From Methanomicrobia archaeon JdFR-19 (GTDB lineage Archaea; Halobacteriota; Methanosarcinia; DSM-18856; Methermicoccaceae), in assembly GCA_002010075.1 (NCBI GenBank), contig MTMG01000017.1, positions 1 to 64,000 on the forward strand: a stretch of DNA of 64,000 nucleotides. The letters are read 5' to 3'. The position numbers were made by a program, and so were the translations under genes. Of the stretch, positions 1 to 64,000 are shown piece after piece. A model generated the notes under the pieces. It was given only the letters and a program-made list of their open reading frames with translations. It made no database searches and was not told where the DNA came from. Numbering within the stretch: the first letter of the stretch is position 1; the number at the start of each line of letters is the position of its first letter.

Positions 1-747
1 TCAGACACTCACATCGGACGGATTACTCCCTCTTACAACGTTGATGTCTTCAAAACAAGAATCGAGAAACTCAAACACAATCTAATCAAGGTCAAGGAAA
101 CGATAAACAGGAGCTACAAACTTCCCGTGCTGAACATCTTCTTTTTGGGAGACATAGTTGACGGAGAGAACATATACCCATCCCAACCATACAAACAAGA
201 TTTAGATGTAGATGATGCCATTGATTTAGCAGTTGAAAAGTTCTCAGACTTTCTGAATTTCATGGAAAAGAGATTCAGAGAGATCAGAATCTGGTGTGTA
301 GAGGGAAACCACGGAAGAGTAGGGAAACGCAACAGTGAGAAAACGAATTACGACAGAATCTTCTACAAACGATTAGCTGATCGTTTTCCTGTTTATTTAT
401 CAAAGAGCTGGTACAACCATGCCGAAATCATGAACCACGGTTATCTGTTGTTCCACGGTGACAGTATATACAGCTACATGAACATTCCATTTTACGGTAT
501 TGTGCAAAGGTCGATGAGACTGAAAGTGGGAGGATTGAAAGAAGATTTTGAGGTTGTGTGCATGGGACACTTCCACAACGTGGGAATGTTATACTGGAAC
601 GACATCAAGATACTGATGAACGGGACGATGCTGACTGATGATGATTTTTCTCAAAAAAGGTTGGGAATGAAGAGCTGTCCGAAGTACTGGTTCTTTGGTG
701 TCTCACCCGAGAGGGCAATCACATGGAGTTATTTGATTGATTTGTGA
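1..747 (+). CDS. Calcineurin-like metallophosphoesterase, 5'-truncated by window edge
   Basis: The reading frame is open from base 1, so the start lies outside the window; it ends in TGA at 747. The visible part has the metallophosphoesterase signatures in order: SDTHIG at the very start (the D-x-H metal site), GDIVDG, GNHGR (the GNHD/E-like site) and GHFHN near the C-terminus. This predicts a two-metal phosphoesterase or nuclease. The family is common in viruses and integrated elements of archaea, and the neighbours (ASCH and PIN-GNAT genes) fit an accessory region. The substrate cannot be told. Its last 45 bases overlap the 3' end of the opposite-strand ASCH gene. Confidence 0.85.
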   Translation, partial: SDTHIGRITPSYNVDVFKTRIEKLKHNLIKVKETINRSYKLPVLNIFFLGDIVDGENIYPSQPYKQDLDVDDAIDLAVEKFSDFLNFMEKRFREIRIWCVEGNHGRVGKRNSEKTNYDRIFYKRLADRFPVYLSKSWYNHAEIMNHGYLLFHGDSIYSYMNIPFYGIVQRSMRLKVGGLKEDFEVVCMGHFHNVGMLYWNDIKILMNGTMLTDDDFSQKRLGMKSCPKYWFFGVSPERAITWSYLIDL

Positions 748-1155
748 GATGGTTAGATATGAAAACGATTGTGGTGGATGAATTCCCATCTCTTCTAAAT
801 CGAGTGGATTTATAAGTGTAAAGTCGTTGATTTCAATCGCATAAGCAACACTGCATCCATTGAAGTATCTGAAAAACTCCTCTTTCGATATTCCACCATA
901 TCTATGGCAGACTTCCCATATAGCACTTGGAGAATCTTTTAGAATCTCTCCCAGTCTGAATTTACCCATCACCCTCTTAACTGGTGAGGAAACATAAATG
1001 TAAACATAATTCACCCTCTGTCTAAAGATTTGCCGTCTAAACTCGTACTTCTTTGTCCCGTTTCGTATCGCTTCAAAATATTGCGGTCTGATAGACATCA
1101 GAATAACTGGCTCATCTACTAAGGATTCTTCAAACACGGATAACGAAACGCTCAT
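703..1155 (-). CDS. ASCH-domain (PUA-like) protein
   Basis: A 150-residue protein. Near the N-terminus it has the ASCH signature: a beta-strand (VILMSIRP), then a helix with NGTKKYEFRR. ASCH is a PUA-like fold thought to bind RNA or modified nucleic acid; some members are nucleases or amidohydrolases. The start codon overlaps the end of the upstream PIN-GNAT-EVE gene by 26 bases, so the two are probably co-translated as a pair. The product is predicted cytoplasmic, with no membrane segment. Its exact role is unknown. A toxin-antitoxin or RNA-metabolism pair is an inference from the PIN plus ASCH pairing. Confidence 0.75.
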   Translation of the reverse strand: MSVSLSVFEESLVDEPVILMSIRPQYFEAIRNGTKKYEFRRQIFRQRVNYVYIYVSSPVKRVMGKFRLGEILKDSPSAIWEVCHRYGGISKEEFFRYFNGCSVAYAIEINDFTLINPLDLEEMGIHPPQSFSYLTISQINQITPCDCPLG

Positions 1156-2605
1156 CTACACCACCCATCTCTACTATCTCTATATAGGCATTATGATTTA
1201 TTTCGGTGATGGATCGGGGGGCATTTTTCAAAAATCCCATTTCTGTTAGCCTAGATATGTGTATCGGATTTGGTAAGTGGATATTGCTCGTGAAAAGAAT
1301 CGCTAGTGTGTCTTTATCTGTGAAATCCTGAATTTCTTTCTCAGAATACACACTTCTCGCCCCAATAAATCTCTGTAACTCTTCTGGATCTCGTGTGCGT
1401 AGGGTCTCCTCCACAACACCAATCGAAGTAATACATTTATGGTCATGTGACCTATAAAACAACAATATATCGCCTTTTTTTATTTTTTTAATATTTGAAT
1501 GTGATAAATATGCTTTCTTAATAGCATTGCCAGAAGGATTGATTGTCCAATCAGAAAGTCTCTACTGTTTACGGCCCCTATACTCTGGGAAAAGCTTTTC
1601 ATGGTACTCAGGTCGAATGGGAACCAAAAACTTTCCAACATCCTTACCGTCTCGATATGCAGGATAAATTGCAGATACACCCTTTTTTAGATCCTCCTCT
1701 TTTACACGAAAGTCTTTCAAATATACATCTTGCCCATCTGGGAGTTTGCCTTTATTCTCAAATCCGTACTCCTTCAAAAGGTGAACAAGAGCATCATCTC
1801 CCTTTGTATAATGTGTGAGATATGTCTCAAAGATACCATTTTCGATACAATATTGAAAAGCTAACTTCAAAAATAACTCTCCTAACTTAGACCCCTTTAA
1901 ATCAACCTTCAGAAGACAGATTTTGAGTCTCCTCCTATCTGGTAATGGTGGATTGGTGAGAATACCTTCTTTTTCCTCTTTTAAAACTAAGAGTGCTTTT
2001 ATACCCTCGCCCTCTGGTTGGTATACAAACCCCCTCCTCCCCTCTCTGGATTTTTCTTCGAACCATTTGTTGAAGTCTTTGTAATCTTCTCTCAAAGAGT
2101 CAAAGAACGGGTCATTTAAGTCAAGAGAACCAAGTTCTTTGTATTCAAGTAGAGTATGTTTTGGTACATTTCGACTATGGAGCTGATTGAAGTAATTAAG
2201 AGCTCTCTCGACCGAAAGTACACGATCTTCCAGACCCAGCTTTTTTGCTTTTTTGTGAATGCCTAGATCTTCTGTGATCAAGAAGTCAACCATATTTCTG
2301 TAGACAGCAAAAAGTATCGAATTGTCAACTTCTTCGTTCGGAGAAGAGCTCCCCCCGATTGACGATAAGAAATCATCTGTCGGCTCTGGGGCACTTTCAA
2401 GTTGTGGATATCCCTCCAATTTAGATAGGGTGACCCTTTTTCTCTCTTCATTCGTATCTCTTTTAATGTCTTTTATGGAGGCTGGATGGATTAGTTGTGA
2501 ATGTCCATATTCTCTTAGGATACGTAAGAGCTCTTGGAGAGGTTGCGGAAGCTCTTTAAAATCTTCTCTATATATTAGGACATTCGTATCGAAAAGCACC
2601 CTCAT
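1130..2605 (-). CDS. PIN-GNAT-PUA/EVE-like multidomain protein with in-frame TAG
   Basis: Read with TAG as sense this is 491 residues. Residues 1 to about 140 are a PIN-like nuclease domain (LFDTNVLIY at the N-terminus, ITEDLGIHKKA later). The middle, about 180-330, looks like a GNAT acetyltransferase (LLVLKEEKEG, LKICLLKVDLKGSKLGELFL). After the in-frame TAG at 1562-1564 (codon 348) the frame stays open for 143 codons with a PUA/EVE-like domain (GDILLFYRS, SIGVVEE), ending in TGA. The domain begins just before and just after the TAG without a gap, so a separate downstream gene is unlikely; the only ATG-type start there is an internal TTG at 1465. It probably acts with the overlapping ASCH gene. 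Confidence 0.75.
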
Positions 2606-2702
2606 TTTTGCAATCCTCTAATTTTTGGTAATATTTGACATTATAAAAATTTACACGATTGTGGTTCTCACATTTTTAAAGTCCATTTTCCCATACCAGA
2701 TC

Positions 2703-2966
2703 ATGATCGGAACAGCGGTATTGGGGGCTTTGATAACCATCGGAATCGCCATCGCCATCCACTATCCAAGGTACAGAAAGATGAAGAGGATGCTGAAAGA
2801 ACTGGGAGAGGCTTTTCTTGTGACTTACATGGCTCTGAAAGACGACAAAATCACAGAGGAGGAAGTACGGAGAATCGTAAGAGATAGCGAAGAAAATTTT
2901 AAATTAGATTTACCAAAAATTTATATAGTGTTTCTGCTTAGCTTTTTAGCCATAAGGACACGATAA
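2703..2966 (+). CDS. Small hypothetical membrane protein
   Basis: 87 residues if started at the ATG at 2703; an in-frame ATG at 2625 would add 26 hydrophobic residues. I prefer 2703 because the 2625 start sits almost on the divergent PIN gene's start. It has one N-terminal membrane segment (GTAVLGALITIGIAIAI), a basic charged middle, a DDKITEEEV stretch and a second hydrophobic patch at the C-terminus. That C-terminal part coincides with the AT-rich promoter of the ribosomal operon, so the true end is less certain. No family is recognised. Confidence 0.45.
   Translation: MIGTAVLGALITIGIAIAIHYPRYRKMKRMLKELGEAFLVTYMALKDDKITEEEVRRIVRDSEENFKLDLPKIYIVFLLSFLAIRTR
2918..2927 (+). promoter_or_regulatory. 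TATA box of the ribosomal protein operon
   Basis: The sequence AATTTATATA lies about 40 bases before the ATG at 2966, in a strongly AT-rich stretch. An archaeal TATA box directs initiation about 25 bases downstream, here around 2950, which would give a very short leader. It falls inside the 3' end of the small upstream gene. Confidence 0.55.
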
Positions 2967-3778
2967 TGCAGGTGGCAAAAAGTAAGCTGTCTATCCTTGT
3001 CCCATCCTCCTTTGCTCAGGAGGTTAGGGACTTAAAAATAAAGACATACAAGATAGGACAGCTTGCACGGGCATCAGCAGTATTCAGAGTGGATGAGATA
3101 GTAGTGTACAGGGACGAGGAGCTCGATGAAAGCAGGCTCATCGAGCTCGTACTGAAGTATGCAGAGACACCCCAGTACCTGCGAAAGCTCCTCTTCCCAA
3201 TGAAGAAGGAGCTAAAATATGCGGGTGTCTTGCCCCCCTTACGAACGCCACATCATCCAACAAGCTCATCCGGGGTCGGAGAAATCCGTCCCGGCGTGGT
3301 GACAAAAGTGGAGCCTGACGGAAGCGCATGGGTAGAGCTCGGGTTTGAGCGCCCAGCGTACCTTCCTGAGCCTAAAGGGGCAAAGGAAGGAGAGCGCGTG
3401 AACGTCAGGATCTTTTCGTTGACGCCCTTGGTGGTAGAGCGTGTCCAAAAAGACGAAATCCCCAAATATTGGGGATACACCGTAAGGATAGAGGGAAACC
3501 TTACCTCTACACTCAAAAAAATGAGGAAAGAAGGTATGTACATAATAGGTACTTCAAAGTATGGAGATAGTGTGAGTATGGAAAAACTTGTGTCCCTTAA
3601 GGACAGGGGAGACCTGTGTATAGTGTTCGGTTCACCAAGGAAAGGACTACTGGAAATGGTGGAGAGAAATATGTTCGACGCAGTGCTGAACACAATACCA
3701 AATCAAGGAACTGAAACAGTAAGAACTGAAGAGGCAATATTTGCAACATTAGCACTGATCAATGTGATGAGAGAGTAA
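2966..3778 (+). CDS. SPOUT-type RNA methyltransferase (DUF171/PF02598-like)
   Basis: 270 residues. Archaeal genomes commonly carry this putative RNA methyltransferase directly before L3, and the context here matches. An N-terminal Rossmann-like part (LSILVPSSF, VFRVDEIVVY) is followed by a central OB-like insertion (about residues 100-155) and a C-terminal knot region (CIVFGSPRKGLLEM, then LNTIPNQGTETVRTEEA). The last motif is the trefoil-knot SAM-binding loop expected of SPOUT enzymes. It is probably the first gene of the ribosomal operon; the 30-base gap to L3 holds a ribosome site (aaggagtgga). Confidence 0.85.
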   Translation: MQVAKSKLSILVPSSFAQEVRDLKIKTYKIGQLARASAVFRVDEIVVYRDEELDESRLIELVLKYAETPQYLRKLLFPMKKELKYAGVLPPLRTPHHPTSSSGVGEIRPGVVTKVEPDGSAWVELGFERPAYLPEPKGAKEGERVNVRIFSLTPLVVERVQKDEIPKYWGYTVRIEGNLTSTLKKMRKEGMYIIGTSKYGDSVSMEKLVSLKDRGDLCIVFGSPRKGLLEMVERNMFDAVLNTIPNQGTETVRTEEAIFATLALINVMRE

Positions 3779-3808
3779 GTGGAATAAAATAGTAAGGAGT
3801 GGAGAAAA

Positions 3809-4813
3809 ATGGGAGGTATTCATCGTCCAAGGCGAGGCTCGCTTGCGTTTAGTCCAAGAAAGAGGGCAAAAAAACAAGTTCCCACCATAAAGACTTGGCC
3901 AAAGTCCGAGGAGACAAGACTCCAAGGATTTGCAGGATACAAGGCAGGAATGACCCATGTGATTGCAGTAGATACTATTCCGGGCAGTATGACCGAAGGT
4001 ATGGAGCTGGCATTGCCGGTCACAGTGATTGAAACACCACCTTTGAGGGTGATAGGTATAAGGGGATATGAGAGAACTACGTATGGTTTGAGAGCCTTGT
4101 CTGAAATCTGGACAAATGAGATGTATGAAGAACTTTCGAGGGTTGTGAGGATACCTAAAAAACCAGGAGACATTGGCCACTTGACACGTCTGATTGAAGA
4201 GGGTAGAGTGTCTGAGCTGAGGGCTATTGTTGCCACAAGACCCTCGCTTGTAACAGGGGTTCCAAAAAAGAAACCCGAGATTATGGAAATGGGGGTTGGA
4301 GGTACAGATGTCTCGGCGAAGCTATCTTTTTTGGAACAGTTGCTTGGTAAGGATGTTTCCATAGGGGATGTGTATTCTGAGGGGCAGTTTGTAGATGTTG
4401 TCGCAGTTACAAAAGGAAAAGGAACTCAAGGTCCTGTAAAGAGATGGGGAATACAGCTTCAGAAAACAAAGCATAAGAGGTCTGGAAAACTGAGACATAT
4501 AGGGAATCTTGGACCTTGGAATCCACACCATGTTAGATGGACAGTACCACAGGCTGGTCAGATGGGTTATTTCAGAAGAACAGAGTTCAATAAGATGATA
4601 GTGAAGATAGGAGATAATGGGGAAGAAATAACTCCTGCAGGTGGATTTTTGCACTATGGAGTTGTTAGAAATAGCTATGTTCTGCTGAAGGGCAGTGTAC
4701 CGGGTCCCACCAAGAGGCTGATTAGGTTGAGAGACCCCATTAGATTGCCTGCAAAAGTCCCATCAAAACCAGAGGTTGTTTATGTTAGTTTAGAGTCAAA
4801 GCAAGGGGTGTGA
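3809..4813 (+). CDS. rpl3: Ribosomal protein L3 (uL3)
   Basis: 334 residues, the archaeal/eukaryotic long form. It starts MGGIHRPRRGSLAF and has the conserved GTQGPVKRWG and HKRSGKLRHIGNLGPW stretches that reach into the peptidyl-transferase region of the large subunit. It is one of the first proteins to bind 23S rRNA. Four bases separate it from L4 and the ATG has an aaggagtgga ribosome site. Confidence 0.97.
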   Translation: MGGIHRPRRGSLAFSPRKRAKKQVPTIKTWPKSEETRLQGFAGYKAGMTHVIAVDTIPGSMTEGMELALPVTVIETPPLRVIGIRGYERTTYGLRALSEIWTNEMYEELSRVVRIPKKPGDIGHLTRLIEEGRVSELRAIVATRPSLVTGVPKKKPEIMEMGVGGTDVSAKLSFLEQLLGKDVSIGDVYSEGQFVDVVAVTKGKGTQGPVKRWGIQLQKTKHKRSGKLRHIGNLGPWNPHHVRWTVPQAGQMGYFRRTEFNKMIVKIGDNGEEITPAGGFLHYGVVRNSYVLLKGSVPGPTKRLIRLRDPIRLPAKVPSKPEVVYVSLESKQGV

Positions 4814-4816
4814 GCG

Positions 4817-5572
4817 ATGGGCGTAAAGATAATAGATATTGGAGGAAAAGTGGTTGGAGAAATAGAGCTTCCTAAGGTATTCAGTGAAGTTTATCGTCCC
4901 GACCTCATCAAAAGAGCTGTTCTTGCATCTCAGGCGAATAGACTTCAGCCTTATGGCTCTTTTAAGTATGCAGGACTTCTGAAGTCTGCGAGATATTGGG
5001 GAACTGGCTTTGGAGTTGCACGAGTGCCAAGAATCGCAGGAGGGAGGAGAGCTGCAATAGTGCCACAGGCAAGAGGCGGAAGAAGAGCCCATCCACCCAA
5101 GCCAGAGAAGGTGCTTTCTGAGAAGATAAATAAAAAGGAGAGATTACTTGCTCTTAAATCTGCGATAGCTGCAACTGCAAACCCAGAACTTGTTTCTGCA
5201 AGGGGGCACATATTTGAGGCAGAATTGCCTGTTGTTGCTGAGGGTGTTGAGGAACTGTCTCGTACAAAAGAAGTTGTAGAGTTTCTAAAGAGTGCAGGGC
5301 TGTATGATGATGTAAAGAGAGCAAAAGATGGTATAAAGATCAGGGCTGGAAAAGGAAAGATGAGGGGAAGAAGATATAAGAAGCCGAAAAGTGTGTTGTT
5401 TGTTACATCTTCAAAATGCTCTCTCGAAAGAGCTGCAAGAAATCTCCCCGGAGTCGATGTTGTGAGATTGGCTGAAATGAGTGTAGAAGACTTGGCACCC
5501 GGAACTCATGCGGGAAGACTGACTGTGTGGTCATTGCATGCAATAGAAAGAATGCAGGAGAGGGGGTGGTAA
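4817..5572 (+). CDS. rpl4: Ribosomal protein L4 (uL4)
   Basis: 251 residues, the archaeal form without the eukaryotic C-terminal tail. RPDLIKRAV near the N-terminus and the basic internal loop ([27 protein letters not shown]) are diagnostic; the loop lines the nascent-peptide exit tunnel. The C-terminal half holds [17 protein letters not shown]. It sits between L3 and L23 as in nearly all archaea. Confidence 0.97.
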
Positions 5573-5574
5573 AA

Positions 5575-5829
5575 ATGGCGGGCATAATACACTATCCAGT
5601 TGTGTCTGAAAAAGCCATGATGATGCTTGAGAATGAGGGAAAACTTCAGTTCATAGTCGATGTCAGAGCTACAAAGGAAGATGTTAAAAAGGAAGTTGAA
5701 AAGTTATATGGGTTTGAGGTGGCATCGGTCAATATCATGATCACACCCAAGGGAAAGAAGAAAGCAATCGTAAGCTTTGTAGAGGCTGATGCAGCACATG
5801 AAATAGCATCTAGGATAGGAATATACTGA
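5575..5829 (+). CDS. rpl23: Ribosomal protein L23 (uL23)
   Basis: 84 residues from the ATG at 5575, which has a ggggtgg ribosome site and immediately follows the L4 stop. HYPVVSEKA at the N-terminus and [20 protein letters not shown] are typical. L23 sits at the tunnel exit and docks the signal recognition particle and SecY. An in-frame upstream GTG at 5527 would extend it into L4 and is unlikely. Confidence 0.96.
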
Positions 5830-5838
5830 GGTGGTTAT

Positions 5839-6549
5839 ATGGGGCACAGAATAATAGCTCAGAACCGAGGAAGAGGAGGACCGAATTATAGGGCACCTTC
5901 TCACAGATATAAAGCTGACTTAGTTCACAAGCCAGTTGGTGATGGGGAGATTGTGAAAGGTCTTGTTGTGGGTATAGAGCATGACCCAGCAAGACATGCA
6001 CCGATTGCTAAAGTGAGGTTTGAGGATGGAGATGAGAGGTACATTCTTGTACCAGAGGGTGTTGCGGTTGGGGATGAAATCGCATGTGGGGTATCTGCCG
6101 AGATAAAGCCCGGAAACACACTCCCTCTTGCTGAAATACCCGAAGGAACACCAATATGCAATGTCGAGGCAAGACCGGGTGATGGTGGAAAGTTCGCCCG
6201 CTCTTCTGGAGTCTATGCACTCTTGATAACTCATGATGTGGGAAAGACAGCGGTTCAACTCCCAAGCGGTGAGATAAAATGGTTGAATCCGAAATGTAAA
6301 GCGACCATAGGTATAGTGGCGGGTGGTGGAAGAACTGACAAGCCATTTGTTAAGGCCGGGAAGAAATATCATAAGATGAAGAACACAGCAACCAACTGGC
6401 CAAGAGTGAGGGGAGTTGCAATGAACGTCATAGACCATCCATTTGGAGGTGGAGCTAAGCAGAGGCCAGGAAGACCAAAGACAGTTGCGAGAGGAGCACC
6501 ACCAGGAAGAAAGGTTGGGTCTATAGCTGCCAAGAGGACTGGGAGGTGA
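5839..6549 (+). CDS. rpl2: Ribosomal protein L2 (uL2)
   Basis: 236 residues beginning [14 protein letters not shown]. The conserved [13 protein letters not shown] and the C-terminal [15 protein letters not shown] segment carry the histidine region close to the peptidyl-transferase centre. The length is normal for archaea. The stop overlaps the possible GTG start of S19. Confidence 0.97.
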
Positions 6550-6554
6550 GTGGA

Positions 6555-6965
6555 ATGGCAAAGAAGGCTACGAGTAAAGTTCCAAGAAGAAAAGGCGAAT
6601 TTACATACAGAGGATATACACTCGAACAACTCCTGAGTATGAGTTTAGAAGAATTTGCAAATTTACTTCCTGCAAGACAAAGACGCTCAATTTTGAGAGG
6701 TTTCCCAGAGGAGCATGAAAAACTTATTGAGAAACTCAATAAGAAAGGAAGTGCAAGGACACATTGCAGAGATGTTGTAATTCTTCCATCCATGGTCGGG
6801 AAGGTTGTTGGTGTGCATAATGGAAAGGAGTTTGTGGATGTAAAGATAACAGCTGAGATGATAGGACATTATCTCGGAGAATTTGCATTGACACGTAAGA
6901 AAGTGGTACATGGAAGTGCTGGTGTTGGAGCAACCAGATCAAGTAAATTCGTACCGTTGAAGTAA
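6555..6965 (+). CDS. rps19: Ribosomal protein S19 (uS19)
   Basis: 136 residues from the ATG at 6555; a GTG at 6546 overlapping the L2 stop would add [17 protein letters not shown] and the C-terminal [16 protein letters not shown] with [12 protein letters not shown] are typical of archaeal S19, which binds the head of 16S rRNA with S13. It is followed after seven bases by L22. Confidence 0.96.
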
Positions 6966-6972
6966 GGGGTGA

Positions 6973-7428
6973 GTGAAGGTGCCAAAAGTCGGGTATACAG
7001 TGGAATTCGAACCAGAAAAAACAGCAAAGGCAATGGCAAGAGAGGTGAGAATATCTCCGAAGCATGCGTATGAGGTTGCAAAGACTATAAAGGGTATGAA
7101 GTTGGAGGAAGCACGGAAACTGCTCGAGGATGTTGTTGATAAGAAAGTCCCCATTCCAATGAAGAGATACAAGAGAGATGTGGGTCATAGGAAAGGGATG
7201 GGTCCAGGGAGATTCCCTGTTAAATGTGCGAGTGAATTCCTTAAACTACTCAAAAATGCTGAGAGCAATGCAAAATATAAAGGACTCAATCCTGAGAAGA
7301 TGAGAATAATACATGTGTGTGCTAAGGAAGGTAGAACAATATATGGAATATTTCCGAGAGCAAGAGGGAGGGCAACCCCCAAAAGGAGGGAAAGTGTGCA
7401 TATCGAAGTTATAATCGGGGAGGTGTGA
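6973..7428 (+). CDS. rpl22: Ribosomal protein L22 (uL22)
   Basis: 151 residues with a GTG start preceded by aaggggtga. VRISPKHAYEVAKTIKGM and the tunnel-lining loop GHRKGMGPGRFPVKCA are conserved; PRARGRATPKRRESVH follows near the C-terminus. L22 shapes the narrow part of the exit tunnel with L4. Its stop overlaps the S3 start. Confidence 0.96.
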   Translation: MKVPKVGYTVEFEPEKTAKAMAREVRISPKHAYEVAKTIKGMKLEEARKLLEDVVDKKVPIPMKRYKRDVGHRKGMGPGRFPVKCASEFLKLLKNAESNAKYKGLNPEKMRIIHVCAKEGRTIYGIFPRARGRATPKRRESVHIEVIIGEV

Positions 7429-8327
7429 GCTTGGCGGTTGAGAGGAAGTTCGTGTTGGACGGTCTTGTCAAGGCACAACTCAATGAGTTTCTGGCTAAGG
7501 AGTTAGAAAGAGCAGGGTATGGCGGTATGGAAATAAAAAGAACGCCCCTTGGGACTCAGATTACAGTATATGCTGAAAGACCTGGTATGATAATAGGAAA
7601 GGGTGGCAGGACAATAAAGAGGCTAACTACTGAGATCGATAGAATGTTCAATCTTGACAATCCTCAGATTGATGTTCAGGAAGTCAAGGTTCCGGAACTA
7701 AATCCCCAGATGATGGCATCAAGACTTGCAATACTGCTTGAAAAGGGATGGTATTACAGAAAGGCAGGACACACGTTGTTGAGAAGGATAATGGAAGCGG
7801 GTGCACTTGGATGCGAGATAATAATATCTGGAAAGCTTTCAGGTCCAAGGTCCAGAACGCAAAAATTCCTTGCAGGATATATCAAGCACTCAGGTAAGCC
7901 TTCTGAAGAGCTTGTGAAGGAGGGCTATGCGGTTGCTGTCAAGAAGCTTGGTGTAATTGGGTGTAAGGTAAGGATAGTTCCACCAGATATAGAGTTCCCA
8001 GATCAGTTCAGAATAGCAGCGGAAGAGGCGAAGGCAGAGGGAGAAATGGCAGGGATTCCTCAATGGACTATAGAGGAGGTAAGTGAGGAAGATTCCACAG
8101 AGTCGATGGATTCTGAAGAGAAGTCAGAAGAAGCAGAGATAGAGGAAGTGGAGATGGACAAGTCTCAAGAGCAAGCAGTAGAAACAGAAGAGGAAACGGT
8201 AGATGAAATAGATGGATACAAACCACACCTTCCTAATGAGAAGGTGAGGATAAAGGATGGTACACTCGAACACAAACATGAAGGATATGACTATTGGCAT
8301 CCAGTTTCAAGAGTTCATAAGAGGTGA
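7425..8327 (+). CDS. rps3: Ribosomal protein S3 (uS3) with acidic C-terminal extension
   Basis: 300 residues. The N-terminal KH domain carries GMIIGKGGRTIKRL, and the S3-C domain carries GALGCEIIISGKLSGPR and IVPPDIEFPDQF. S3 sits at the mRNA entry channel. After about residue 205 there is a long tail rich in Glu, Asp and Ser, then a more basic end (KVRIKDGTLEHKHEGYDYWHP). Many archaeal S3 proteins have acidic tails, but this terminal block looks ordered rather than random. GTG start, overlapping L22 by four bases. Confidence 0.96.
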   Translation: MSLAVERKFVLDGLVKAQLNEFLAKELERAGYGGMEIKRTPLGTQITVYAERPGMIIGKGGRTIKRLTTEIDRMFNLDNPQIDVQEVKVPELNPQMMASRLAILLEKGWYYRKAGHTLLRRIMEAGALGCEIIISGKLSGPRSRTQKFLAGYIKHSGKPSEELVKEGYAVAVKKLGVIGCKVRIVPPDIEFPDQFRIAAEEAKAEGEMAGIPQWTIEEVSEEDSTESMDSEEKSEEAEIEEVEMDKSQEQAVETEEETVDEIDGYKPHLPNEKVRIKDGTLEHKHEGYDYWHPVSRVHKR

Positions 8328-8332
8328 ATAAA

Positions 8333-8530
8333 ATGGCGATACTGAGAGTCTCTGAAATGAGAGAAATGACAAATGAAGAGCTTATGGAGGAACTGTCAAA
8401 TCTCAGAAGTGAGTTGATATCTCTGAGAGCAAAACTTGCAACTGGTGGCTCGATAGACAGTCCGGGCAGAATTGCAGAGATCAGGCGTACCATCGCAAGA
8501 ATACTAACTGTGATGAGGGAAAGAGAATGA
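8333..8530 (+). CDS. rpl29: Ribosomal protein L29 (uL29)
   Basis: 65 residues from the ATG at 8333. EMREMTNEELMEELSNLRSE followed by a second helix (ISLRAKLATGG, IRRTIARILTVMRER) is the two-helix L29 hairpin at the tunnel exit. The stop overlaps the start of the RNase P gene by four bases (ATGA). Confidence 0.95.
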   Translation: MAILRVSEMREMTNEELMEELSNLRSELISLRAKLATGGSIDSPGRIAEIRRTIARILTVMRERE

Positions 8531-8796
8531 TAACACCACGAAACATAGTACATCATGAACTCATAGGATTGAAAGTTGAGGTAGTCTCGTCTACCAATCC
8601 ATATCTTGTTGGAATCAAAGGCAAGGTAGTTGACGAAACGAGAAACATGCTTGTGGTTGAGATGGACGGAGAAGAAAAGAAGGTTCCCAAGGATTGTTGC
8701 ACATTTCTCTTCGAACTGGATGATTGTTATGTGAAGGTAGAGGGGAGATTGCTGGTTGCAAGACCAGAGGACAGAATATCGAAAAAATACAGGTGA
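8527..8796 (+). CDS. rnp1: RNase P protein component 1 (Rpp29/Pop4)
   Basis: 89 residues, with an Sm-like beta barrel. [12 protein letters not shown] and [17 protein letters not shown] followed by KKVPKD are the family signature. Rpp29 pairs with Rpp21 and helps the RNase P RNA recognise substrate during tRNA 5' maturation. Its place between L29 and S17 is standard in euryarchaea. The SUI1-like translation factor often found between L29 and this gene is absent. Confidence 0.94.
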
Positions 8797-8801
8797 TCAA
8801 G

Positions 8802-9125
8802 ATGAAAGATATTGGCATTGACGTAAAACCCCCTGAAAAAGAGTGTGATGATGAGAACTGTCCTTTCCATGGGAGGTTGTCTGTGAGGGGACAGATATTT
8901 GAGGGTGTGGTTGTTTCAGATAAAATGGAGAAGACTGTGGTGGTTGAGAGAGAGTACGAGCGATTTATTAGGAAATATGAACGCTACGAGAAACGTAGGT
9001 CGAGGCTTCATGCTCACAACCCCCCGTGTGTAGATGCTAAAATCGGAGACAGGGTAGTTATAATGGAATGTAGACCACTCAGCAAAACAAAAAGTTTTGT
9101 TGTGGTTGAGGTTAAAAAGAGGTGA
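8802..9125 (+). CDS. rps17: Ribosomal protein S17 (uS17)
   Basis: 107 residues from the ATG at 8802. The archaeal N-terminal segment ([16 protein letters not shown]) precedes the OB fold with [16 protein letters not shown] and [20 protein letters not shown]. Two cysteines in the N-terminal arm are seen in other archaeal S17 proteins. It is five bases downstream of the RNase P gene. Confidence 0.95.
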
Positions 9126-9129
9126 GTGT

Positions 9130-9528
9130 ATGCAAGCGGTCAAGTCGAAGATCACGAAGTGCATAAACACTGGCACTTGGCTTATATGTGCGGACAACAC
9201 TGGAGCAAAGGTACTCGAGGTCATAGCAGTAAAGGGTTATAGGGGTGTTAAAAACAGAATGCCAAGAGCAGGTGTTGGAGATATGTGTGTGGTCTCTGTC
9301 AAGAAAGGAACTCCTGAGATGAGAAAGCAAGTGATGAAGGCAGTGATAATAAGACAGAGGAAGGAGTACAGAAGACCTGATGGTATAAGGATAAAATTTG
9401 AGGACAATGCAGCAGTCATAACTGATGATGACGGAGTTCCGAAAGGCTCTGAAATAAAGGGGCCTGTTGCAAGAGAGGCTGCAGAGAGATTCTCAAAGAT
9501 TGCATCATATGCAACGATGATTGTGTGA
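9130..9528 (+). CDS. rpl14: Ribosomal protein L14 (uL14)
   Basis: 132 residues from the ATG at 9130 with gaggtgagtg upstream. [19 protein letters not shown], the [13 protein letters not shown] loop and [11 protein letters not shown] are typical. L14 sits at the subunit interface and is part of the translational GTPase-facing surface. The final IASYATMIV is the usual archaeal ending. Confidence 0.96.
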
Positions 9529-9537
9529 GGTGTTCAG

Positions 9538-9915
9538 ATGGCTGTTAAAAACGTTACGAAAAAACCATCCAAACAGAGAAAGAAGAGGATAAAAGCACCA
9601 CTTCATATAAAACGTAAGTTCATTTCAGCTCACCTTTCAAAAGAACTGAGAGAGAAATATAAGAGAAGGAGTTTTCCTGTTAGAAGTGGGGATACTGTAA
9701 AAGTCATGAGAGGAAAATTCAAGGGACACGAGGCAAAGGTCGAGGATGTTGATTATGGTCGTGGTGTGTTGATAATAGATGGCGTAACACTTACAAGGGC
9801 AGATGGTACCGAGGTTCCGAGACCAATTCAGCCCTCGAATGTCATGATTACGAAGTTGAACCTTGAGGATAAGAGAAGGGTTGCAAGTCTTGAAAGGAGA
9901 ATGGAGGGTGCATGA
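9538..9915 (+). CDS. rpl24: Ribosomal protein L24 (uL24)
   Basis: 125 residues. The archaeal N-terminal extension (HIKRKFISAHLSKELREKY) precedes the KOW motif GDTVKVMRGKFKGHEAKVE. It is an early assembly protein at the tunnel exit. The stop overlaps the S4e start (ATGA). Confidence 0.96.
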   Translation: MAVKNVTKKPSKQRKKRIKAPLHIKRKFISAHLSKELREKYKRRSFPVRSGDTVKVMRGKFKGHEAKVEDVDYGRGVLIIDGVTLTRADGTEVPRPIQPSNVMITKLNLEDKRRVASLERRMEGA

Positions 9916-10634
9916 ACATGGGAGACCATATGAAGTTGGTTGCAGCGCCGAGGAGTTGGCCCCTCCCTCGAAAGGGAAGGAAGTGGGTAATGAAGCCGAG
10001 CCCGGGTCCGCACTCAAAGGAAACAAGTCTTCCTTTACTTGTTGTTGTTAGGGACATTCTACATTTGGCTGAGAATGCAAAAGAAGCGAGATATATAATA
10101 AACAAGGGAAACATACTTGTTGACGGCGTAGTTAGAAAGGACCCAAAGTTTCCTGTTGGATTTTTTGATGTGATCACCATACCTAAGATAGACGCCCGAT
10201 ACAGGGTTTTGATAGACCGCAGGGGAAGGCTTAGGTTGGTATCTGAGCCATCCTCTGAGAACCTCACAAAGCTTTACAGAGTACGGAATAAGACGATTGT
10301 GAAGAAAGGGAGAATTCAGTTGAATCTCCATGATGGAGCAAACATACTTGTTGAGGACCAGAACATAAAGCCAGGGGATTCATTACTTTTAGAGCTTCCA
10401 GAAAAGAAGATACTCGGACACATACCTCTCAAACAGGGAGTTCTGGCTTTGATTACAGGAGGACAGCATGCAGGTGAGCTAAGTAGGGTACGTGAGATAA
10501 AGGTTATAAGGAGTCCTATGAGGAATGTGGTACTGCTTGAAGGGTTTGAGACAGTCATAGATTACGTATTTCCGGTTGGAACAGATGAACCATTGATAAA
10601 GATACCTCCTCTCAAGGAAGAGGTGAGTGAGTGA
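9912..10634 (+). CDS. rps4e: Ribosomal protein S4e (eS4)
   Basis: 240 residues, an archaeal/eukaryotic-only protein. HMKLVAAPRSWPLPRKGRKW at the N-terminus, an S4-like RNA-binding part (GNILVDGVVRKD) and a KOW-type C-terminal region (GGQHAGELSRVREI) are visible in the expected order. Either of two close ATGs (9912, 9918) could be the start. The stop overlaps L5. Confidence 0.96.
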   Translation: MNMGDHMKLVAAPRSWPLPRKGRKWVMKPSPGPHSKETSLPLLVVVRDILHLAENAKEARYIINKGNILVDGVVRKDPKFPVGFFDVITIPKIDARYRVLIDRRGRLRLVSEPSSENLTKLYRVRNKTIVKKGRIQLNLHDGANILVEDQNIKPGDSLLLELPEKKILGHIPLKQGVLALITGGQHAGELSRVREIKVIRSPMRNVVLLEGFETVIDYVFPVGTDEPLIKIPPLKEEVSE

Positions 10635-11167
10635 TGCTGGGCGAAGTGGTGGAAAGGGGAGAAAATCCAATGCGAGAGGTTAGAATCGAAAAGGTAGTTG
10701 TGCATATATGTGTGGGTGAGAGTGGACAGCCACTTGTGAATGCAGAGAAAATTCTTGAACAACTAACTGGCCAGAAACCAATACGCTCGAAGGCAAAGAA
10801 AACAATACAATCTTTTGGAATAAAGAAAAAAGAGCCTATCTCAGTAAGAGTAACCTTGAGAGGGAAAAAGGCTGAGGAATTTCTCGAAAAAGCATTTAAT
10901 GTAATAGATAAACGTATAAATGCATCAAGTTTTGATCCGTGGGGCAATTTTGCTTTTGGTATAGAAGAACATACTGACTTTCCAGAAATGTCATATGACC
11001 CGAATGTTGGTATATATGGAATGGACGTGATGGTTTCCCTCTGTCGAAGAGGATACAGAATTGCAAAGAGGAGGGTAGCTCGGACCAAGATACCTCATGC
11101 CCACAGGGTAAGCAGAGAAGATGCAATTGAATATGTTAAAGGCTTGGGAGTCGAGGTGGTGGAGTAA
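10634..11167 (+). CDS. rpl5: Ribosomal protein L5 (uL5)
   Basis: 177 residues from the ATG at 10634; an ATG at 10670 ([12 protein letters not shown]) would match the shortest archaeal forms. [19 protein letters not shown] and the [18 protein letters not shown] segment are diagnostic. L5 binds 5S rRNA in the central protuberance. Confidence 0.95.
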
Positions 11168-11168
11168 A

Positions 11169-11324
11169 ATGGATGAAGAGAAGAAGAAAAGGAAGTTTGG
11201 AAGAGGTGCCAATGAGTGCAAGAGATGTGGGAGAAAGCAAGGGCTTGTACGCAGATATGGTATATATCTGTGTAGGCAGTGTTTCAGGGAGATCGCACCG
11301 CTCATGGGGTTCAAGAAATATTGA
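11169..11324 (+). CDS. rps14: Ribosomal protein S14 (uS14), zinc form
   Basis: 51 residues. It has two CxxC pairs (CKRCGRKQ and LCRQCFRE) for one structural zinc, then [10 protein letters not shown]. The start ATG lies one base after the L5 stop. S14 binds the 16S head. The short zinc-binding form is the normal archaeal type. Confidence 0.96.
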
Positions 11325-11336
11325 GGAGGTCAAGAG

Positions 11337-11726
11337 ATGCTAAACGATACACTTGCTGATGCCCTTTCTGCCATAAAAAATGCGGAAATGGTTGGGAAGT
11401 TTGAAGTTGTTGTAAAGCCAGCCTCAAAACTGATTGCAAATGTTCTGAAAATTATGAAGGATTATGAATATATCGAGGAATTTGAGTTCATAGATGATGG
11501 AAAATCAGGTAAGTTCATCGTTAAGTTAAAAGGGCGAATAAATAAGTGTGGTGTGATTAAACCGAGGTTTTCCGTGAAGGTAAGGGAGTTTGAAAAATGG
11601 GAGTCAAGGTATCTTCCAGCAAGAAACCTCGGAATACTGATATTAACAACTTCAAAGGGAGTTCTTTCCCATCATGAAGCAAAGAAATTGGGTATTGGAG
11701 GGGAACTTCTGGCTTATGTGTACTGA
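11337..11726 (+). CDS. rps8: Ribosomal protein S8 (uS8)
   Basis: 129 residues. [19 protein letters not shown] at the N-terminus, and a C-terminal domain with [19 protein letters not shown], which holds the Ser-rich RNA-contact loop of S8. S8 binds the central domain of 16S rRNA and in several organisms represses its own operon. The aggaggtcaagag ribosome site is strong. Confidence 0.96.
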
Positions 11727-11737
11727 GGTGGTAGTTG

Positions 11738-12271
11738 ATGGTTGAGAAGAATAGAAGGGTGGTCCCAATCCCAGAGGGTGTTAGTATCACCAAGACGGGC
11801 AATGTTGTGAGAGTTGAAGGGCCCCTTGGTATTCTCGAGAGAGAGTTCTCATATCCCCGTATAAATGTTGAAATAAAGGATAATGAGGTGGTTGTGGAGA
11901 CTGATAGTAAGCGTAGGCGATATATTGCAATGGTTGGGACATATGCATCCCATATACACAACATGATAAAGGGAGTTACACAAGGATTCTCATACGAGCT
12001 CAAGGTAGTCTATTCTCACTTTCCAATCCAGATATCTGTTAAAGGGAACTTGGTTGAGGTGAGTAATTTCTTAGGTGAGAGGCATCCCAGATATGCAAGG
12101 ATAGTTGGTGATACCAATGTTGAGGTGAGAGGGGACAGAATAGTTGTGAGCGGAATAAACAAGGAAGAAGTCGGACAAACTGCAGCCAACATAGAGCAGG
12201 CAACCCGAGTGAGAGGCTTGGATGTGAGGGTATTTCAGGATGGTGTGTATATCGTGAGTAGGGGTGAGTGA
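11738..12271 (+). CDS. rpl6: Ribosomal protein L6 (uL6)
   Basis: 177 residues from the ATG at 11738. Two L6 repeats are visible: IPEGVSITKTGNVVRVEGPL in the first and VSNFLGERHPRYARI with VSGINKEEVGQTAANIEQ in the second. L6 contacts the sarcin-ricin region where elongation factors bind. The stop overlaps L32e. Confidence 0.96.
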   Translation: MVEKNRRVVPIPEGVSITKTGNVVRVEGPLGILEREFSYPRINVEIKDNEVVVETDSKRRRYIAMVGTYASHIHNMIKGVTQGFSYELKVVYSHFPIQISVKGNLVEVSNFLGERHPRYARIVGDTNVEVRGDRIVVSGINKEEVGQTAANIEQATRVRGLDVRVFQDGVYIVSRGE

Positions 12272-12689
12272 TGTGAGCGAAAAGACAAACGAAAACACCG
12301 AATTCCAGAGGCTTCTGAAGGTAAGGAAGGATAAGAAGATGAGGAAGCCAAAATTCAGAAGACATGACTGGCACAAGAAAAAGAGACTTTCTGAGGTCTG
12401 GAGGAGACCAAGAGGAATCCACAACAAAATGAGGAGACACATCAAAGGAAAGGGGGCCCTAGTCAAAGTTGGGTATCGAGTGCCAAGCATAGTCAGAAAC
12501 CTTCACCCCTCTGGTAAGAGAGAGATTCTGGTACATAATCCTGCAGAGTTAGAGGATATTTCAGGGGACGTGGTTATTAGAATTGGCAGGACTGTCGGAA
12601 TGAGGAAGAGAATATCCATACAGAAAAAGGCTGAAGAGATGGGACTCATCGTCGTAAATAAGAAGGAGATGGGTGGTGAAGAAAGTTGA
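12264..12689 (+). CDS. rpl32e: Ribosomal protein L32e (eL32)
   Basis: 141 residues with a GTG start overlapping L6. After a short charged leader, KKMRKPKFRRHDWHKKKR and the invariant SEVWRRPRGIHNKMRRH appear, followed by KVGYRVPSIVRNLHPSGK. It is found only in archaea and eukaryotes. The stop overlaps the TTG start of L19e by four bases. Confidence 0.95.
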   Translation: MSDVSEKTNENTEFQRLLKVRKDKKMRKPKFRRHDWHKKKRLSEVWRRPRGIHNKMRRHIKGKGALVKVGYRVPSIVRNLHPSGKREILVHNPAELEDISGDVVIRIGRTVGMRKRISIQKKAEEMGLIVVNKKEMGGEES

Positions 12690-13156
12690 CTGACCTAAGA
12701 GTGCAGCGGAGGTTAGCATCTCAAATTCTCAAGGTAGGGCTTGAAAGAGTATGGATAGACCCAGAACAATTGGATGATGTAGCCTCTGCTATCACGAGAG
12801 AGGATGTGAGAGAGCTCATTGAAAAAGGTGTTATAAAGAAGAAACCGGTTCGTGGGATAAGCAGAGGAAGGTTTAGAAGCCGTCTTAAACAAATCAGAAA
12901 AGGCAGAAGATCTGGTCCAGGCTCAAGAAAGGGAGCACGTGGAGCGAGAGACCCTCGGAAAGAGCAGTGGATGAGAAGAATAAGGGCTCAGAGAAGAAGG
13001 TTGAGAGAGCTCAGAGATTCCGGACTTATCACTCGTTCGACATATAGGATGCTGTACCGGAAATCAAAGGGCGGCGAGTTTAGAAGTGTTTCACACCTCG
13101 AACTTTACATACGGGCTCACGGACTCATGTCCACAGAGGTGCGAAAGGAGGAGTGA
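12686..13156 (+). CDS. rpl19e: Ribosomal protein L19e (eL19)
   Basis: 156 residues, very basic. DLRVQRRLASQILKVGLERVW and IDPEQLDDVASAITREDV, then IKKKPVRGISRGRFR, are family hallmarks. The start is the TTG at 12686, overlapping the L32e stop as TTGA; an ATG start is not available at the conserved N-terminus. Confidence 0.95.
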   Translation: MTDLRVQRRLASQILKVGLERVWIDPEQLDDVASAITREDVRELIEKGVIKKKPVRGISRGRFRSRLKQIRKGRRSGPGSRKGARGARDPRKEQWMRRIRAQRRRLRELRDSGLITRSTYRMLYRKSKGGEFRSVSHLELYIRAHGLMSTEVRKEE

Positions 13157-13159
13157 AGA

Positions 13160-13684
13160 ATGGCAACTGGTTCAAGTTATAGGGTTCCTTTAAGGCGCAG
13201 AAGAGAAGGTAAGACGAACTACAGGAAAAGACTCAGGCTATTACTATCCAAGAAACCGAGGATGGTGGTAAGAAAGACAAACAAAATGATAATACTTCAG
13301 CTTGTTGAGTTTAGTCCTGAAGGGGATCGAACAGTTTTGAGATGTGATGGCAGAGTTCTGATAAAGTTTGGTTATGAAGGCTCACTAAAAAGTGTTCCTG
13401 CTTCTTATCTCACTGGGTTGATTTTTGGATACGAAGCTTTAAAAAGAGGATACAAAGATGCAATACTTGATATGGGTCTTCATACTTCATCGAGAGGTTC
13501 AAGAATATATGCGGCAGTTAAAGGTGCTCTTGATGCTGGTTTACAAGTACCATGTTCTGAGGATGTTATTCCTGATGAGGAGAGGATAAGAGGAGAACAC
13601 ATAAAAGATTACAGGGGTGTGGAGATACCCTTTGAACAGGTGAGGAAGAATATAATAAGTCAGTACGAGAGTGATGTGCAATGA
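13160..13684 (+). CDS. rpl18: Ribosomal protein L18 (uL18)
   Basis: 174 residues. [21 protein letters not shown] and the 5S rRNA-binding domain ([37 protein letters not shown]) are typical. L18 holds 5S rRNA with L5. The stop overlaps the S5 start (ATGA). Confidence 0.96.
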
Positions 13685-14295
13685 GTGAATTCGAGGAGGA
13701 ATGGAAGCCAAAGACAAGGCTTGGAAGACTGGTTGCATCAGGAAAAATAAAGACGATGGACGATGCACTGAGGTCAGGACTTCCGTTAAAAGAACCCCAG
13801 ATAGTTGATATCCTGCTACCAGACCTCAAGGATGAGGTTATAGATAACAAGATGGTACAGAGAATGACAGACTCAGGGAGAAGATCGAAGTTCAGGGTAG
13901 TTGTGGTTGTGGGGAACGAGGATGGATTTGTTGGGATTGGGCAGGGCAAGGATGTGCAAGTCGGTCCTGCGATTAAAAAGGCTGTTGATAATGCAAAACT
14001 GAACATTGTCCATATCAAAAGAGGATGTGGCTCGTGGGAGTGTTCATGTGATGAAGATCACTCGGTGCCATTCAAAGTAGTTGGAAAGAGTGGAAGTGTG
14101 AGGGTGGTATTACTCCCTGCTCCAAAGGGACTTGGGATTGCTGCAGGTCATACTGCAAAAGTTGTTCTTCAACTTGCTGGTGTAAAAGATGTCTGGACAC
14201 GGACATTTGGGCACACAAAGACCACATTAAACTTCGCTAAGGCAACATTTAACGCACTAAAACAAACTACCCTTATGAGGGTACCAAATGAGTAA
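13681..14295 (+). CDS. rps5: Ribosomal protein S5 (uS5)
   Basis: 204 residues, archaeal S2-type form. The double-stranded RNA-binding domain has [19 protein letters not shown] and GIGQGKDVQ; the C-terminal domain has [20 protein letters not shown]5 lines the mRNA entry channel and affects decoding accuracy. The [13 protein letters not shown] insert is usual for archaeal S5. Confidence 0.96.
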
Positions 14296-14309
14296 GTGGA
14301 GGTAAATAG

Positions 14310-14768
14310 ATGTATGCGGTGGTCAGACTCAAAGGCACAATAAACGCCAGACCCGAAGTCAGAGATACCCTAAGGATGTTGAGGCTTACAAGGAATAACT
14401 ACTGCACATTGGTAGAAGAAACTCCCCATTACAAAGGCATGCTTCAAGTTGTCAAAGACTACGTAGCTTTTGGAAAAGTTGGTGCCGATACAATAGAGAT
14501 GCTTTTGAGAATGAGAGGTGAGGTTGTTGGTGGAAATAAACTAACAGACCAGTACGTCAAAGAGAACACACCGTTTTCATCTATCAGAGAGCTGGCAGAG
14601 AAGTTGGCATCCGAGGAGATAAAACTCAAAGATATCCCTGGACTCAGACCAGTATTTCGTATGCATCCAGCAAGAAAGGGATTGAGGAGCATAAAGAAAC
14701 CATATAAGATTGGTGGAGATTTGGGGGAGAGAGATGATATTGAGGAGCTATTGTACAGAATGAGGTGA
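14310..14768 (+). CDS. rpl30: Ribosomal protein L30 (uL30)
   Basis: 152 residues, the long archaeal form. VRLKGTINARPEVRDTLRMLRL at the N-terminus is the L30 ferredoxin-like fold, and FRMHPARKGLRSIKKPY follows near the C-terminus. The stop TGA shares its last base with the ATG of L15. Confidence 0.95.
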   Translation: MYAVVRLKGTINARPEVRDTLRMLRLTRNNYCTLVEETPHYKGMLQVVKDYVAFGKVGADTIEMLLRMRGEVVGGNKLTDQYVKENTPFSSIRELAEKLASEEIKLKDIPGLRPVFRMHPARKGLRSIKKPYKIGGDLGERDDIEELLYRMR

Positions 14769-15175
14769 TGCGGGTGGATATAAAGAAGTACAGAGGCTCA
14801 AGGACTTGTGGAGGAGGAAGTCATAAGAAGAGGAGAGGTGCCGGGAGTAGAGGTGGAAGAGGAAAGGCTGGCTCTCATAAAAGCAAGTTTGTAAAATTTT
14901 TGCTTGAAGGTTACCAGAAAGGAAAACACGGGTTTAAAAGACCCCCAGAAGTCATAAAAGAAAAGAATACGATAAATCTAAGTGAGCTTGAGGAGCTTGT
15001 TAGCTCAGAGTCGTATGAAGGAGATGTTTTGTATGTTGATACTATATCGCTTGGATTCGATAAAGTGCTTGGAAAGGGAAAAATAACGAGACCCATGAAA
15101 GTGGTTGCAAAGGAGTTTTCATCAAAAGCAATTGAAAAAATAAAGGAAGCTGGCGGGGAGGCGGTTATAGAGTAA
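14768..15175 (+). CDS. rpl15: Ribosomal protein L15 (uL15)
   Basis: 135 residues from the ATG at 14768. The glycine/basic N-terminus (GSRTCGGGSHKKRRGAGSR, GGRGKAGSHKSK) threads into 23S rRNA. It has IDTISLGFDKVLGKG-like sequence and the final KAIEKIKEAGGEAVIE. The last codon abuts the secY start. Confidence 0.95.
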   Translation: MRVDIKKYRGSRTCGGGSHKKRRGAGSRGGRGKAGSHKSKFVKFLLEGYQKGKHGFKRPPEVIKEKNTINLSELEELVSSESYEGDVLYVDTISLGFDKVLGKGKITRPMKVVAKEFSSKAIEKIKEAGGEAVIE

Positions 15176-16645
15176 ATGAATGAAGAAACAAAATTAAGAC
15201 TGGTAGAGATATTCAGAAGACTCCCGGTCGTGAAAAGACCTGAGAGACATGTGCCCTTCAAACACAAGCTTTACTGGACAGGGGCGGTTCTGATACTGTA
15301 CTTCGTGTTGGCGAACATTCATCTCTTTGGTCTGTCTCCAGAGTCAATAGACATCTTTGAACAATATAGGGCATTCTTCGCAGGAGAATCTGGTACAATC
15401 ATTCTTTTGGGGATTGGTCCAATCGTTACAGGGTCTATAGTGCTTCAGTTGTTGGTAGGGGCACAAGTACTCAAACTCGATTTATCGAACCCGCTTGACC
15501 AAGCGGTTTTCCAAGGTTTACAAAAGACACTCGTAATTATTATGATAGTCGTTGAGGGTCTCCCTCAGATATTGGGTGGATTTGTGAGACCAGACCCAGA
15601 ACTTGCACACTTGCTTGGTGTCTCTCTCAATACTATAGCCCTCCTTCTCTTTATTCAGATATTCATAGGCGGTCTTTTGATATTGTACATGGACGAGGTC
15701 GTTTCTAAGTGGGGGATTGGTTCTGGCGTTGGATTGTTCATAATTGCAAGTGTATCACAGGGAATAGTTACAGGATTATTGAATTGGAAGATTGTGGATG
15801 GTCTCCCTGCAGGCATAATTCCGAGATGGATTTATTTGGCTCAGCATGGTCTGATGGATTATATTGCCTCTGCATCCATGGCTGAAGTTTTGTATACGCT
15901 CGGAATACTTGCGTTGGCATCTACCATAGGTATATTTCTGTTGGTTGTGTTTGCTGAAAGTACGAGGGTGGAAATACCTCTTGCTCATGCAGCAGTTCGT
16001 GGTGCAAGAGGAAGATTCCCTGTGAAACTGATATACGCTAGTGTGCTTCCAATGATTCTTGTCAGGGCACTGCAAGCAAATATACAGTTATTCGGGACAC
16101 TCCTCTCATCAAAAGGGATAAACATATTTGGAGAGTATGTTGTGACATCAACTGGCTCCTATCCAGTGCCGGGGAGCATCATGTACTATTTAAGACCCAT
16201 ACATGGACCCACAGATTGGGTCCCGTCTCTTGTACTCCACAATGAAACAATATCTCAGATAGCTCTTAGAGTGGGGATGGATGCTTTCTTGCTCATAGTG
16301 GGGGGCATAATCTTTTCAATATTCTGGGTAGAGACGACTGGGATGGATGCGAGAACGGTTGCCCGCAGAATCCAGAGTTCTGGTTTACAGATTCCCGGTT
16401 ATAGGAGGAGTCAAGCATCTATCGAGAAGGTTATGCAGAGATACATTCCGAAAGTCACAGTGCTTGGGGGGGCAATTATAGGGGCACTGACGCTATTCGC
16501 AAGTCTGTTTGGAACTGTGGGTGCTGTGAGTGGAACGGGGTTGTTGCTTGCGGTTTCCATTGTGTATAGATTGTATGAGGATATAGCGTCTGAACAGATG
16601 ATGGAGATGCATCCACTCCTCAGACAATTCTTTGGAAAGGAGTGA
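15176..16645 (+). CDS. secY: Protein translocase subunit SecY (Sec61 alpha)
   Basis: 489 residues, an integral membrane protein with about ten helices. It forms the Sec61-like channel with SecE and Sec61beta. LPVVKRPERHVPFKHKLYWT is the archaeal N-terminus. The plug region (IHLFGLSPESIDIFEQYRA), helix-2 LGIGPIVTGSIVLQLL, GIGSGVGLFI, and the cytosolic loops (GARGRFPVKLIY, then AVSGTGLLLAVSIVYRLYE in the last helix) follow in order. It directly follows L15, the standard end of the spc-like cluster. Confidence 0.97.
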   Translation: MNEETKLRLVEIFRRLPVVKRPERHVPFKHKLYWTGAVLILYFVLANIHLFGLSPESIDIFEQYRAFFAGESGTIILLGIGPIVTGSIVLQLLVGAQVLKLDLSNPLDQAVFQGLQKTLVIIMIVVEGLPQILGGFVRPDPELAHLLGVSLNTIALLLFIQIFIGGLLILYMDEVVSKWGIGSGVGLFIIASVSQGIVTGLLNWKIVDGLPAGIIPRWIYLAQHGLMDYIASASMAEVLYTLGILALASTIGIFLLVVFAESTRVEIPLAHAAVRGARGRFPVKLIYASVLPMILVRALQANIQLFGTLLSSKGINIFGEYVVTSTGSYPVPGSIMYYLRPIHGPTDWVPSLVLHNETISQIALRVGMDAFLLIVGGIIFSIFWVETTGMDARTVARRIQSSGLQIPGYRRSQASIEKVMQRYIPKVTVLGGAIIGALTLFASLFGTVGAVSGTGLLLAVSIVYRLYEDIASEQMMEMHPLLRQFFGKE

Positions 16646-16649
16646 TTTT

Positions 16650-17291
16650 ATGAGGATTGTCATATTTGGTCCACCTGGTGCTGGAAAAGGAACACAAGCA
16701 AAGAAATTATCTGAATACTTTGGAATTCCCCATATATCAACTGGAGATATTTTGAGAGAAGAAATGTCCAAAGGAACAGAACTGGGAAATGTGGTGGAGG
16801 GATATATGGAGAAGGGCGAACTCGTTCCAGACCACATATTGAACGCAATAGTTAGAAAACGCCTCGAGAATGAAAGTTCTTTTATTCTGGATGGATATCC
16901 AAGAACAATTGCTCAGGCAGATGCCCTCGATGAAATGCTAAGTGAGATGGGAAAGCCACTTGATATTGTTATTGACCTCGAAGTGGATGACGAAGAGATA
17001 GTAAGAAGACTGTCGGGCAGAAGAGCATGCAGAAAATGTGGTACTCCCTATCATGTGGAATTCAATCCTCCAAAAGTCCCCGGCGTATGTGATGTTTGTG
17101 GGGGGGAACTCTACCAGAGGGAAGATGACACAGAGGAAGCTGTTCTAAATCGAATAGCTATCTATAAAAGAAAGACACGTCCTTTGTTGGATTACTATGA
17201 AAGAAAAGGAATTCTCAGAAAAATAAATGGTTCAGGCACCATAGATGAAATATTTTCAAATATTATCAAGGCAATTGGGGTGGAAAAGTGA
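16650..17291 (+). CDS. adk: Adenylate kinase, zinc LID type
   Basis: 213 residues from the ATG at 16650. The P-loop is GPPGAGKGTQAKKL (residues 7-20). STGDILREE and DGYPRTIAQA are the AMP-binding parts. The LID carries four cysteines (C127, C130, C147, C150) for structural zinc, as in Gram-positive adenylate kinases. It interconverts ATP, ADP and AMP. The upstream GTG at 16632 overlaps secY and is unlikely. Confidence 0.96.
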   Translation: MRIVIFGPPGAGKGTQAKKLSEYFGIPHISTGDILREEMSKGTELGNVVEGYMEKGELVPDHILNAIVRKRLENESSFILDGYPRTIAQADALDEMLSEMGKPLDIVIDLEVDDEEIVRRLSGRRACRKCGTPYHVEFNPPKVPGVCDVCGGELYQREDDTEEAVLNRIAIYKRKTRPLLDYYERKGILRKINGSGTIDEIFSNIIKAIGVEK

Positions 17292-17893
17292 AGAATAAGA
17301 TAAAAAAGATTGCAGAAAGATTTCTTATATCCTTTGGTGCTGCATTGATGATTAGTGTCATTGTTCTTGGGGATGAGTTCAGAACAGCTATGAGCAACAC
17401 AATGAACATAATTCTTGGCCCACTCACCGCGAATCTTCCAATGTACATAGTGATCTTCATATTGGCGTCCATAACTGGCTTATATTCTGCTCTGATTCAG
17501 AAATACACAATGGATTGGAAGTTCATACATGAAATGCAGGAGAGAATGAGGGAGTTTCAGAAGGAGTTCAGAGAAGCAAGAGCCACAGATAACAAGCAAA
17601 AGCTTGCGAAACTTGAGGAGAAGAGAGCGGAAATGATGGGTGACCAGAGTAAAATGATGAAACAGCAATTAAAACCAATGTTTTACATATCTGTGATATC
17701 TCTGCCGATATTTTTCTGGCTCTATATTCATGTCAAATCAAATCCCTATCTCATGGTCTTCCCACTTGTTGGTACGGTGGGTTTGAATGAGAGTGCGATT
17801 GGACCTTTGCAGTATTGGATAGTTTGGTACATACTGTGTTCGATTGCCATAAGTCAGATAATAAGAAAAGTTCTGGATGTGGGCGGAAGGTGA
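17288..17893 (+). CDS. DUF106 / EMC3-TMCO1-like membrane insertase
   Basis: 201 residues with three membrane segments: one near residues 10-30, one around 45-65 and a C-terminal pair. A long charged coiled coil between them (MQERMREFQKEFREARATDN, LAKLEEKRAEMMGDQSKMMK) is the hallmark of the DUF106 family, the archaeal member of the Oxa1/YidC/EMC3 superfamily. These insert membrane proteins near the ribosome. Its position after secY-adk is conserved in archaea. It overlaps adk by four bases. Confidence 0.9.
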   Translation: MKNKIKKIAERFLISFGAALMISVIVLGDEFRTAMSNTMNIILGPLTANLPMYIVIFILASITGLYSALIQKYTMDWKFIHEMQERMREFQKEFREARATDNKQKLAKLEEKRAEMMGDQSKMMKQQLKPMFYISVISLPIFFWLYIHVKSNPYLMVFPLVGTVGLNESAIGPLQYWIVWYILCSIAISQIIRKVLDVGGR

Positions 17894-17899
17894 ACTTGT

Positions 17900-18421
17900 A
17901 TGAGAATCGCCTTAGGGGGGCTTGCTGGGAGCGGTACAACCACTCTTGCGAATTTGCTCTCAGAAGAACTCGGTTTGAAAGTCGTATCATCGGGGGAGAT
18001 ATTCAGAAAATTTGCAGAGGATAGTGGGATGAGTGTTGAGGATTTTAGTAAATTATGTGAGAGAGACCCTTCTACAGACAAAAAAATAGACGAATATATG
18101 AGAAACTTATCCATGAAAGAAAAAAATGCAATATTTGAGGGGAGATTGGTTGGATATTTCACAGAAGCCGAGTTGAAAGTGTGGTTGAAAGCGCCAGTTG
18201 ATGAGAGAGCAAAGAGAATTGCACAGAGGGAGAACATATCTTTTGAACTGGCTCTTAAACGTACCCTCGAAAGAGAGGAAAGTGAGAGGAAGAGATACTT
18301 ATCGTATTATGGGATAGATATAGATGACACAAGCCCTTACCATGTGGTACTTGATTCAGAGTATTTTAATGCAGAACAATTAAAAGAAGTGGTTGTGTGC
18401 GCTGTCAGTGTTCTGGGGTGA
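17900..18421 (+). CDS. cmk: Archaeal cytidylate kinase
   Basis: 173 residues. The P-loop is GGLAGSGTTTLANLL, the archaeal CMP kinase variant, and VVSSGEIFRK follows. FEGRLVGYF and VDERAKRIAQRE match the nucleotide-binding core. It phosphorylates CMP and dCMP. Archaeal operons often carry L34e and L14e on either side of cmk; neither is present here. Confidence 0.93.
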   Translation: MRIALGGLAGSGTTTLANLLSEELGLKVVSSGEIFRKFAEDSGMSVEDFSKLCERDPSTDKKIDEYMRNLSMKEKNAIFEGRLVGYFTEAELKVWLKAPVDERAKRIAQRENISFELALKRTLEREESERKRYLSYYGIDIDDTSPYHVVLDSEYFNAEQLKEVVVCAVSVLG

Positions 18422-18424
18422 AAA

Positions 18425-19390
18425 ATGTTGGAGCGGAAGCTACTTCACAAGGTGAGGGCTGAAACTGATCCAGCGTATGGATGCAGACCGATTGCAAGGC
18501 CAATTGAGGAGTATGTACGTAAAGGGGTTGTGAATATAGACAAGCCAGCGGGTCCGACAAGCCATGAGGTAGTTGCATGGGTGAAAAAAATACTGCATCT
18601 GGAAAAAGCATCTCACAGCGGGACACTTGACCCAAAGGTAAGTGGTGTCCAACCAATTCTGCTGGGTGAAGGAACAAAACTCTCGATTGCCCTCACCAAG
18701 GCAGACAAAGAATATGTATGTCTGATGGAAACACATCAATTAGTTCCTACTAGGAGATTGCTCGAAGTGTTTTCAGAGTTCACAGGTGACATATATCAGA
18801 TTCCTCCACTCAAGAGTGCTGTTCAGAGGAGGCTAAGAATCAGAAGAATTCATTATATCAATCTGATAGAACATGAGGAGAGATATGTGCTTTTCAGGGT
18901 TGGATGCGAGGCAGGAACCTACATAAGAAAGCTATGTTATGATATTGGCGAAGTTCTCGGTTTTGGTGCCCATATGAGAGAATTGAGAAGGATAAGGAGT
19001 GGACCATTCACAGAAAACAGTCTTGTCACACTCCACACATTACAAGATGCATATATGTCGTACGAAGAAGGAGATGAGAGACCTCTGCGTAAGATTGTAA
19101 GACCCATGGAGGAAGCTCTCTCACACTTGCCTTCGATATATGTGCTCGATAGTGCGGTTGATGCATTGTGTCATGGTGCACCACTTGCTGCCCCTGGCAT
19201 TGTTTCTTTAGATGCATCCATAAAGAAAGGAGACGTTGTTGGAGTTTTTACTCTAAAGGGTGAGGTCGTTATGCTTGGAATGGCTGAAATGGATGCAGAA
19301 AGAATGTACGAAGCCGAGAGCGGGGTTGTGGTCAAGCCCAAGAGAGTTGTTATGAAACCTGGGACATATCCAAGAGTCTGGCATCGATGA
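18425..19390 (+). CDS. cbf5: tRNA/rRNA pseudouridine synthase Cbf5
   Basis: 321 residues. The catalytic domain has NIDKPAGPTSHEVVAWVK and HSGTLDPKVSGV, with the catalytic Asp in the latter. GTYIRKLCYDIGEVLG is the second family motif. The C-terminal PUA domain runs from about residue 240. Cbf5 is the catalytic subunit of the archaeal H/ACA ribonucleoprotein and also makes tRNA Psi55. It closes the ribosomal operon. Confidence 0.96.
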   Translation: MLERKLLHKVRAETDPAYGCRPIARPIEEYVRKGVVNIDKPAGPTSHEVVAWVKKILHLEKASHSGTLDPKVSGVQPILLGEGTKLSIALTKADKEYVCLMETHQLVPTRRLLEVFSEFTGDIYQIPPLKSAVQRRLRIRRIHYINLIEHEERYVLFRVGCEAGTYIRKLCYDIGEVLGFGAHMRELRRIRSGPFTENSLVTLHTLQDAYMSYEEGDERPLRKIVRPMEEALSHLPSIYVLDSAVDALCHGAPLAAPGIVSLDASIKKGDVVGVFTLKGEVVMLGMAEMDAERMYEAESGVVVKPKRVVMKPGTYPRVWHR

Positions 19391-19422
19391 TTTTATTTAT
19401 CTCCATGTGTAGAATAGATTGG

Positions 19423-19505
19423 GCTGAGGTAGCCTAGCGGTAAGGCGCAAGCCTGGAGAGCTTGTGGGGCTTTGCCCCTCGGGAGTTCGAATCTCCCCCT
19501 CAGCG
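19423..19505 (+). tRNA. tRNA-Ser(GGA)
   Basis: The acceptor stem GCTGAGG pairs with CCTCAGC at the 3' end, followed by discriminator G as expected for serine. The anticodon loop contains GGA (CCTGGAGAG region). A long variable arm (GTGGGGCTTTGCCCCTC) makes it a class II tRNA. The T loop is GTTCGAATC. CCA is not encoded. An AT-rich box (TTTTATTTAT, 19391-19400) about 25 bases upstream is a likely promoter. Confidence 0.95.
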
Positions 19506-19631
19506 TACAATTATTGGTTCTTATGATTATAAACAAGAGTGGATACTTATCACTATGTATTAACTAATCGAAATTTTTTAATATCAACAGTAGTTATTGG
19601 GATGTTAGAACATTCACAAGAGGGATGTGGT

Positions 19632-20366
19632 GTGAAGATTCTCGTTTGTGGCAAGGGAGGTTGTGGAAAGAGTGTTGTTTCTACACTAATTACAAAAGAA
19701 CTTGCAAGACGGGGTAGGAGGGTTCTTGTCGTTGACATAGATGAATCCAATTTTGGAATCTATAGGAATCTTGGTGTTGAGGAGCCAAGGGACTTCATGG
19801 AATATCTTGGTGGAAAGGAAAAGGTCAGAGAGACTCTTCTGAAAAATATCCAAGCTCAAGATAGAGAGAAAGTTAGAATGTTTGAGAAAATCGATATCGA
19901 GGGACTTCCAGAGGATTTTGTTGTTAGAAAAGACAGCATATCTATAATGGCTATAGGCAAAATCCATGAGTTTGGAGAGGGATGTGCCTGCCCTATGGGG
20001 GCTGTTGCAAGAGAGTTTCTTGAGTCTCTTGAGCTGAGAGATGGAGAGTATGTTGTTGTTGATACTGATGCGGGAATTGAACACTTTGGGAGAGGTGTTG
20101 AGGCTGGATGTGATGTAATAGTCGTGGTAATTGAACCGAGTTATGAATCTATTCAGCTATCGAATAAAATTGCAGAAATTTCGAGAAAAATTGGAAAGAA
20201 AGTTATTTTGGTTGCAAACAAGACTGACAATGAAACAGTCAGAATGATAGAGGCTGAATTTTACATTCCATTCCACAAGGAAATCTATACAGCCTGTCTG
20301 AAAGGGGAGGAAATCCCGATTGTCGATGAGATTAAGGGAGTTGTCGACTTGCTTGAGGTGGGATAA
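19632..20366 (+). CDS. CooC-like P-loop ATPase (nickel insertion family)
   Basis: 244 residues from a GTG at 19632, preceded by agaggga. An upstream start at 19539 or 19602 is possible, but the P-loop (VCGKGGCGKSVVS) should sit at the extreme N-terminus. GEGCACPMGAVAREFL carries the paired cysteines of the CooC group, and VVDTDAGIEHFGRGVE is Walker B with switch II. CooC proteins insert nickel in CO dehydrogenase. This copy is far from the cdh genes and differs from the one at 61371, so its client may be different. It overlaps the next gene by one base (TAATG). Confidence 0.85.
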   Translation: MKILVCGKGGCGKSVVSTLITKELARRGRRVLVVDIDESNFGIYRNLGVEEPRDFMEYLGGKEKVRETLLKNIQAQDREKVRMFEKIDIEGLPEDFVVRKDSISIMAIGKIHEFGEGCACPMGAVAREFLESLELRDGEYVVVDTDAGIEHFGRGVEAGCDVIVVVIEPSYESIQLSNKIAEISRKIGKKVILVANKTDNETVRMIEAEFYIPFHKEIYTACLKGEEIPIVDEIKGVVDLLEVG

Positions 20367-20812
20367 TGGGTGGGCGTGAGATAAAGGAGATAGGCATGAT
20401 TAGAACACCATACAAGAACAAAGATGAAGCACCCCATCAGGGAAGATATTCTGAGGAGGTTTGTGAAATAGAAATCTTTGAGGACTATACTGAAGGTCTT
20501 AAGGATATTGAAACCTGCACCCACCTCATACTTCTTTACTGGCTTGATAGAGCAAGAAGAGATATTTTGATTGAAAGGCCACCTCATGATAACAGAGAAC
20601 ACGGTGTTTTTGCAACACGCTCTCCAAATAGACCAAATCCAATAGGGTTTTGTGTTGTTGAGCTTTTGGAAAGGAACGGGAATACTTTGAAGGTCAGAGG
20701 TGTTGATGCTGTGGATAACACACCCCTCATTGATATCAAGCCCTATTCCTCTGCGATTGATTGTGTGAAGAATGCGAGAATCGGATGGTTTGAGGGGACG
20801 GGGGGCAGGTGA
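20366..20812 (+). CDS. TrmO/TsaA-family (UPF0066) methyltransferase
   Basis: 148 residues. The family core is visible: EIGMIRTPY at the N-terminus, HLILLYWLDRA, then GVFATRSPNRPNPIG and VDAVDNTPLIDIKPY. In bacteria TrmO makes N6-methyl-t6A in tRNA. Some archaeal members sit in metal-related operons, as here between a CooC-like gene and an ABC importer, so the substrate is uncertain. Confidence 0.88.
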   Translation: MGGREIKEIGMIRTPYKNKDEAPHQGRYSEEVCEIEIFEDYTEGLKDIETCTHLILLYWLDRARRDILIERPPHDNREHGVFATRSPNRPNPIGFCVVELLERNGNTLKVRGVDAVDNTPLIDIKPYSSAIDCVKNARIGWFEGTGGR

Positions 20813-20818
20813 GGGGAG

Positions 20819-21904
20819 ATGAGAAAAATCATTTTTTTGCTAGCTTTATTTTTGGTAGTATCTCTGTCAGGATGTACACAACCAGTTGAAAAATCTGAAA
20901 AGAGTACTGAAATAACAGATTTAGCTGGGAGAATTGTTGAAGTTCCAGAGAAAGTCGAAAGAATTGTTGCAGTCGGTCCCGGAGCTTTGAGACTTGTGGT
21001 TTATCTCAATGCAACAGAAAAAGTTGTGGGTATTGAAGATGCTGAGGCTGGAGCATGGGAAGCAATTGGCAGACCTTACATAATGGCTCACCCTGAACTA
21101 TCAGACCTCCCTGTGATAGGCAAGGCAGGCCCCAATCCAGTGCCAAATGCTGAGAAAATAATAGAGATAAATCCAGATGTCATTTTCATCACTGGCAATC
21201 CTGAACTGGCTGAAGACCTGCAGAAGAAAACAGGAATTCCTACTGTGTTTATTAGTTATGGGACTTCTGGAGGGATAAGTGAGGAACTGGTTGAATCTCT
21301 GAGGTTAATGGGAGAGATTCTTGATAGAGAGAGCAGGTCAGAAGAAGTTGTCTCCTTCATTGAGAGTGTAAACGATGATTTGATGTCCCGAACGAAAGAC
21401 ATTACCGAGAAGCCAAGTGTTTATGCTGGTGCTATAAGTTTTAAGGGTGGTCATGGTATAGAATCAACACAAGCGGATTTCCCACCTTTCCTCGCAGTTA
21501 ATGTGGATAATGTTGCTGGAGAGATAAACAAGAGTGGAGCTATTTTCATAGATAGGGAGAAACTCTTGGAGTGGAACCCAGATATAATATTCATTGATTT
21601 GGGCAATATTCAGCTTGTCAAGGCAGACTATGAAAAGAACTCCAACTTTTACAATTCATTGAAAGCATTTGAGGAAGGCAGAGTATACGGGATTCTGCCA
21701 TTCAACTACTACTGGACGAACATTGAGATAGCATTGGCAGATGCCTATTACATCGGCAAGGTCGTCTATCCCGAAGCTTTTGATGATATAAACCCAGAGG
21801 AGAAAGCTGATGAGATTTTTGAGTTCTTTGTGGGGGAGAAGCTTTACGATGAGTTTGTTGATTACTATGGGGGCTTCAGAAATCTGGCAGGGGAGTTCAA
21901 ATGA
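20819..21904 (+). CDS. ABC importer substrate-binding lipoprotein, BtuF/FecB type
   Basis: 361 residues. The N-terminus is a lipoprotein signal (KIIFLLALFLVVSLSGC), predicting lipid attachment at C19 and an extracellular location. ITDLAGRIVEVPEKVERIVAVGPG is the usual opening of the class III binding fold, and INPDVIFITGNPE the usual first-lobe motif. Ligands in this family are siderophores, haem, cobalamin or molybdate. Cobalamin would suit a genome with B12-dependent reductase and CODH/ACS, but the sequence alone does not decide. The permease overlaps its stop. Confidence 0.9.
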   Translation: MRKIIFLLALFLVVSLSGCTQPVEKSEKSTEITDLAGRIVEVPEKVERIVAVGPGALRLVVYLNATEKVVGIEDAEAGAWEAIGRPYIMAHPELSDLPVIGKAGPNPVPNAEKIIEINPDVIFITGNPELAEDLQKKTGIPTVFISYGTSGGISEELVESLRLMGEILDRESRSEEVVSFIESVNDDLMSRTKDITEKPSVYAGAISFKGGHGIESTQADFPPFLAVNVDNVAGEINKSGAIFIDREKLLEWNPDIIFIDLGNIQLVKADYEKNSNFYNSLKAFEEGRVYGILPFNYYWTNIEIALADAYYIGKVVYPEAFDDINPEEKADEIFEFFVGEKLYDEFVDYYGGFRNLAGEFK

Positions 21905-22914
21905 ACTACCATGAGTTTTTGAAAAGAAAATACAGATTTGGACTTTTTATTCTTCTTTCCCTCATAGCATTTATATTGATCTCCATCTCCATCGGCTCAT
22001 ATCACCTTCCATTTCACGAAATTCTCGCAGGAAATCCAGTTATCATGAACATAAGACTTCCGAGAATAATCACTGCGATTCTGGTTGGCGCCAGTCTTGC
22101 TGTTAGTGGGGCTGTAATGCAATGTGTTCTTAGGAATTATCTTGCATCTCCTTTCACGCTTGGGATATCACAAGGTGCTGCCTTTGGTGCTGCCTTTGCA
22201 ATAATATACTTGGGTGTAGGCATCATGCATCGGACTGGAGAAGGTATAACAATTCTCAATCCATACATAATTTCTTTGTTTGCGTTTTTCGGCTCTTTGA
22301 TAAGTGTCTTTGTGATTCTTTTGCTATCGAAGCTGAGAACCCTCTCTCCTGAATCGATGATTCTCGCAGGGGTTGCAATGGCATCTCTTTTTCAAGCTTC
22401 GACAATGTTGATGCAATATTTTGCGGAAAACGAGGTTTTAATTGCATCTGTTGTTTTCTGGACTTTTGGAGATGTTGGGAGAACTGTTTGGATGGAGATA
22501 TCCATTATTTTTGTGGCATTTGTATTTTCCTTGATTTACTTCTTCTATCGGAGAATAGATTACAACACCCTCCTCAGTGGAGATGAGGTTGCTCTTTCTC
22601 TCGGTGTTGATGTGAAGAGAATCAGACTCGAGGGTATGCTTGTGTCATCATTTCTAACATCTGTTTGCGTCTCCTTTACAGGGATAATTGGTTTTGTTGG
22701 TCTTGTCGCTCCCCATGTGGTGAGGATTATAATAGGAGGAGACTATCGCTTTCTGATTTTAATTAGCACTCTTGTTGGAGCATTACTCTTGCTTTTGGCA
22801 GATACAATTGGTAGGATGATAATTTCCCCTGTTGTGATTCCCGTTGGAATTGTGACCGCATTTATTGGGGCTCCAACATTCATTTACCTCCTCATGAGGG
22901 GTGAAGTGAGATGA
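21901..22914 (+). CDS. ABC importer permease, FecCD/BtuC family
   Basis: 337 residues, about ten membrane helices. IRLPRIITAILVGASLAVSG, NYLASPFTLGISQGAAFGA and GFVGLVAPHVVRIIIGGDYR are characteristic of type II importer permeases; the last is the loop coupling to the ATPase. The start overlaps the binding-protein gene by four bases and the stop overlaps the ATPase gene. Confidence 0.94.
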   Translation: MNYHEFLKRKYRFGLFILLSLIAFILISISIGSYHLPFHEILAGNPVIMNIRLPRIITAILVGASLAVSGAVMQCVLRNYLASPFTLGISQGAAFGAAFAIIYLGVGIMHRTGEGITILNPYIISLFAFFGSLISVFVILLLSKLRTLSPESMILAGVAMASLFQASTMLMQYFAENEVLIASVVFWTFGDVGRTVWMEISIIFVAFVFSLIYFFYRRIDYNTLLSGDEVALSLGVDVKRIRLEGMLVSSFLTSVCVSFTGIIGFVGLVAPHVVRIIIGGDYRFLILISTLVGALLLLLADTIGRMIISPVVIPVGIVTAFIGAPTFIYLLMRGEVR

Positions 22915-23687
22915 TGATAATTGAAAATCTAAATTTTGCCTATAATTCGAGAAATGTATTGAAGAACATAACCTTCAGAGTTGATAGTGGGGATATGTTT
23001 TTTATTCTTGGTCCAAATGGAAGTGGAAAAACAACTCTGCTTAAGTGTATTAGTGGTGTTCTGAAATCATCAGGTAATGTCTGGATATGTGGTAAGGAGT
23101 TGAGGAATCTTTCAAGGATTGAAATAGCAAGAAAGGTTGCTTATGTTCCTCAGAGAGTTGAGATATGCAATCTAAGTGTTTTTGATGCAATACTGCTTGG
23201 AAGGAGACCATACATAAGATGGGGTGTTGGTGAAGAAGATATAGAGATTGTGAAGAGAATTATCAGGACGTTTGAACTCGATGAGTTTGCTTTTAGAAGT
23301 TTAACTGAGCTGAGCGGAGGAGAACTCCAGAAGGTGATGATAGCAAGGGCTATGGCACAGGAGCCAAATATACTGCTTTTGGATGAGCCAACCAACAATC
23401 TTGACCTTAGAAATCAGATCGAGGTGATGAACAGAGTAAGGAGGGTTGTGAAGGAGAAGGGAATATCGGCGATAATAACGATGCATGATTTGAATATTGC
23501 ATCCATATATGCCGATCGAATCGTTATGGTGAAGGATGGGGAAATAGTTGATGAGGGTGGAGTAGAGGTCCTCACTCCAAGGAGTATCAAAGAAGTTTAT
23601 GGTGTTGATGTCGAAGTATCAAACCACAATGGAGTTCCTGTAATTCTGCCAAGATTTAGAAGCGAAGAACCTATAAATATAAAATGA
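22911..23687 (+). CDS. ABC importer ATPase, FecE/BtuD family
   Basis: 258 residues. Walker A is GPNGSGKTTLLK, the Q-loop is YVPQR, the signature is LSGGELQKVMIARAMAQ, Walker B is ILLLDEPTNNLDL and the switch histidine is in TMHDLN. It powers the preceding permease; binding protein, permease and ATPase form one transcription unit. Confidence 0.95.
   Translation: MMIIENLNFAYNSRNVLKNITFRVDSGDMFFILGPNGSGKTTLLKCISGVLKSSGNVWICGKELRNLSRIEIARKVAYVPQRVEICNLSVFDAILLGRRPYIRWGVGEEDIEIVKRIIRTFELDEFAFRSLTELSGGELQKVMIARAMAQEPNILLLDEPTNNLDLRNQIEVMNRVRRVVKEKGISAIITMHDLNIASIYADRIVMVKDGEIVDEGGVEVLTPRSIKEVYGVDVEVSNHNGVPVILPRFRSEEPINIK
23672..23680 (+). promoter_or_regulatory. TATA box of thrS
   Basis: TATAAATAT lies 31 bases before the thrS ATG, inside the 3' end of the ATPase gene. 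Initiation about 25 bases downstream would give an almost leaderless thrS mRNA. Confidence 0.5.
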
Positions 23688-23710
23688 GTTGAAACCTACT
23701 GGGTGCTCTT

Positions 23711-25564
23711 ATGAGATTGCTGTTGCTTCATTGTGATTATATAGAGTATGAGGCAAGGAAAAAAACGTCCATCTCAGAGGAAATCGATGAAGAAAGGATG
23801 AAAGGGAGGATGGAAGAAACCCTCGTGGTATTTGTAGCGGTCGAGAGAGGAGATGAGGAAAGTGAGGAGGGAGTTGCAAGAAAGGCTGTTGAGGAAATTC
23901 TCGAGGTACTTTCGAAACTTGATACCTCAAACGTAATGCTCTATCCATACGCTCATTTAAGCTCTTCACTTGCATCTCCATCATCTGCCCTTACAACGTT
24001 GAAAATAATGGAAAAACTGCTCTTAGAAAATGGTGTTAATGTTAAAAGAGCACCGTTTGGCTGGTACAAGGCATTCAGACTTTCTTGTAAAGGGCATCCT
24101 CTTTCTGAGCTCTCAAAGACAATAGAGGGGGATGTATCAAAGGCATTGAGGGCTGAAGAGAAACTCAGGTCTTATTTTTACATATTAACCCCAGAAGGAG
24201 AACTTGTCGAACACGATAAATTTGATTTTTCAGGTAGGGATAACTTGAGGAAATTTCTCTCGTACGAGATTGAAAAAAAGAGAGCTGTAGATAGGATTCC
24301 ACCTCATGTTGAACTCATGAAAAGACTCGAGTTAGTTGATTATGAGCAAGGGAGCGACATTGGAAATCTCAGATATTACCCTAAGGGAAGACTCATAAAA
24401 AGTCTGCTTGAACAGAGAGTTATTGAGAAAATGGAGGAGTACGGGGCAATGGAAGTTGAGACCCCGATTATGTACGACATGGCACATCCCACAATAAAGA
24501 GGTATCTTGATAGGTTCCCTGCAAGGCAGTATGTAATTCAGACTGAGAAGAGAAGGATGTTTCTGAGGTTTGCTGCGTGTTTTGGACAATTTTTGATGAG
24601 TCATGATATGACAATACCATATAGAAGTCTGCCCCTCAAGATAGCAGAACTCACACGATACAGTTTCAGACTCGAGCAGAGTGGAGAAGTTGTTGGACTG
24701 AGAAGGCTGAGAGCGTTCACAATGCCAGATATGCACACGTTATGCAGAGATATTGAACAAGCCAAGGATGAATTTATGAAACAGTATATTTTGTGCATGG
24801 AAATGCTTTCTGATATAGGTGTGGGCAGTTATGAAGTTGCGATCAGAATCACAAAGAGTTTCTACGATTCCAACAAAGAGTTAGTAAAATCGCTTGCCAG
24901 AAAGATAGGGAAGCCAGTAGTAGTCGAAATGTGGGAGGAGAGACCCTTTTATTTCGTTTTGAAGTTTGAGTTCAATTTTGTTGACGCTCTTGATAAGGCA
25001 AGTGCTCTTTCAACAGTTCAGATAGATGTCGAAAATGCAGAGAGATATGGGATTACATATGTGGATGAAAATGGTGCGGAGAAAAAACCAGTGATTCTTC
25101 ATTGTTCTCCTTCAGGTGCGATTGAGAGATGCATGTATGCTCTTCTTGAAGGGGCATATCTGTCAGCAGAAGAAGGAGAACTTCCCATGCTCCCCACTTG
25201 GTTATCTCCGACCCAGCTGAGAATAATTCCAGTGTCTCAGGAATATGTGAGTGATGCTATTGAAATTGCCTCCTTCATGGAGAATGTAAGGGTTGATGTG
25301 GATGACAGGGATGAGACCGTGGGAAAGAAGATAAGAGATGCAGGTATGGAATGGATACCTTATGTGGCGGTAATTGGAGAGGAAGAGAAGAAATCAGGAA
25401 AATTGTCTGTAACCATCCGCTCCAAATCCACACTCAAGAACCCACACATAGTAAAGATATCACCAGAAGAACTCAGAGATATGATTGTTAGTGAGTGTGA
25501 AGGGTTGCCATGGAAGCCATTGCCTTTGAACAGAAGACTCTCACTTAGACCCAAGTTCAGATGA
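23711..25564 (+). CDS. thrS: Threonyl-tRNA synthetase, archaeal type
   Basis: 617 residues. The first 140 residues are the archaeal editing domain, related to D-aminoacyl-tRNA deacylase ([15 protein letters not shown], then [14 protein letters not shown]). The class II catalytic core has [11 protein letters not shown], motif 2 ([20 protein letters not shown]) and motif 3 ([17 protein letters not shown]). The C-terminal anticodon domain begins near [11 protein letters not shown]. It charges tRNA-Thr and removes mischarged serine. It is convergent with purN. Confidence 0.96.
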
Positions 25565-26167
25565 CTAACTTATCTTGACCCTCCTACCTTCTATTTTCAG
25601 TTTTCCCTCCACATACAATTTCACAGCCTATGGGAATATCTCATGCTCTTGTTCAAGTATGCGTGCTGATAATGTCTCCTCAGTGTCATCTTCTTTGACA
25701 TAAACGCATCTCTGAAGTATTATTGGGCCATGGTCAACCTCTTCATCGACGAAATGTACGGTACAGCCTGCCACTTTGACACCATATTCCAGTGCCTGTC
25801 TTTGAGCATGGAGCCCCCTGAATGAGGGAAGGAGTGCTGGGTGAATGTTCATAATCCTGTTTTTGTACGTCTTCACGAACTCACTTCCCAGTACCCTCAT
25901 ATATCCTGCCAGAAGTACGAGCTCTACATTTCTATCGCTCAGCAACTTCATAAGGTATCTGTCATATTCATCTCTGCTTTGAAACTTTGTCGGATCAGCG
26001 AATATTGCTTCAATCCCATGATTTTTCGCCCTCTGAAGAGCATAGGCATCTTTGTTGTCAGATATGACAACGACTATTCTTGCGTTTTGTATGTATCCAT
26101 TCTCAATGTTGTCTATTATTGACTGTAAATTTGACCCTCTGCCAGAAACCAAAACACCTATGTTCAT
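25565..26167 (-). CDS. purN: Phosphoribosylglycinamide formyltransferase with in-frame TAG
   Basis: About 200 residues from the ATG at 26167 when TAG at 25628-25630 (codon 180) is read through. VLVSGRGSNLQSIID is the N-terminus, and NIHPALLPSFRGLHAQRQA with HFVDEEVDHGPI are active-site motifs (N, H and D catalytic residues). After the TAG the frame gives AVKLYVEGKLKIEGRRVKI, the normal C-terminal helix of PurN, so the TAG replaces what is usually Arg in HE-x-P-R-A. A second in-frame TAG at 25565-25567 follows; if that too is sense, the protein ends seven codons later at TGA 25541-25543, overlapping thrS. PurN makes formyl-GAR in purine synthesis. Confidence 0.85.
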
Positions 26168-26172
26168 AGTAA

Positions 26173-27360
26173 TCACCTATTCCTCATTACCACCTCGCCG
26201 GGGAGTGTGGTTGATCCCGGGCTAATCATCACCCCTGTGTTTATGCTTGTATTTATCCCAGTATGGACATGGTCTCCCATTATAACTCCCAACTTCCTTC
26301 TTCCCGTGTCAACAAGCTCCCCTTTAAGCATAACCTTTATGTTTTTTCCATCGTGTCTGAGGTTTGCAACCTTTGTCCCAGCACCAAAATTACATCCCTT
26401 CCCAATAACACTATCACCAACATAAGACAAGTGTCCGATTCTTGTATCGTCTCCTATGATGGAGTTCTTTATTTCTACGCCATTTCCTATGTAAACTCTG
26501 TCCCCTATTGATGTTGAGGGACGGATATAACAGTTTGGCCCTATTGTACAGTCCTTTCCAATTTTCACTGGCCCCTCAATATATGCTCCACTCCGTATCA
26601 GTGTCCCATCTCCAATCTCAATCTGCCCTTTCAGGTGGGCTCCAACCTCAACGTACCCTTCCACACTCGTTTTCATCTCCCTTAGAAGCATCTCATTTGC
26701 ATCGAGCAAATCCCAAGGTCTTCCTATGTCTATCCACTTACCTAAAAGTTCAAACCACCCAATTTTTTCACCGTTTTCAATCATCATTTGAAGGGTGGTT
26801 GTGATTTCGTACTCACCCCTTAACGACTTGGGCGTCATTTTAAGATAATCGAAAATAGGTGGAGAGAATACGTAGATTCCTGCATTGACAAATCCAGATA
26901 CATTATCCGCTGGTTTTTCAACTATTTTTCTAACGAAGTTTCCCTCAACATCAACAATTCCAAATTCAGCTGGCTTTTCAACTTTTTTAAGTGCAATCAG
27001 ATATTTCTCTTCCCTTTCAAGGGCGGGTTTGATATCTTCTGGTTCAAACAGAATATCTCCATTCACCACAATGAACCTATCCACAACATATTTTTCGAGA
27101 CATCTGACTGCATCGGCTGTTCCATGCGCCCCATCTTGAGAAACAACCACCACGTCTTCAAATGTTTTTAGATATTCCTCTATCTGTTCTTTCCCTTGAT
27201 GGACAATTACGAATATTCTGTCAATCCCTACATCGATAAGCCTCTCTAAAATGTGTCCCAGTATGGGTTTATTTGCAACTTTTAAAAGCACTTTTGGAAC
27301 ACTACAAGTAAGAGGCCCCATTCTTGTGCCTTTCCCGGCTGCAAGTATAGCAGCATCCAC
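26173..27360 (-). CDS. glmU: Bifunctional sugar-1-phosphate nucleotidylyltransferase/acetyltransferase (GlmU-like)
   Basis: 395 residues. The N-terminal nucleotidyltransferase has LAAGKGTRMGPLT and PKVLLKVANKPI. The C-terminal left-handed beta helix has hexapeptide repeats from about residue 245 (GQIEIGDGTLI, GPVKIGKDCTIG, SIGDRVYIGNGVEI). The archaeal enzymes of this type act on glucosamine- or galactosamine-1-phosphate and make UDP-GlcNAc or dTDP-sugars. The stop lies just before purN, with which it forms a minus-strand unit. Confidence 0.9.
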   Translation of the reverse strand: MDAAILAAGKGTRMGPLTCSVPKVLLKVANKPILGHILERLIDVGIDRIFVIVHQGKEQIEEYLKTFEDVVVVSQDGAHGTADAVRCLEKYVVDRFIVVNGDILFEPEDIKPALEREEKYLIALKKVEKPAEFGIVDVEGNFVRKIVEKPADNVSGFVNAGIYVFSPPIFDYLKMTPKSLRGEYEITTTLQMMIENGEKIGWFELLGKWIDIGRPWDLLDANEMLLREMKTSVEGYVEVGAHLKGQIEIGDGTLIRSGAYIEGPVKIGKDCTIGPNCYIRPSTSIGDRVYIGNGVEIKNSIIGDDTRIGHLSYVGDSVIGKGCNFGAGTKVANLRHDGKNIKVMLKGELVDTGRRKLGVIMGDHVHTGINTSINTGVMISPGSTTLPGEVVMRNR

Positions 27361-27514
27361 AAATTTACAACTTTTCTAATAGTTAATAGGTTTTACTACC
27401 CTTTCTATACAAAATATCAAAACGTTACTTCATTATATTATTCAATAATTCTAAAATTGATTAGAAAAGATTAAAAACACTACAACTAACTTCACACTAA
27501 AAGGAGGAATTTGT
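27361..27514 (+). promoter_or_regulatory. Intergenic promoter region of the hydrogenase operon
   Basis: A 154-base AT-rich gap between the divergent glmU and hydrogenase genes. It contains candidate TATA elements (for example TTATATTATT, and AAAGATTAAAAA nearer the gene) and ends with a strong ribosome site (aaaggagg) seven bases before the ATG at 27515. The reverse direction must hold the glmU promoter. I see no clear inverted repeat. Confidence 0.45.
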
Positions 27515-28444
27515 ATGGTAAATATTGTATGGCTTCAAGGTGGAGGCTGTACTGGGTGCAGTGTATCTTTTTTGAACGCACAAGAACCAGATGTCGTGCA
27601 AGCGATTCAGAGATTTGGGCTTGACGTCGTTTTTCATCCGACGGTGGGTCTGATAAGTGGTAAAGAAGCACTCAATAGACTCGAGGAACTCAAGTCAGGG
27701 AAGATCTCGCCGGATGTTTTGGTTGTCGAGGGATCCGTGCCACTGGGGCCAGACGGTACGGGAAGATATTGCATGATAGGGGACATTCCCTTCAAGGACA
27801 TTGTTGAGGACCTTGCTCAGAAGAGTGCATACACAGTTGCGGTTGGTTCATGTGCTTGCTGGGGAGGACTACCTGGTGCAAAGGAGAACACAATTGAGCA
27901 TGTAGGACTTCAGTTCAGAAAGACCCAGATGGGCGGTCTTCTCGGTAGGAACTATAGGTCTGGTGCAGGACTCCCAGTAATAAACTTGCCAGGATGTCCA
28001 GTACATCCAGACTGGGTTATTCAGTCGCTTGCAGCCCTATTACTTGGGTATGATGTGGAGCTTGATGAGTTCAATAGACCAAAGGAATTCTTTGCATACT
28101 ACCCACACGAGGGGTGCTCGAGAAACGAGTATTATGACTGGAAGATTGACCCAGAGCATCTTGGAGACAAGGGCGGATGTCTGTACTGGGAGTATGGATG
28201 CAAAGCTCCGTTTACACATGCTGATTGTAATAAGAGGCTGTGGAACAGGCAGTCCTCATGTCCAAGAGTTGGAGCGCCGTGCATTGCATGTGTTGATCCA
28301 GACTTCCCAGATATGAGCACGCCGTTCTTCAAGAGAAAGGATATCCCAACAACCGGAATCAAGAAACTGTTCTACATGGGCGGTGCAGCGATGATGATAA
28401 TGGCTAGACCTTCCGAGATAGTGGAGAGGCACAAGAAGAGGTGA
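27515..28444 (+). CDS. [NiFe] hydrogenase small subunit, soluble
   Basis: 309 residues. GGGCTGCSVSFLN (C12, C15) begins the proximal cluster site, with SCACWGG and LPGCPVHPDW completing it. The C-terminal half has cluster ligands HEGCSRN, CLYWEYGCKAPFTHADC and APCIACVDPDFPDMSTPFF, as in group 1 and related small subunits. There is no twin-arginine signal and no C-terminal membrane anchor, so the enzyme should be cytoplasmic. No cytochrome b, FrhB-like or MvhD-like partner lies beside it. The electron acceptor is therefore unknown. Confidence 0.93.
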   Translation: MVNIVWLQGGGCTGCSVSFLNAQEPDVVQAIQRFGLDVVFHPTVGLISGKEALNRLEELKSGKISPDVLVVEGSVPLGPDGTGRYCMIGDIPFKDIVEDLAQKSAYTVAVGSCACWGGLPGAKENTIEHVGLQFRKTQMGGLLGRNYRSGAGLPVINLPGCPVHPDWVIQSLAALLLGYDVELDEFNRPKEFFAYYPHEGCSRNEYYDWKIDPEHLGDKGGCLYWEYGCKAPFTHADCNKRLWNRQSSCPRVGAPCIACVDPDFPDMSTPFFKRKDIPTTGIKKLFYMGGAAMMIMARPSEIVERHKKR

Positions 28445-28449
28445 GAATA

Positions 28450-29949
28450 ATGGCTGTAAAGGTAGTCGAAGTTGGACCTATAACACGTATAGAAGGGCAC
28501 CTTGATGTCAAAGTTGAGGTTGAAGATGGAGTTGTAAAATCTGCTTACACCTCTGGAACACTTGTTAGAGGATTTGAGAATGTTATGAAGGGCAGAGACC
28601 CCAAAGAAGCGCCAACCATCACGCAAAGAGTCTGTGGTGTGTGCCCAATCGCACATGGCATTGCAGCATCCTATGCAGGAGATGATGCTCAGGGAGTCGA
28701 ACCACCAGCAAATGCGACTTATGTCAGGAATGCAATCATCGCATCAAACTATATAATGAGCCATGCAACACACCATTACGCACTCTTTGCCCCAGATATG
28801 GTGAATCCGAAGTACAAAGACCTTGAAGGGTATGATGAGATTGTGGAAAAATTCACACCTTTCACTGGCACATCTCACATAAAAGCTCTGAGGGCGAGAA
28901 TACTTCCACATGAGTTGATTGCGATTTTTGGCGGAAAGATGCCACATGTGGCGTGTTTCGTTCCGGGCGGTGTGACGTGCAGTCCTGGAGCGAGTGAGAT
29001 TCTGAAAGCTCTTTCGATTCTTCAGGACATTCAGGAGTATGTTGAGTCAACTGTGCTCGGATGCTCTGTTGAGAGGTGGCTTGAGAACAAGACACTGGAT
29101 GATGTTTTGAAGTGGCTTGAAGAGGACGAGGCACATGCACACAGTGACCTTGGTCTGTACATAACGTTCGGACAGGCCATGGGACTTCACACCTATGGAC
29201 AGGGATGTGGAAACTTCATATGCTATGGTGGTTATCCAGACCCAGACGGTGAAAAGTTCTTTAAGAGTGGTGTTATCATAGATGGAAAGAAAGAGCCACT
29301 TGACCACACAAAGATATCTGAGTTCATTGAGTATTCTTGGTATACAGGTTATGAAGGAGGAAGGCATCCATTTGATGGCATGACACATCCAATATGGACA
29401 TCTGAGAAGAAGTACAGTTACATCAAGAGCTATAGATATGATGGAAAGCCAGTGGAGACAGGTCCACTTGCAAGACTTCTTGTGTCAGAGGAGCCACTGA
29501 TCACAGATGTTGTGGATAAGTTGGGTGTGAATGTATTCACCCGCCACCTTGCAAGACTACATGAGACTGTGCTGGTGATACCGAAACTCAAGGAGTATCT
29601 GGAAAGTATCAACCCCAATGAACCGTTCTACAAACCACATACAGAGAAACAGGAGACACAAGGAGTTGGTCTGAACATCGCACCGAGAGGAGATGTTGGA
29701 CACTGGGTCAGGATAAGTGGTGGAAAGATAGCGAACTATCAGATAATTGCTCCGACCACCATTAACGCAGGGCCAAGAGATGCTGATGGTGTGATGGGGC
29801 CAATGGAGCAGGCAATAACCGGCACCCCAGTCACAGAAGAGTCTGGAATGGTTGAGGTTCAGCATGTTGTACGCTCGTTTGACCCATGTCTTGCATGCTC
29901 GATACAGATTGTCGATGAAAAAGGTGTGAAGAGGATACTGGAGCTGTGA
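28450..29949 (+). CDS. [NiFe] hydrogenase large subunit
   Basis: 499 residues from the ATG at 28450; a GTG at 28441 overlaps the small subunit. The L1 motif is RVCGVCPIAHG (C62, C65) and L2 is SFDPCLACSIQ (C480, C483). Together they hold the Ni-Fe(CN)2CO site. A 13-residue tail follows, the piece normally removed by the maturation protease encoded next. The residue at the cleavage point is Gln486, whereas most large subunits have His or Arg. It pairs with the small subunit just upstream. Confidence 0.95.
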   Translation: MAVKVVEVGPITRIEGHLDVKVEVEDGVVKSAYTSGTLVRGFENVMKGRDPKEAPTITQRVCGVCPIAHGIAASYAGDDAQGVEPPANATYVRNAIIASNYIMSHATHHYALFAPDMVNPKYKDLEGYDEIVEKFTPFTGTSHIKALRARILPHELIAIFGGKMPHVACFVPGGVTCSPGASEILKALSILQDIQEYVESTVLGCSVERWLENKTLDDVLKWLEEDEAHAHSDLGLYITFGQAMGLHTYGQGCGNFICYGGYPDPDGEKFFKSGVIIDGKKEPLDHTKISEFIEYSWYTGYEGGRHPFDGMTHPIWTSEKKYSYIKSYRYDGKPVETGPLARLLVSEEPLITDVVDKLGVNVFTRHLARLHETVLVIPKLKEYLESINPNEPFYKPHTEKQETQGVGLNIAPRGDVGHWVRISGGKIANYQIIAPTTINAGPRDADGVMGPMEQAITGTPVTEESGMVEVQHVVRSFDPCLACSIQIVDEKGVKRILEL

Positions 29950-30452
29950 TACGGGTAATTGGAGTTGGAAATTTACTGTTGACGGACGATGGGTTCGGAG
30001 TCCACGTCCTGTAGGAGCTATCCAGACGGGGTGTAGAACAGGAAATAGAAGGTATTGACCTCTGGGATGCAGGAGGGCATGCCTTCGATGTAGTGTATCT
30101 GCTGAAAGATGCCGAGTATGTGGTGATAGTGGATTCATTCAAGCGTGGGCTAACACCGGGCTCTCTCTGCACCCTTTATTTTAAACTTCCACCTGAGAAG
30201 CCATCAGAGACGACACCAGAACCATCTCCATGGTGTTCGTTGCATGACTTTGGACTGGTTGAAGCATTTCAGACAGCCAAATATCTTCATTCAGAAATAC
30301 CAAACATATGTATATAGGGAGTGGAAGTTGCATCTGTTGAATGGGGATGCAAACTCAGTGATGCTGTAAGCCCCATGGTCGATAGGGTGGCAGATATGAT
30401 AGTTGAATGGATTCAAAAAAAGACAGGGAGGAACAACAATGAAAGTGATTGA
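29946..30452 (+). CDS. Hydrogenase maturation protease with two in-frame TAG codons
   Basis: 168 residues from a GTG that overlaps the large-subunit stop (GTGA). The family motif GVGNLLLTDDGFGVHVL is at residues 6-22; the first TAG (30012-30014) is codon 23. The frame continues through IDLWDAGGHAFDVVYLL, VVIVDSFKRGLTPGS, HDFGLVEAF, then the second TAG (30315-30317, codon 124) and GVEVASVEWG with KLSDAV, to TGA at 30450-30452. The whole matches one HyaD/HycI/HoxW-type protease with no gap. It trims the C-terminus of the large subunit after nickel insertion. Conventional reading would leave only an 75-residue fragment. Confidence 0.88.
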
Positions 30453-31116
30453 ACCTGAAGAGGGAGAAGTCATATTTGACATAGAGCTTGATGAAAATTT
30501 GCAGAAGGAGAATCTACGTATAGCAGAGGAAAATAAGAAAATATTGCGAGAAAAAGGTATCAAAGCAGTCGATGTGATGGGTTCTGTCGGAGCTGGAAAA
30601 ACTTCATTAATCGAGCGCATGGTCGAGAGACTTGATGTGAAAGTGGCAGTCATAAATGGAGACCTGACAACCACAATTGACGCAGACAGACTTAAAACCA
30701 AAGGCGTTGAGACAGTTCAGATTAATACTGGCAAAGAGTGTCATCTGGATGCAAATCTCGTGAGAAAAGCTCTCTCAAGTCTTGACCTTGACTCTATAGA
30801 CCTCATATTGATAGAGAACGTGGGTAACCTCATATGTCCTGCTGAATTTCCGCTTGGAGCTGAGCTGAGAATAGTGGTTGTAAGTGCTGCCGAAAGTCCC
30901 TGGGCGGTATCTAAGCATCCTTACATATTTCTGGATGCTGACATGGTGGCGATAAACAAAGTAGATGTGGCTAAACTTGTAGGCTCAGACCCGACGAAGA
31001 TGAAGGAAGATGTGTTATCGTTTAACCCGAGTGCAGAAGTCTTTTTGACAAATTGCGTGACAGGGGAAGGGGTGGACGAACTTGTAAACTCACTAAAAAG
31101 CAAGCTTGGATTGTGA
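30439..31116 (+). CDS. hypB: Hydrogenase nickel incorporation GTPase HypB
   Basis: 225 residues from the ATG at 30439, which lies inside the protease 3' end. The GTPase P-loop is GSVGAGKTS (48-56). NGDLTTTIDADRL, ENVGNLICPAEF and INKVDVA are G-domain motifs of HypB. It lacks an N-terminal histidine-rich or CCGC nickel-storage region. With HypA it delivers nickel to the hydrogenase large subunit. Confidence 0.96.
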   Translation: MKVIEPEEGEVIFDIELDENLQKENLRIAEENKKILREKGIKAVDVMGSVGAGKTSLIERMVERLDVKVAVINGDLTTTIDADRLKTKGVETVQINTGKECHLDANLVRKALSSLDLDSIDLILIENVGNLICPAEFPLGAELRIVVVSAAESPWAVSKHPYIFLDADMVAINKVDVAKLVGSDPTKMKEDVLSFNPSAEVFLTNCVTGEGVDELVNSLKSKLGL

Positions 31117-31120
31117 AAGT

Positions 31121-31501
31121 ATGCATGAATACTCAACAACACTTGCAATCGTTGAGAAGGTTATAGATGAGGCGCATAAAAGAAATGCGAAGAGGGTTAT
31201 CTGTGTCGAGCTGAAGATAGGAAAACTCACACTGCTCTCAGTAGAACAAGTAAAATTTTGTTTTGAGGCTATTTCGAAGGGGACGATGCTTGAGGGATGT
31301 GAGCTCGTGATAGAGCAGACTCCACCTGTTTTTAAATGTCAGTCATGCGGAAGGATTGAGAACTCTATAAACATAGATACACTATTATATGACCATACAG
31401 CACCCTCGATTCCATCCTTTGTTTGTCCTGCCTGTGGCAACAGGCTTGAGATTGTAGGTGGGAAGGAGTGCATAATAAAGGGAATGAGGATTGTGGTGTG
31501 A
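31121..31501 (+). CDS. hypA: Hydrogenase nickel metallochaperone HypA
   Basis: 126 residues from the ATG at 31121. The mature N-terminus MHEYS provides the conserved MHE-type nickel site (His2). A zinc site is formed by CQSCG and CPACG. The linker between the two pairs is longer than in bacterial HypA, as in several archaeal forms. It hands nickel on with HypB. Confidence 0.94.
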   Translation: MHEYSTTLAIVEKVIDEAHKRNAKRVICVELKIGKLTLLSVEQVKFCFEAISKGTMLEGCELVIEQTPPVFKCQSCGRIENSINIDTLLYDHTAPSIPSFVCPACGNRLEIVGGKECIIKGMRIVV

Positions 31502-32557
31502 ATGTTCAGAGACAGAACAATTGCCAGAGAGATAATTAAAAGACTCAAAGCTATGGAGCTTGAGCTGAGAATTATGCACGTGTGTGGGACGCATCAGGAC
31601 ACAATCGTTCGTTATGGACTTGACTATCTTTTGAAAGACTGTGGTATAGAAGTCAGACAGGGACCGGGATGTCCAGTGTGTGTTACAACTAGTTTAGAAT
31701 TCGAGAAGGCTCTCAGACTTGCAAGAGAAGGCATAATTGTTACGGCATTTGGTGATGTGTATAGAGTTCCTTCGTCCACTGGTTCGCTTGCATCTCTTAG
31801 AGGGGAGGGGTTTGATACCCGTATCGTGTACAGTATTGAGGATGCAGTAAGCTTGGCAAAAGATACAACAAAAGAGGTTGTTTTTATGGGAGTGGGGTTT
31901 GAGACAACAGCTCCAACCACTGCTTCAGTTCTTATAAATGACCCTCCTGAGAATTTTTCAGTACTCAGTTGTCATAGATATGTACCTCCCGCTCTCAAAG
32001 CTCTGCTTGAGATGGGGATGGAGATAGATGGTCTTATAGAGCCCGGACATGTGAGTACGATTATTGGAATTGAACCGTATGAAGAGTTGTCATCTGAATA
32101 CAATATGCCCCAAGTAATAGCAGGATTCGAACCACTTGATATGTTGATTGCAATATATATGCTCGCCCTTCAGATTCGGAGGGGGGAGGCAAAAGTTGAA
32201 AATGAGTATGAGAGGGTTGTGAAGAGGGAAGGCAATGTTAAAGCAAAGAAATTGATGGCTGAGGTTTTTGAGCCAGTTGATGTTAGATGGAGAGGATTTC
32301 CATCAATCCCCTCTTCTGGTATGAGCATCAAAAAAGAGTTTGAGGATTGGGATGCTTCAAAGAAGTTTGAAGACATACTCGGGGATGTGGCTGATCCGGG
32401 AGAGCCTGAGGGTTGCATATGTGGAGAGGTGTTAAAGGGAATTGCTGACCCAACAGAATGCCCTCTCTTCGCCCAAGCATGTACACCAGATCATCCGGTA
32501 GGTCCATGTATGGTATCTGTTGAAGGTATGTGTCATATAGAATACAAATATAGTTAA
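31502..32557 (+). CDS. hypD: Hydrogenase maturation protein HypD
   Basis: 351 residues. VCGTHQDTIVRYGL, GPGCPVCVT and FETTAPTTA are the conserved blocks. The C-terminal [4Fe-4S] ligands lie in GCICGEVLKG, TECPLFAQACTPDHPVGPCMVS. HypD, with HypC, assembles Fe(CN)2CO for the hydrogenase active site. It directly follows hypA and ends in TAA, where it converges with hypE. Confidence 0.96.
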   Translation: MFRDRTIAREIIKRLKAMELELRIMHVCGTHQDTIVRYGLDYLLKDCGIEVRQGPGCPVCVTTSLEFEKALRLAREGIIVTAFGDVYRVPSSTGSLASLRGEGFDTRIVYSIEDAVSLAKDTTKEVVFMGVGFETTAPTTASVLINDPPENFSVLSCHRYVPPALKALLEMGMEIDGLIEPGHVSTIIGIEPYEELSSEYNMPQVIAGFEPLDMLIAIYMLALQIRRGEAKVENEYERVVKREGNVKAKKLMAEVFEPVDVRWRGFPSIPSSGMSIKKEFEDWDASKKFEDILGDVADPGEPEGCICGEVLKGIADPTECPLFAQACTPDHPVGPCMVSVEGMCHIEYKYS

Positions 32558-32586
32558 TCAGATGTAGGTATTAGCATATCTTCTTC

Positions 32587-33645
32587 TCAGCATATTCTCG
32601 GAACGGGGTCTCCGATTGGACGTGGTAGAATTCTTCTTCCCCCAATTTCAGTCTCCATCACCACCCCGGCATAATCATCAGATTGAGACACCTCTCCAAT
32701 GATAGTTGCATCTTTCCCGTACTTTGTTTTTCTGATTGCTGAGACCACATCCTCAGCCATCTCCCCCACAACACCCATCACAAGCTTACCCTCATTGCCT
32801 ATTTCATATGGTGAGATTCCAAGCATCTCACAGGCAGATTTTACTCCCTCCCTCACAGGAATATCTTCTTCCCTTATATTTATGCAAACGTTTGATTTCT
32901 CACACATTTCCCACAGAGCGTTTGATAGTCCACCCCGTGTGGGGTCTTTAACAGAGCAAACTCCCCCAACTTTGAGTGATTCTTCTATCATTCCATTCAA
33001 TGGTGCAACATCGGATTTTACAGTGCTATCAAATCCATATCCTTCTCTTTTTGAAATCACAGCAACTCCATGGTCTCCAATTGTTCCAGATACGATAATA
33101 ACATCTCCTTCTCTCAGGTTAGAATCAAGCAACCACTTTATCTTTCTCTTATCATACTCATTTACAACATTGCTGTTATGTTCAAGGTATGGACTCTCAA
33201 CTCCAATCCCAGATGTGTTCACAATGATCTCATCCACACCCCCCTTTTCGACAACCTTTGTATCACCCGTGATAATTGGAGTTCCCGCCTCAGCACAGGT
33301 TTCATGTATGCTTTTTAATATTTTCTTCAGGGAGTCTATCTCAAATCCCTCCTCTATGATGAGGGCACATGAAATGGCTATGGGGTTGGCACCCAACACA
33401 GAAACGTCGTTTATGGTACCCGAAACAGCAAGTCTCCCGATATCGCCTCCCGGAAAGAATATTGGTTTCACTGTGTACGAATCGGTGGTAAAGACTATGT
33501 TGTTCACAACACTTGCATCATCCATTGCATCAAGCCCAACATCTACATTGACATCGGTTGCTACAGAGGGTATGACAACTTCTTTCAACAGAGATTCCAT
33601 CTTTGTTCCGCCAGCACCGTGAGATAACTGAATCCTTTTATCCAT
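32587..33645 (-). CDS. hypE: Hydrogenase maturation protein HypE
   Basis: 352 residues. LSHGAGGTKMESLL is the N-terminus, with SGTINDVSVLGANPIAIS and DPTRGGLSNALWEM in the AIR-synthase-like fold. It ends VPRIC; this terminal cysteine is the site carrying the thiocarbamate that is dehydrated to thiocyanate for cyanide delivery. Works with HypF. It follows hypC by three bases. Confidence 0.97.
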   Translation of the reverse strand: MDKRIQLSHGAGGTKMESLLKEVVIPSVATDVNVDVGLDAMDDASVVNNIVFTTDSYTVKPIFFPGGDIGRLAVSGTINDVSVLGANPIAISCALIIEEGFEIDSLKKILKSIHETCAEAGTPIITGDTKVVEKGGVDEIIVNTSGIGVESPYLEHNSNVVNEYDKRKIKWLLDSNLREGDVIIVSGTIGDHGVAVISKREGYGFDSTVKSDVAPLNGMIEESLKVGGVCSVKDPTRGGLSNALWEMCEKSNVCINIREEDIPVREGVKSACEMLGISPYEIGNEGKLVMGVVGEMAEDVVSAIRKTKYGKDATIIGEVSQSDDYAGVVMETEIGGRRILPRPIGDPVPRIC

Positions 33646-33648
33646 ATT

Positions 33649-33864
33649 TCATTCCTCGAGCATCTGTTTAAGAAGCTTCAATGTCTCTTCTGCCCCCTCT
33701 CTGCTCACCTTTTCTATGGCGAATCCAGCATGCACAAGAACATAATCTCCCACCTTCACATCAACCAACATCGTATTTACATTTCTAACTGTTCCATCTC
33801 CAAAATCGACTTTTGCTATGTTCCCGCTGTGTTCTATAATCTTTCCCGGAACTGCAAGACACAT
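33649..33864 (-). CDS. hypC: Hydrogenase assembly chaperone HypC
   Basis: 71 residues from the ATG at 33864, giving MCLAVPGKI. The N-terminal cysteine after Met removal binds the Fe(CN)2CO unit in the HypC-HypD complex. VKVGDYVLVHAGFAIEKV is the conserved second half. An upstream in-frame ATG at 33885 would bury the Cys and is rejected. Confidence 0.95.
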   Translation of the reverse strand: MCLAVPGKIIEHSGNIAKVDFGDGTVRNVNTMLVDVKVGDYVLVHAGFAIEKVSREGAEETLKLLKQMLEE

Positions 33865-33904
33865 GATTGAACCTCCTCTCTTCACTATTTAGACTTTTTC
33901 CCCA

Positions 33905-36175
33905 TCATGTTCTTTGGAGCATTCCTATGACTGATGCACACTGACCAAAGGACACTCCACCATCTCCTCTTGGTATTTTTTCATTCAGCACAAATGAGAT
34001 ACCTTCTCTTTCACATAAGTTTTTCAGCCTGTCTGTGATTATGGTGTTGTAAGCGACGCCCCCGCTAAATCCGATGCATTCAACACCTGTCTTATCATAT
34101 CCTTTCATTGCAAGCTCAAATAATCCCTCTGCTATGTAGTTATGGACGCTGTATGCCAGATCTCTGACAGAAAACTTTTCAAGAGAGTACAACAACTCCT
34201 CAAAAAGAGGTGTTATCATCAGAATATTGTCTTTTATTTCAGGGGATATTTGAAGAATGTTTTTCCCACCTTTTGCCATTGCTTCGAGTCTTATTGCAGG
34301 CTCTCCATTGTAAGTTCTTTCATAACATACCCCCAAAAGAGCACTTGCTGCATCCAGAACCCTCCCACAGCTTGTTGTCTTAACCCCCTTTCCTTCCTTT
34401 ACGTCCTTCATAACAACCCTGATTTCAGCTTCCCCATACGGGAACTCATGAACTTTGTTATAGAGTATCTCCTCTGCTAAATCTCCCAGTATCGAAGCAA
34501 CCATCCTCAGGGGATATTTGGTCGTGAGGTCTCCACCCGGCATTATATGGGGTTCAAGATATCCAATTCTTTCATACTCATCGAGGGTGCAGTGCAAAAT
34601 CTCCCCTCCCCAAGCACTTCCATCCTCGCCATATCCAAAGCCATCACACACGATCGCAATTATGTCATCCAATCCATGTTCTGCAATCAGAGATGCACCA
34701 TGAGCATGATGGTGTTGAATTCTGAAGCAGGGAATACTCCTCTCATCTGATATTTTGTCTGCAAGATATGTGGTTGCAAACTGCGGGTGAAGATCACATC
34801 CTACTGCGTCTGGCTTTACATTCAGTAGCTCCATGAGATGGGTAATACTCTCCCTCAAAAAGTTTAATGTCTCAATGTTCTCCACATCACCTATGTGCTG
34901 TGTTAGGAATGCCTTCTCGCCAAACACAACACATCCAGCAACGTTCTCCTCACCACCCAGAGCTAAGATAACTTTATCTGTTTCTATCTTCATCCTTATA
35001 GGCGATGGAGCAAAACCTCTTGACCTTCGGATTATTGCTTGTCCTCCAACCCATTTTACAACAGAATCATCGCATCGGTGAGCTATTTTTCTGTTATGGA
35101 CGAGGAAGTAATCCACTTCCCTCCCCATTCTTTTGATGGCATCATTTTCATCTATGCATATTGGTTCTCCGGATGGGTTTGCACTCGTCATGACGAATGC
35201 AGGCTCACGAGAATATTGAAACATCAGTAGATGAAGTCCAGTGTAGGGGAGCATAACACCAATTGTATCAAGTCCGGGGGCTATCAGCTCACTCAGATAA
35301 TAGTTTTCAGACTTTCTCAACAGTACAATTGGCCTCCTCCATGAGGTGAGCAAGTCAATCTCTTCAGGAGATACTTCTGCAAATCCCTTTATAGTTTGGA
35401 TATCTCTTGCCATTATAGCAAATGGCTTGTATTTCCTGTGTTTTGTTTTTCTGATTCTTTCGATCGGCTCTGAGAATGTAGTTGCACACGCTATATGATA
35501 CCCCCCGTTTCCTTTAACTCCCACCACAAAACCCTCATCAATCAGTTTCGCAACTTCTCTCACAGGGTCATCACACTCAATCGTACAGCCTTGCGAGTCT
35601 GTTAGATATACTCTGGGACCACATCTTGGGCATGCTATTGTCTGGGCATGAAACCTTCTGTCCATGGGGTCTTTGTACTCCTTTCGACACTCTTCACACA
35701 TTTCAAACTCTCTCATTGTTGTGTTCTCACGATCATATGGGAGTTTTTCGATGATGGTGAATCTGGGCCCACAATCTGTACAAGTAATGAAAAAATAGTT
35801 GTGTCTTCTGTTGGATTCGTCAAAAAGTTCTTTTTCACATTTCTCACATATTGAGACATCAGGGGGTATTGTTGAGCCAGAAAGCTCTGCTTCATATCTG
35901 CTTTTCACAATTTTGAATGATTTGTATCCTTTTGTCTCTGCATAGGATATCTTGACCTCATATATTTCGGAAAGAGGGGGGCTCTGAGATTCAAGTACAT
36001 TCAAAAAATCGTCTATTTTACCATCATCCCCTTCGATCTCTATTTCCACCGTCCCGTCTTTCAGGTTTCTGACTTCTCCTTTCAATTCAAGTTCATTGGC
36101 GAGTCTGAATACAAACGGTCTGAATCCAACTCCCTGAACTATTCCTTTAACTCTGAGAATTGCTCGCATCATCAT
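33905..36175 (-). CDS. hypF: Carbamoyltransferase HypF
   Basis: 756 residues from the ATG at 36175, or 754 from 36169. Domains in order: acylphosphatase (KGIVQGVGFRPFVFRLA), zinc fingers (CEKCEKELFD, TCTDCGPRFTII, CEECRKEY, ACPRCGPRVYL), a YrdC-like domain (about 200-380, GNGGYHIACATT) and a Kae1-like carbamoyltransferase domain (HHHAHGASLIAEHG, FSGGVAYN). It makes the carbamoyl group that HypE turns into cyanide ligand. Confidence 0.96.
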   Translation of the reverse strand: MMMRAILRVKGIVQGVGFRPFVFRLANELELKGEVRNLKDGTVEIEIEGDDGKIDDFLNVLESQSPPLSEIYEVKISYAETKGYKSFKIVKSRYEAELSGSTIPPDVSICEKCEKELFDESNRRHNYFFITCTDCGPRFTIIEKLPYDRENTTMREFEMCEECRKEYKDPMDRRFHAQTIACPRCGPRVYLTDSQGCTIECDDPVREVAKLIDEGFVVGVKGNGGYHIACATTFSEPIERIRKTKHRKYKPFAIMARDIQTIKGFAEVSPEEIDLLTSWRRPIVLLRKSENYYLSELIAPGLDTIGVMLPYTGLHLLMFQYSREPAFVMTSANPSGEPICIDENDAIKRMGREVDYFLVHNRKIAHRCDDSVVKWVGGQAIIRRSRGFAPSPIRMKIETDKVILALGGEENVAGCVVFGEKAFLTQHIGDVENIETLNFLRESITHLMELLNVKPDAVGCDLHPQFATTYLADKISDERSIPCFRIQHHHAHGASLIAEHGLDDIIAIVCDGFGYGEDGSAWGGEILHCTLDEYERIGYLEPHIMPGGDLTTKYPLRMVASILGDLAEEILYNKVHEFPYGEAEIRVVMKDVKEGKGVKTTSCGRVLDAASALLGVCYERTYNGEPAIRLEAMAKGGKNILQISPEIKDNILMITPLFEELLYSLEKFSVRDLAYSVHNYIAEGLFELAMKGYDKTGVECIGFSGGVAYNTIITDRLKNLCEREGISFVLNEKIPRGDGGVSFGQCASVIGMLQRT

Positions 36176-36423
36176 AAATAACCTTTTAGCAATTTTATTA
36201 TCTCTCTTGCCTCTTCCATCATATTTCTTCTCTCTATTGCGGAAGATATCGGTAGCTCATGAACTATTTCAGCTAATCTTAGCAGTTCTTTCTTCTTCCT
36301 ACTCCCTGTCATCGCATCCAGCTCTTTCAAACAGTATTTTAACTCATTTGCGTCTTTGAACATCTTCTCAACAGTCATAAAAAACAGTTCTAATCTTTTT
36401 TCAAGATCATTTATCTCATTCAT
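36172..36423 (-). CDS. Small helical hypothetical protein
   Basis: 83 residues, overlapping hypF at its 3' end and cobO at its 5' end by four bases each, so it is translationally coupled to both. It is mostly helical and charged (LEKRLELFFMTVEKMFKDAN, KKKELLRLAEIV), without cysteines other than one, and has no motif I can assign. The tight packing suggests a real gene. Confidence 0.65.
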   Translation of the reverse strand: MNEINDLEKRLELFFMTVEKMFKDANELKYCLKELDAMTGSRKKKELLRLAEIVHELPISSAIERRNMMEEAREIIKLLKGYL

Positions 36424-36902
36424 TTGAAACCCCTCTTTATTTTTATGGGAAGTATTTCAGATACAATGTCAGCGGTCTTGACAAACTCCACAGGAGCACA
36501 TCTTCCAGTCAAGATAATTTCCATATCAGGTGGTGCTCTTTCCAACAAATCCATAACATCTCCTTTTTCTACCAGCCCTGTATGACATGCAAGATTTATC
36601 TCATCAAGTACGAGCACATCTGGGTTGTCTTTTATTACTTCACTGACCATTTTAAGCCCATTTTCTGCCAGTTCTTTATCTCTTCTGTCTGGCGATTGCA
36701 AGTTAACCCATTCTTCTCTACCAAACTGGTAAACGGTGAAATATGGTTTTAAGTTATTCTGAATTATGTACTCACCGGTTGGTCTACCTTTCATGAACTG
36801 GACTATTACTGCTTGCCTCCCCTCGCCCACATGTCTTATTGCCCTCCCAACAGCAGCAGTAGTTTTACCTACTCCATCTCCAGTAAAAACAAATACCGTC
36901 AT
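36420..36902 (-). CDS. cobO: Cob(I)alamin adenosyltransferase, CobO/BtuR type
   Basis: 160 residues. The P-loop FTGDGVGKTTAAVGRAIRHV is near the N-terminus; VQFMKG and VLVLDEINLACHTGLV follow. It transfers the adenosyl group of ATP to cob(I)alamin. Sixteen bases separate it from the upstream nrdJ, whose product needs adenosylcobalamin, so the two are probably one functional unit. Confidence 0.92.
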   Translation of the reverse strand: MTVFVFTGDGVGKTTAAVGRAIRHVGEGRQAVIVQFMKGRPTGEYIIQNNLKPYFTVYQFGREEWVNLQSPDRRDKELAENGLKMVSEVIKDNPDVLVLDEINLACHTGLVEKGDVMDLLERAPPDMEIILTGRCAPVEFVKTADIVSEILPIKIKRGFK

Positions 36903-36918
36903 ACCTCATACCTCCAAC

Positions 36919-38691
36919 TCACACCGGACAGATATGGCTCCCAGGACAAGTTTTTGCTATCATTACCTCCTCACTCACATTCACAACATCACCGAATATG
37001 CTTATAACCTGCTTTTCCCTACTGCGGTATCTAAAGACTGTGATGCCTTTGCACTTCAACCTCCATGCGAGTAAATAAGCCTCTTTGATATCCTCAACTG
37101 TGCAATCCTCCCTCATATTCACAGTCTTGGATACAGCATTATCAACATGTCGCTGAAAAACCGCTTGCATCCTTACATGCTGTTCAGGTGTGAGGTCCAT
37201 TGCACATTTGAACAGCTCTCTGATATCTTCAGGTATCTCTTCTATGGATGAGATGGATGGTTGTCTCAGTACCTTCTTCATCAAGTTTTCTGAGTAGAAC
37301 CCTCGCTCCTTTGCGATTTTAACAAAATTTTCATCATAATGGAAGAGCAGTTCTCCTTCAAGCGCCTCTCTCACGTATGCAACCGAGAAAATTGGCTCTA
37401 TGCCAGAGGAACAGCTTGCTATAATGCTTATACTTCCTGTGGGTGCTATTGTTGTAACAGTTGCATTTCTCATATGTTCATAACGGTCTGCCCATATGCT
37501 TTTTGGGAAGTTTGGAAAGTCTCCCTTCTCCTCACCAAGGTTTGAACTCTCATCTCTTGCAATCCTTTGTATGAAAGCCATCAAACCTTCTGCAACTTCA
37601 TATGAATAAGGGGAGCCGTAGGAAATCCCCATCTTTATGAACATGTCGGCGAGACCCATGACGCCAAGTCCAATTTTTCTATTTTTGAGTGTTATTTCCT
37701 TGATTTCTGGAAGTGGGAATACATTGACACTTATCACATCGTCAAGAAATCTTACTCCAACCCTCACACACTGTTCAAGTCTTTCCCAGTTTATCTCCCC
37801 TTCATCCACCATTTTTGATAGATTTATAGAACCAAGATTACAAGATTCATATGGTAAGAGAGGCTGTTCCCCACATGGGTTTGTTGCCTCAATCTCTCCC
37901 AGCTCAGGGGTGGGGTTGTGTCTATTTATTTCATCCATGAACAGAATTCCAGGGTCTCCAACACTCCAAGCAGCTCTCGCAATCTCATTAAAAACCTCTC
38001 CAGCATTTAAAGACTTCACAGCCCTACCATTGGTCGGGTCTATTAGAGGATAGTCTTCGTTGTTGATAACAGCCTCAAGAAAAGAGTCTGTTGCATCAAC
38101 CGATATATTGAAGTTGGTGAGTGTCTATCCATCGAGTTTTGATGTTATGAATTCCATGATGTCAGGATGATGAACTGAAAGGACGCCCATGTTTGCCCCC
38201 CTCCTTTTTCCCCCTTGCTTTATTACTTCAGTTGCTCTATCAAATACTGTCATGAATGATACTGGGCCAGATGCTATCCCACCAGTGCTTCTAACTTTGG
38301 AAAACTTTGGTCTCAGCCTCGAAAATGAGAAGCCAGTCCCCCCTCCTGACTGGTGTATGATTGCCATGTTTTTCAGTGCATCAAATATCCCCTCGATTGA
38401 GTCTGGGATTGGTAGAACAAAACACGCAGAGAGTTGTCCCATTGGGGTTCCAGCATTCATGAGGGTTGGGGAGTTGGGAAGAAACCACAGTCTTGCCATA
38501 ACTTCATAAAACACTCTCTTCATTTTCTCTCTTAGATGTGATGGTTCTGCCATTGCAACCGCAGAGGCAACCCTCCACAGCATCTGTTTTGGGGTCTCTA
38601 TTATGTTGAGATTTTCATCTCTTAGGAGATACCGTGCTCTTAGAACTTTGAGTGCGTTCTCAGTAAATGTCGGCTTTGTGAGCCCTTTCAT
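36919..38691 (-). CDS. nrdJ: Class II (B12-dependent) ribonucleotide reductase with in-frame TAG
   Basis: 590 residues from the ATG at 38691 with TAG at 38125-38127 (codon 189) as sense. The N-terminal piece has [37 protein letters not shown] and GANMGVL. After the TAG come [29 protein letters not shown] (active-site Cys and Glu) and [16 protein letters not shown]. These blocks run uninterrupted through the TAG, so it is one enzyme. The C-terminus ([10 protein letters not shown]) has the cysteines used for re-reduction. No separate R2 gene is nearby, as expected for class II. The start was chosen because a TATA box lies about 25 bases upstream. Confidence 0.88.
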
Positions 38692-38712
38692 GAGAATGAA
38701 TTTAGCATCATG

Positions 38713-38721
38713 CTTATAAAG
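38713..38721. promoter_or_regulatory. Palindromic TATA box shared by nrdJ and leuS
   Basis: CTTATAAAG is close to its own reverse complement and lies between the divergent nrdJ and leuS starts. On the + strand it would start transcription near 38745 for leuS (ATG 38753). On the minus strand it would start near 38690, at the nrdJ ATG, giving a leaderless message. Confidence 0.5.
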
Positions 38722-38752
38722 GTTGATGTTTAACAAGCCCCGATGAGAAAAC

Positions 38753-41596
38753 ATGAAAGGCGATGATGATTACAACCCGTATGAAATAGAAAAAAAGTGG
38801 CAGAGGATGTGGGAGAACTATAAGATATTTGAGGCAGAGCCAGATGACAGAGAGAAGTTCTTCATAACAGTTCCATATCCTTACTTGAATGGGAACTTAC
38901 ATGCGGGACATACACGAACATTCACCATCGGAGATGTAGTCGCGAGATACATGCGAATGTGTGGATACAACGTTCTCTTTCCTATGGGATTTCACGTCAC
39001 AGGTACACCCATAGTGGGACTTTCTGAGTTGATAAAGAAGAGAGACCCCACGACCATCAAAGTCTATACAGAATATCATGACATACCAAAAGATGTTTTG
39101 TATTCCCTCGACACTCCTGAGAAGATAGTTGAGTATTTCAAAAAAGAAGCTGAAAATGATATGAAATCAATAGGTTATTCGATAGATTGGAGAAGAAAGT
39201 TCACAACCATGGATGAGTTATACAAAGCTTTTATCACATGGCAGTATAATCTGCTTTTTGAGAGAGGATATATTTCAAAGGGTTCGCATCCCGTCAGATG
39301 GTGTCCAAACGATGAAAATCCTGTTGAGGATCATGACTTGCTTCATGGAGAGGATGCGACAATAGTTGAATATACCCTTATAAAATTCGTACTTCCTGAT
39401 GGGGTTGTGTTGCCTTGTGCAACGTTGAGACCTGAGACCGTGTTTGGAGTCACAAACCTATGGGCAAATCCAGAGGTTGTTTATCATAAGATTGAGATCA
39501 TAACTCCAGAGGGGAGTGAGACATGGATTGTAAGCAAAGAAGCAGTTAAAAAGTTAAAGTATATCGGTAAAAGAGTAGAAGAGATAGGGGAAGTAAGGGG
39601 AGATGAGCTAATTGGACTGAAAGCAAAGAACCCCATTACGGGGGACTGGGTTTCTGTGCTACCCGCGAGTTTCGTGAAAACCGAAAGCGGGACTGGCATT
39701 GTTATGAGTGTCCCCGCACATGCTCCTTACGACCATCTAGCTCTCAGAGATTTGGATGTTTCAGGATTCGATGTTTCTGATATATCGTATATATCGTTGA
39801 TATCTGTGCCTGGGCATGGCGAGTTTCCAGCGGTTGAGGTGTGTGAGGAGCTTGGAGTGAAAAACCAAAATGACCCTGAAGCTGAGAAGGCAACAAAGCT
39901 TGTTTACAAAAAGGAATTTCACTCGGGAGTTCTCAAAGATGTGTGTGGAAAGTATGCTGGAATGCCAGTCTCTAAAGTGAAGGACATACTCACACGAGAT
40001 TTCATGGAAATGGGCGTTGCTGAAATTTTTTATGAATTTTCTGAACAGCCGGTCGTTTGCAGATGCGGAACACCGTGTGTGATAAAGTTGGTGGAAGATC
40101 AGTGGTTCCTCCGTTATTCAGACATGGAATGGAAGATGAAGACAAGAGAATGTTTGGGAAAGATGAGGATAACACCGCCCGAAATCAGAGCGGATTTTGA
40201 GAATAAAATTGACTGGCTAAAGGATAAGGCATGTGCCAGAAGGAAGGGACTGGGGACCCCCCTTCCATGGGACCCCGAGTGGATTATCGAGAGTCTTGCA
40301 GACTCCACAATATACATGGCTTACTACATAATTGTAAAACTCCAAGAATTTGGATTCGAGCCCTCTGATCTGACCAAGCCAGTTTTGGATTACATCCTCC
40401 TCGGAAGGGATGATGCTTTCAGTGAGATACCCGAGGATAAAAGAGAAATTGTGAGTAATATAAGGAGAGAATTCGAGTATTGGTATCCTGTTGACCTTAG
40501 GACTTCTGGCAAAGACCTCGTTGCAAATCATTTGCTTTTCTTTATATTCCACCACGTAGCACTCTTTGACGAAGACAAATGGCCAAAATCGATTGCTGTA
40601 AATGGATTTGTGTCTCTGGAAGGACAGAAGATGAGCAAATCAAAGGGACCTTTGCTTACGATGAAGAGGGCTGTTAGGACATATGGTGCTGACCTTACGC
40701 GATTGTACATCCTCAGCAATGCTGAACTGATGCAGGATGCAGACTGGAGAAGTGCAAATGTTGATGGTATGAGGAAACACCTTCAGAGATTCTACCATTG
40801 GGCACGAGATGTAATCCAGAACAAAGCTCAAAGTGGCGAGTTGAATAGTCTGGACAGATGGATGCTATCAAGACTCTCGTACCATGTTGGTGAGGCGAGG
40901 AGTGCCCTCTCCTCTCTACAAACGAGAAAAGCTCTCCAGCATGCTTTCTTCTTACTGCTAAATGATGTTAGGTGGTATGAGAGGAGAGGGGGCAAGAATA
41001 TGTTATTTACCGTTGTTGATACTATGATAAAGCTTATGGCTCCATTCACACCACACATATGTGAGGAGTTGTGGAGTTTATACCATCGTGAAGGAGATTT
41101 TGTCTCTCTTGCACCATATCCAGAGCCCACGTGGGGCGTTGATACCTAGGTGGAGGTATGCGAATCTCTTGTCAGGGAGACACTGGAAGACATCTTAGAC
41201 ATAATCTCTGTTGCGAGAATAGAGAACCCGAGCAGAATAAAGATATACACACCAGAAGAGTGGAAATACGAGGTTATGAAAGAGGCATTTGAGTCAAGAG
41301 ACAATATGGGCAAACTTATGAAGAATCTCTCTCAAAAAGAGGAGTTTAAACCTATTATCAAAGATGTAATTTCGTTTGCCAAGGGAATTTTAAAGGACAT
41401 CAATTCGATGGATGAGAATTATGTTGAGGTATGTCAAGATGGCAGATGGAATCGTGAGATGGAAAGGAGGGCACTAATTGATGCAAAAGAGTTCTTTGAA
41501 AAAGAGCTTGGATGTGAAGTGTTGATAGACCCACCCGATAAAGTGGAGAAGGTGAAAAGTGCGAAGCCATTCAGACCAGCCATCCTGATAGAATGA
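38753..41596 (+). CDS. leuS: Leucyl-tRNA synthetase with in-frame TAG
   Basis: 947 residues with TAG at 41147-41149 (codon 799) as sense. [17 protein letters not shown] is the HIGH region, [16 protein letters not shown] belongs to the CP1 editing domain, and GQKMSKSKG is the KMSKS loop. The anticodon domain follows (TPHICEELW). After the TAG the frame continues 148 codons with the archaeal C-terminal domain ([36 protein letters not shown]), which contacts the long variable arm of tRNA-Leu. Total length matches archaeal LeuRS; the truncated 798-residue reading would lack that domain. Confidence 0.93.
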
Positions 41597-41632
41597 AAAA
41601 GGTTTTCTAACAACCCTTTCATACTTTCTATC

Positions 41633-42916
41633 ATGTTTACCATCATAACTGGAAGCCAGTTTGGGGATGAAGGAAAGGGAAAGATTGTTGACCTTCTCGC
41701 TGAGCGTTTTGATTATGTCGTGAGATTTCAGGGTGGTGATAATGCCGGGCATACTGTAAAGGTGGGCAAACTCACAATAAAACTGCATACAATACCTTCT
41801 GGAGTACTTTACAATGCTCGCCTTCTTATAGGTCCCGGGGTTGTTTTGAATCCACTCGTTATGAAGAAGGAGATTGACTCTCTTATGGACATAGGGATAC
41901 GTATTGATAACAAAAAACTTGGAATAGATGCCAAAACCTCGGTCATAATGCCGTACCATGTGAAGTTAGATGAGTTGTCAGAAAGGATGAGAACTAAGAA
42001 GATAGGAACAACAAAGAGAGGTATTGCCTATGCATACATGGACAAGGTATCGAGGGAAGAGGTAAGGTTTGCGGACATCACAGATAAAAAAAGTTTCGAA
42101 GAAAAGATTTCGGACATCATACCACAGAAAAAAGTAATGTTAAAGGCGATGGGGGCAACAGACTCTGATATAGACGAGGCTTTTGAATTCGATGACATTC
42201 TTGCGGTAGGTAAAGAACTTAAAAGATACATAACAGATGTTTCACTCGAACTCAATCAGGCTCTTGAACAAGGAAAAAATGTGCTTGCTGAGGGAGCTCA
42301 GGGAACACATCTTGATGTAATACATGGAACGCAGAAGTATGTGACATCTTCAAGTACAATTGCCGGCTCCGCTTGTATGAATTTGGGTGTAGGACCTAGG
42401 CGAGTAGATGAGGTAATAGGAGTTGTTAAGGCATACATAACCCGTGTAGGAGAAGGGCCGTTGCCGACTGAAGTAGGGGGCGAAATAGGAGAATATCTGA
42501 GAGAGAAAGGTGGTGAATTTGGGACGACAACAGGCAGACCAAGGAGATGTGGGTGGTTTGATGCACCGCTGTTGAGAAAGGCTGTGAAACTGAATGGATA
42601 TACGTAGCTGGCACTTACAAAACTTGATGTTTTGAGCAATCTCTCTGAAATCAAGATATGCACGCATTATGAGTTAGATGGTCAGAAGATTGAGTACCCT
42701 CCAGAACTAAATTTGGAACGGTGTATGCCGGTGTATAGAGTCCTGAGAGGATGGAAAGAGGAAATAGACGATGTGGTGGAATTTGGACAATTACCCAAAG
42801 AGGCAAAGGAGTATGTATATGAGATAGAAAAAATAGCAAGAGTCCCTGTTTCAATAATTTCTGTTGGGCCAAAGAGGGAGCAAACGATTATCAGGAAGGA
42901 TCGAGATGAATGGTGA
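41633..42916 (+). CDS. purA: Adenylosuccinate synthetase with in-frame TAG
   Basis: 427 residues with TAG at 42605-42607 (codon 325) as sense. GSQFGDEGKGKIVD is the phosphate loop, DNAGHTV the IMP site and EGAQGTHLDV a later active-site block. The TAG falls within the invariant block NGYT-x-LALTKLDVLSNL, where other PurA proteins have a small residue such as Ser or Gly. After it come KICTHYELDG, WKEEIDD and SVGPKREQTI, the normal C-terminal end. It makes adenylosuccinate from IMP and aspartate. It ends in TGA, overlapping the next gene. Confidence 0.93.
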
Positions 42917-43919
42917 AAGAGAAGCGATGATGTGGGAGGGTCTCAATGGAGATGTCAGATGTAGTCTATGCGCCCATCGATGCACTGTAAAGAAGGATGG
43001 GTACGGGATATGCAGAGTCAGAAAGAACATAGATGGGAAACTATACACGCTGATATATGGTCTCGCTACTTCGATAAACGTTGACCCAATAGAGAAAAAA
43101 CCATTGTATCATTTTTATCCTTCAACATTGAGTTATTCAATGGGGACTGTTGGATGTAATTTTAGATGTGCTCACTGTCAGAATTATATGATATCTCAAG
43201 CCACGATTGAACAAGCACATTTGAGATATGTTTCTCCTGAGGTTGCTGTTTCTGATGCGCTATCTTCAGATTGTGTATCCATTTCATGGACTTACAACGA
43301 GCCGACGATATGGTTTGAATATACCTACGACAGTGCAAAGCTTGCCCACAAACACGGGCTAAAGACAGTATATGTTACGAATGGATACATAACAGAAGAA
43401 GGCCTTCGTGAAATCTCTCCGTATTTAGATGCTTTCAGGGTGGATATAAAGGGCAGGGAGAGAGTTTATAGAGAACTCTGCAAAGCAAAACTCGAGCCGG
43501 TTCTTGAATCAACACAAATAGCTTACGAACTTGGAATGCATGTTGAGGTTGTGAATCTTGTTATACCAGGATATAACGACTCAGAGGAGGATATAATATG
43601 GCTGTCGAAGTGGGTGGCAGAGGAGTTGAGTTCAGACATTCCGATTCATTTCACCCGTTTCTATCCGTACTACAAGATGCAAGACATAAACCCCACTCCA
43701 ATCTCAACACTCGAGAAAGCATACAAAATTGCAAAAGAAAATAGCATCAATTACCCATACATCGGAAATGTGATGGGGCATCCCTACGAGAATACTTACT
43801 GCCCATCATGTGGTAAGCTTTTGATTGAGAGAGCAGGATATCATGTGAATCTATTTATCCAAAAACCAGAGTGTCCAGAGTGTGGACAACCAATACCAAT
43901 AGTCGGTCTGGAGGGTTGA
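42906..43919 (+). CDS. AmrS-like radical SAM enzyme
   Basis: 337 residues from the ATG at 42906. A first cysteine group (CSLCAHRCTV) precedes the radical SAM site GCNFRCAHCQNYMISQ. GYNDSEEDIIWLS and HFTRFYPYYKM follow, as in the AmmeMemoRadiSam radical SAM protein and pyruvate formate-lyase-activating relatives. The C-terminus has a rubredoxin-like CPSCGKLL and CPECGQPIP pair. I do not see the other AmmeMemoRadiSam genes in the window. Confidence 0.88.
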   Translation: MNGEREAMMWEGLNGDVRCSLCAHRCTVKKDGYGICRVRKNIDGKLYTLIYGLATSINVDPIEKKPLYHFYPSTLSYSMGTVGCNFRCAHCQNYMISQATIEQAHLRYVSPEVAVSDALSSDCVSISWTYNEPTIWFEYTYDSAKLAHKHGLKTVYVTNGYITEEGLREISPYLDAFRVDIKGRERVYRELCKAKLEPVLESTQIAYELGMHVEVVNLVIPGYNDSEEDIIWLSKWVAEELSSDIPIHFTRFYPYYKMQDINPTPISTLEKAYKIAKENSINYPYIGNVMGHPYENTYCPSCGKLLIERAGYHVNLFIQKPECPECGQPIPIVGLEG

Positions 43920-44350
43920 GATTGGGGAAGAAAGTTCTTGCTACTGGTACATTCGAGTTTTTACATCCCGGACACATTCATTATCTCAGAGAGGCAAAGA
44001 AGCTTGGAGATGAACTCATTGTTTTGGTTGCAAGGGATAGTATGATAAGACACAAACCTAAGCCGATAATACCAGAGAAACAAAGACTCGAGATGGTCTC
44101 TGCTTTGAAACTTGTTGATAAAGCTGTCCTTGGAAGTGATGAGGATATGTACGAGCCACTTTACGAACTGAGGCCAGATATAGTGGCTCTCGGCTATGAC
44201 CAGCTATTCAATGAGGAGGAACTCAAAAGAGAGTTCAAAAAGAGAAATCTGAATATAGAGGTTGTGAGGATAAAATCAAAAAAAGATGGAGAATTATGCT
44301 CGAGCAAAAAAATTATTGATAGAATATTGAGTAGAGCTTATGAAAATTAG
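43916..44350 (+). CDS. ribL: FAD synthetase RibL
   Basis: 144 residues from the TTG overlapping the stop of the radical SAM gene (TTGA). KVLATGTFEFLHPGHIHYL is the nucleotidyltransferase HxGH motif, and LGYDQLFNEEELK the second part. The archaeal enzyme attaches AMP from CTP/ATP-type donors to FMN. The conserved protein is complete at TAG 44348-44350. If TAG is sense here too, the product is two or three residues longer and ends at TAA 44357-44359, so the reading cannot be judged from this gene. Confidence 0.88.
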   Translation: MRLGKKVLATGTFEFLHPGHIHYLREAKKLGDELIVLVARDSMIRHKPKPIIPEKQRLEMVSALKLVDKAVLGSDEDMYEPLYELRPDIVALGYDQLFNEEELKREFKKRNLNIEVVRIKSKKDGELCSSKKIIDRILSRAYEN

Positions 44351-44353
44351 AAA

Positions 44354-45355
44354 TTATAAATTAATGAGGAAGAGATTTCCTATATTTACTTTTTTGAGAT
44401 ACATTTTCGCTGTTTTGTAACATTCTCTCACCTGTTCCTTTGGAGTTATGGGGAGGTCTTTGAGTTTGTAGTCTGGGTGGAATACCAGCAGACTATATGG
44501 TATGTCTGGACTTACTGATGAAATAAAGGATGCAATACCCTTTACTTCCTCCCCATCAACATAGTAAGGAACCAATAGGGTGGTGGCGGTTAGCAAGTCA
44601 GGATGGGAGTCATCACGATATTCTGAAACAACACGAAAATTTTCCAACGTCTTTTTATTGCTCCTTCCAGTCAGAAGAATGTGAAGATTCTCGTTCCAAG
44701 CTTTCAGGTCAAACTTGATTATTCCTTCACTTTCTTTTGATATGGATGCAACCTTTCTTACCAACTTCGTGTTTCCAGAGCCATTCCATTCCCAGCATAT
44801 TCTGATGTCTCTTTCAATCTCACTCAACACTCTTTCTGAGACTTCGATTGCAAATGGTAATTGCGGCTCAGGGGAGCCACCAAAAAAGCAGATGCATTTT
44901 ATCGCTTTATTTTTCTTGATTTCATCAACAAGTTCGTCTTGGGTTATGTATGGTGCAGAGTCAACGTTCTTATGTTCCCAGTTTTGGCAGTATAGACAAT
45001 CGAAGTTGCAACCATAAAAGAAAACAGCAAGATTGTATCCTCTTTCAGAAGATGCGGGACAGAACCAAGAGGCACAACAGTTTGTCGGGAGGAGGTCGAG
45101 ATATGTATGTGCAAGCCCCCTCTTCCATGAGACCAAACTTTCCAATTTTCCATTTTTTACATATCTGAGATTACACAACCCCACATTTTCTTCATCTAAT
45201 TTGCATTCGTTTGAGCACAATCTACAACTGAATTTCCCTCCAGAGAGGCTTCTATGGAGTTTTGTTGATACCTGTCGAGCTATTGGTTTCTTTGCACACA
45301 AGGGACAGAGGGAAAGTACGTTGGAAGGTGCAAACTCACCGCACACACATTTCAT
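44354..45355 (-). CDS. Radical SAM protein with N-terminal zinc-like cysteines
   Basis: 333 residues. The N-terminus has CVCGEF and CPLCAKK, then CRLCSNECKL and GLCNLR, before the radical SAM site GCNFDCLYCQNWEHK. GGSPEPQLPFAIEV and KFDLKAWNENLHILLTG follow. It resembles PflA-like radical SAM enzymes of archaea with unknown substrates. It is convergent with ribL, three bases from its possible end, and divergent from tRNA-Ile. Confidence 0.85.
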   Translation of the reverse strand: MKCVCGEFAPSNVLSLCPLCAKKPIARQVSTKLHRSLSGGKFSCRLCSNECKLDEENVGLCNLRYVKNGKLESLVSWKRGLAHTYLDLLPTNCCASWFCPASSERGYNLAVFFYGCNFDCLYCQNWEHKNVDSAPYITQDELVDEIKKNKAIKCICFFGGSPEPQLPFAIEVSERVLSEIERDIRICWEWNGSGNTKLVRKVASISKESEGIIKFDLKAWNENLHILLTGRSNKKTLENFRVVSEYRDDSHPDLLTATTLLVPYYVDGEEVKGIASFISSVSPDIPYSLLVFHPDYKLKDLPITPKEQVRECYKTAKMYLKKVNIGNLFLINL

Positions 45356-45396
45356 ATAGTAAAATCTTTATCTGATGGTTTATAAGGTGTAGCAAG

Positions 45397-45471
45397 GGGC
45401 CCGTAGCTTAGCCAGGTTGGAGCGCTCGGCTGATAACCGAGAGGTCGCCGGTTCAAATCCGGTCGGGCCCA
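45397..45471 (+). tRNA. tRNA-Ile(GAT)
   Basis: The acceptor stem GGGCCCG pairs with CGGGCCC. The D arm has TAGCTTAGCCAGG, the anticodon loop CTGATAA gives GAT, and the T arm is GCCGGTTCAAATCCGGT. Discriminator A. CCA is not encoded. A TATA-like TTTATAAGG ends about 12 bases upstream. No intron. Confidence 0.96.
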
Positions 45472-46272
45472 TCATGTCCCAATCTCGATTGGACTTGTGA
45501 TTCGTTTCAGCATGGCTATTGCAGACAATGCAGCAATCTCACTTGTCCGTGGGTTGTCTTTTGATGGGATGTTTTCGGTTGTTGCCACAAATCTACCAAA
45601 ATCTCCCTCCACCTCGAGGGTGTGTGTGATTTCAGATGCATCTGGGTCCGCTATCACATTTACAACACACTTTCCAAACAGCAGATTAATTGTCGCAGAG
45701 ACATTCACACTTGCCGGGAACAATTTAACAGCTTGAGTTGGACTCCCCTCAAACACCTTTTTCCTTTCCTTTATCTCTTCTTTATATGTACCGAAAAATG
45801 GTGCGTTTATGATTGAGTTCAGGGGCTTTGATGAGGTAAGCACAACATTATAAACTCTACCAATCGAAGATGCCTTTAGTCCATCAATTCCCACAACAGC
45901 ACCAGATGGTACGTATATTTTACACTCCTTTTCTTTTGCAATGTTTATGAGTTTTGTGAGTAGAGCATCATCAAGCAAAGCACCAACACTCATTACCATA
46001 AGATTGCAACCTCTTTCGAGTATAGTTTGACCATACATTCTTACAGCTTCTTGAGATGCACACTCTACAACAATATCTGCCTTTTCAGCCATGTCCTCGA
46101 TGCTCAATAGACCACACCCGAAGACACCAAAGGAGGAAAGAACCGATTGCACTTTTGAGGGAGTTTTGTCAAACATTCCAACGATTTCGGCATCTACCAC
46201 TCCATCAACGATTGCCTTCACGATACGCCTACCAATCGCACCCGCTCCCACGATTCCCACTTTGTACATCAC
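45472..46272 (-). CDS. nadX: L-aspartate dehydrogenase
   Basis: 266 residues. The N-terminal Rossmann motif GIVGAGAIGRRIVKAI is followed by VVECASQEAV, YVPSGAVVGIDGLKA and FPASVNVSATI, the archaeal aspartate dehydrogenase hallmarks. It makes iminoaspartate for NAD synthesis. Its stop reaches the discriminator base of tRNA-Ile, so the two genes abut tail to tail. It overlaps the upstream regulator by four bases. Confidence 0.92.
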   Translation of the reverse strand: MMYKVGIVGAGAIGRRIVKAIVDGVVDAEIVGMFDKTPSKVQSVLSSFGVFGCGLLSIEDMAEKADIVVECASQEAVRMYGQTILERGCNLMVMSVGALLDDALLTKLINIAKEKECKIYVPSGAVVGIDGLKASSIGRVYNVVLTSSKPLNSIINAPFFGTYKEEIKERKKVFEGSPTQAVKLFPASVNVSATINLLFGKCVVNVIADPDASEITHTLEVEGDFGRFVATTENIPSKDNPRTSEIAALSAIAMLKRITSPIEIGT

Positions 46273-46655
46273 TTTACGAGCTCCTTCAGTCTCTGTATGT
46301 TCTCCATCACAATTTGACTTTCCTTTTTCTTTTCCTCCTCAAGCTCTTCTATTATCTCTCTGATTGGTTTCTCGAGTGTGTACATCTTGTAAGGTCTTCC
46401 TTTCCCGGGTTTCTTCATCTCCTTCTCACTTACCCATCCCATTTCTCGCAGTTCTCTCATTGCGAGGCTTACCTCTGGTTGTCTCAATCCTGATCCAAGT
46501 TCGAGGTCTCTCGACGTAACCTCTCTCTGATTTTTCATATATGCCAGAATTCTGGCTACATTCTTTTTTACTCCAAGTTCCATCAACATTTTTGCAAACT
46601 CATCATCTTTTGGGTCAAGAACTCTAAACAGTGCATCCTTCATTTTTACACCCAC
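46269..46655 (-). CDS. Winged-helix HTH transcriptional regulator
   Basis: 128 residues, or 124 from the ATG at 46643. The winged helix covers about 25-95: VARILAYMKNQREVTSRDLE, LRQPEVSLAMRELREMGWV as recognition helix, then KPGKGRPYKMYTLEKP as the wing. A C-terminal coiled coil (IIEELEEEKKKESQIV) may dimerise it. The family resembles archaeal ArsR/TrmB-like predicted regulators. A very AT-rich box (TTTATATATAT, minus strand) lies in the 38-base gap upstream. Target unknown. Confidence 0.8.
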   Translation of the reverse strand: MGVKMKDALFRVLDPKDDEFAKMLMELGVKKNVARILAYMKNQREVTSRDLELGSGLRQPEVSLAMRELREMGWVSEKEMKKPGKGRPYKMYTLEKPIREIIEELEEEKKKESQIVMENIQRLKELVK

Positions 46656-46693
46656 ATTAAATTAAAAAATAAAATATATATAAATTTTATGTT

Positions 46694-47695
46694 TTAATTT
46701 TTATCTAAAAATCTTTTCACATATGGACAAGCATCCTCTGGTGGCATGACGTTTATGAATATGTCTGTATTGAGCTCAAAACCAGCTGGAGTGGACAATT
46801 TTGGAAAGATTCTGGTACTCATATGGTAATGGTCTGAAAGGGGATGTTGATAAAAAACAAGGTTGTAAGGAAAATCACCAAGTGCCTTGTTCATAGCACG
46901 CATGAATCTAAGAATTGCCAGACCGAGTTCTGTAAGCTCCTCCTCTGTTAGCGAGAGTATGTCTTTTACATGTCTTTTAGGGATTATCCAAGTTTCAAAT
47001 GGAAACCTAGCACAGTATGGGGAAAGAATCATGAAATATTCATTCTCATCGATTATTCTATCTTCGGACTCGTTCTTTAGAATATCACACATAGGACACT
47101 CTCCTTTCATACATCTTTCCTCAGCTTCTATTTTTGGTGGCATAATGGGTAGTGCAATCAATTGTGTGTGGGTATGGTAGAGCGATGCTCCCGCAGACTT
47201 TCCACAGTTTTTAAAAAGCGAGACGTACTTTATTTTTGGGTCTGATAGATAATGTGAGACCCTATCTTTATAAACTTTCATCGCCAGTGTTATTTCCTCT
47301 TCTGTGAACTGAGCAAAACCCCTAATATGTCTGGGACTCTCAATTATTATTTCGTGGTATCCATATCCGTCCATGCATCCCAGTTTTCTCCATTTCATAC
47401 ACAAGGGTGGAGGGGGCTCAGGAGTTAATGCAGGGAATTTGTTAGGAAAGCATCTTGCAACCCAGTCTTTTACTCTATCTTTCTCACCATCACCATCTCT
47501 CAATATGTTTCCATCCCTCATATAAACAGCGGTGGCAGGAGGAGTCTTGTATTCATTATCTGGGCAGAAATAACATGGATGAACTTCAGATATTTCCTTA
47601 TCTACCACTCTTCGAAAGTCAGTGGGTCTGCTCTTCCTCTCTTTTGCGATGATTGAGTACTCATTTAGAAAATAATGACGTCTAATCTCACTCAT
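46694..47695 (-). CDS. Galactose-1-phosphate uridylyltransferase family (GalT-like)
   Basis: 333 residues in the HIT/GalT superfamily. CYFCPDNEYKTPP near the N-terminus and CPMCDILKNESE hold metal-type cysteines. LYHTHTQLIALP is the first HIT-like active-site segment, and later FYQHPLSDHYHMSTRIFP the C-terminal one. The motif differs from bacterial GalT (HPHPHGQ), so the substrate may be another sugar phosphate. It lies four bases after glycogen synthase, which supports storage-carbohydrate metabolism. Confidence 0.82.
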   Translation of the reverse strand: MSEIRRHYFLNEYSIIAKERKSRPTDFRRVVDKEISEVHPCYFCPDNEYKTPPATAVYMRDGNILRDGDGEKDRVKDWVARCFPNKFPALTPEPPPPLCMKWRKLGCMDGYGYHEIIIESPRHIRGFAQFTEEEITLAMKVYKDRVSHYLSDPKIKYVSLFKNCGKSAGASLYHTHTQLIALPIMPPKIEAEERCMKGECPMCDILKNESEDRIIDENEYFMILSPYCARFPFETWIIPKRHVKDILSLTEEELTELGLAILRFMRAMNKALGDFPYNLVFYQHPLSDHYHMSTRIFPKLSTPAGFELNTDIFINVMPPEDACPYVKRFLDKN

Positions 47696-47699
47696 GCTA

Positions 47700-49514
47700 T
47701 CACCATGAGAGCATTTCGTAGTATTGTTTCACAGGTTCTTCCCAGTTCATGCTTTTTGCGAGGTCAAGAGCTTCTGAACATATGAGCTCGTACTTCACCC
47801 TATCGGTCAGATAAGTGCTGATAAAGTACTCCATTCCAAGAGCATACTCGATTACACTTTCCTCTCTCTTTTGGTCTATATTATCAACTATCACAACCCC
47901 TCCAATTCCGCTCACCTTTCTCTTTATGTTTCTCAGTGCATCCGAGAGACCACATATCCTACTTACGATAAAGGGAGTACCCACCTTTCCAGCTTCAAGA
48001 CCCGTGAGAAGGAAGGGGTCGTATCGGGAGGGAAATATTCCTGCAACACACCCTGCAAATACATCTTCCATCTTCATATTGAAACCGCCATCATTTTCAC
48101 TGAGCCACTGTGGATAAAATCCTGAAATTACTTTTCTCTTCTCCTTAAAAATATCCTCACAACACAATTTTCTCTCAGTTATCATCTTTTTCAGTCGGAT
48201 CTCATCTCCTATCAGAATTTCGTCAGGTATTTCAAAAGGAAACGTTTCTGGAAGCTTTCTAACATCTTTCGGACCGTGGGCGGTAATGAGAAAGCATACT
48301 ATTAGAATATCATTGTCGAGGGTACCACCCAAAATCCTGTATTTTATTATGTGTTCAAGCATCACGAGTGCGTCAAGCAGGTCTGGATATCCTTTATTTT
48401 CTATTTCTGTTCTGGAAATTGTGTATATGGGTATTATCTTTTTTGGGTCTGCATCTATGTTTATATTTAATTTACTTAATTTGTCTGCTATCAGATTTTG
48501 TATCTTTTCTCTCAATTCATCCTTCTTTTTAAACTCAATCTCCTCTTCTATGTATATTCCATTTCTAACGATCACACCATCGACTCCATAAAACAGATTT
48601 GCCTCTTTTCTTGTGGAATCTCCCACAAACGTAACGACATCTGCATACTTTGCAAGTGACTCAAGTTTTGTAAGTCCGATTGGAGTCCAAGGCTCAAATG
48701 TGGAATCGTTCTTCTTGATTTTCTCTATCGTCTTATAGCCAGCTGCTCTCCCAGGGATAGTCGCATGAAACGTTGCGACCGTTCTCACCGGTATTCCCAG
48801 TCTTTTTATTCTTGCAAGTGCATAGAAGACTCCAAACTCATGACAGTGAAGAGAGACTTTTCTTTCTGCCTCCAGTCTGCATTGGGTTTCATCATCAGAT
48901 GGAATTACACAGAAGACAGGAACAAATTCGTCTGAGTCTTTCGTTGCAAGAAGCCTTACGAATTCAGATATTCCATAGGAGAGATTTAGATAGTGCGTAT
49001 ATTCCTGTCCATACGGTTCTTTCTCAAAACTTAAAGAGTCCAAGCCCAAAAGAATCCACGCTTCTCCCTTCACTTTGTTTGTCAAACTCATTGATTTACC
49101 CATGAACTCAGCAGTGATGTTATCGAAACTTCTCGTGTCAAATAGGACATATGTAATTTTTGCTCCATTTTCAAGAGTTTTAACACCTTGGAAAGTTTTT
49201 ATACCGATTTTTCCAAGCGTTTTTATCACATTAACAATCGTATCATCATCTACTGGTTTAAGTCCTTCAAGCGATGTTACCCTGTTTCTTCCGACATTCC
49301 AGTCAGCACCCACATACCCAAAGTATGGTCCCACTACAATCACTTTAATTTCCTCATCAATCTTTCCCTCTCTCGCCAGTTCTGTCAGAGTTTTTGCCTC
49401 TGCATCTATCACATTCCATATCCCACCGAGTTTGTTTGAAACAGGACCCCCCTCTTCTCCAGCCAGTATTATGAACTTCTCCAAAGTATGTACCCCCATT
49501 ATCATTCGTTCCAT
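47700..49514 (-). CDS. Glycogen synthase, GT3-like (eukaryotic-type)
   Basis: 604 residues, close to the length of eukaryotic glycogen synthases. GEEGGPVSNKLGGIW matches the N-terminal sugar-donor loop, FHATIPGRAAG and SLHCHEFGV the core, and FPSRYDPFLLTGLEAGKVGTPFIV the C-terminal donor site. It elongates alpha-1,4-glucan. Its start overlaps the polyferredoxin gene by 13 bases, so transcription is shared. Conserved acidic and loop residues argue for an active enzyme. Confidence 0.85.
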   Translation of the reverse strand: MERMIMGVHTLEKFIILAGEEGGPVSNKLGGIWNVIDAEAKTLTELAREGKIDEEIKVIVVGPYFGYVGADWNVGRNRVTSLEGLKPVDDDTIVNVIKTLGKIGIKTFQGVKTLENGAKITYVLFDTRSFDNITAEFMGKSMSLTNKVKGEAWILLGLDSLSFEKEPYGQEYTHYLNLSYGISEFVRLLATKDSDEFVPVFCVIPSDDETQCRLEAERKVSLHCHEFGVFYALARIKRLGIPVRTVATFHATIPGRAAGYKTIEKIKKNDSTFEPWTPIGLTKLESLAKYADVVTFVGDSTRKEANLFYGVDGVIVRNGIYIEEEIEFKKKDELREKIQNLIADKLSKLNINIDADPKKIIPIYTISRTEIENKGYPDLLDALVMLEHIIKYRILGGTLDNDILIVCFLITAHGPKDVRKLPETFPFEIPDEILIGDEIRLKKMITERKLCCEDIFKEKRKVISGFYPQWLSENDGGFNMKMEDVFAGCVAGIFPSRYDPFLLTGLEAGKVGTPFIVSRICGLSDALRNIKRKVSGIGGVVIVDNIDQKREESVIEYALGMEYFISTYLTDRVKYELICSEALDLAKSMNWEEPVKQYYEMLSW

Positions 49515-50788
49515 TCAAGTTCAATCTTCTTTCTCTCTTTTGGAGTTCTTATAACTCGCTCCAATTTATTCATGATTTCTTTGATGCCATTCAAATCTTT
49601 TTCGGGTGGTTGCTCTTCTTCCACCATCTCAAACTCGGCTTTCAAGTCAATTTTTGGCATTGTTTTCTCAAGATTAAATCTTTTTCTGGAATTGGACAGA
49701 AGTGAAGATATTGCATCTTCCCACTGCCCTTTCCAAGGAGTGTCCATTTGATAAGTTTTCACCTTACTCTCCTTTCTGTATACCTCAATCCCCCTCAAAG
49801 GACAGGCATTCACACATGCGCCACACCCTATGCAGAACTCATCATTAACGCCAATCCTTATTACTCCACTTTCCTTCACATAGAAACAGTTGGATGGGCA
49901 AACGTTAAAACATGCATGGCAACCGATGGGATCACATTTGAGAAGAGGCCCTGTTAGTAATTTCACCTCAGACTCAAAAGGTCTTTCCACTTCTATTGCA
50001 TCATATGGACAGACCGATGCACACCATCCACATCTTGTACACAAGTCATCATTGACTTTTAGATGTCCCTTGAGTATGGGAGTTTCCACTTCTACCTTTA
50101 CTCCCTTTTTCTTCTCCACCTTTATTGCCTCTTCTGGGCACAACTCAACACACAGAGTACAGTAATCACACTTACTTTCGTCTATGAGGACATCTTCAAA
50201 TGGCAGGAGTGAATTTACATCCACCTCCTTCTCAACCATTAAGAAAGCTTCGCAGAAACGGGCACATACACCACAGAGTGTGCATTTTTCGACATCAATT
50301 TCTATTGTTCCCTCGGCCCCCTCATCGAATGTTACAAGTTCTTCTTTTTTTGGGATATCAATCTCAACTTCTATGGCGTCATGAGGACAGGTAGCCTCAC
50401 AGATTATACAGGGGAGACATTTCTCATTTACACAGTTGCAAGATTCCAGAGATGGGAACTCAGACAGTTCTGATGTTTCTGACTCGATTTTCACAGCTCT
50501 CAAAGGACAGAAAGCAACACACATACCACAGAAAGTACACTTCTCAATATCCCATGTTATTGGGGGAGCATCAAGTCCTGTTGCAATTTCCTGAATAGGA
50601 CCAAGCTCGAGAGCCTGAGTGGGACAAACATTAACGCATGTGCCACAGCCATTACAACGTTCGTAGTCGTAGACAAGTCGCTTCAGTGTTCCATTGCTGT
50701 CTTTGAGAGTGTATGTGAGGTGTTTGTTCTCAACATCGATACTTCTATTGAGTTCCTTTCCTCTCAGTATGTCTTGTTGTTCATACAT
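49502..50788 (-). CDS. FwdF-like polyferredoxin (about eight [4Fe-4S] sites)
   Basis: 428 residues made of repeated ferredoxin modules: CNGCGTCVNVCP, CTFCGMCVAFCP, CLPCIICEATCP, CTLCGVCARFCEAF, CDYCTLCVELCP, CTRCGWCASVCP, GCHACFNVCP and CIGCGACVNACP. This layout is closest to FwdF of formylmethanofuran dehydrogenase, but polyferredoxins such as MvhB are similar, and no fwd catalytic genes are adjacent. It should relay electrons in the cytoplasm. It follows the DUF1858 gene by twelve bases. Confidence 0.85.
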   Translation of the reverse strand: MYEQQDILRGKELNRSIDVENKHLTYTLKDSNGTLKRLVYDYERCNGCGTCVNVCPTQALELGPIQEIATGLDAPPITWDIEKCTFCGMCVAFCPLRAVKIESETSELSEFPSLESCNCVNEKCLPCIICEATCPHDAIEVEIDIPKKEELVTFDEGAEGTIEIDVEKCTLCGVCARFCEAFLMVEKEVDVNSLLPFEDVLIDESKCDYCTLCVELCPEEAIKVEKKKGVKVEVETPILKGHLKVNDDLCTRCGWCASVCPYDAIEVERPFESEVKLLTGPLLKCDPIGCHACFNVCPSNCFYVKESGVIRIGVNDEFCIGCGACVNACPLRGIEVYRKESKVKTYQMDTPWKGQWEDAISSLLSNSRKRFNLEKTMPKIDLKAEFEMVEEEQPPEKDLNGIKEIMNKLERVIRTPKERKKIELEWNE

Positions 50789-50800
50789 TTCCTCACTTCA

Positions 50801-51028
50801 TCATTCTTCCTGATGGTTTTGTTCCTTCTTTTGTGAGGACCCGATAAAGGCGTTAAGATCTTTAACAAGAGAATCCACATCAATCCCGTGTGCCATTGCT
50901 CCCTCTTCCAAGGTCTCAAATCTTGCAATCTGACACCCGATGCATCCAAGTCCATATGCCATGAAAACTGCAATTGTCTGCGGATACTTTGTTACAATCT
51001 CTTCTATGCTCATATCTTTCGTTATCAT
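50801..51028 (-). CDS. DUF1858-domain small protein
   Basis: 75 residues. MSIEEIVTKYPQTIAVFMAYG followed by GCIGCQIARFETLEEGAMAHGID is the DUF1858 signature, with a CxxC pair. These small proteins are found beside redox enzymes (hybrid-cluster and nitroreductase-like proteins). It heads the minus-strand unit with the polyferredoxin. Its promoter probably lies in the AT-rich gap 51029-51115 (ATATATAATG). Confidence 0.85.
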   Translation of the reverse strand: MITKDMSIEEIVTKYPQTIAVFMAYGLGCIGCQIARFETLEEGAMAHGIDVDSLVKDLNAFIGSSQKKEQNHQEE

Positions 51029-51115
51029 GGTTCGTTAAAGTTCATCTTTCAATATATAATGTTATTGATTGCATGTATAACAACTTACAACAAAAAACTA
51101 ATGCTTAGAGCCTAT

Positions 51116-52459
51116 TCATCTCACAATCACTTTCTTGTGTTTCCATCTCCCACTCTTGAAGAATATCATCGACACAATGCCATACACAGTGGTTGAGATT
51201 GCGATTGATATCCACAATCCGTTCGTTCCCATATACGTTGATAGTATAACTGCAGTTGGTAATTGAAACACAACAAGACTTATGACGGTAGCTACAAGTG
51301 GCGGGACAGTGTCTCCCGCACCATTCATAGATATTGAAAGCACTAAACCATAAGCTGAAAAAATGTAAGACCATACTACGATTCTAAGATACCAAGTACC
51401 CATCTCGATAACTTCATCGTCTGTTGTGAAAATTTCAACGATGTGTGGTGCCCCAAGGAAGAATACGAGTGCAAAGGTACCAAGCATGAGGGCACATAGA
51501 TGAGATGCTTTCATCGCAGTCTTTTCAGCCCTATCAAATTTATTTGCACCGAGATTCTGCCCCACCAAAACTGATGAGGCACTCGCAATTCCAAATATGG
51601 GGGTGAGAACAACAGAGTCAATTCTCATACCTATCCCATAGGTTGCAATAGCCACGGTACCATACATAGCAACGATGCTTATGAACACCACCCCCACCAC
51701 ACTTCTTATTAACAAGCTCGCGGATGAGGGGATACCTATCTCAATGATTTTTTTCACAATACCAATCTCAACACGCATATTTCTGGGAGTAATATCCACA
51801 TATGTCAATCCAGATGCAAGTATGTAAAGAGCAGCAACGAGGCAGAAAGCTCTCGAAATCACGGTTGCAAGTGCAGCCCCCAAAACTCCAAGAAATGGGA
51901 ATGGACCGATACCAAATATGAGGAGAGGGTCGAGTATTATGTTGAGAGCATTCGAAACTGCCAATAATTTGAGGGGAGTTTTTGCATCTCCAGCGCCTTG
52001 CATGATTCCCATCGAGAGGTAGAAAAGCACCACAGTGGTTATACCCACAAACATCGTATCAAGATACACAATAGCCAAGTTGAGAACCTCGCCCTTTGCA
52101 CCTATGAGGATAAGAGCTTTCTCAGAGATAAGAAGACCAATTACTGAAAGAGCCAAGGATATAAGTGCCCCCACCATCAGTGATTGATTGGCGACCATTG
52201 TAGCTCCCTTTTTATCATCTGCCCCTATGTATCTCGATACCATCGCTGTTGTTCCAACAGAGACGCCCACTATACCAGAAAATATCACGAATAGTATGCT
52301 ACCTGAGAGAGATATTGCAGCAATTGCTTCAGGACCAAGTCTTCCAACGAATATGAGGTCTACAACCTCGAATACAACCTCAAGTAGATTTCCAAGAATC
52401 ATTGGAAAAGCAAGTTTCCAGAGGTTCTTAGTTATGCTTCCAGCCGTAAGCTCACTCAA
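51116..52459 (-). CDS. MATE-family multidrug/cation efflux protein
   Basis: 447 residues with about twelve membrane segments. LWKLAFPMILGNLLEVVFEVVD is the typical MATE start, and the two halves show the repeated LGVLGAALATVISR and related stretches. It is a Na+ or H+ coupled exporter in the cytoplasmic membrane. It forms a minus-strand group with the MBL and VIT genes. Confidence 0.92.
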   Translation of the reverse strand: MSELTAGSITKNLWKLAFPMILGNLLEVVFEVVDLIFVGRLGPEAIAAISLSGSILFVIFSGIVGVSVGTTAMVSRYIGADDKKGATMVANQSLMVGALISLALSVIGLLISEKALILIGAKGEVLNLAIVYLDTMFVGITTVVLFYLSMGIMQGAGDAKTPLKLLAVSNALNIILDPLLIFGIGPFPFLGVLGAALATVISRAFCLVAALYILASGLTYVDITPRNMRVEIGIVKKIIEIGIPSSASLLIRSVVGVVFISIVAMYGTVAIATYGIGMRIDSVVLTPIFGIASASSVLVGQNLGANKFDRAEKTAMKASHLCALMLGTFALVFFLGAPHIVEIFTTDDEVIEMGTWYLRIVVWSYIFSAYGLVLSISMNGAGDTVPPLVATVISLVVFQLPTAVILSTYMGTNGLWISIAISTTVYGIVSMIFFKSGRWKHKKVIVR

Positions 52460-52470
52460 AAGACTCCCCC

Positions 52471-53076
52471 TTATACAAGAAGTGTTCGAGCGATATCCAG
52501 TGCAGTGTCTATGTGTTCTGATGCATTCTTCATAACAGGGTCACCATGTCCAGGGTACATAATGTCCACATCCAGTTTTGACAGTCTTTCCAGAGATTTT
52601 AGCATTGCTGTTGGGTCACCTCCTGGAAGATCACACCTCCCAAACCCACCATTTGCAAATACCACGTCCCCTGAAAACAGCACCCCCTCCCCCTCTTCAA
52701 AGAGACAGATACTCCCCGGGGTGTGTCCGGGCGTGTGTAGTACACGTAGTTCATAGTCCGTTAATTCGATTGTGTCGCCATCGTCCAAAAGAACATCTGG
52801 CTCGATTTTTGGAGGGATAAATCCGAAGAGAACAGATACCGAAATGAGTGCGTCTGAAAAATTTTTCACTTCTTCCCTCCCAACCATAATAACAGCATCT
52901 TTTATGGACTCTATAGCTCCAGTATGGTCAAAATGTGCATGGGTTAGCACAACCTTGTTAATGTTTGGATAGGAGAGCAGTACATTACCATCCATGCCCA
53001 CATCAACGAACATCTCTCCTTCCACCACATACACATTTGAACTGAATCCTCCCGCATGGATAGTCTTCACAAGCAT
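52471..53076 (-). CDS. Metallo-beta-lactamase-fold hydrolase
   Basis: 201 residues. The motif HAHFDHTGAI is the HxHxDH metal site, LHTPGHTPGSICLF provides the second histidine, and SGDVVFANGG and YPGHGDPV supply the bridging Asp and final His. This is a glyoxalase-II/ribonuclease-type hydrolase with two metals. The substrate is unknown. Confidence 0.88.
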   Translation of the reverse strand: MLVKTIHAGGFSSNVYVVEGEMFVDVGMDGNVLLSYPNINKVVLTHAHFDHTGAIESIKDAVIMVGREEVKNFSDALISVSVLFGFIPPKIEPDVLLDDGDTIELTDYELRVLHTPGHTPGSICLFEEGEGVLFSGDVVFANGGFGRCDLPGGDPTAMLKSLERLSKLDVDIMYPGHGDPVMKNASEHIDTALDIARTLLV

Positions 53077-53085
53077 GTTATCATC

Positions 53086-53631
53086 TCAGGGATGTATTTC
53101 CGTGATGCTGAGAATAAATACTATCATCAGTCCAAGCCCTACCATCTTTGCAGCAGACATTAACAAACTCTGTTTCGATATCATACCTGAAAATATACCA
53201 AGTGCTATCAGTGCAATTACACTTCCGACAATTGATAGATATATGGCAATCTCTGCACTCAGGAATAGGAATGGGAAAAGAGGTATCATCGACCCTATGA
53301 AAGATGATACCCCATGGAGGAGAGAGTCTATTCTTATTTTCTTCTTTGTTTCTTTTTCAAGTCTTGTGTTTTTTAAACTCTTCAGAAGAGGGCGTTCCAG
53401 TCTGGACAGCCTTCCATATTCCACAGTCCCCTCCGCAAGATATGACCCAACACCATTTGTCATAGCAAGTGCAAATGCACCACCAAACCCAGCACTCACG
53501 ATCACGACATTATCAGAGGAGACATTGTACGTGGCAACAATAACACCAAGAATAGCAAGTATCCCATCTATGCTACCAAGTATGATATATCTCCCGTACT
53601 CCACTTTAAAATTTTTGAGAAGACCTCTCAT
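53086..53631 (-). CDS. VIT/CCC1-like membrane protein
   Basis: 181 residues. GRYIILGSIDGILAILGVIVA and GFGGAFALAMTNGVGSYLAEG form the first two helices and resemble the VIT1/CCC1 family of iron and manganese transporters. About four to five membrane segments are predicted. Metal export is an inference. It is the first gene of the minus-strand group; the 60-base gap to the divergent PIN gene holds AT-rich TATA candidates. Confidence 0.82.
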   Translation of the reverse strand: MRGLLKNFKVEYGRYIILGSIDGILAILGVIVATYNVSSDNVVIVSAGFGGAFALAMTNGVGSYLAEGTVEYGRLSRLERPLLKSLKNTRLEKETKKKIRIDSLLHGVSSFIGSMIPLFPFLFLSAEIAIYLSIVGSVIALIALGIFSGMISKQSLLMSAAKMVGLGLMIVFILSITEIHP

Positions 53632-53691
53632 CCTTCATCCATTCTATCAACAGGGATAAATAGGTTTTTTATCCAACACATCATACATACT

Positions 53692-54333
53692 ATGATGCTG
53701 GCAAAACAGAGGTTTGTGTTGGATACTTCCGCATTTTTGTGTGATATGATTAGGGAAGAGGGCGAGAGTAAAGAAGATGCGATTAGAAGATTACTTGATT
53801 TGATAGCAACGGCAAGGCTCGAACTCAATATTGGGTGTTATATCCCTCCAAGCGTCTACAAAGAGCTCACAAGACTCCTAAGACAGATGGGCTGTGATGA
53901 AGAGATATTTGTGATGCTGGATACATGGCTGGTCAGAAAGAATCCATCTTCATACGAGGTGAAGATACCGAGTATAATCATCGAAGAGTTCATACTTGAT
54001 GTCAGGAACAGAATAGACAAAGGCTTGAGAGTTGCAGAAAAAGCACTTAGAAAACTTGAGGAAAAATCTCACACAGACGGTGAGGTAAAGGCAGATGAGC
54101 TGATATCTGAATTGAGAGAGAAGTACAGAGCAGCACTGAGGAGAGGAATAGTGGATAGCAAAGAAGACCTAGACATACTCGTACTTGCAAAAGAACTGGA
54201 TGCGGGAGTTGTGACTGCTGATGAGGGGATACTGAACTGGTCTGAAAAGTTTGGTCTTAGGTGTATAGAGGCTGAACACTTCCCTGCACTTATAAGGGAG
54301 TATCTTCGAAAAGTAAAAGGTTCAGGGGAGTAA
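53692..54333 (+). CDS. RNA ligase partner protein, PIN-domain (MJ0950 family)
   Basis: 213 residues. RFVLDTSAFL with LVLAKELDAGVVTADEGIL is the PIN nuclease frame with its acidic residues. IGCYIPPSVYKELTRLLRQM and the helical middle match the archaeal RNA ligase partner family (TIGR03875), usually encoded beside an RNA ligase. No ligase gene is next to it here. The AT-rich gap (53657-53668) is a probable promoter. Confidence 0.8.
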   Translation: MMLAKQRFVLDTSAFLCDMIREEGESKEDAIRRLLDLIATARLELNIGCYIPPSVYKELTRLLRQMGCDEEIFVMLDTWLVRKNPSSYEVKIPSIIIEEFILDVRNRIDKGLRVAEKALRKLEEKSHTDGEVKADELISELREKYRAALRRGIVDSKEDLDILVLAKELDAGVVTADEGILNWSEKFGLRCIEAEHFPALIREYLRKVKGSGE

Positions 54334-54345
54334 AAGGTGAGGGGA

Positions 54346-54738
54346 ATGAGTACGATAGAGATTGTGACGAAGAAGGATGTTGAACTCGTGGATATCACTG
54401 ACTCTGTTGAGAAATTTGTGCAAGGCGTAAAGGACGGTGTGTGCATTGTTTACACACGACACACGACCGGTGCGTTGTTTATAAATGAGAATGAGAATGG
54501 GTTGAAGCAAGACATACTTGGCCTACTTGAAAAACTCGTTCCAAAGGATGCTGGATATCACCACGATAAAATAGACAATAATGCACATGCACATCTCAGG
54601 GCAACATTGTTATCTCCCTCGGTATCGATACCAGTTGAAAATGGTAAGCTTGTCCTCGGCACTTGGCAGAGGGTCTTTTTTGCAGAGTTTGATGGTCCAA
54701 GAAGAAGGAGAGTCATTGTGAAGGTGATTGGTGAGTGA
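54346..54738 (+). CDS. YjbQ/UPF0047 family protein
   Basis: 130 residues from the ATG at 54346. Motifs: VYTRHTTGALFINENENGL, HHDKIDNNAHAHLRATLL and LGTWQRVFFAEFDGPRRRR. These are the metal-binding His/Asn residues and C-terminal block of the family. Members may act as thiamin-phosphate synthases or RNA-related enzymes. It is coupled to the next gene: ATG at 54740 follows one base after its TGA. Confidence 0.88.
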   Translation: MSTIEIVTKKDVELVDITDSVEKFVQGVKDGVCIVYTRHTTGALFINENENGLKQDILGLLEKLVPKDAGYHHDKIDNNAHAHLRATLLSPSVSIPVENGKLVLGTWQRVFFAEFDGPRRRRVIVKVIGE

Positions 54739-54739
54739 G

Positions 54740-56062
54740 ATGGACCTCGAAGGATATGCAAAGAAGTTTCTTAAAACTGGAAGTCATGAGGGTGAAGTAA
54801 TAGACAAAATTGCGTAGAGGATAGTCGAGATAAAAGAGATATCTGAGGAGAAAGCACGTAGGCTGGCGGAAGCTGTTGTTCTTGAATCCCTCAACACCCT
54901 GAATTTGAAGGGATATCTCATAGAAACCCATACTTCAGGTGTAACAATGGGGGAGCTTGGTGTGGGCTCTCGGGGAATGGGGGACTTCTTTTTTCATGAG
55001 AAAATTGCAGAAGTTATCGGTGAAACTGGGGCAGTTGTTGACTCGAGACAGCTTGATGATTCTGGTGTTGTTAATATCGATGGGATGGGTTTGGTTGTTA
55101 CTGTGGATGGGATACACTCGAGACTTTCCGACTTTCCGTTTTTGGCAGGATTTCATGTAACGAGGGCGGCCCTCAGAGACATATATGTGATGGGTGCTGT
55201 ACCGGTGGCAGTCATTTCAGATATCCATCTTGCAGACGACGGAGATGTTTCAAAGATTCTTGAACATGTTGCAGGGATATCTGCGGTGTGTGAGGTAATG
55301 GATGTACCTTATGTGAGTGGTAGCACGCTGAGAATAGGCGGGGACATGGTGATAGGAGACAGGATGACTGGAGGGGTTGGTGCCGTTGGAATAGGTGAGA
55401 TAAGCAAAATGAAACTTAGGAAAAATGTGGTTGTGGGCGATGTTATTGTTATGACAGAGGGAGCGGGAGGGGGGACGATATGCACTACTGCACTGTACAA
55501 TAATATGCCAGAGATAGTGGAGGAGACAATAAACGTCGATTTTTTGAGGGCTGCACATACTTTACTTCAGAGTAAATTATCCCAGCATGTTCATTCAATG
55601 ACCGATGTTACGAATGGTGGGTTGAGAGGAGATGCAGAGGAGATATCTAAAGTAAGTGGTACGAAGCTTGTTGTGTTCGAGGAAGAAGCCAGAAAACTTG
55701 TGAATAAGAAAGTAATTGACATGCTTGATAAATTGAATATCGACTATCTTGGCGTTTCTTTGGATTCGTTGTTATTGGTACTTCCTGAAAAATATGCTCT
55801 GTCTGTTATAGAGCTGTTCGACGACGTTGGCGTGCGGGCCGGTGTTGTTGGAAGGGTCGAAGAGGGCAGGGGAGCAGTACTGGTTGAAAATGGAGAGGAG
55901 AAAGATTTCACACCACGTTTCAGGGAGTCTGCATACACTCCGATAAAGAAGGTTGTTGGAGAGTTGACACCACCCGACTTTGATTATATGAAAGAGAAGG
56001 TTGAAATAGCTACAAAAAAAGCGATAGAGAAGAAGAAAAGGGTTGTTAGTAAGTTGAAATGA
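54740..56062 (+). CDS. AIR-synthase/HypE-like protein with in-frame TAG
   Basis: 440 residues with TAG at 54815-54817 (codon 26) as sense. The first 25 codons (MDLEGYAKKFLKTGSH) run into RIVEIKEISEEKARRLAEAV after the TAG. The core has HTSGVTMGELGVGSRGMGD, DDSGVVNIDGMGLVVTVDG, SMTDVTNGGLRGDAEE and GRVEEGRGAVL, as in the COG1973/methanogenesis marker 2 group of AIR-synthase-like ATP-binding proteins. The function is not settled. Conventional calling would start at an internal codon near 54905 and lose the N-terminal part. Confidence 0.85.
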
Positions 56063-56066
56063 AAAA

Positions 56067-56139
56067 TGGGCTCGCCCGGATTCGAACCGGGGATCTTTGC
56101 CACGTCAAGGCAACGTCATAACCCCTAGACCACGAGCCC
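56067..56139 (-). tRNA. tRNA-Val(GAC)
   Basis: Read on the minus strand: acceptor GGGCTCG pairs with CGAGCCC, D arm TGGTCTAGGGGTTATGA, anticodon stem TTGCC/GGCAA with loop TTGACGT (GAC), T arm CCCCGGTTCGAATCCGGG, discriminator A. CCA is not encoded. It lies five bases after the AIR-synthase-like gene on the opposite strand. Confidence 0.95.
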
Positions 56140-56281
56140 GCTATCGATTTTAGTAGGTGTCTTATTAGTTTTGAGAGGTTTATGTATTTAGAGTTTATGA
56201 TGGACAGGTTATAAACAGCGTATGAAAGAAATACTCATTAAGCTCAAATTTTATAAATGATGAACTGGATGATGTGAGAGG

Positions 56282-57154
56282 ATGTTAACGCTTGCGATAC
56301 CAAAGGGAAGTTTAGAGGCTGGAACACTTCAGCTATTCAAAGAGGCTGACCTCGAAATAAAGAAAACTGAACGAGAGTACAATCCAAAGATAGATGACCA
56401 AAGGATAGGCAAAGTGAAAATACTGAGACCTCAAGAAATCCCGAAGTATGTTGAAGAGGGGTACTTTGACATCGGTATTTCTGGTTTGGACTGGGTACTT
56501 GAGAGCGGAGCGGATGTGGTTGAGGTTGCAGACTTACCATATACAAAACAGGGAATGGGCAGTGTTAGGATAGTGATAGCTGTACCTCAAGACTCGCCTT
56601 GGAACTCTCCAACAGATATAAAACCAAATTCGAGGATTTCGACCGAGTATCCCAATCTCACTTCCGAGTATTTTAAGAAATTGGGAATCCCTGTGGAGAT
56701 AAAGTACTCGTATGGTGCAACAGAAGCAAAGGTTCCAGAGCTTGTTGATGTGGTCGTTGATTTAACAGAAACTGGCTACACCCTCCTAAAGAATGGACTA
56801 AAGATAATAGGAACGATACTTGAGTCGACAACTAAGTTGATAGCAAATAAAGATAGCTGGAAGGACCCTGTAAAAAGAAGTGAGATCGAAGAAATCAGCA
56901 TACTTCTCCGTTCGGCCATAGAGGCAAGGGGAAAGGTCATGATAAAGCTCAACGCTCCTGAAGATAAACTTGATGCGATAATAAATGCTCTACCCGCTCT
57001 CAAGAAACCAACCGTTTCAGCCCTTTATAAGACTAATTATTATGCGGTTGAGACAGTAGTCGATAAGAGCGAGGTAAACATCTTGATACCAAAACTGAAG
57101 GGGCTTGGTGCCGAGGACATAGTGGAGATGAAGATATCGAAACTAATCTACTGA
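56282..57154 (+). CDS. hisG: ATP phosphoribosyltransferase, long form
   Basis: 290 residues. AIPKGSLEAGTLQLFKEAD opens the catalytic part, and DIGISGLDWVLESGADVVE and DLTETGYTLLKNGLKII are the PRPP-binding blocks. The C-terminal regulatory domain (from about residue 215, KLNAPEDKLDAIINALPALK and VETVVDKSEVNILIPKLK) marks the long hexameric form. First enzyme of histidine synthesis, usually inhibited by histidine. A TATA-like TTTTATAAAT is about 25 bases upstream. Confidence 0.95.
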   Translation: MLTLAIPKGSLEAGTLQLFKEADLEIKKTEREYNPKIDDQRIGKVKILRPQEIPKYVEEGYFDIGISGLDWVLESGADVVEVADLPYTKQGMGSVRIVIAVPQDSPWNSPTDIKPNSRISTEYPNLTSEYFKKLGIPVEIKYSYGATEAKVPELVDVVVDLTETGYTLLKNGLKIIGTILESTTKLIANKDSWKDPVKRSEIEEISILLRSAIEARGKVMIKLNAPEDKLDAIINALPALKKPTVSALYKTNYYAVETVVDKSEVNILIPKLKGLGAEDIVEMKISKLIY

Positions 57155-57164
57155 TGTGGTAGAT

Positions 57165-57668
57165 ATGAGGGTAACGATGGATCTGGAGCTTAAAGATGTG
57201 CCGGGAAAACTCGTAGAGGCTCTTCTTCCGTTTTAGGAAGTGGATGCGAACATACAGAGTGTTGTACATTTTAGGGACAAAAAAACATCAAGGGGTACGG
57301 TTTATGTGAAGGTTGTTGCTGAGACTACTCCTGAAAACATTGATAAGATTCTGGACAAACTCATAGAAAGAGGAATATCAGTTGCATCGTGTGGAGAAGA
57401 AAGACTCGTTGAAGAGGGTTCGGTTTTGGTGATTGGGCACATAATACATTCTGATATCAGAGACACCATAGACAAAATAGATTCTACGGGATATGCTGAA
57501 GTGGTTGAGTTGAAAATATCTATGCCAGCCATTGAAAAGCCATCTGCAGCATATCTTGTAATAAGAGCAAAAACAAAGAGACATCTTCAGAAGGCAATAG
57601 ACATACTCAAGCAAGTGTCTGAGGATAAGGAGCTTCTTGTGGTCGAGCCAATTTCTGGTATTATTTAA
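57165..57668 (+). CDS. ACT-domain regulatory protein with in-frame TAG
   Basis: 167 residues with TAG at 57234-57236 (codon 24) as sense. MDLELKDVPGKLVEALLPF, then TAG, then EVDANIQSVVHFRDKKTSRG is the standard first ACT domain; most homologues have IS or similar at the TAG. A second part (GYAEVVELKISMPAIEKPSA, RHLQKAIDILKQVSEDKELL) resembles the archaeal ACT plus DUF5612-type regulators placed next to amino-acid genes. It starts ten bases after hisG, so it may sense an amino acid. It ends in TAA. Confidence 0.85.
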
Positions 57669-57714
57669 AATTATTTAAATATTTATTCAGTCTTAAAGGG
57701 GTGAGGTGAGTATT

Positions 57715-58608
57715 GTGAAGGTAAATGGAGTTGAGATAGAGGATACTTTTGCAGAGGCGTTTCCGATAAAGGTTGGAAGATTTTTGATAACGGGAGCAAC
57801 GAGAAGATGGGCAGAAGTTGCAGCTCTGGAGGCAACGGGGTTTGGAACATCCGTTATAATGTGTCCAGCAGAAGCAGGCATCGAAAAGAGAGTGCGGGCA
57901 AGTGAGAGTCCAGACGGAAGACCGGGAGTTTACGTGCAAATATGCACATTCAGCTACAAATCCCTCGAAGACCAGATTCTCAGGAGAATTGGTCAGTGTG
58001 TGCTAACTGCACCAACAACAGCAGTTTTTAATGGGCTTCCAGATGTCGAGAAGCAACTCAACGTAGGATTCAAGTTGAAGTTCTTTGCGGATGGGTATGA
58101 GAGGGAAGTTGAAATCAGTGGTAGAAAGTGTTATGCGATACCGATGATGGAAGGAGAATTTATAACAGAGGAAAATGTGGGGGCAGTAGATGGTGTTGCA
58201 GGAGGAAACTTCTTCATTTTCGGTGAAAGTCAAATGGCATCTCTAACAGCCGCGGAAAATGCCGTAGATGCAATAATGGAACTCGAAGGCTCTATAACTC
58301 CGTTCCCGGGAGGCATTGTTGCCTCGGGTTCAAAACCTGGCTCAAAAAAATACAGTTTCATGAAAGCAACAACCAATGAAAAGTTCTGTCCCACGCTGAG
58401 AGAGTCCGTGGAGGATACGAACATTCCAGAGGGGTGCAAAGCAGTCTATGAGATTGTGATAAACGGTTTGAATGTGGAGGCAGTCTCACAAGCCATGAGA
58501 ATTGGGATAGAAGCTGCTACGAAGGTTCCAGGAGTTATGGGAATCAGTGCAGGAAATTATGGGGGAGATCTTGGACCATACAAGATAAACTTGCATGACC
58601 TCTTCTAA
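57715..58608 (+). CDS. ftr: Formylmethanofuran:tetrahydromethanopterin formyltransferase
   Basis: 297 residues from the GTG at 57715, preceded by aaaggggtgag; an upstream GTG at 57706 is possible. NGVEIEDTFAEAFPI is the canonical start, SPDGRPGVYVQICTF and KRVRASESPDGRPG the middle, GVVASG-like GGIVASGSKPGSKKYSFMKAT the C-terminal block. It moves a formyl group between methanofuran and H4MPT in the C1 branch. AT-rich TATA sequence (57669-57690). Confidence 0.96.
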   Translation: MKVNGVEIEDTFAEAFPIKVGRFLITGATRRWAEVAALEATGFGTSVIMCPAEAGIEKRVRASESPDGRPGVYVQICTFSYKSLEDQILRRIGQCVLTAPTTAVFNGLPDVEKQLNVGFKLKFFADGYEREVEISGRKCYAIPMMEGEFITEENVGAVDGVAGGNFFIFGESQMASLTAAENAVDAIMELEGSITPFPGGIVASGSKPGSKKYSFMKATTNEKFCPTLRESVEDTNIPEGCKAVYEIVINGLNVEAVSQAMRIGIEAATKVPGVMGISAGNYGGDLGPYKINLHDLF

Positions 58609-58634
58609 CGTTTTCCCCTTTTATTTTCCATTTT

Positions 58635-60032
58635 TTATTTTTCTGGGGGCCAGTTTTTCTCCATCCATCCTGGAATTCTTCCGGAGTCTTGTGGTCCGAC
58701 AAATACCTTCAAGCCCGTCAAATCCTCTAATTCTCCTTGAACTCTTGCAGCAAGCCCAGGTATCACAACAGTTCTGTGAGAGAGTTTGCTGAAGTCGAAC
58801 TCATCCAAAGTCTCTTTTATTTTCTGTGCAGTGAGTTGTCCTCCTGCAACTGCAGCCTCAACTCCGATTCCATCCGTATTCACAACAGCAAGATAACAGT
58901 CAATTCCGTTTGATGAAAGGTCACTTTCCACAGTATAGTATGTAAGAGCAAAGTTTGTTGTAACGAACACAGGAGAATTCTCATCAGGCTCTCCTATCTC
59001 CCTTATGCCTGCTTCAACCTGAACTGGTGTCCTTGGGTCGGTGTATATGGTCTCCCTTATATGAACCTCTGCAAGAAGAGAGTGCGGTTGAGTTCCATGG
59101 AGAATCAAAATATCTCCGTACTTAACAATCATTAAACTTGCAAGAACCGCCTCCCAGTATGATGCGCTCAGCTCATCTTCATACACGAGCCAAGCTGTTG
59201 CAGGCACACCCATCAATGGATATGCAATTTCTTTCTGTCCCTCGAGTATGGCACCCCTTCTCAGTTTGAGGAAGTTGTGGAATGTCTCTCTCAACTTCTC
59301 GCCACTCGGGAAAGTGCCGGGGTCGAGTACGAGTTTCTCAACTCCAGCACCTCTGAATGTTATGGCCATCGATTTCAAGAGATTGAGGTCTCCAAATGAA
59401 CAAAGTGTGACTGGAACATCGTACTTCATTACAAGTTCCAGCACTTCTTTCCAGTTCTCTTTGTTTGCTCCGTATATGAGCGGATTTCTATCTGAAGCAA
59501 CTTCCATACCAGCTTTGAGAACACTTGGGTCGAATGAACACAGAACAAGGGGGAGATCTGTTATTTCAACAACTTCCTTAACGGTCTCTTTAAACTTCTC
59601 CGGGTCTCCAGAAACACTTCTAATTGCTATTCCATCCAACGTCAGAAATTCACCTACATAGAACTTCCTAAAGTTTTCTATCTCCGAGACTCTTTCCTTG
59701 AGCTCGTCCATGTCCATGGTGTCCCATACATCATAGAACAAGGCGGTTGGGTTAAAGAAAGTGAGTTGATGTCTGTAAAGAACATCATCCCCTCCAATCT
59801 TAACAGCTCTCTCTCCCACACCAATCGTTATCTCCTTCACTTCGGGTGCGAGAAGCTCTGCCAATTTGTTGTATCCTTCCTCATCCTCCTTCACAAGAGG
59901 TATGCAATCCTCAAGTTTTGCATCTCTGTTGATTAACTTCGAAGCGAATGCCATACATGTTGGCTCTCCACACTCTCCGCAGTTTGTTTTTGGAAGTAGT
60001 TGATAAACCTCGAGAGGACTTTTTACCTTCAT
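58635..60032 (-). CDS. cdhE: CODH/acetyl-CoA decarbonylase-synthase gamma subunit (corrinoid/Fe-S)
   Basis: 465 residues. The N-terminal cluster motif is KTNCGECGEPTCMAFA, with C further at LEDCIPL. Then a TIM-barrel methyltransferase domain (AVKIGGDDVLYRHQLTFFNP) and a C-terminal corrinoid-binding domain (TTNFALTYYTVESDLSSNGID) follow. Together with CdhD it carries methyl groups between H4MPT-type carriers and acetyl-CoA synthase. It is directly after cdhD with no gap. Confidence 0.95.
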   Translation of the reverse strand: MKVKSPLEVYQLLPKTNCGECGEPTCMAFASKLINRDAKLEDCIPLVKEDEEGYNKLAELLAPEVKEITIGVGERAVKIGGDDVLYRHQLTFFNPTALFYDVWDTMDMDELKERVSEIENFRKFYVGEFLTLDGIAIRSVSGDPEKFKETVKEVVEITDLPLVLCSFDPSVLKAGMEVASDRNPLIYGANKENWKEVLELVMKYDVPVTLCSFGDLNLLKSMAITFRGAGVEKLVLDPGTFPSGEKLRETFHNFLKLRRGAILEGQKEIAYPLMGVPATAWLVYEDELSASYWEAVLASLMIVKYGDILILHGTQPHSLLAEVHIRETIYTDPRTPVQVEAGIREIGEPDENSPVFVTTNFALTYYTVESDLSSNGIDCYLAVVNTDGIGVEAAVAGGQLTAQKIKETLDEFDFSKLSHRTVVIPGLAARVQGELEDLTGLKVFVGPQDSGRIPGWMEKNWPPEK

Positions 60033-61349
60033 TCAGCTCACCAACCTCGTTATCCAGTCTGAAATCTCGGTATCATTACCCTTGACTGATCCAAATAAGG
60101 TGTTTGTAAGCTCTTTCAATACTTGGACACTCGTGGGATGCATCATCATAAACAAATCACATCCGGCAAGTGCAAGTGTCAGCCCGGTTATTATTTCCCA
60201 GAGTGGTCCTCTGAACTCTCTAGGTCCCCAGTCAGAGTCATCTTCGAGTGGAGAGGAGACCATCCACGCTTCTCTTGCACCCCACGCATTCGTTGTACCA
60301 GATGATATTGGAAAGCTGAGCTCATCATCTCCCATAAGTCCAGCGATTCTGATCCTCTCCATGTTCGTGTATGCATAGTCAAGACCGTAGCCGAGTGCTG
60401 CAGTTGTTGGATCAATGATTATTTGGTCCCTTTCAAGACCACACTGTTTCATTAACTTTCTATTCAACTCCTTCTGAGAGTTCAGGTCTATCTGTGTCCA
60501 TGCAAGCACAACATGGTTGTATTTTTTGGCAACCTCTCCTATCTTCACATAATCAAGGTTGAAGGATGCAGATGCCAACAAACACCTCTCCCCCTCTGCG
60601 ACTTCAGCGGCCTTCTCAAGTACATCTGGGTCTTTTTGAGGATTTCCAGAGCCACCTATCACTATTGGGACATCCACAGCCTGAAGAACTTCCTCAACGG
60701 TTTTCGATGCCTCTGCTGGAGAGGTATCCTTTATAGATGGGTCAGTACTTATCAAGTGTATTGTAATCATATCTGCCCCGAACTCTTTTACAGCTTTTTT
60801 CGCCCATTCCCCCGGGTCATGCATAACATCCTCATAATTCACCCTTACCGTCTTTGCCAATTGGATTGGCATATCAAAAACATCCAGAGTCACTCTATTT
60901 GGGTTTGGCATGGGGGCATCAAAATAATATGGAAGTGCAGTCTCGCCACCGATTGTTATGGTGTGCTTTCTTGTTCCTCCGTCCGAGGATGTTGCACCGA
61001 GTGTCACCTCCACTATCTTGTTCTTCCATTCAGTTATATGTCCAACAGAAAACTCTTCTTCAACGAGCGTGGCTGGTATCTGCTGAGCAACCGGTATTTG
61101 TCCCTCTTCTAGTTCTTTCCTCTCAGCCAGACTCCAAGCAGGATAGCCCAAGAACTGTGATATGTTCAGAAGGTGTGCAGCAATCTGTGCAAGCTCTTGA
61201 CCAATAGCGTATGAGAATGAGTTACTGACACCAGCTGGAAACTCCAATTCAACTTCTACATCTCCTTCAATTTCCACGTTCTCAAGTGCTTCAACCTTTA
61301 ACTTTTTCAGAAGTTCTCTTAGTTCGTTGATGTCTATTTCCTGAGGCAT
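60033..61349 (-). CDS. cdhD: CODH/acetyl-CoA decarbonylase-synthase delta subunit
   Basis: 438 residues. [43 protein letters not shown] and [21 protein letters not shown] are the family's barrel motifs. It partners CdhE in methyl transfer. The cooC gene lies 21 bases upstream and cdhE follows, making a three-gene transcription unit; cdhA, cdhB and cdhC are not in the window. Confidence 0.95.
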
Positions 61350-61370
61350 GCTCTACAAAACCCCTTATCC

Positions 61371-62120
61371 TTATAAGTTTCTTTCGTTGATAAGTCGCTC
61401 TGCAATCTGAGAAACAACCTCATACGAGCTTAGATGTGTGTGGATTGGCTCCCCTTTCAGGTCAAGTTCTGCCAGTCGAGAATCAAATGGTATTGTGCCT
61501 ATGACGTCTATCCTAATTTCCTCAGCCTCTTTCATCATCTTGTCTCTGTTTGACTCATTGACTTTGTTTAGTATAAGATACAGCTTCCCGATACCAATAT
61601 CTAGTTTTGAAGACAGTTCTTTTATACGCTGGGCAGTCTTTACACCGCGTTTTGATGCATCAGCAACCACAAGCACATAGTCCACATCTCTTATCAGCTT
61701 TCTACTTATATGCTCAAGACCCGCGGATGTGTCTATGACGACCACATCGTAGTTGTGCATGATTCTGTCCATTATACCTCTCAATAGGTTGTTAACATAG
61801 CAATAACATCCTGGGCCATCTGGCCTCCCCATCACGAGCAAGTCGTATTCCTCTTCCACCATGACCTCGTATATCTTAGCTTCAAATATTGCTTCTTTAT
61901 TTGAGTCTGGTGGCATGGCATCTCTTTCTTCAAGCATGAATTCTCTCATATCTCCAACCGTCTTCTCAACCTCCACCCCAAGAACATCTGCAAGGTTGGA
62001 GTCTGGGTCTGAATCAATCGCAAGGACAGTCATACCCTTGTTTACAAAGTATCTGATGAGCATACCAGCCACAACTGTCTTTCCAGTGCCACCCTTACCT
62101 GTAACTGCTATCGTTATCAT
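61371..62120 (-). CDS. cooC: CO dehydrogenase maturation ATPase CooC
   Basis: 249 residues. The P-loop is VTGKGGTGKTVVAGML at the N-terminus, GPGCYCYVNNLLRGI carries the paired cysteines that bind nickel between subunits, and VIDTSAGLEHISRKL is the Walker B and switch region. It helps load nickel into the CODH active site. Placed directly before cdhD. Confidence 0.95.
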   Translation of the reverse strand: MITIAVTGKGGTGKTVVAGMLIRYFVNKGMTVLAIDSDPDSNLADVLGVEVEKTVGDMREFMLEERDAMPPDSNKEAIFEAKIYEVMVEEEYDLLVMGRPDGPGCYCYVNNLLRGIMDRIMHNYDVVVIDTSAGLEHISRKLIRDVDYVLVVADASKRGVKTAQRIKELSSKLDIGIGKLYLILNKVNESNRDKMMKEAEEIRIDVIGTIPFDSRLAELDLKGEPIHTHLSSYEVVSQIAERLINERNL

Positions 62121-62145
62121 GGGGATTTACCCTCATTTCTCATTG

Positions 62146-62180
62146 ATTATAAAATTTTGGGAGAAAGTTTTATAAATATA
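62146..62180. promoter_or_regulatory. Divergent TATA boxes of cooC-cdh and thi4
   Basis: On the + strand TTTTATAAATATA (62168-62180) lies about 20-30 bases before the thi4 ATG. On the minus strand ATTTTATAATC (62147-62157) lies about 30 bases before cooC. The two promoters are about 20 bases apart and could be linked by one regulator; no palindrome was identified. Confidence 0.5.
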
Positions 62181-62200
62181 GAGCATTAAAAACCACCTTC

Positions 62201-62983
62201 ATGGTTGTCAAGTTTGCAGATGTTGGAGAACAGGAGGTCACAAGAGCGATAGTCTCCAGATTTTCAGATATGCTTGAAGAATACTCGTTTTCAGACGTTA
62301 TAGTCGTCGGCGGAGGGCCTGCTGGACTGATGACTGCAAAGGAACTTGCGCATGAAAATGTAAAGGTGTTGTTAGTTGAGAGGAATAATTATTTGGGGGG
62401 CGGATTCTGGCTTGGCGGATTCTTGATGAATAAAGTAACGGTGAGAGAGCCAGCCAATGAAATCCTTGACGAGCTTGGAATTCCCCATGAAGAATATACA
62501 AAAGGGCTTTATATTGCAGATGGCCCTCACGCATGCTCCAAACTTATAGCATCAACATGTGATGCAGGGGTCAAAATACTCAACATGACTACCTTTGATG
62601 ATGTTGTGCTGAGAGGAGGAAATAGAGTTTCAGGGGCTGTGGTCAACTGGACACCAGTCACTGCACTGCCAAGAGAGATATCGTGTGTTGACCCAATTGC
62701 GTTGGAGTCAAAGTTCGTCGTTGATGCAACAGGACATGATGCCCAAGTTGCATCGAGACTCAGAGAAAGAGGTTTGCTTGAGGTTCCCGGACATGGTGGA
62801 ATGTGGGTTAAGATGTCGGAGGACTTGGTGGTTGAAAACACAGGAGAAGCTTATCCAGGTTTAATCGTTGCAGGAATGGCTGTTGCAACAGTGTATGCAT
62901 TGCCAAGAATGGGACCAACATTTGGCTCTATGTTGCTGTCAGGAAAAAAGGCTGCTGAAACAATTCTTGAAAAACTAGATTGA
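62201..62983 (+). CDS. thi4: Thiamine thiazole synthase Thi4 with Cys at the donor site
   Basis: 260 residues. [19 protein letters not shown] is the dinucleotide-binding motif, [12 protein letters not shown] and [20 protein letters not shown] later blocks. SCVDP at C162 aligns with the plant motif SCMDP, whose Cys gives up its sulfur in the suicidal reaction; the Mj enzyme has His there. [10 protein letters not shown] follows. It makes the thiazole moiety of thiamin from NAD and glycine. Confidence 0.93.
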
Positions 62984-63020
62984 CCTAAAAACTCTGTTGA
63001 GTTGGTCGAGATTGGGGGTC

Positions 63021-63788
63021 TCAGAGGGCGAGACTCCCTGTTCTATATCCTTCGAGGTCTATACACACGTACGAAAACCCCACTCTCTTTATGCCACTGA
63101 TTATTTTATCTCTCAATTCAAAAGCTTTGGATATCTCATCTGGAGATAGTTCTATTCTTGCAATTTTTCCATGGTATCTTACTCTAACAACTCTAAATCC
63201 AAGAGAATAAAGAATATCCTCTGCTTTTTCAATTTTTTTAAGTTTTTCATGTGTTATTTCGTCTCCGAAAGGTATTCTTGATGAAAGACATGCCATACTT
63301 GGTTTATTCCAGTTCGGAAGACCCAAAGACTTTGCCATTTCTCTTATTTCCTCCTTTGTATAGCGAATAAGTGGTGTTTTTACACCCATTTCAATGATTG
63401 CTTTATAGCCAGGTCTATGTCCTTTCAGTTCATCTCTATTTGTACCATCGACCAAAGTGGTGTATCCAAGTTCTCTTCCAAACTCATACAGTCTCTTGAA
63501 TATGGATAACTTACAGTAATAACATCTGTCTTTGCTGTTTTTGAAGTAGTTTTCATCATGCTCGTGATTTATTATGTAATGCTTAATACCAATCCAATTT
63601 GCAATTTCTTTTGCCTGCTCCAACTCTCTTTCTGGCATACTACCATCGTTCACAGTCACAGCTATGCTATCGTTTCCAAGCACATCGAAACAGAGTTTTG
63701 CAAGCAGGCTTGAATCAACACCCCCAGAATACGCAACAATGACCCTTCCAAACTTCTTGATCTCTCTTTCAATATCCTTGAGCATCAT
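63021..63788 (-). CDS. larE: LarE-like sulfur transferase for a nickel-pincer cofactor
   Basis: 255 residues. YSGGVDSSLLAKL is the PP-loop. DRCYYCKLSIFKRLYE and KPSMACLSSRIPFG hold the cysteines; the CxxC plus a third Cys suggests the iron-sulfur-cluster form of LarE rather than the single sacrificial Cys form. LarE adds sulfur to the lactate racemase nickel cofactor. LarB and LarC are not in the window. Divergent from SepCysS, with TATA-like sequence between (63789-63826). Confidence 0.85.
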   Translation of the reverse strand: MMLKDIEREIKKFGRVIVAYSGGVDSSLLAKLCFDVLGNDSIAVTVNDGSMPERELEQAKEIANWIGIKHYIINHEHDENYFKNSKDRCYYCKLSIFKRLYEFGRELGYTTLVDGTNRDELKGHRPGYKAIIEMGVKTPLIRYTKEEIREMAKSLGLPNWNKPSMACLSSRIPFGDEITHEKLKKIEKAEDILYSLGFRVVRVRYHGKIARIELSPDEISKAFELRDKIISGIKRVGFSYVCIDLEGYRTGSLAL

Positions 63789-63826
63789 AAGTACATTATA
63801 TATACTATATAATAAACTAACCAGAC

Positions 63827-64000
63827 ATGAACCTCGAAAGATACTCTCCCAAAAATCTGAGAAGGCCTTCCTATGGCTATATCAACGTACATCCCATACA
63901 GAGAGGTGGGATACTAACAGAAGAGGCAAGAGAAGTTTTGGTTGAGTGGGCAGATGGATACTCTATCTGTGATATGTGTGTGAAGGGGAGAGTTGACCTA
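63827..64000 (+). CDS. pscS: O-phosphoseryl-tRNA:Cys-tRNA synthase (SepCysS), 3'-truncated
   Basis: The first 58 residues; the frame runs off the window edge. [20 protein letters not shown] and [16 protein letters not shown] are the conserved SepCysS N-terminus, a PLP enzyme that converts Sep-tRNA-Cys to Cys-tRNA-Cys. With SepRS this is the indirect Cys route of methanogens and relatives. The start ATG follows an AT-rich promoter. Confidence 0.92.

Follow-up and report, generated by a model that had tools for sequence, protein, structure and literature searches.

The leucyl-tRNA synthetase (LeuRS) gene of Methanomicrobia archaeon JdFR-19 raises the question of how a full-length enzyme is made from a frame that contains a stop codon. 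In the window, which is the whole 64,000-nucleotide stretch of DNA analyzed, leuS occupies 38753–41596 on the forward strand. It opens with ATG at 38753, runs for 798 codons to a TAG at 41147–41149, and continues in the same frame for 148 codons (41150–41593) to TGA at 41594–41596, giving 947 codons across the TAG. A sequence-only reading had joined the two parts into a single LeuRS, assigning the 148 codons to the C-terminal domain, and these coordinates were confirmed. It left the decoding mechanism unnamed and missed the interrupted genes on both sides of leuS.

The LeuRS reading frame

The read-through protein was compared with the archaeal family model TIGR00395 (leuS_arch), which it matched with 1186 bits (cut-off, 648.5), residues 11–947 aligning with positions 2–938 of 938, in agreement with the earlier claim that 947 residues is the length of the family. 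Alignment with an archaeal LeuRS, which had been proposed as a check, also upheld the join: P. horikoshii LeuRS (1WZ2) matched with 930 bits, residues 10–947 against 7–967, where 967 is the last residue of 1WZ2. The part past the TAG aligned with all relatives, and an uninterrupted LeuRS of equal length and ∼56%–60% identity was present in almost every one of the 59 other genomes surveyed from the class. The C-terminal domain of archaeal LeuRS contacts and recognizes tRNA-Leu; here it is encoded in frame past the TAG and is predicted to be part of the protein. Residue 799 falls in the linker, a variable stretch just ahead of this domain, where relatives have Gly, Asp, Ser, Arg, Thr, Glu and other residues, a setting that might accommodate an unusual side chain.

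An intact second leuS, or a codon other than TAG at this site, had been named as evidence that would speak against the joined reading. No second leuS was found in the assembly (89.75% complete), the other matches being weak ones to class I synthetases, namely valS on contig C4 and an open frame of 1054 amino acids on C17 that is probably IleRS. The closest relative, of the same genus, is the metagenome-assembled genome Methanosarcinales archaeon B74_G9 (QMVI01; scaffold name B74_Guay9), which was compared through its contig L117 and search hits. Its independently assembled LeuRS is 97% identical and also has TAG at codon 799 (L117 position 3027), while the two leuS genes differ at 131 other codons, 105 synonymously and 26 nonsynonymously.

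An IleRS-like match in the sister species (G001 C26:3938–4909) has two in-frame TAG codons that are lacking from its counterpart on C17, indicating gain and loss of TAG sites between close species.

TAG-interrupted genes in the window

Both neighbors of leuS are interrupted by TAG. On one side, the gene for B12-dependent ribonucleotide reductase (NrdJ; 36919–38754, reverse strand) has TAG at codon 210 (38125–38127), which is also TAG on contig L117 of the sister species; its product matched TIGR02504 with 703 bits (residues 35–584 against model positions 2–606 of 606), the match spanning the TAG unbroken. On the other side, purA (adenylosuccinate synthetase; 41633–42916, forward strand) has TAG at codon 325 (42605–42607), and positions 1–416 of the 416 of PF00709 were spanned with no break there. 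Contig L117 of the sister species retains this TAG and that of a RibL-like nucleotidyltransferase gene (43871–44356), in which TAG at 44348–44350 (forward strand) lies near the 3′ end, two codons ahead of TAA; the sister species has the identical TAG and the identical two extra codons.

Further in-frame TAG codons were found elsewhere in the window. The purN gene (25563–26176, reverse strand) has one at 25628–25630 and a second near its end at 25565–25567, and the read-through product matched TIGR00639 with 250 bits over model positions 1–191 of 192. Coding signal is present on both sides of the TAG at 30012–30014 (forward strand), in a hydrogenase maturation protease-like frame, named from its sequence only, that continues for 145 codons, and of the TAG at 54815–54817 (forward strand), early in an AIR synthase-related gene whose downstream frame runs to 56062. 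For the TAG at 57234–57236 (forward strand), within a gene ending at 57668, there is coding signal together with a homologous alignment to relative G006 in which the flanks are conserved.

Distribution of TAG across the assembly

The assembly examined comprises 1,288,683 bases in 27 contigs. Stop codons at the ends of coding segments were compared over all of it, using no homology. The open frame past the end had a median length of 61.5 codons after TAG versus 12 after TAA and 12 after TGA; a coding-like in-frame extension followed 42% of TAG, 7% of TAA and 6% of TGA codons, and a further in-frame coding segment followed 47% of TAG ends versus 9% and 8% of TAA and TGA ends.

For a comparison by homology, proteins from 1.2 Mb of relative G006, in which PylS above the family cut-off is absent, were aligned to the window genome (192,138 aligned codons). 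Stops with conserved flanks on both sides numbered 72 for TAG versus 4 for TAA and 6 for TGA. TAG is thus interior to many conserved genes and TAA and TGA are not: of the 10 interior TAA and TGA codons, 7 are in the rRNA operon, 2 stand side by side as a tandem stop and 1 is in an out-of-frame match. The frames in the rRNA operon (C3:58–62 kb) are noise, as are the TAG at C1:22812 (1 of the 72) and the TGA at C1:22902, which are out of frame with a transporter gene. The 72 TAG sites fall in 66 reference-matched genes, mostly housekeeping, and the read-through lengths are like those of the G006 references (e.g., 905 versus 913 and 271 versus 271).

Read-through frames that scored over curated cut-offs include AlaRS, GatA, chorismate synthase, EPSP synthase, dihydroorotate dehydrogenase, RNase HII, RNase Z, HisA, homoserine dehydrogenase, ThiI, KsgA, CofH and QueC; matches of the TAG-interrupted NAD kinase-like and PurP-like proteins were below the curated cut-off. 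The frame at C2:22815 was dropped as aIF2-gamma and is a YchF-related GTPase.

TAG is also rare as a terminator relative to G006. Of 310 genes that the two genomes share outside the rRNA operon, 197 end with TGA, 106 with TAA and 7 with TAG in the window genome; their G006 counterparts end with TGA in 216 cases, TAG in 60 and TAA in 34. In five of the seven TAG-ended genes, a TAA or TGA follows no more than ten codons on. The other two, at C3:55446 and C23:3336, are apparently TAG-ended with 86 and 27 codons, respectively, to the next TAA or TGA; genuine termination at TAG, a frameshift or a long extension could account for each.

Pyrrolysine genes

A gene for tRNA-Pyl(CUA), pylT, was identified with ARAGORN at C6:52999–53069. 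The predicted RNA has a tRNA fold with a short D loop and is the only CUA tRNA that ARAGORN found in the 89.75% complete assembly; a pattern search for Methanosarcina-like pylT gave no match, the gene found by ARAGORN differing in the anticodon loop. Adjoining pylT are separate genes for the two parts of pyrrolysyl-tRNA synthetase (PylRS), PylSn (TIGR03912, 94.3 bits; cut-off, 51.15) and PylSc (TIGR02367, 298 bits; cut-off, 178.15). PylB (417.6 bits), PylC (334.6 bits) and PylD (222.4 bits) each scored over the cut-off, so that the pyrrolysine-encoding system is complete, with tRNA-Pyl(CUA), both parts of PylRS and PylB, PylC and PylD. No TAG was found within the pyl genes identified.

The genes pylB and pylC lie on C6 (C6:6197–8343), apart from pylT, pylSn and pylSc, and pylD lies apart from both on C18 (C18:1439–2215); many archaea have a single pyl cluster. 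Beside pylSc is a gene for a secreted protein (L024:14240–16090, reverse strand, equivalent to G000 C6:54240–56090) with four in-frame TAG codons, a higher density than in any other gene seen, whose product contains dockerin-like repeats and a phosphoesterase-like part.

A canonical MtmB gene (C9:29153–30496) and one MttB-family gene have one TAG each, in keeping with known pyrrolysine enzymes, that of MtmB sitting at the conserved pyrrolysine region. Two further MtmB-family proteins (C14:15182–16522, reverse strand, and C9:38669–39991, forward strand; L232 and L233) are TAG-free, with Met and Phe opposite the TAG of the canonical copy, and may differ in substrate. McrA (MCR_alpha) had no match in the assembly, 89.75% complete. 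The genome does encode MtmB and MttB-family methyltransferases, and CODH/ACS-like and hydrogenase-like genes are found in the window; the lineage is possibly a non-methanogen methylotroph, or mcr may belong to the tenth of the genome that the assembly lacks.

Identity of the residue at TAG

The residues that G006 has opposite TAG were scored at 67 aligned sites, a small sample in which lysine was the best fit of the twenty amino acids and the only one with positive log2 odds (+5.5); other values were −4.1 for Glu, −8.8 for Arg, −16.6 for Gln, −72.7 for Tyr and −78.2 for Trp. Pyrrolysine is a lysine derivative, and this lysine-like pattern supports it as the residue inserted, short of proof. 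Alongside Glu, Arg and Lys, relatives have Met at 7 of the 67 sites, seemingly above expectation. Side chains that are long and unbranched predominate, as if pyrrolysine were tolerated where such side chains fit.

Decoding of TAG

Read-through of the leuS frame, its conservation, the genome-wide pattern of TAG and the complete pyl gene set were all observed. From these, TAG at 41147–41149 is very probably a pyrrolysine codon, and TAG a general sense codon in this lineage, not one specific to leuS. PylB, PylC and PylD would convert lysine to pyrrolysine, which PylSn and PylSc would charge onto tRNA-Pyl(CUA). The ribosome would insert pyrrolysine at UAG and go on to the TGA at 41594, yielding the 947-residue LeuRS with its C-terminal domain, and termination in the lineage, which is the sister of Methanosarcinales archaeon B74_G9, would be left to TAA and TGA. 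Archaeal release factor 1 (aRF1) would compete with Pyl-tRNA(CUA) at UAG. We infer pyrrolysine as the inserted residue, efficient insertion and an aRF1 that is outcompeted at TAG; efficient read-through is suggested because TAG is rare as a terminator and present in essential single-copy genes. Counting against this are the seven shared genes that still end at or near TAG, including the two in which the next TAA or TGA is 27 and 86 codons away.

Those genes would also fit a UAG that is ambiguous between pyrrolysine and termination, as has been proposed for Methanosarcina-type archaea; leuS would then yield a 798-residue fragment alongside full-length LeuRS, the proportions depending on how much pyrrolysine is available. 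The aRF1 gene (C4:108488–109753) encodes a protein with the NIKS, GGQ and YxCxxxF-type motifs retained, like that of G006, and these motifs offer no explanation for a loss of UAG recognition, which also counts against the main reading. Competition between the two is moreover the accepted model for pyrrolysine-using archaea in the sections of PMC9499178 drawn on here. We nevertheless regard ambiguous decoding as unlikely, as frequent truncation would be costly in housekeeping genes present as single copies, such as those for AlaRS, GatA, NAD kinase and RNase Z, and TAG is nearly gone as a terminator, at 7 of 310.

If TAG were instead a true stop, the C-terminal domain could be made separately by re-initiation; this is conceivable for leuS taken alone, and GTG does stand directly past the leuS TAG, at 41150, in both species. 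Start codons occur within five codons past TAG at 26 of the 72 sites (36%), however, close to the background of 30% after any codon; none stands directly past the TAG of the ribonucleotide reductase gene or of purA, and extensions of such size follow only TAG, not TAA or TGA, making a split gene very improbable. Just as little probability attaches to another suppressor tRNA that would insert a canonical amino acid at TAG: such a tRNA could be missing from an assembly that is ∼90% complete, but the sole CUA tRNA found is tRNA-Pyl and the aligned residues exclude Q, Y, W, L and S. A pseudogene or a sequencing or assembly error, which a lone in-frame stop would fit, is refuted for leuS with a negligible chance of being right, given the identical codon in the independent sister assembly, an excess limited to TAG and the lack of any other leuS, and sequencing error is ruled out because the sister species retains TAG in LeuRS, PurA, ribonucleotide reductase and the RibL-like gene.

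Relation to known codes and implications

Descriptions of pyrrolysine usually treat it as an extra that serves methylamine enzymes. An archaeal Pyl code, in which all TAG codons are read as pyrrolysine, was reportedly described in 2025. As reported, that code resembles the one proposed here in having TAG as sense in many unrelated genes, a full pyl set and TAG nearly absent as a terminator. Distinctive here are a two-part synthetase, PylSn plus PylSc, and the presence of TAG in LeuRS, AlaRS and GatA. Stop codon reassignments in bacteria and eukaryotes (UGA to Trp or Gly, UAG to Gln) likewise turn a stop into sense throughout a genome, whereas here the meaning would be the 22nd amino acid and the residue pattern is unlike Gln or Trp.

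Pyrrolysine use of the Methanosarcina type, as set out in the sections of PMC9499178 drawn on here, shares the tRNA, synthetase and biosynthesis families and the TAG in MtmB; here TAG extends beyond methylamine enzymes to the 72 sites in 66 genes. According to the same sections, UAG read-through in pyrrolysine-using archaea competes with aRF1, and a TAA or TGA a short way past the UAG keeps unintended read-through in check. They also describe a PylSn+PylSc class of archaeal PylRS for Methanomicrobia archaeon JdFR-19, a relative of Methanosarcinaceae, which agrees with the separate pylSn and pylSc genes beside pylT, and genome-wide TAG recoding in JdFR-19 is not described in them.

With standard gene calling, dozens of this lineage's genes come out truncated, including those for LeuRS, AlaRS, PurA and ribonucleotide reductase, and annotation of its genomes should be redone treating TAG as a sense codon. 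Were pyrrolysine read at these sites, LeuRS, AlaRS and GatA would themselves contain it, and the code would be self-referential: the cell would need pyrrolysine to produce its leucine- and alanine-charging enzymes and its amidotransferase GatA. We lean toward the view that this methylotroph-like Methanosarcinales lineage, with no detected mcrA, has an obligate code of 62 sense codons and 21 amino acids, in which pyrrolysine in LeuRS, AlaRS and GatA makes its synthesis essential for any protein and locks the code in. If pyrrolysine is present in synthetases and in core biosynthesis, its loss should halt protein synthesis altogether, and the lineage would offer a testable case of how the reassignment of a stop codon turns irreversible.
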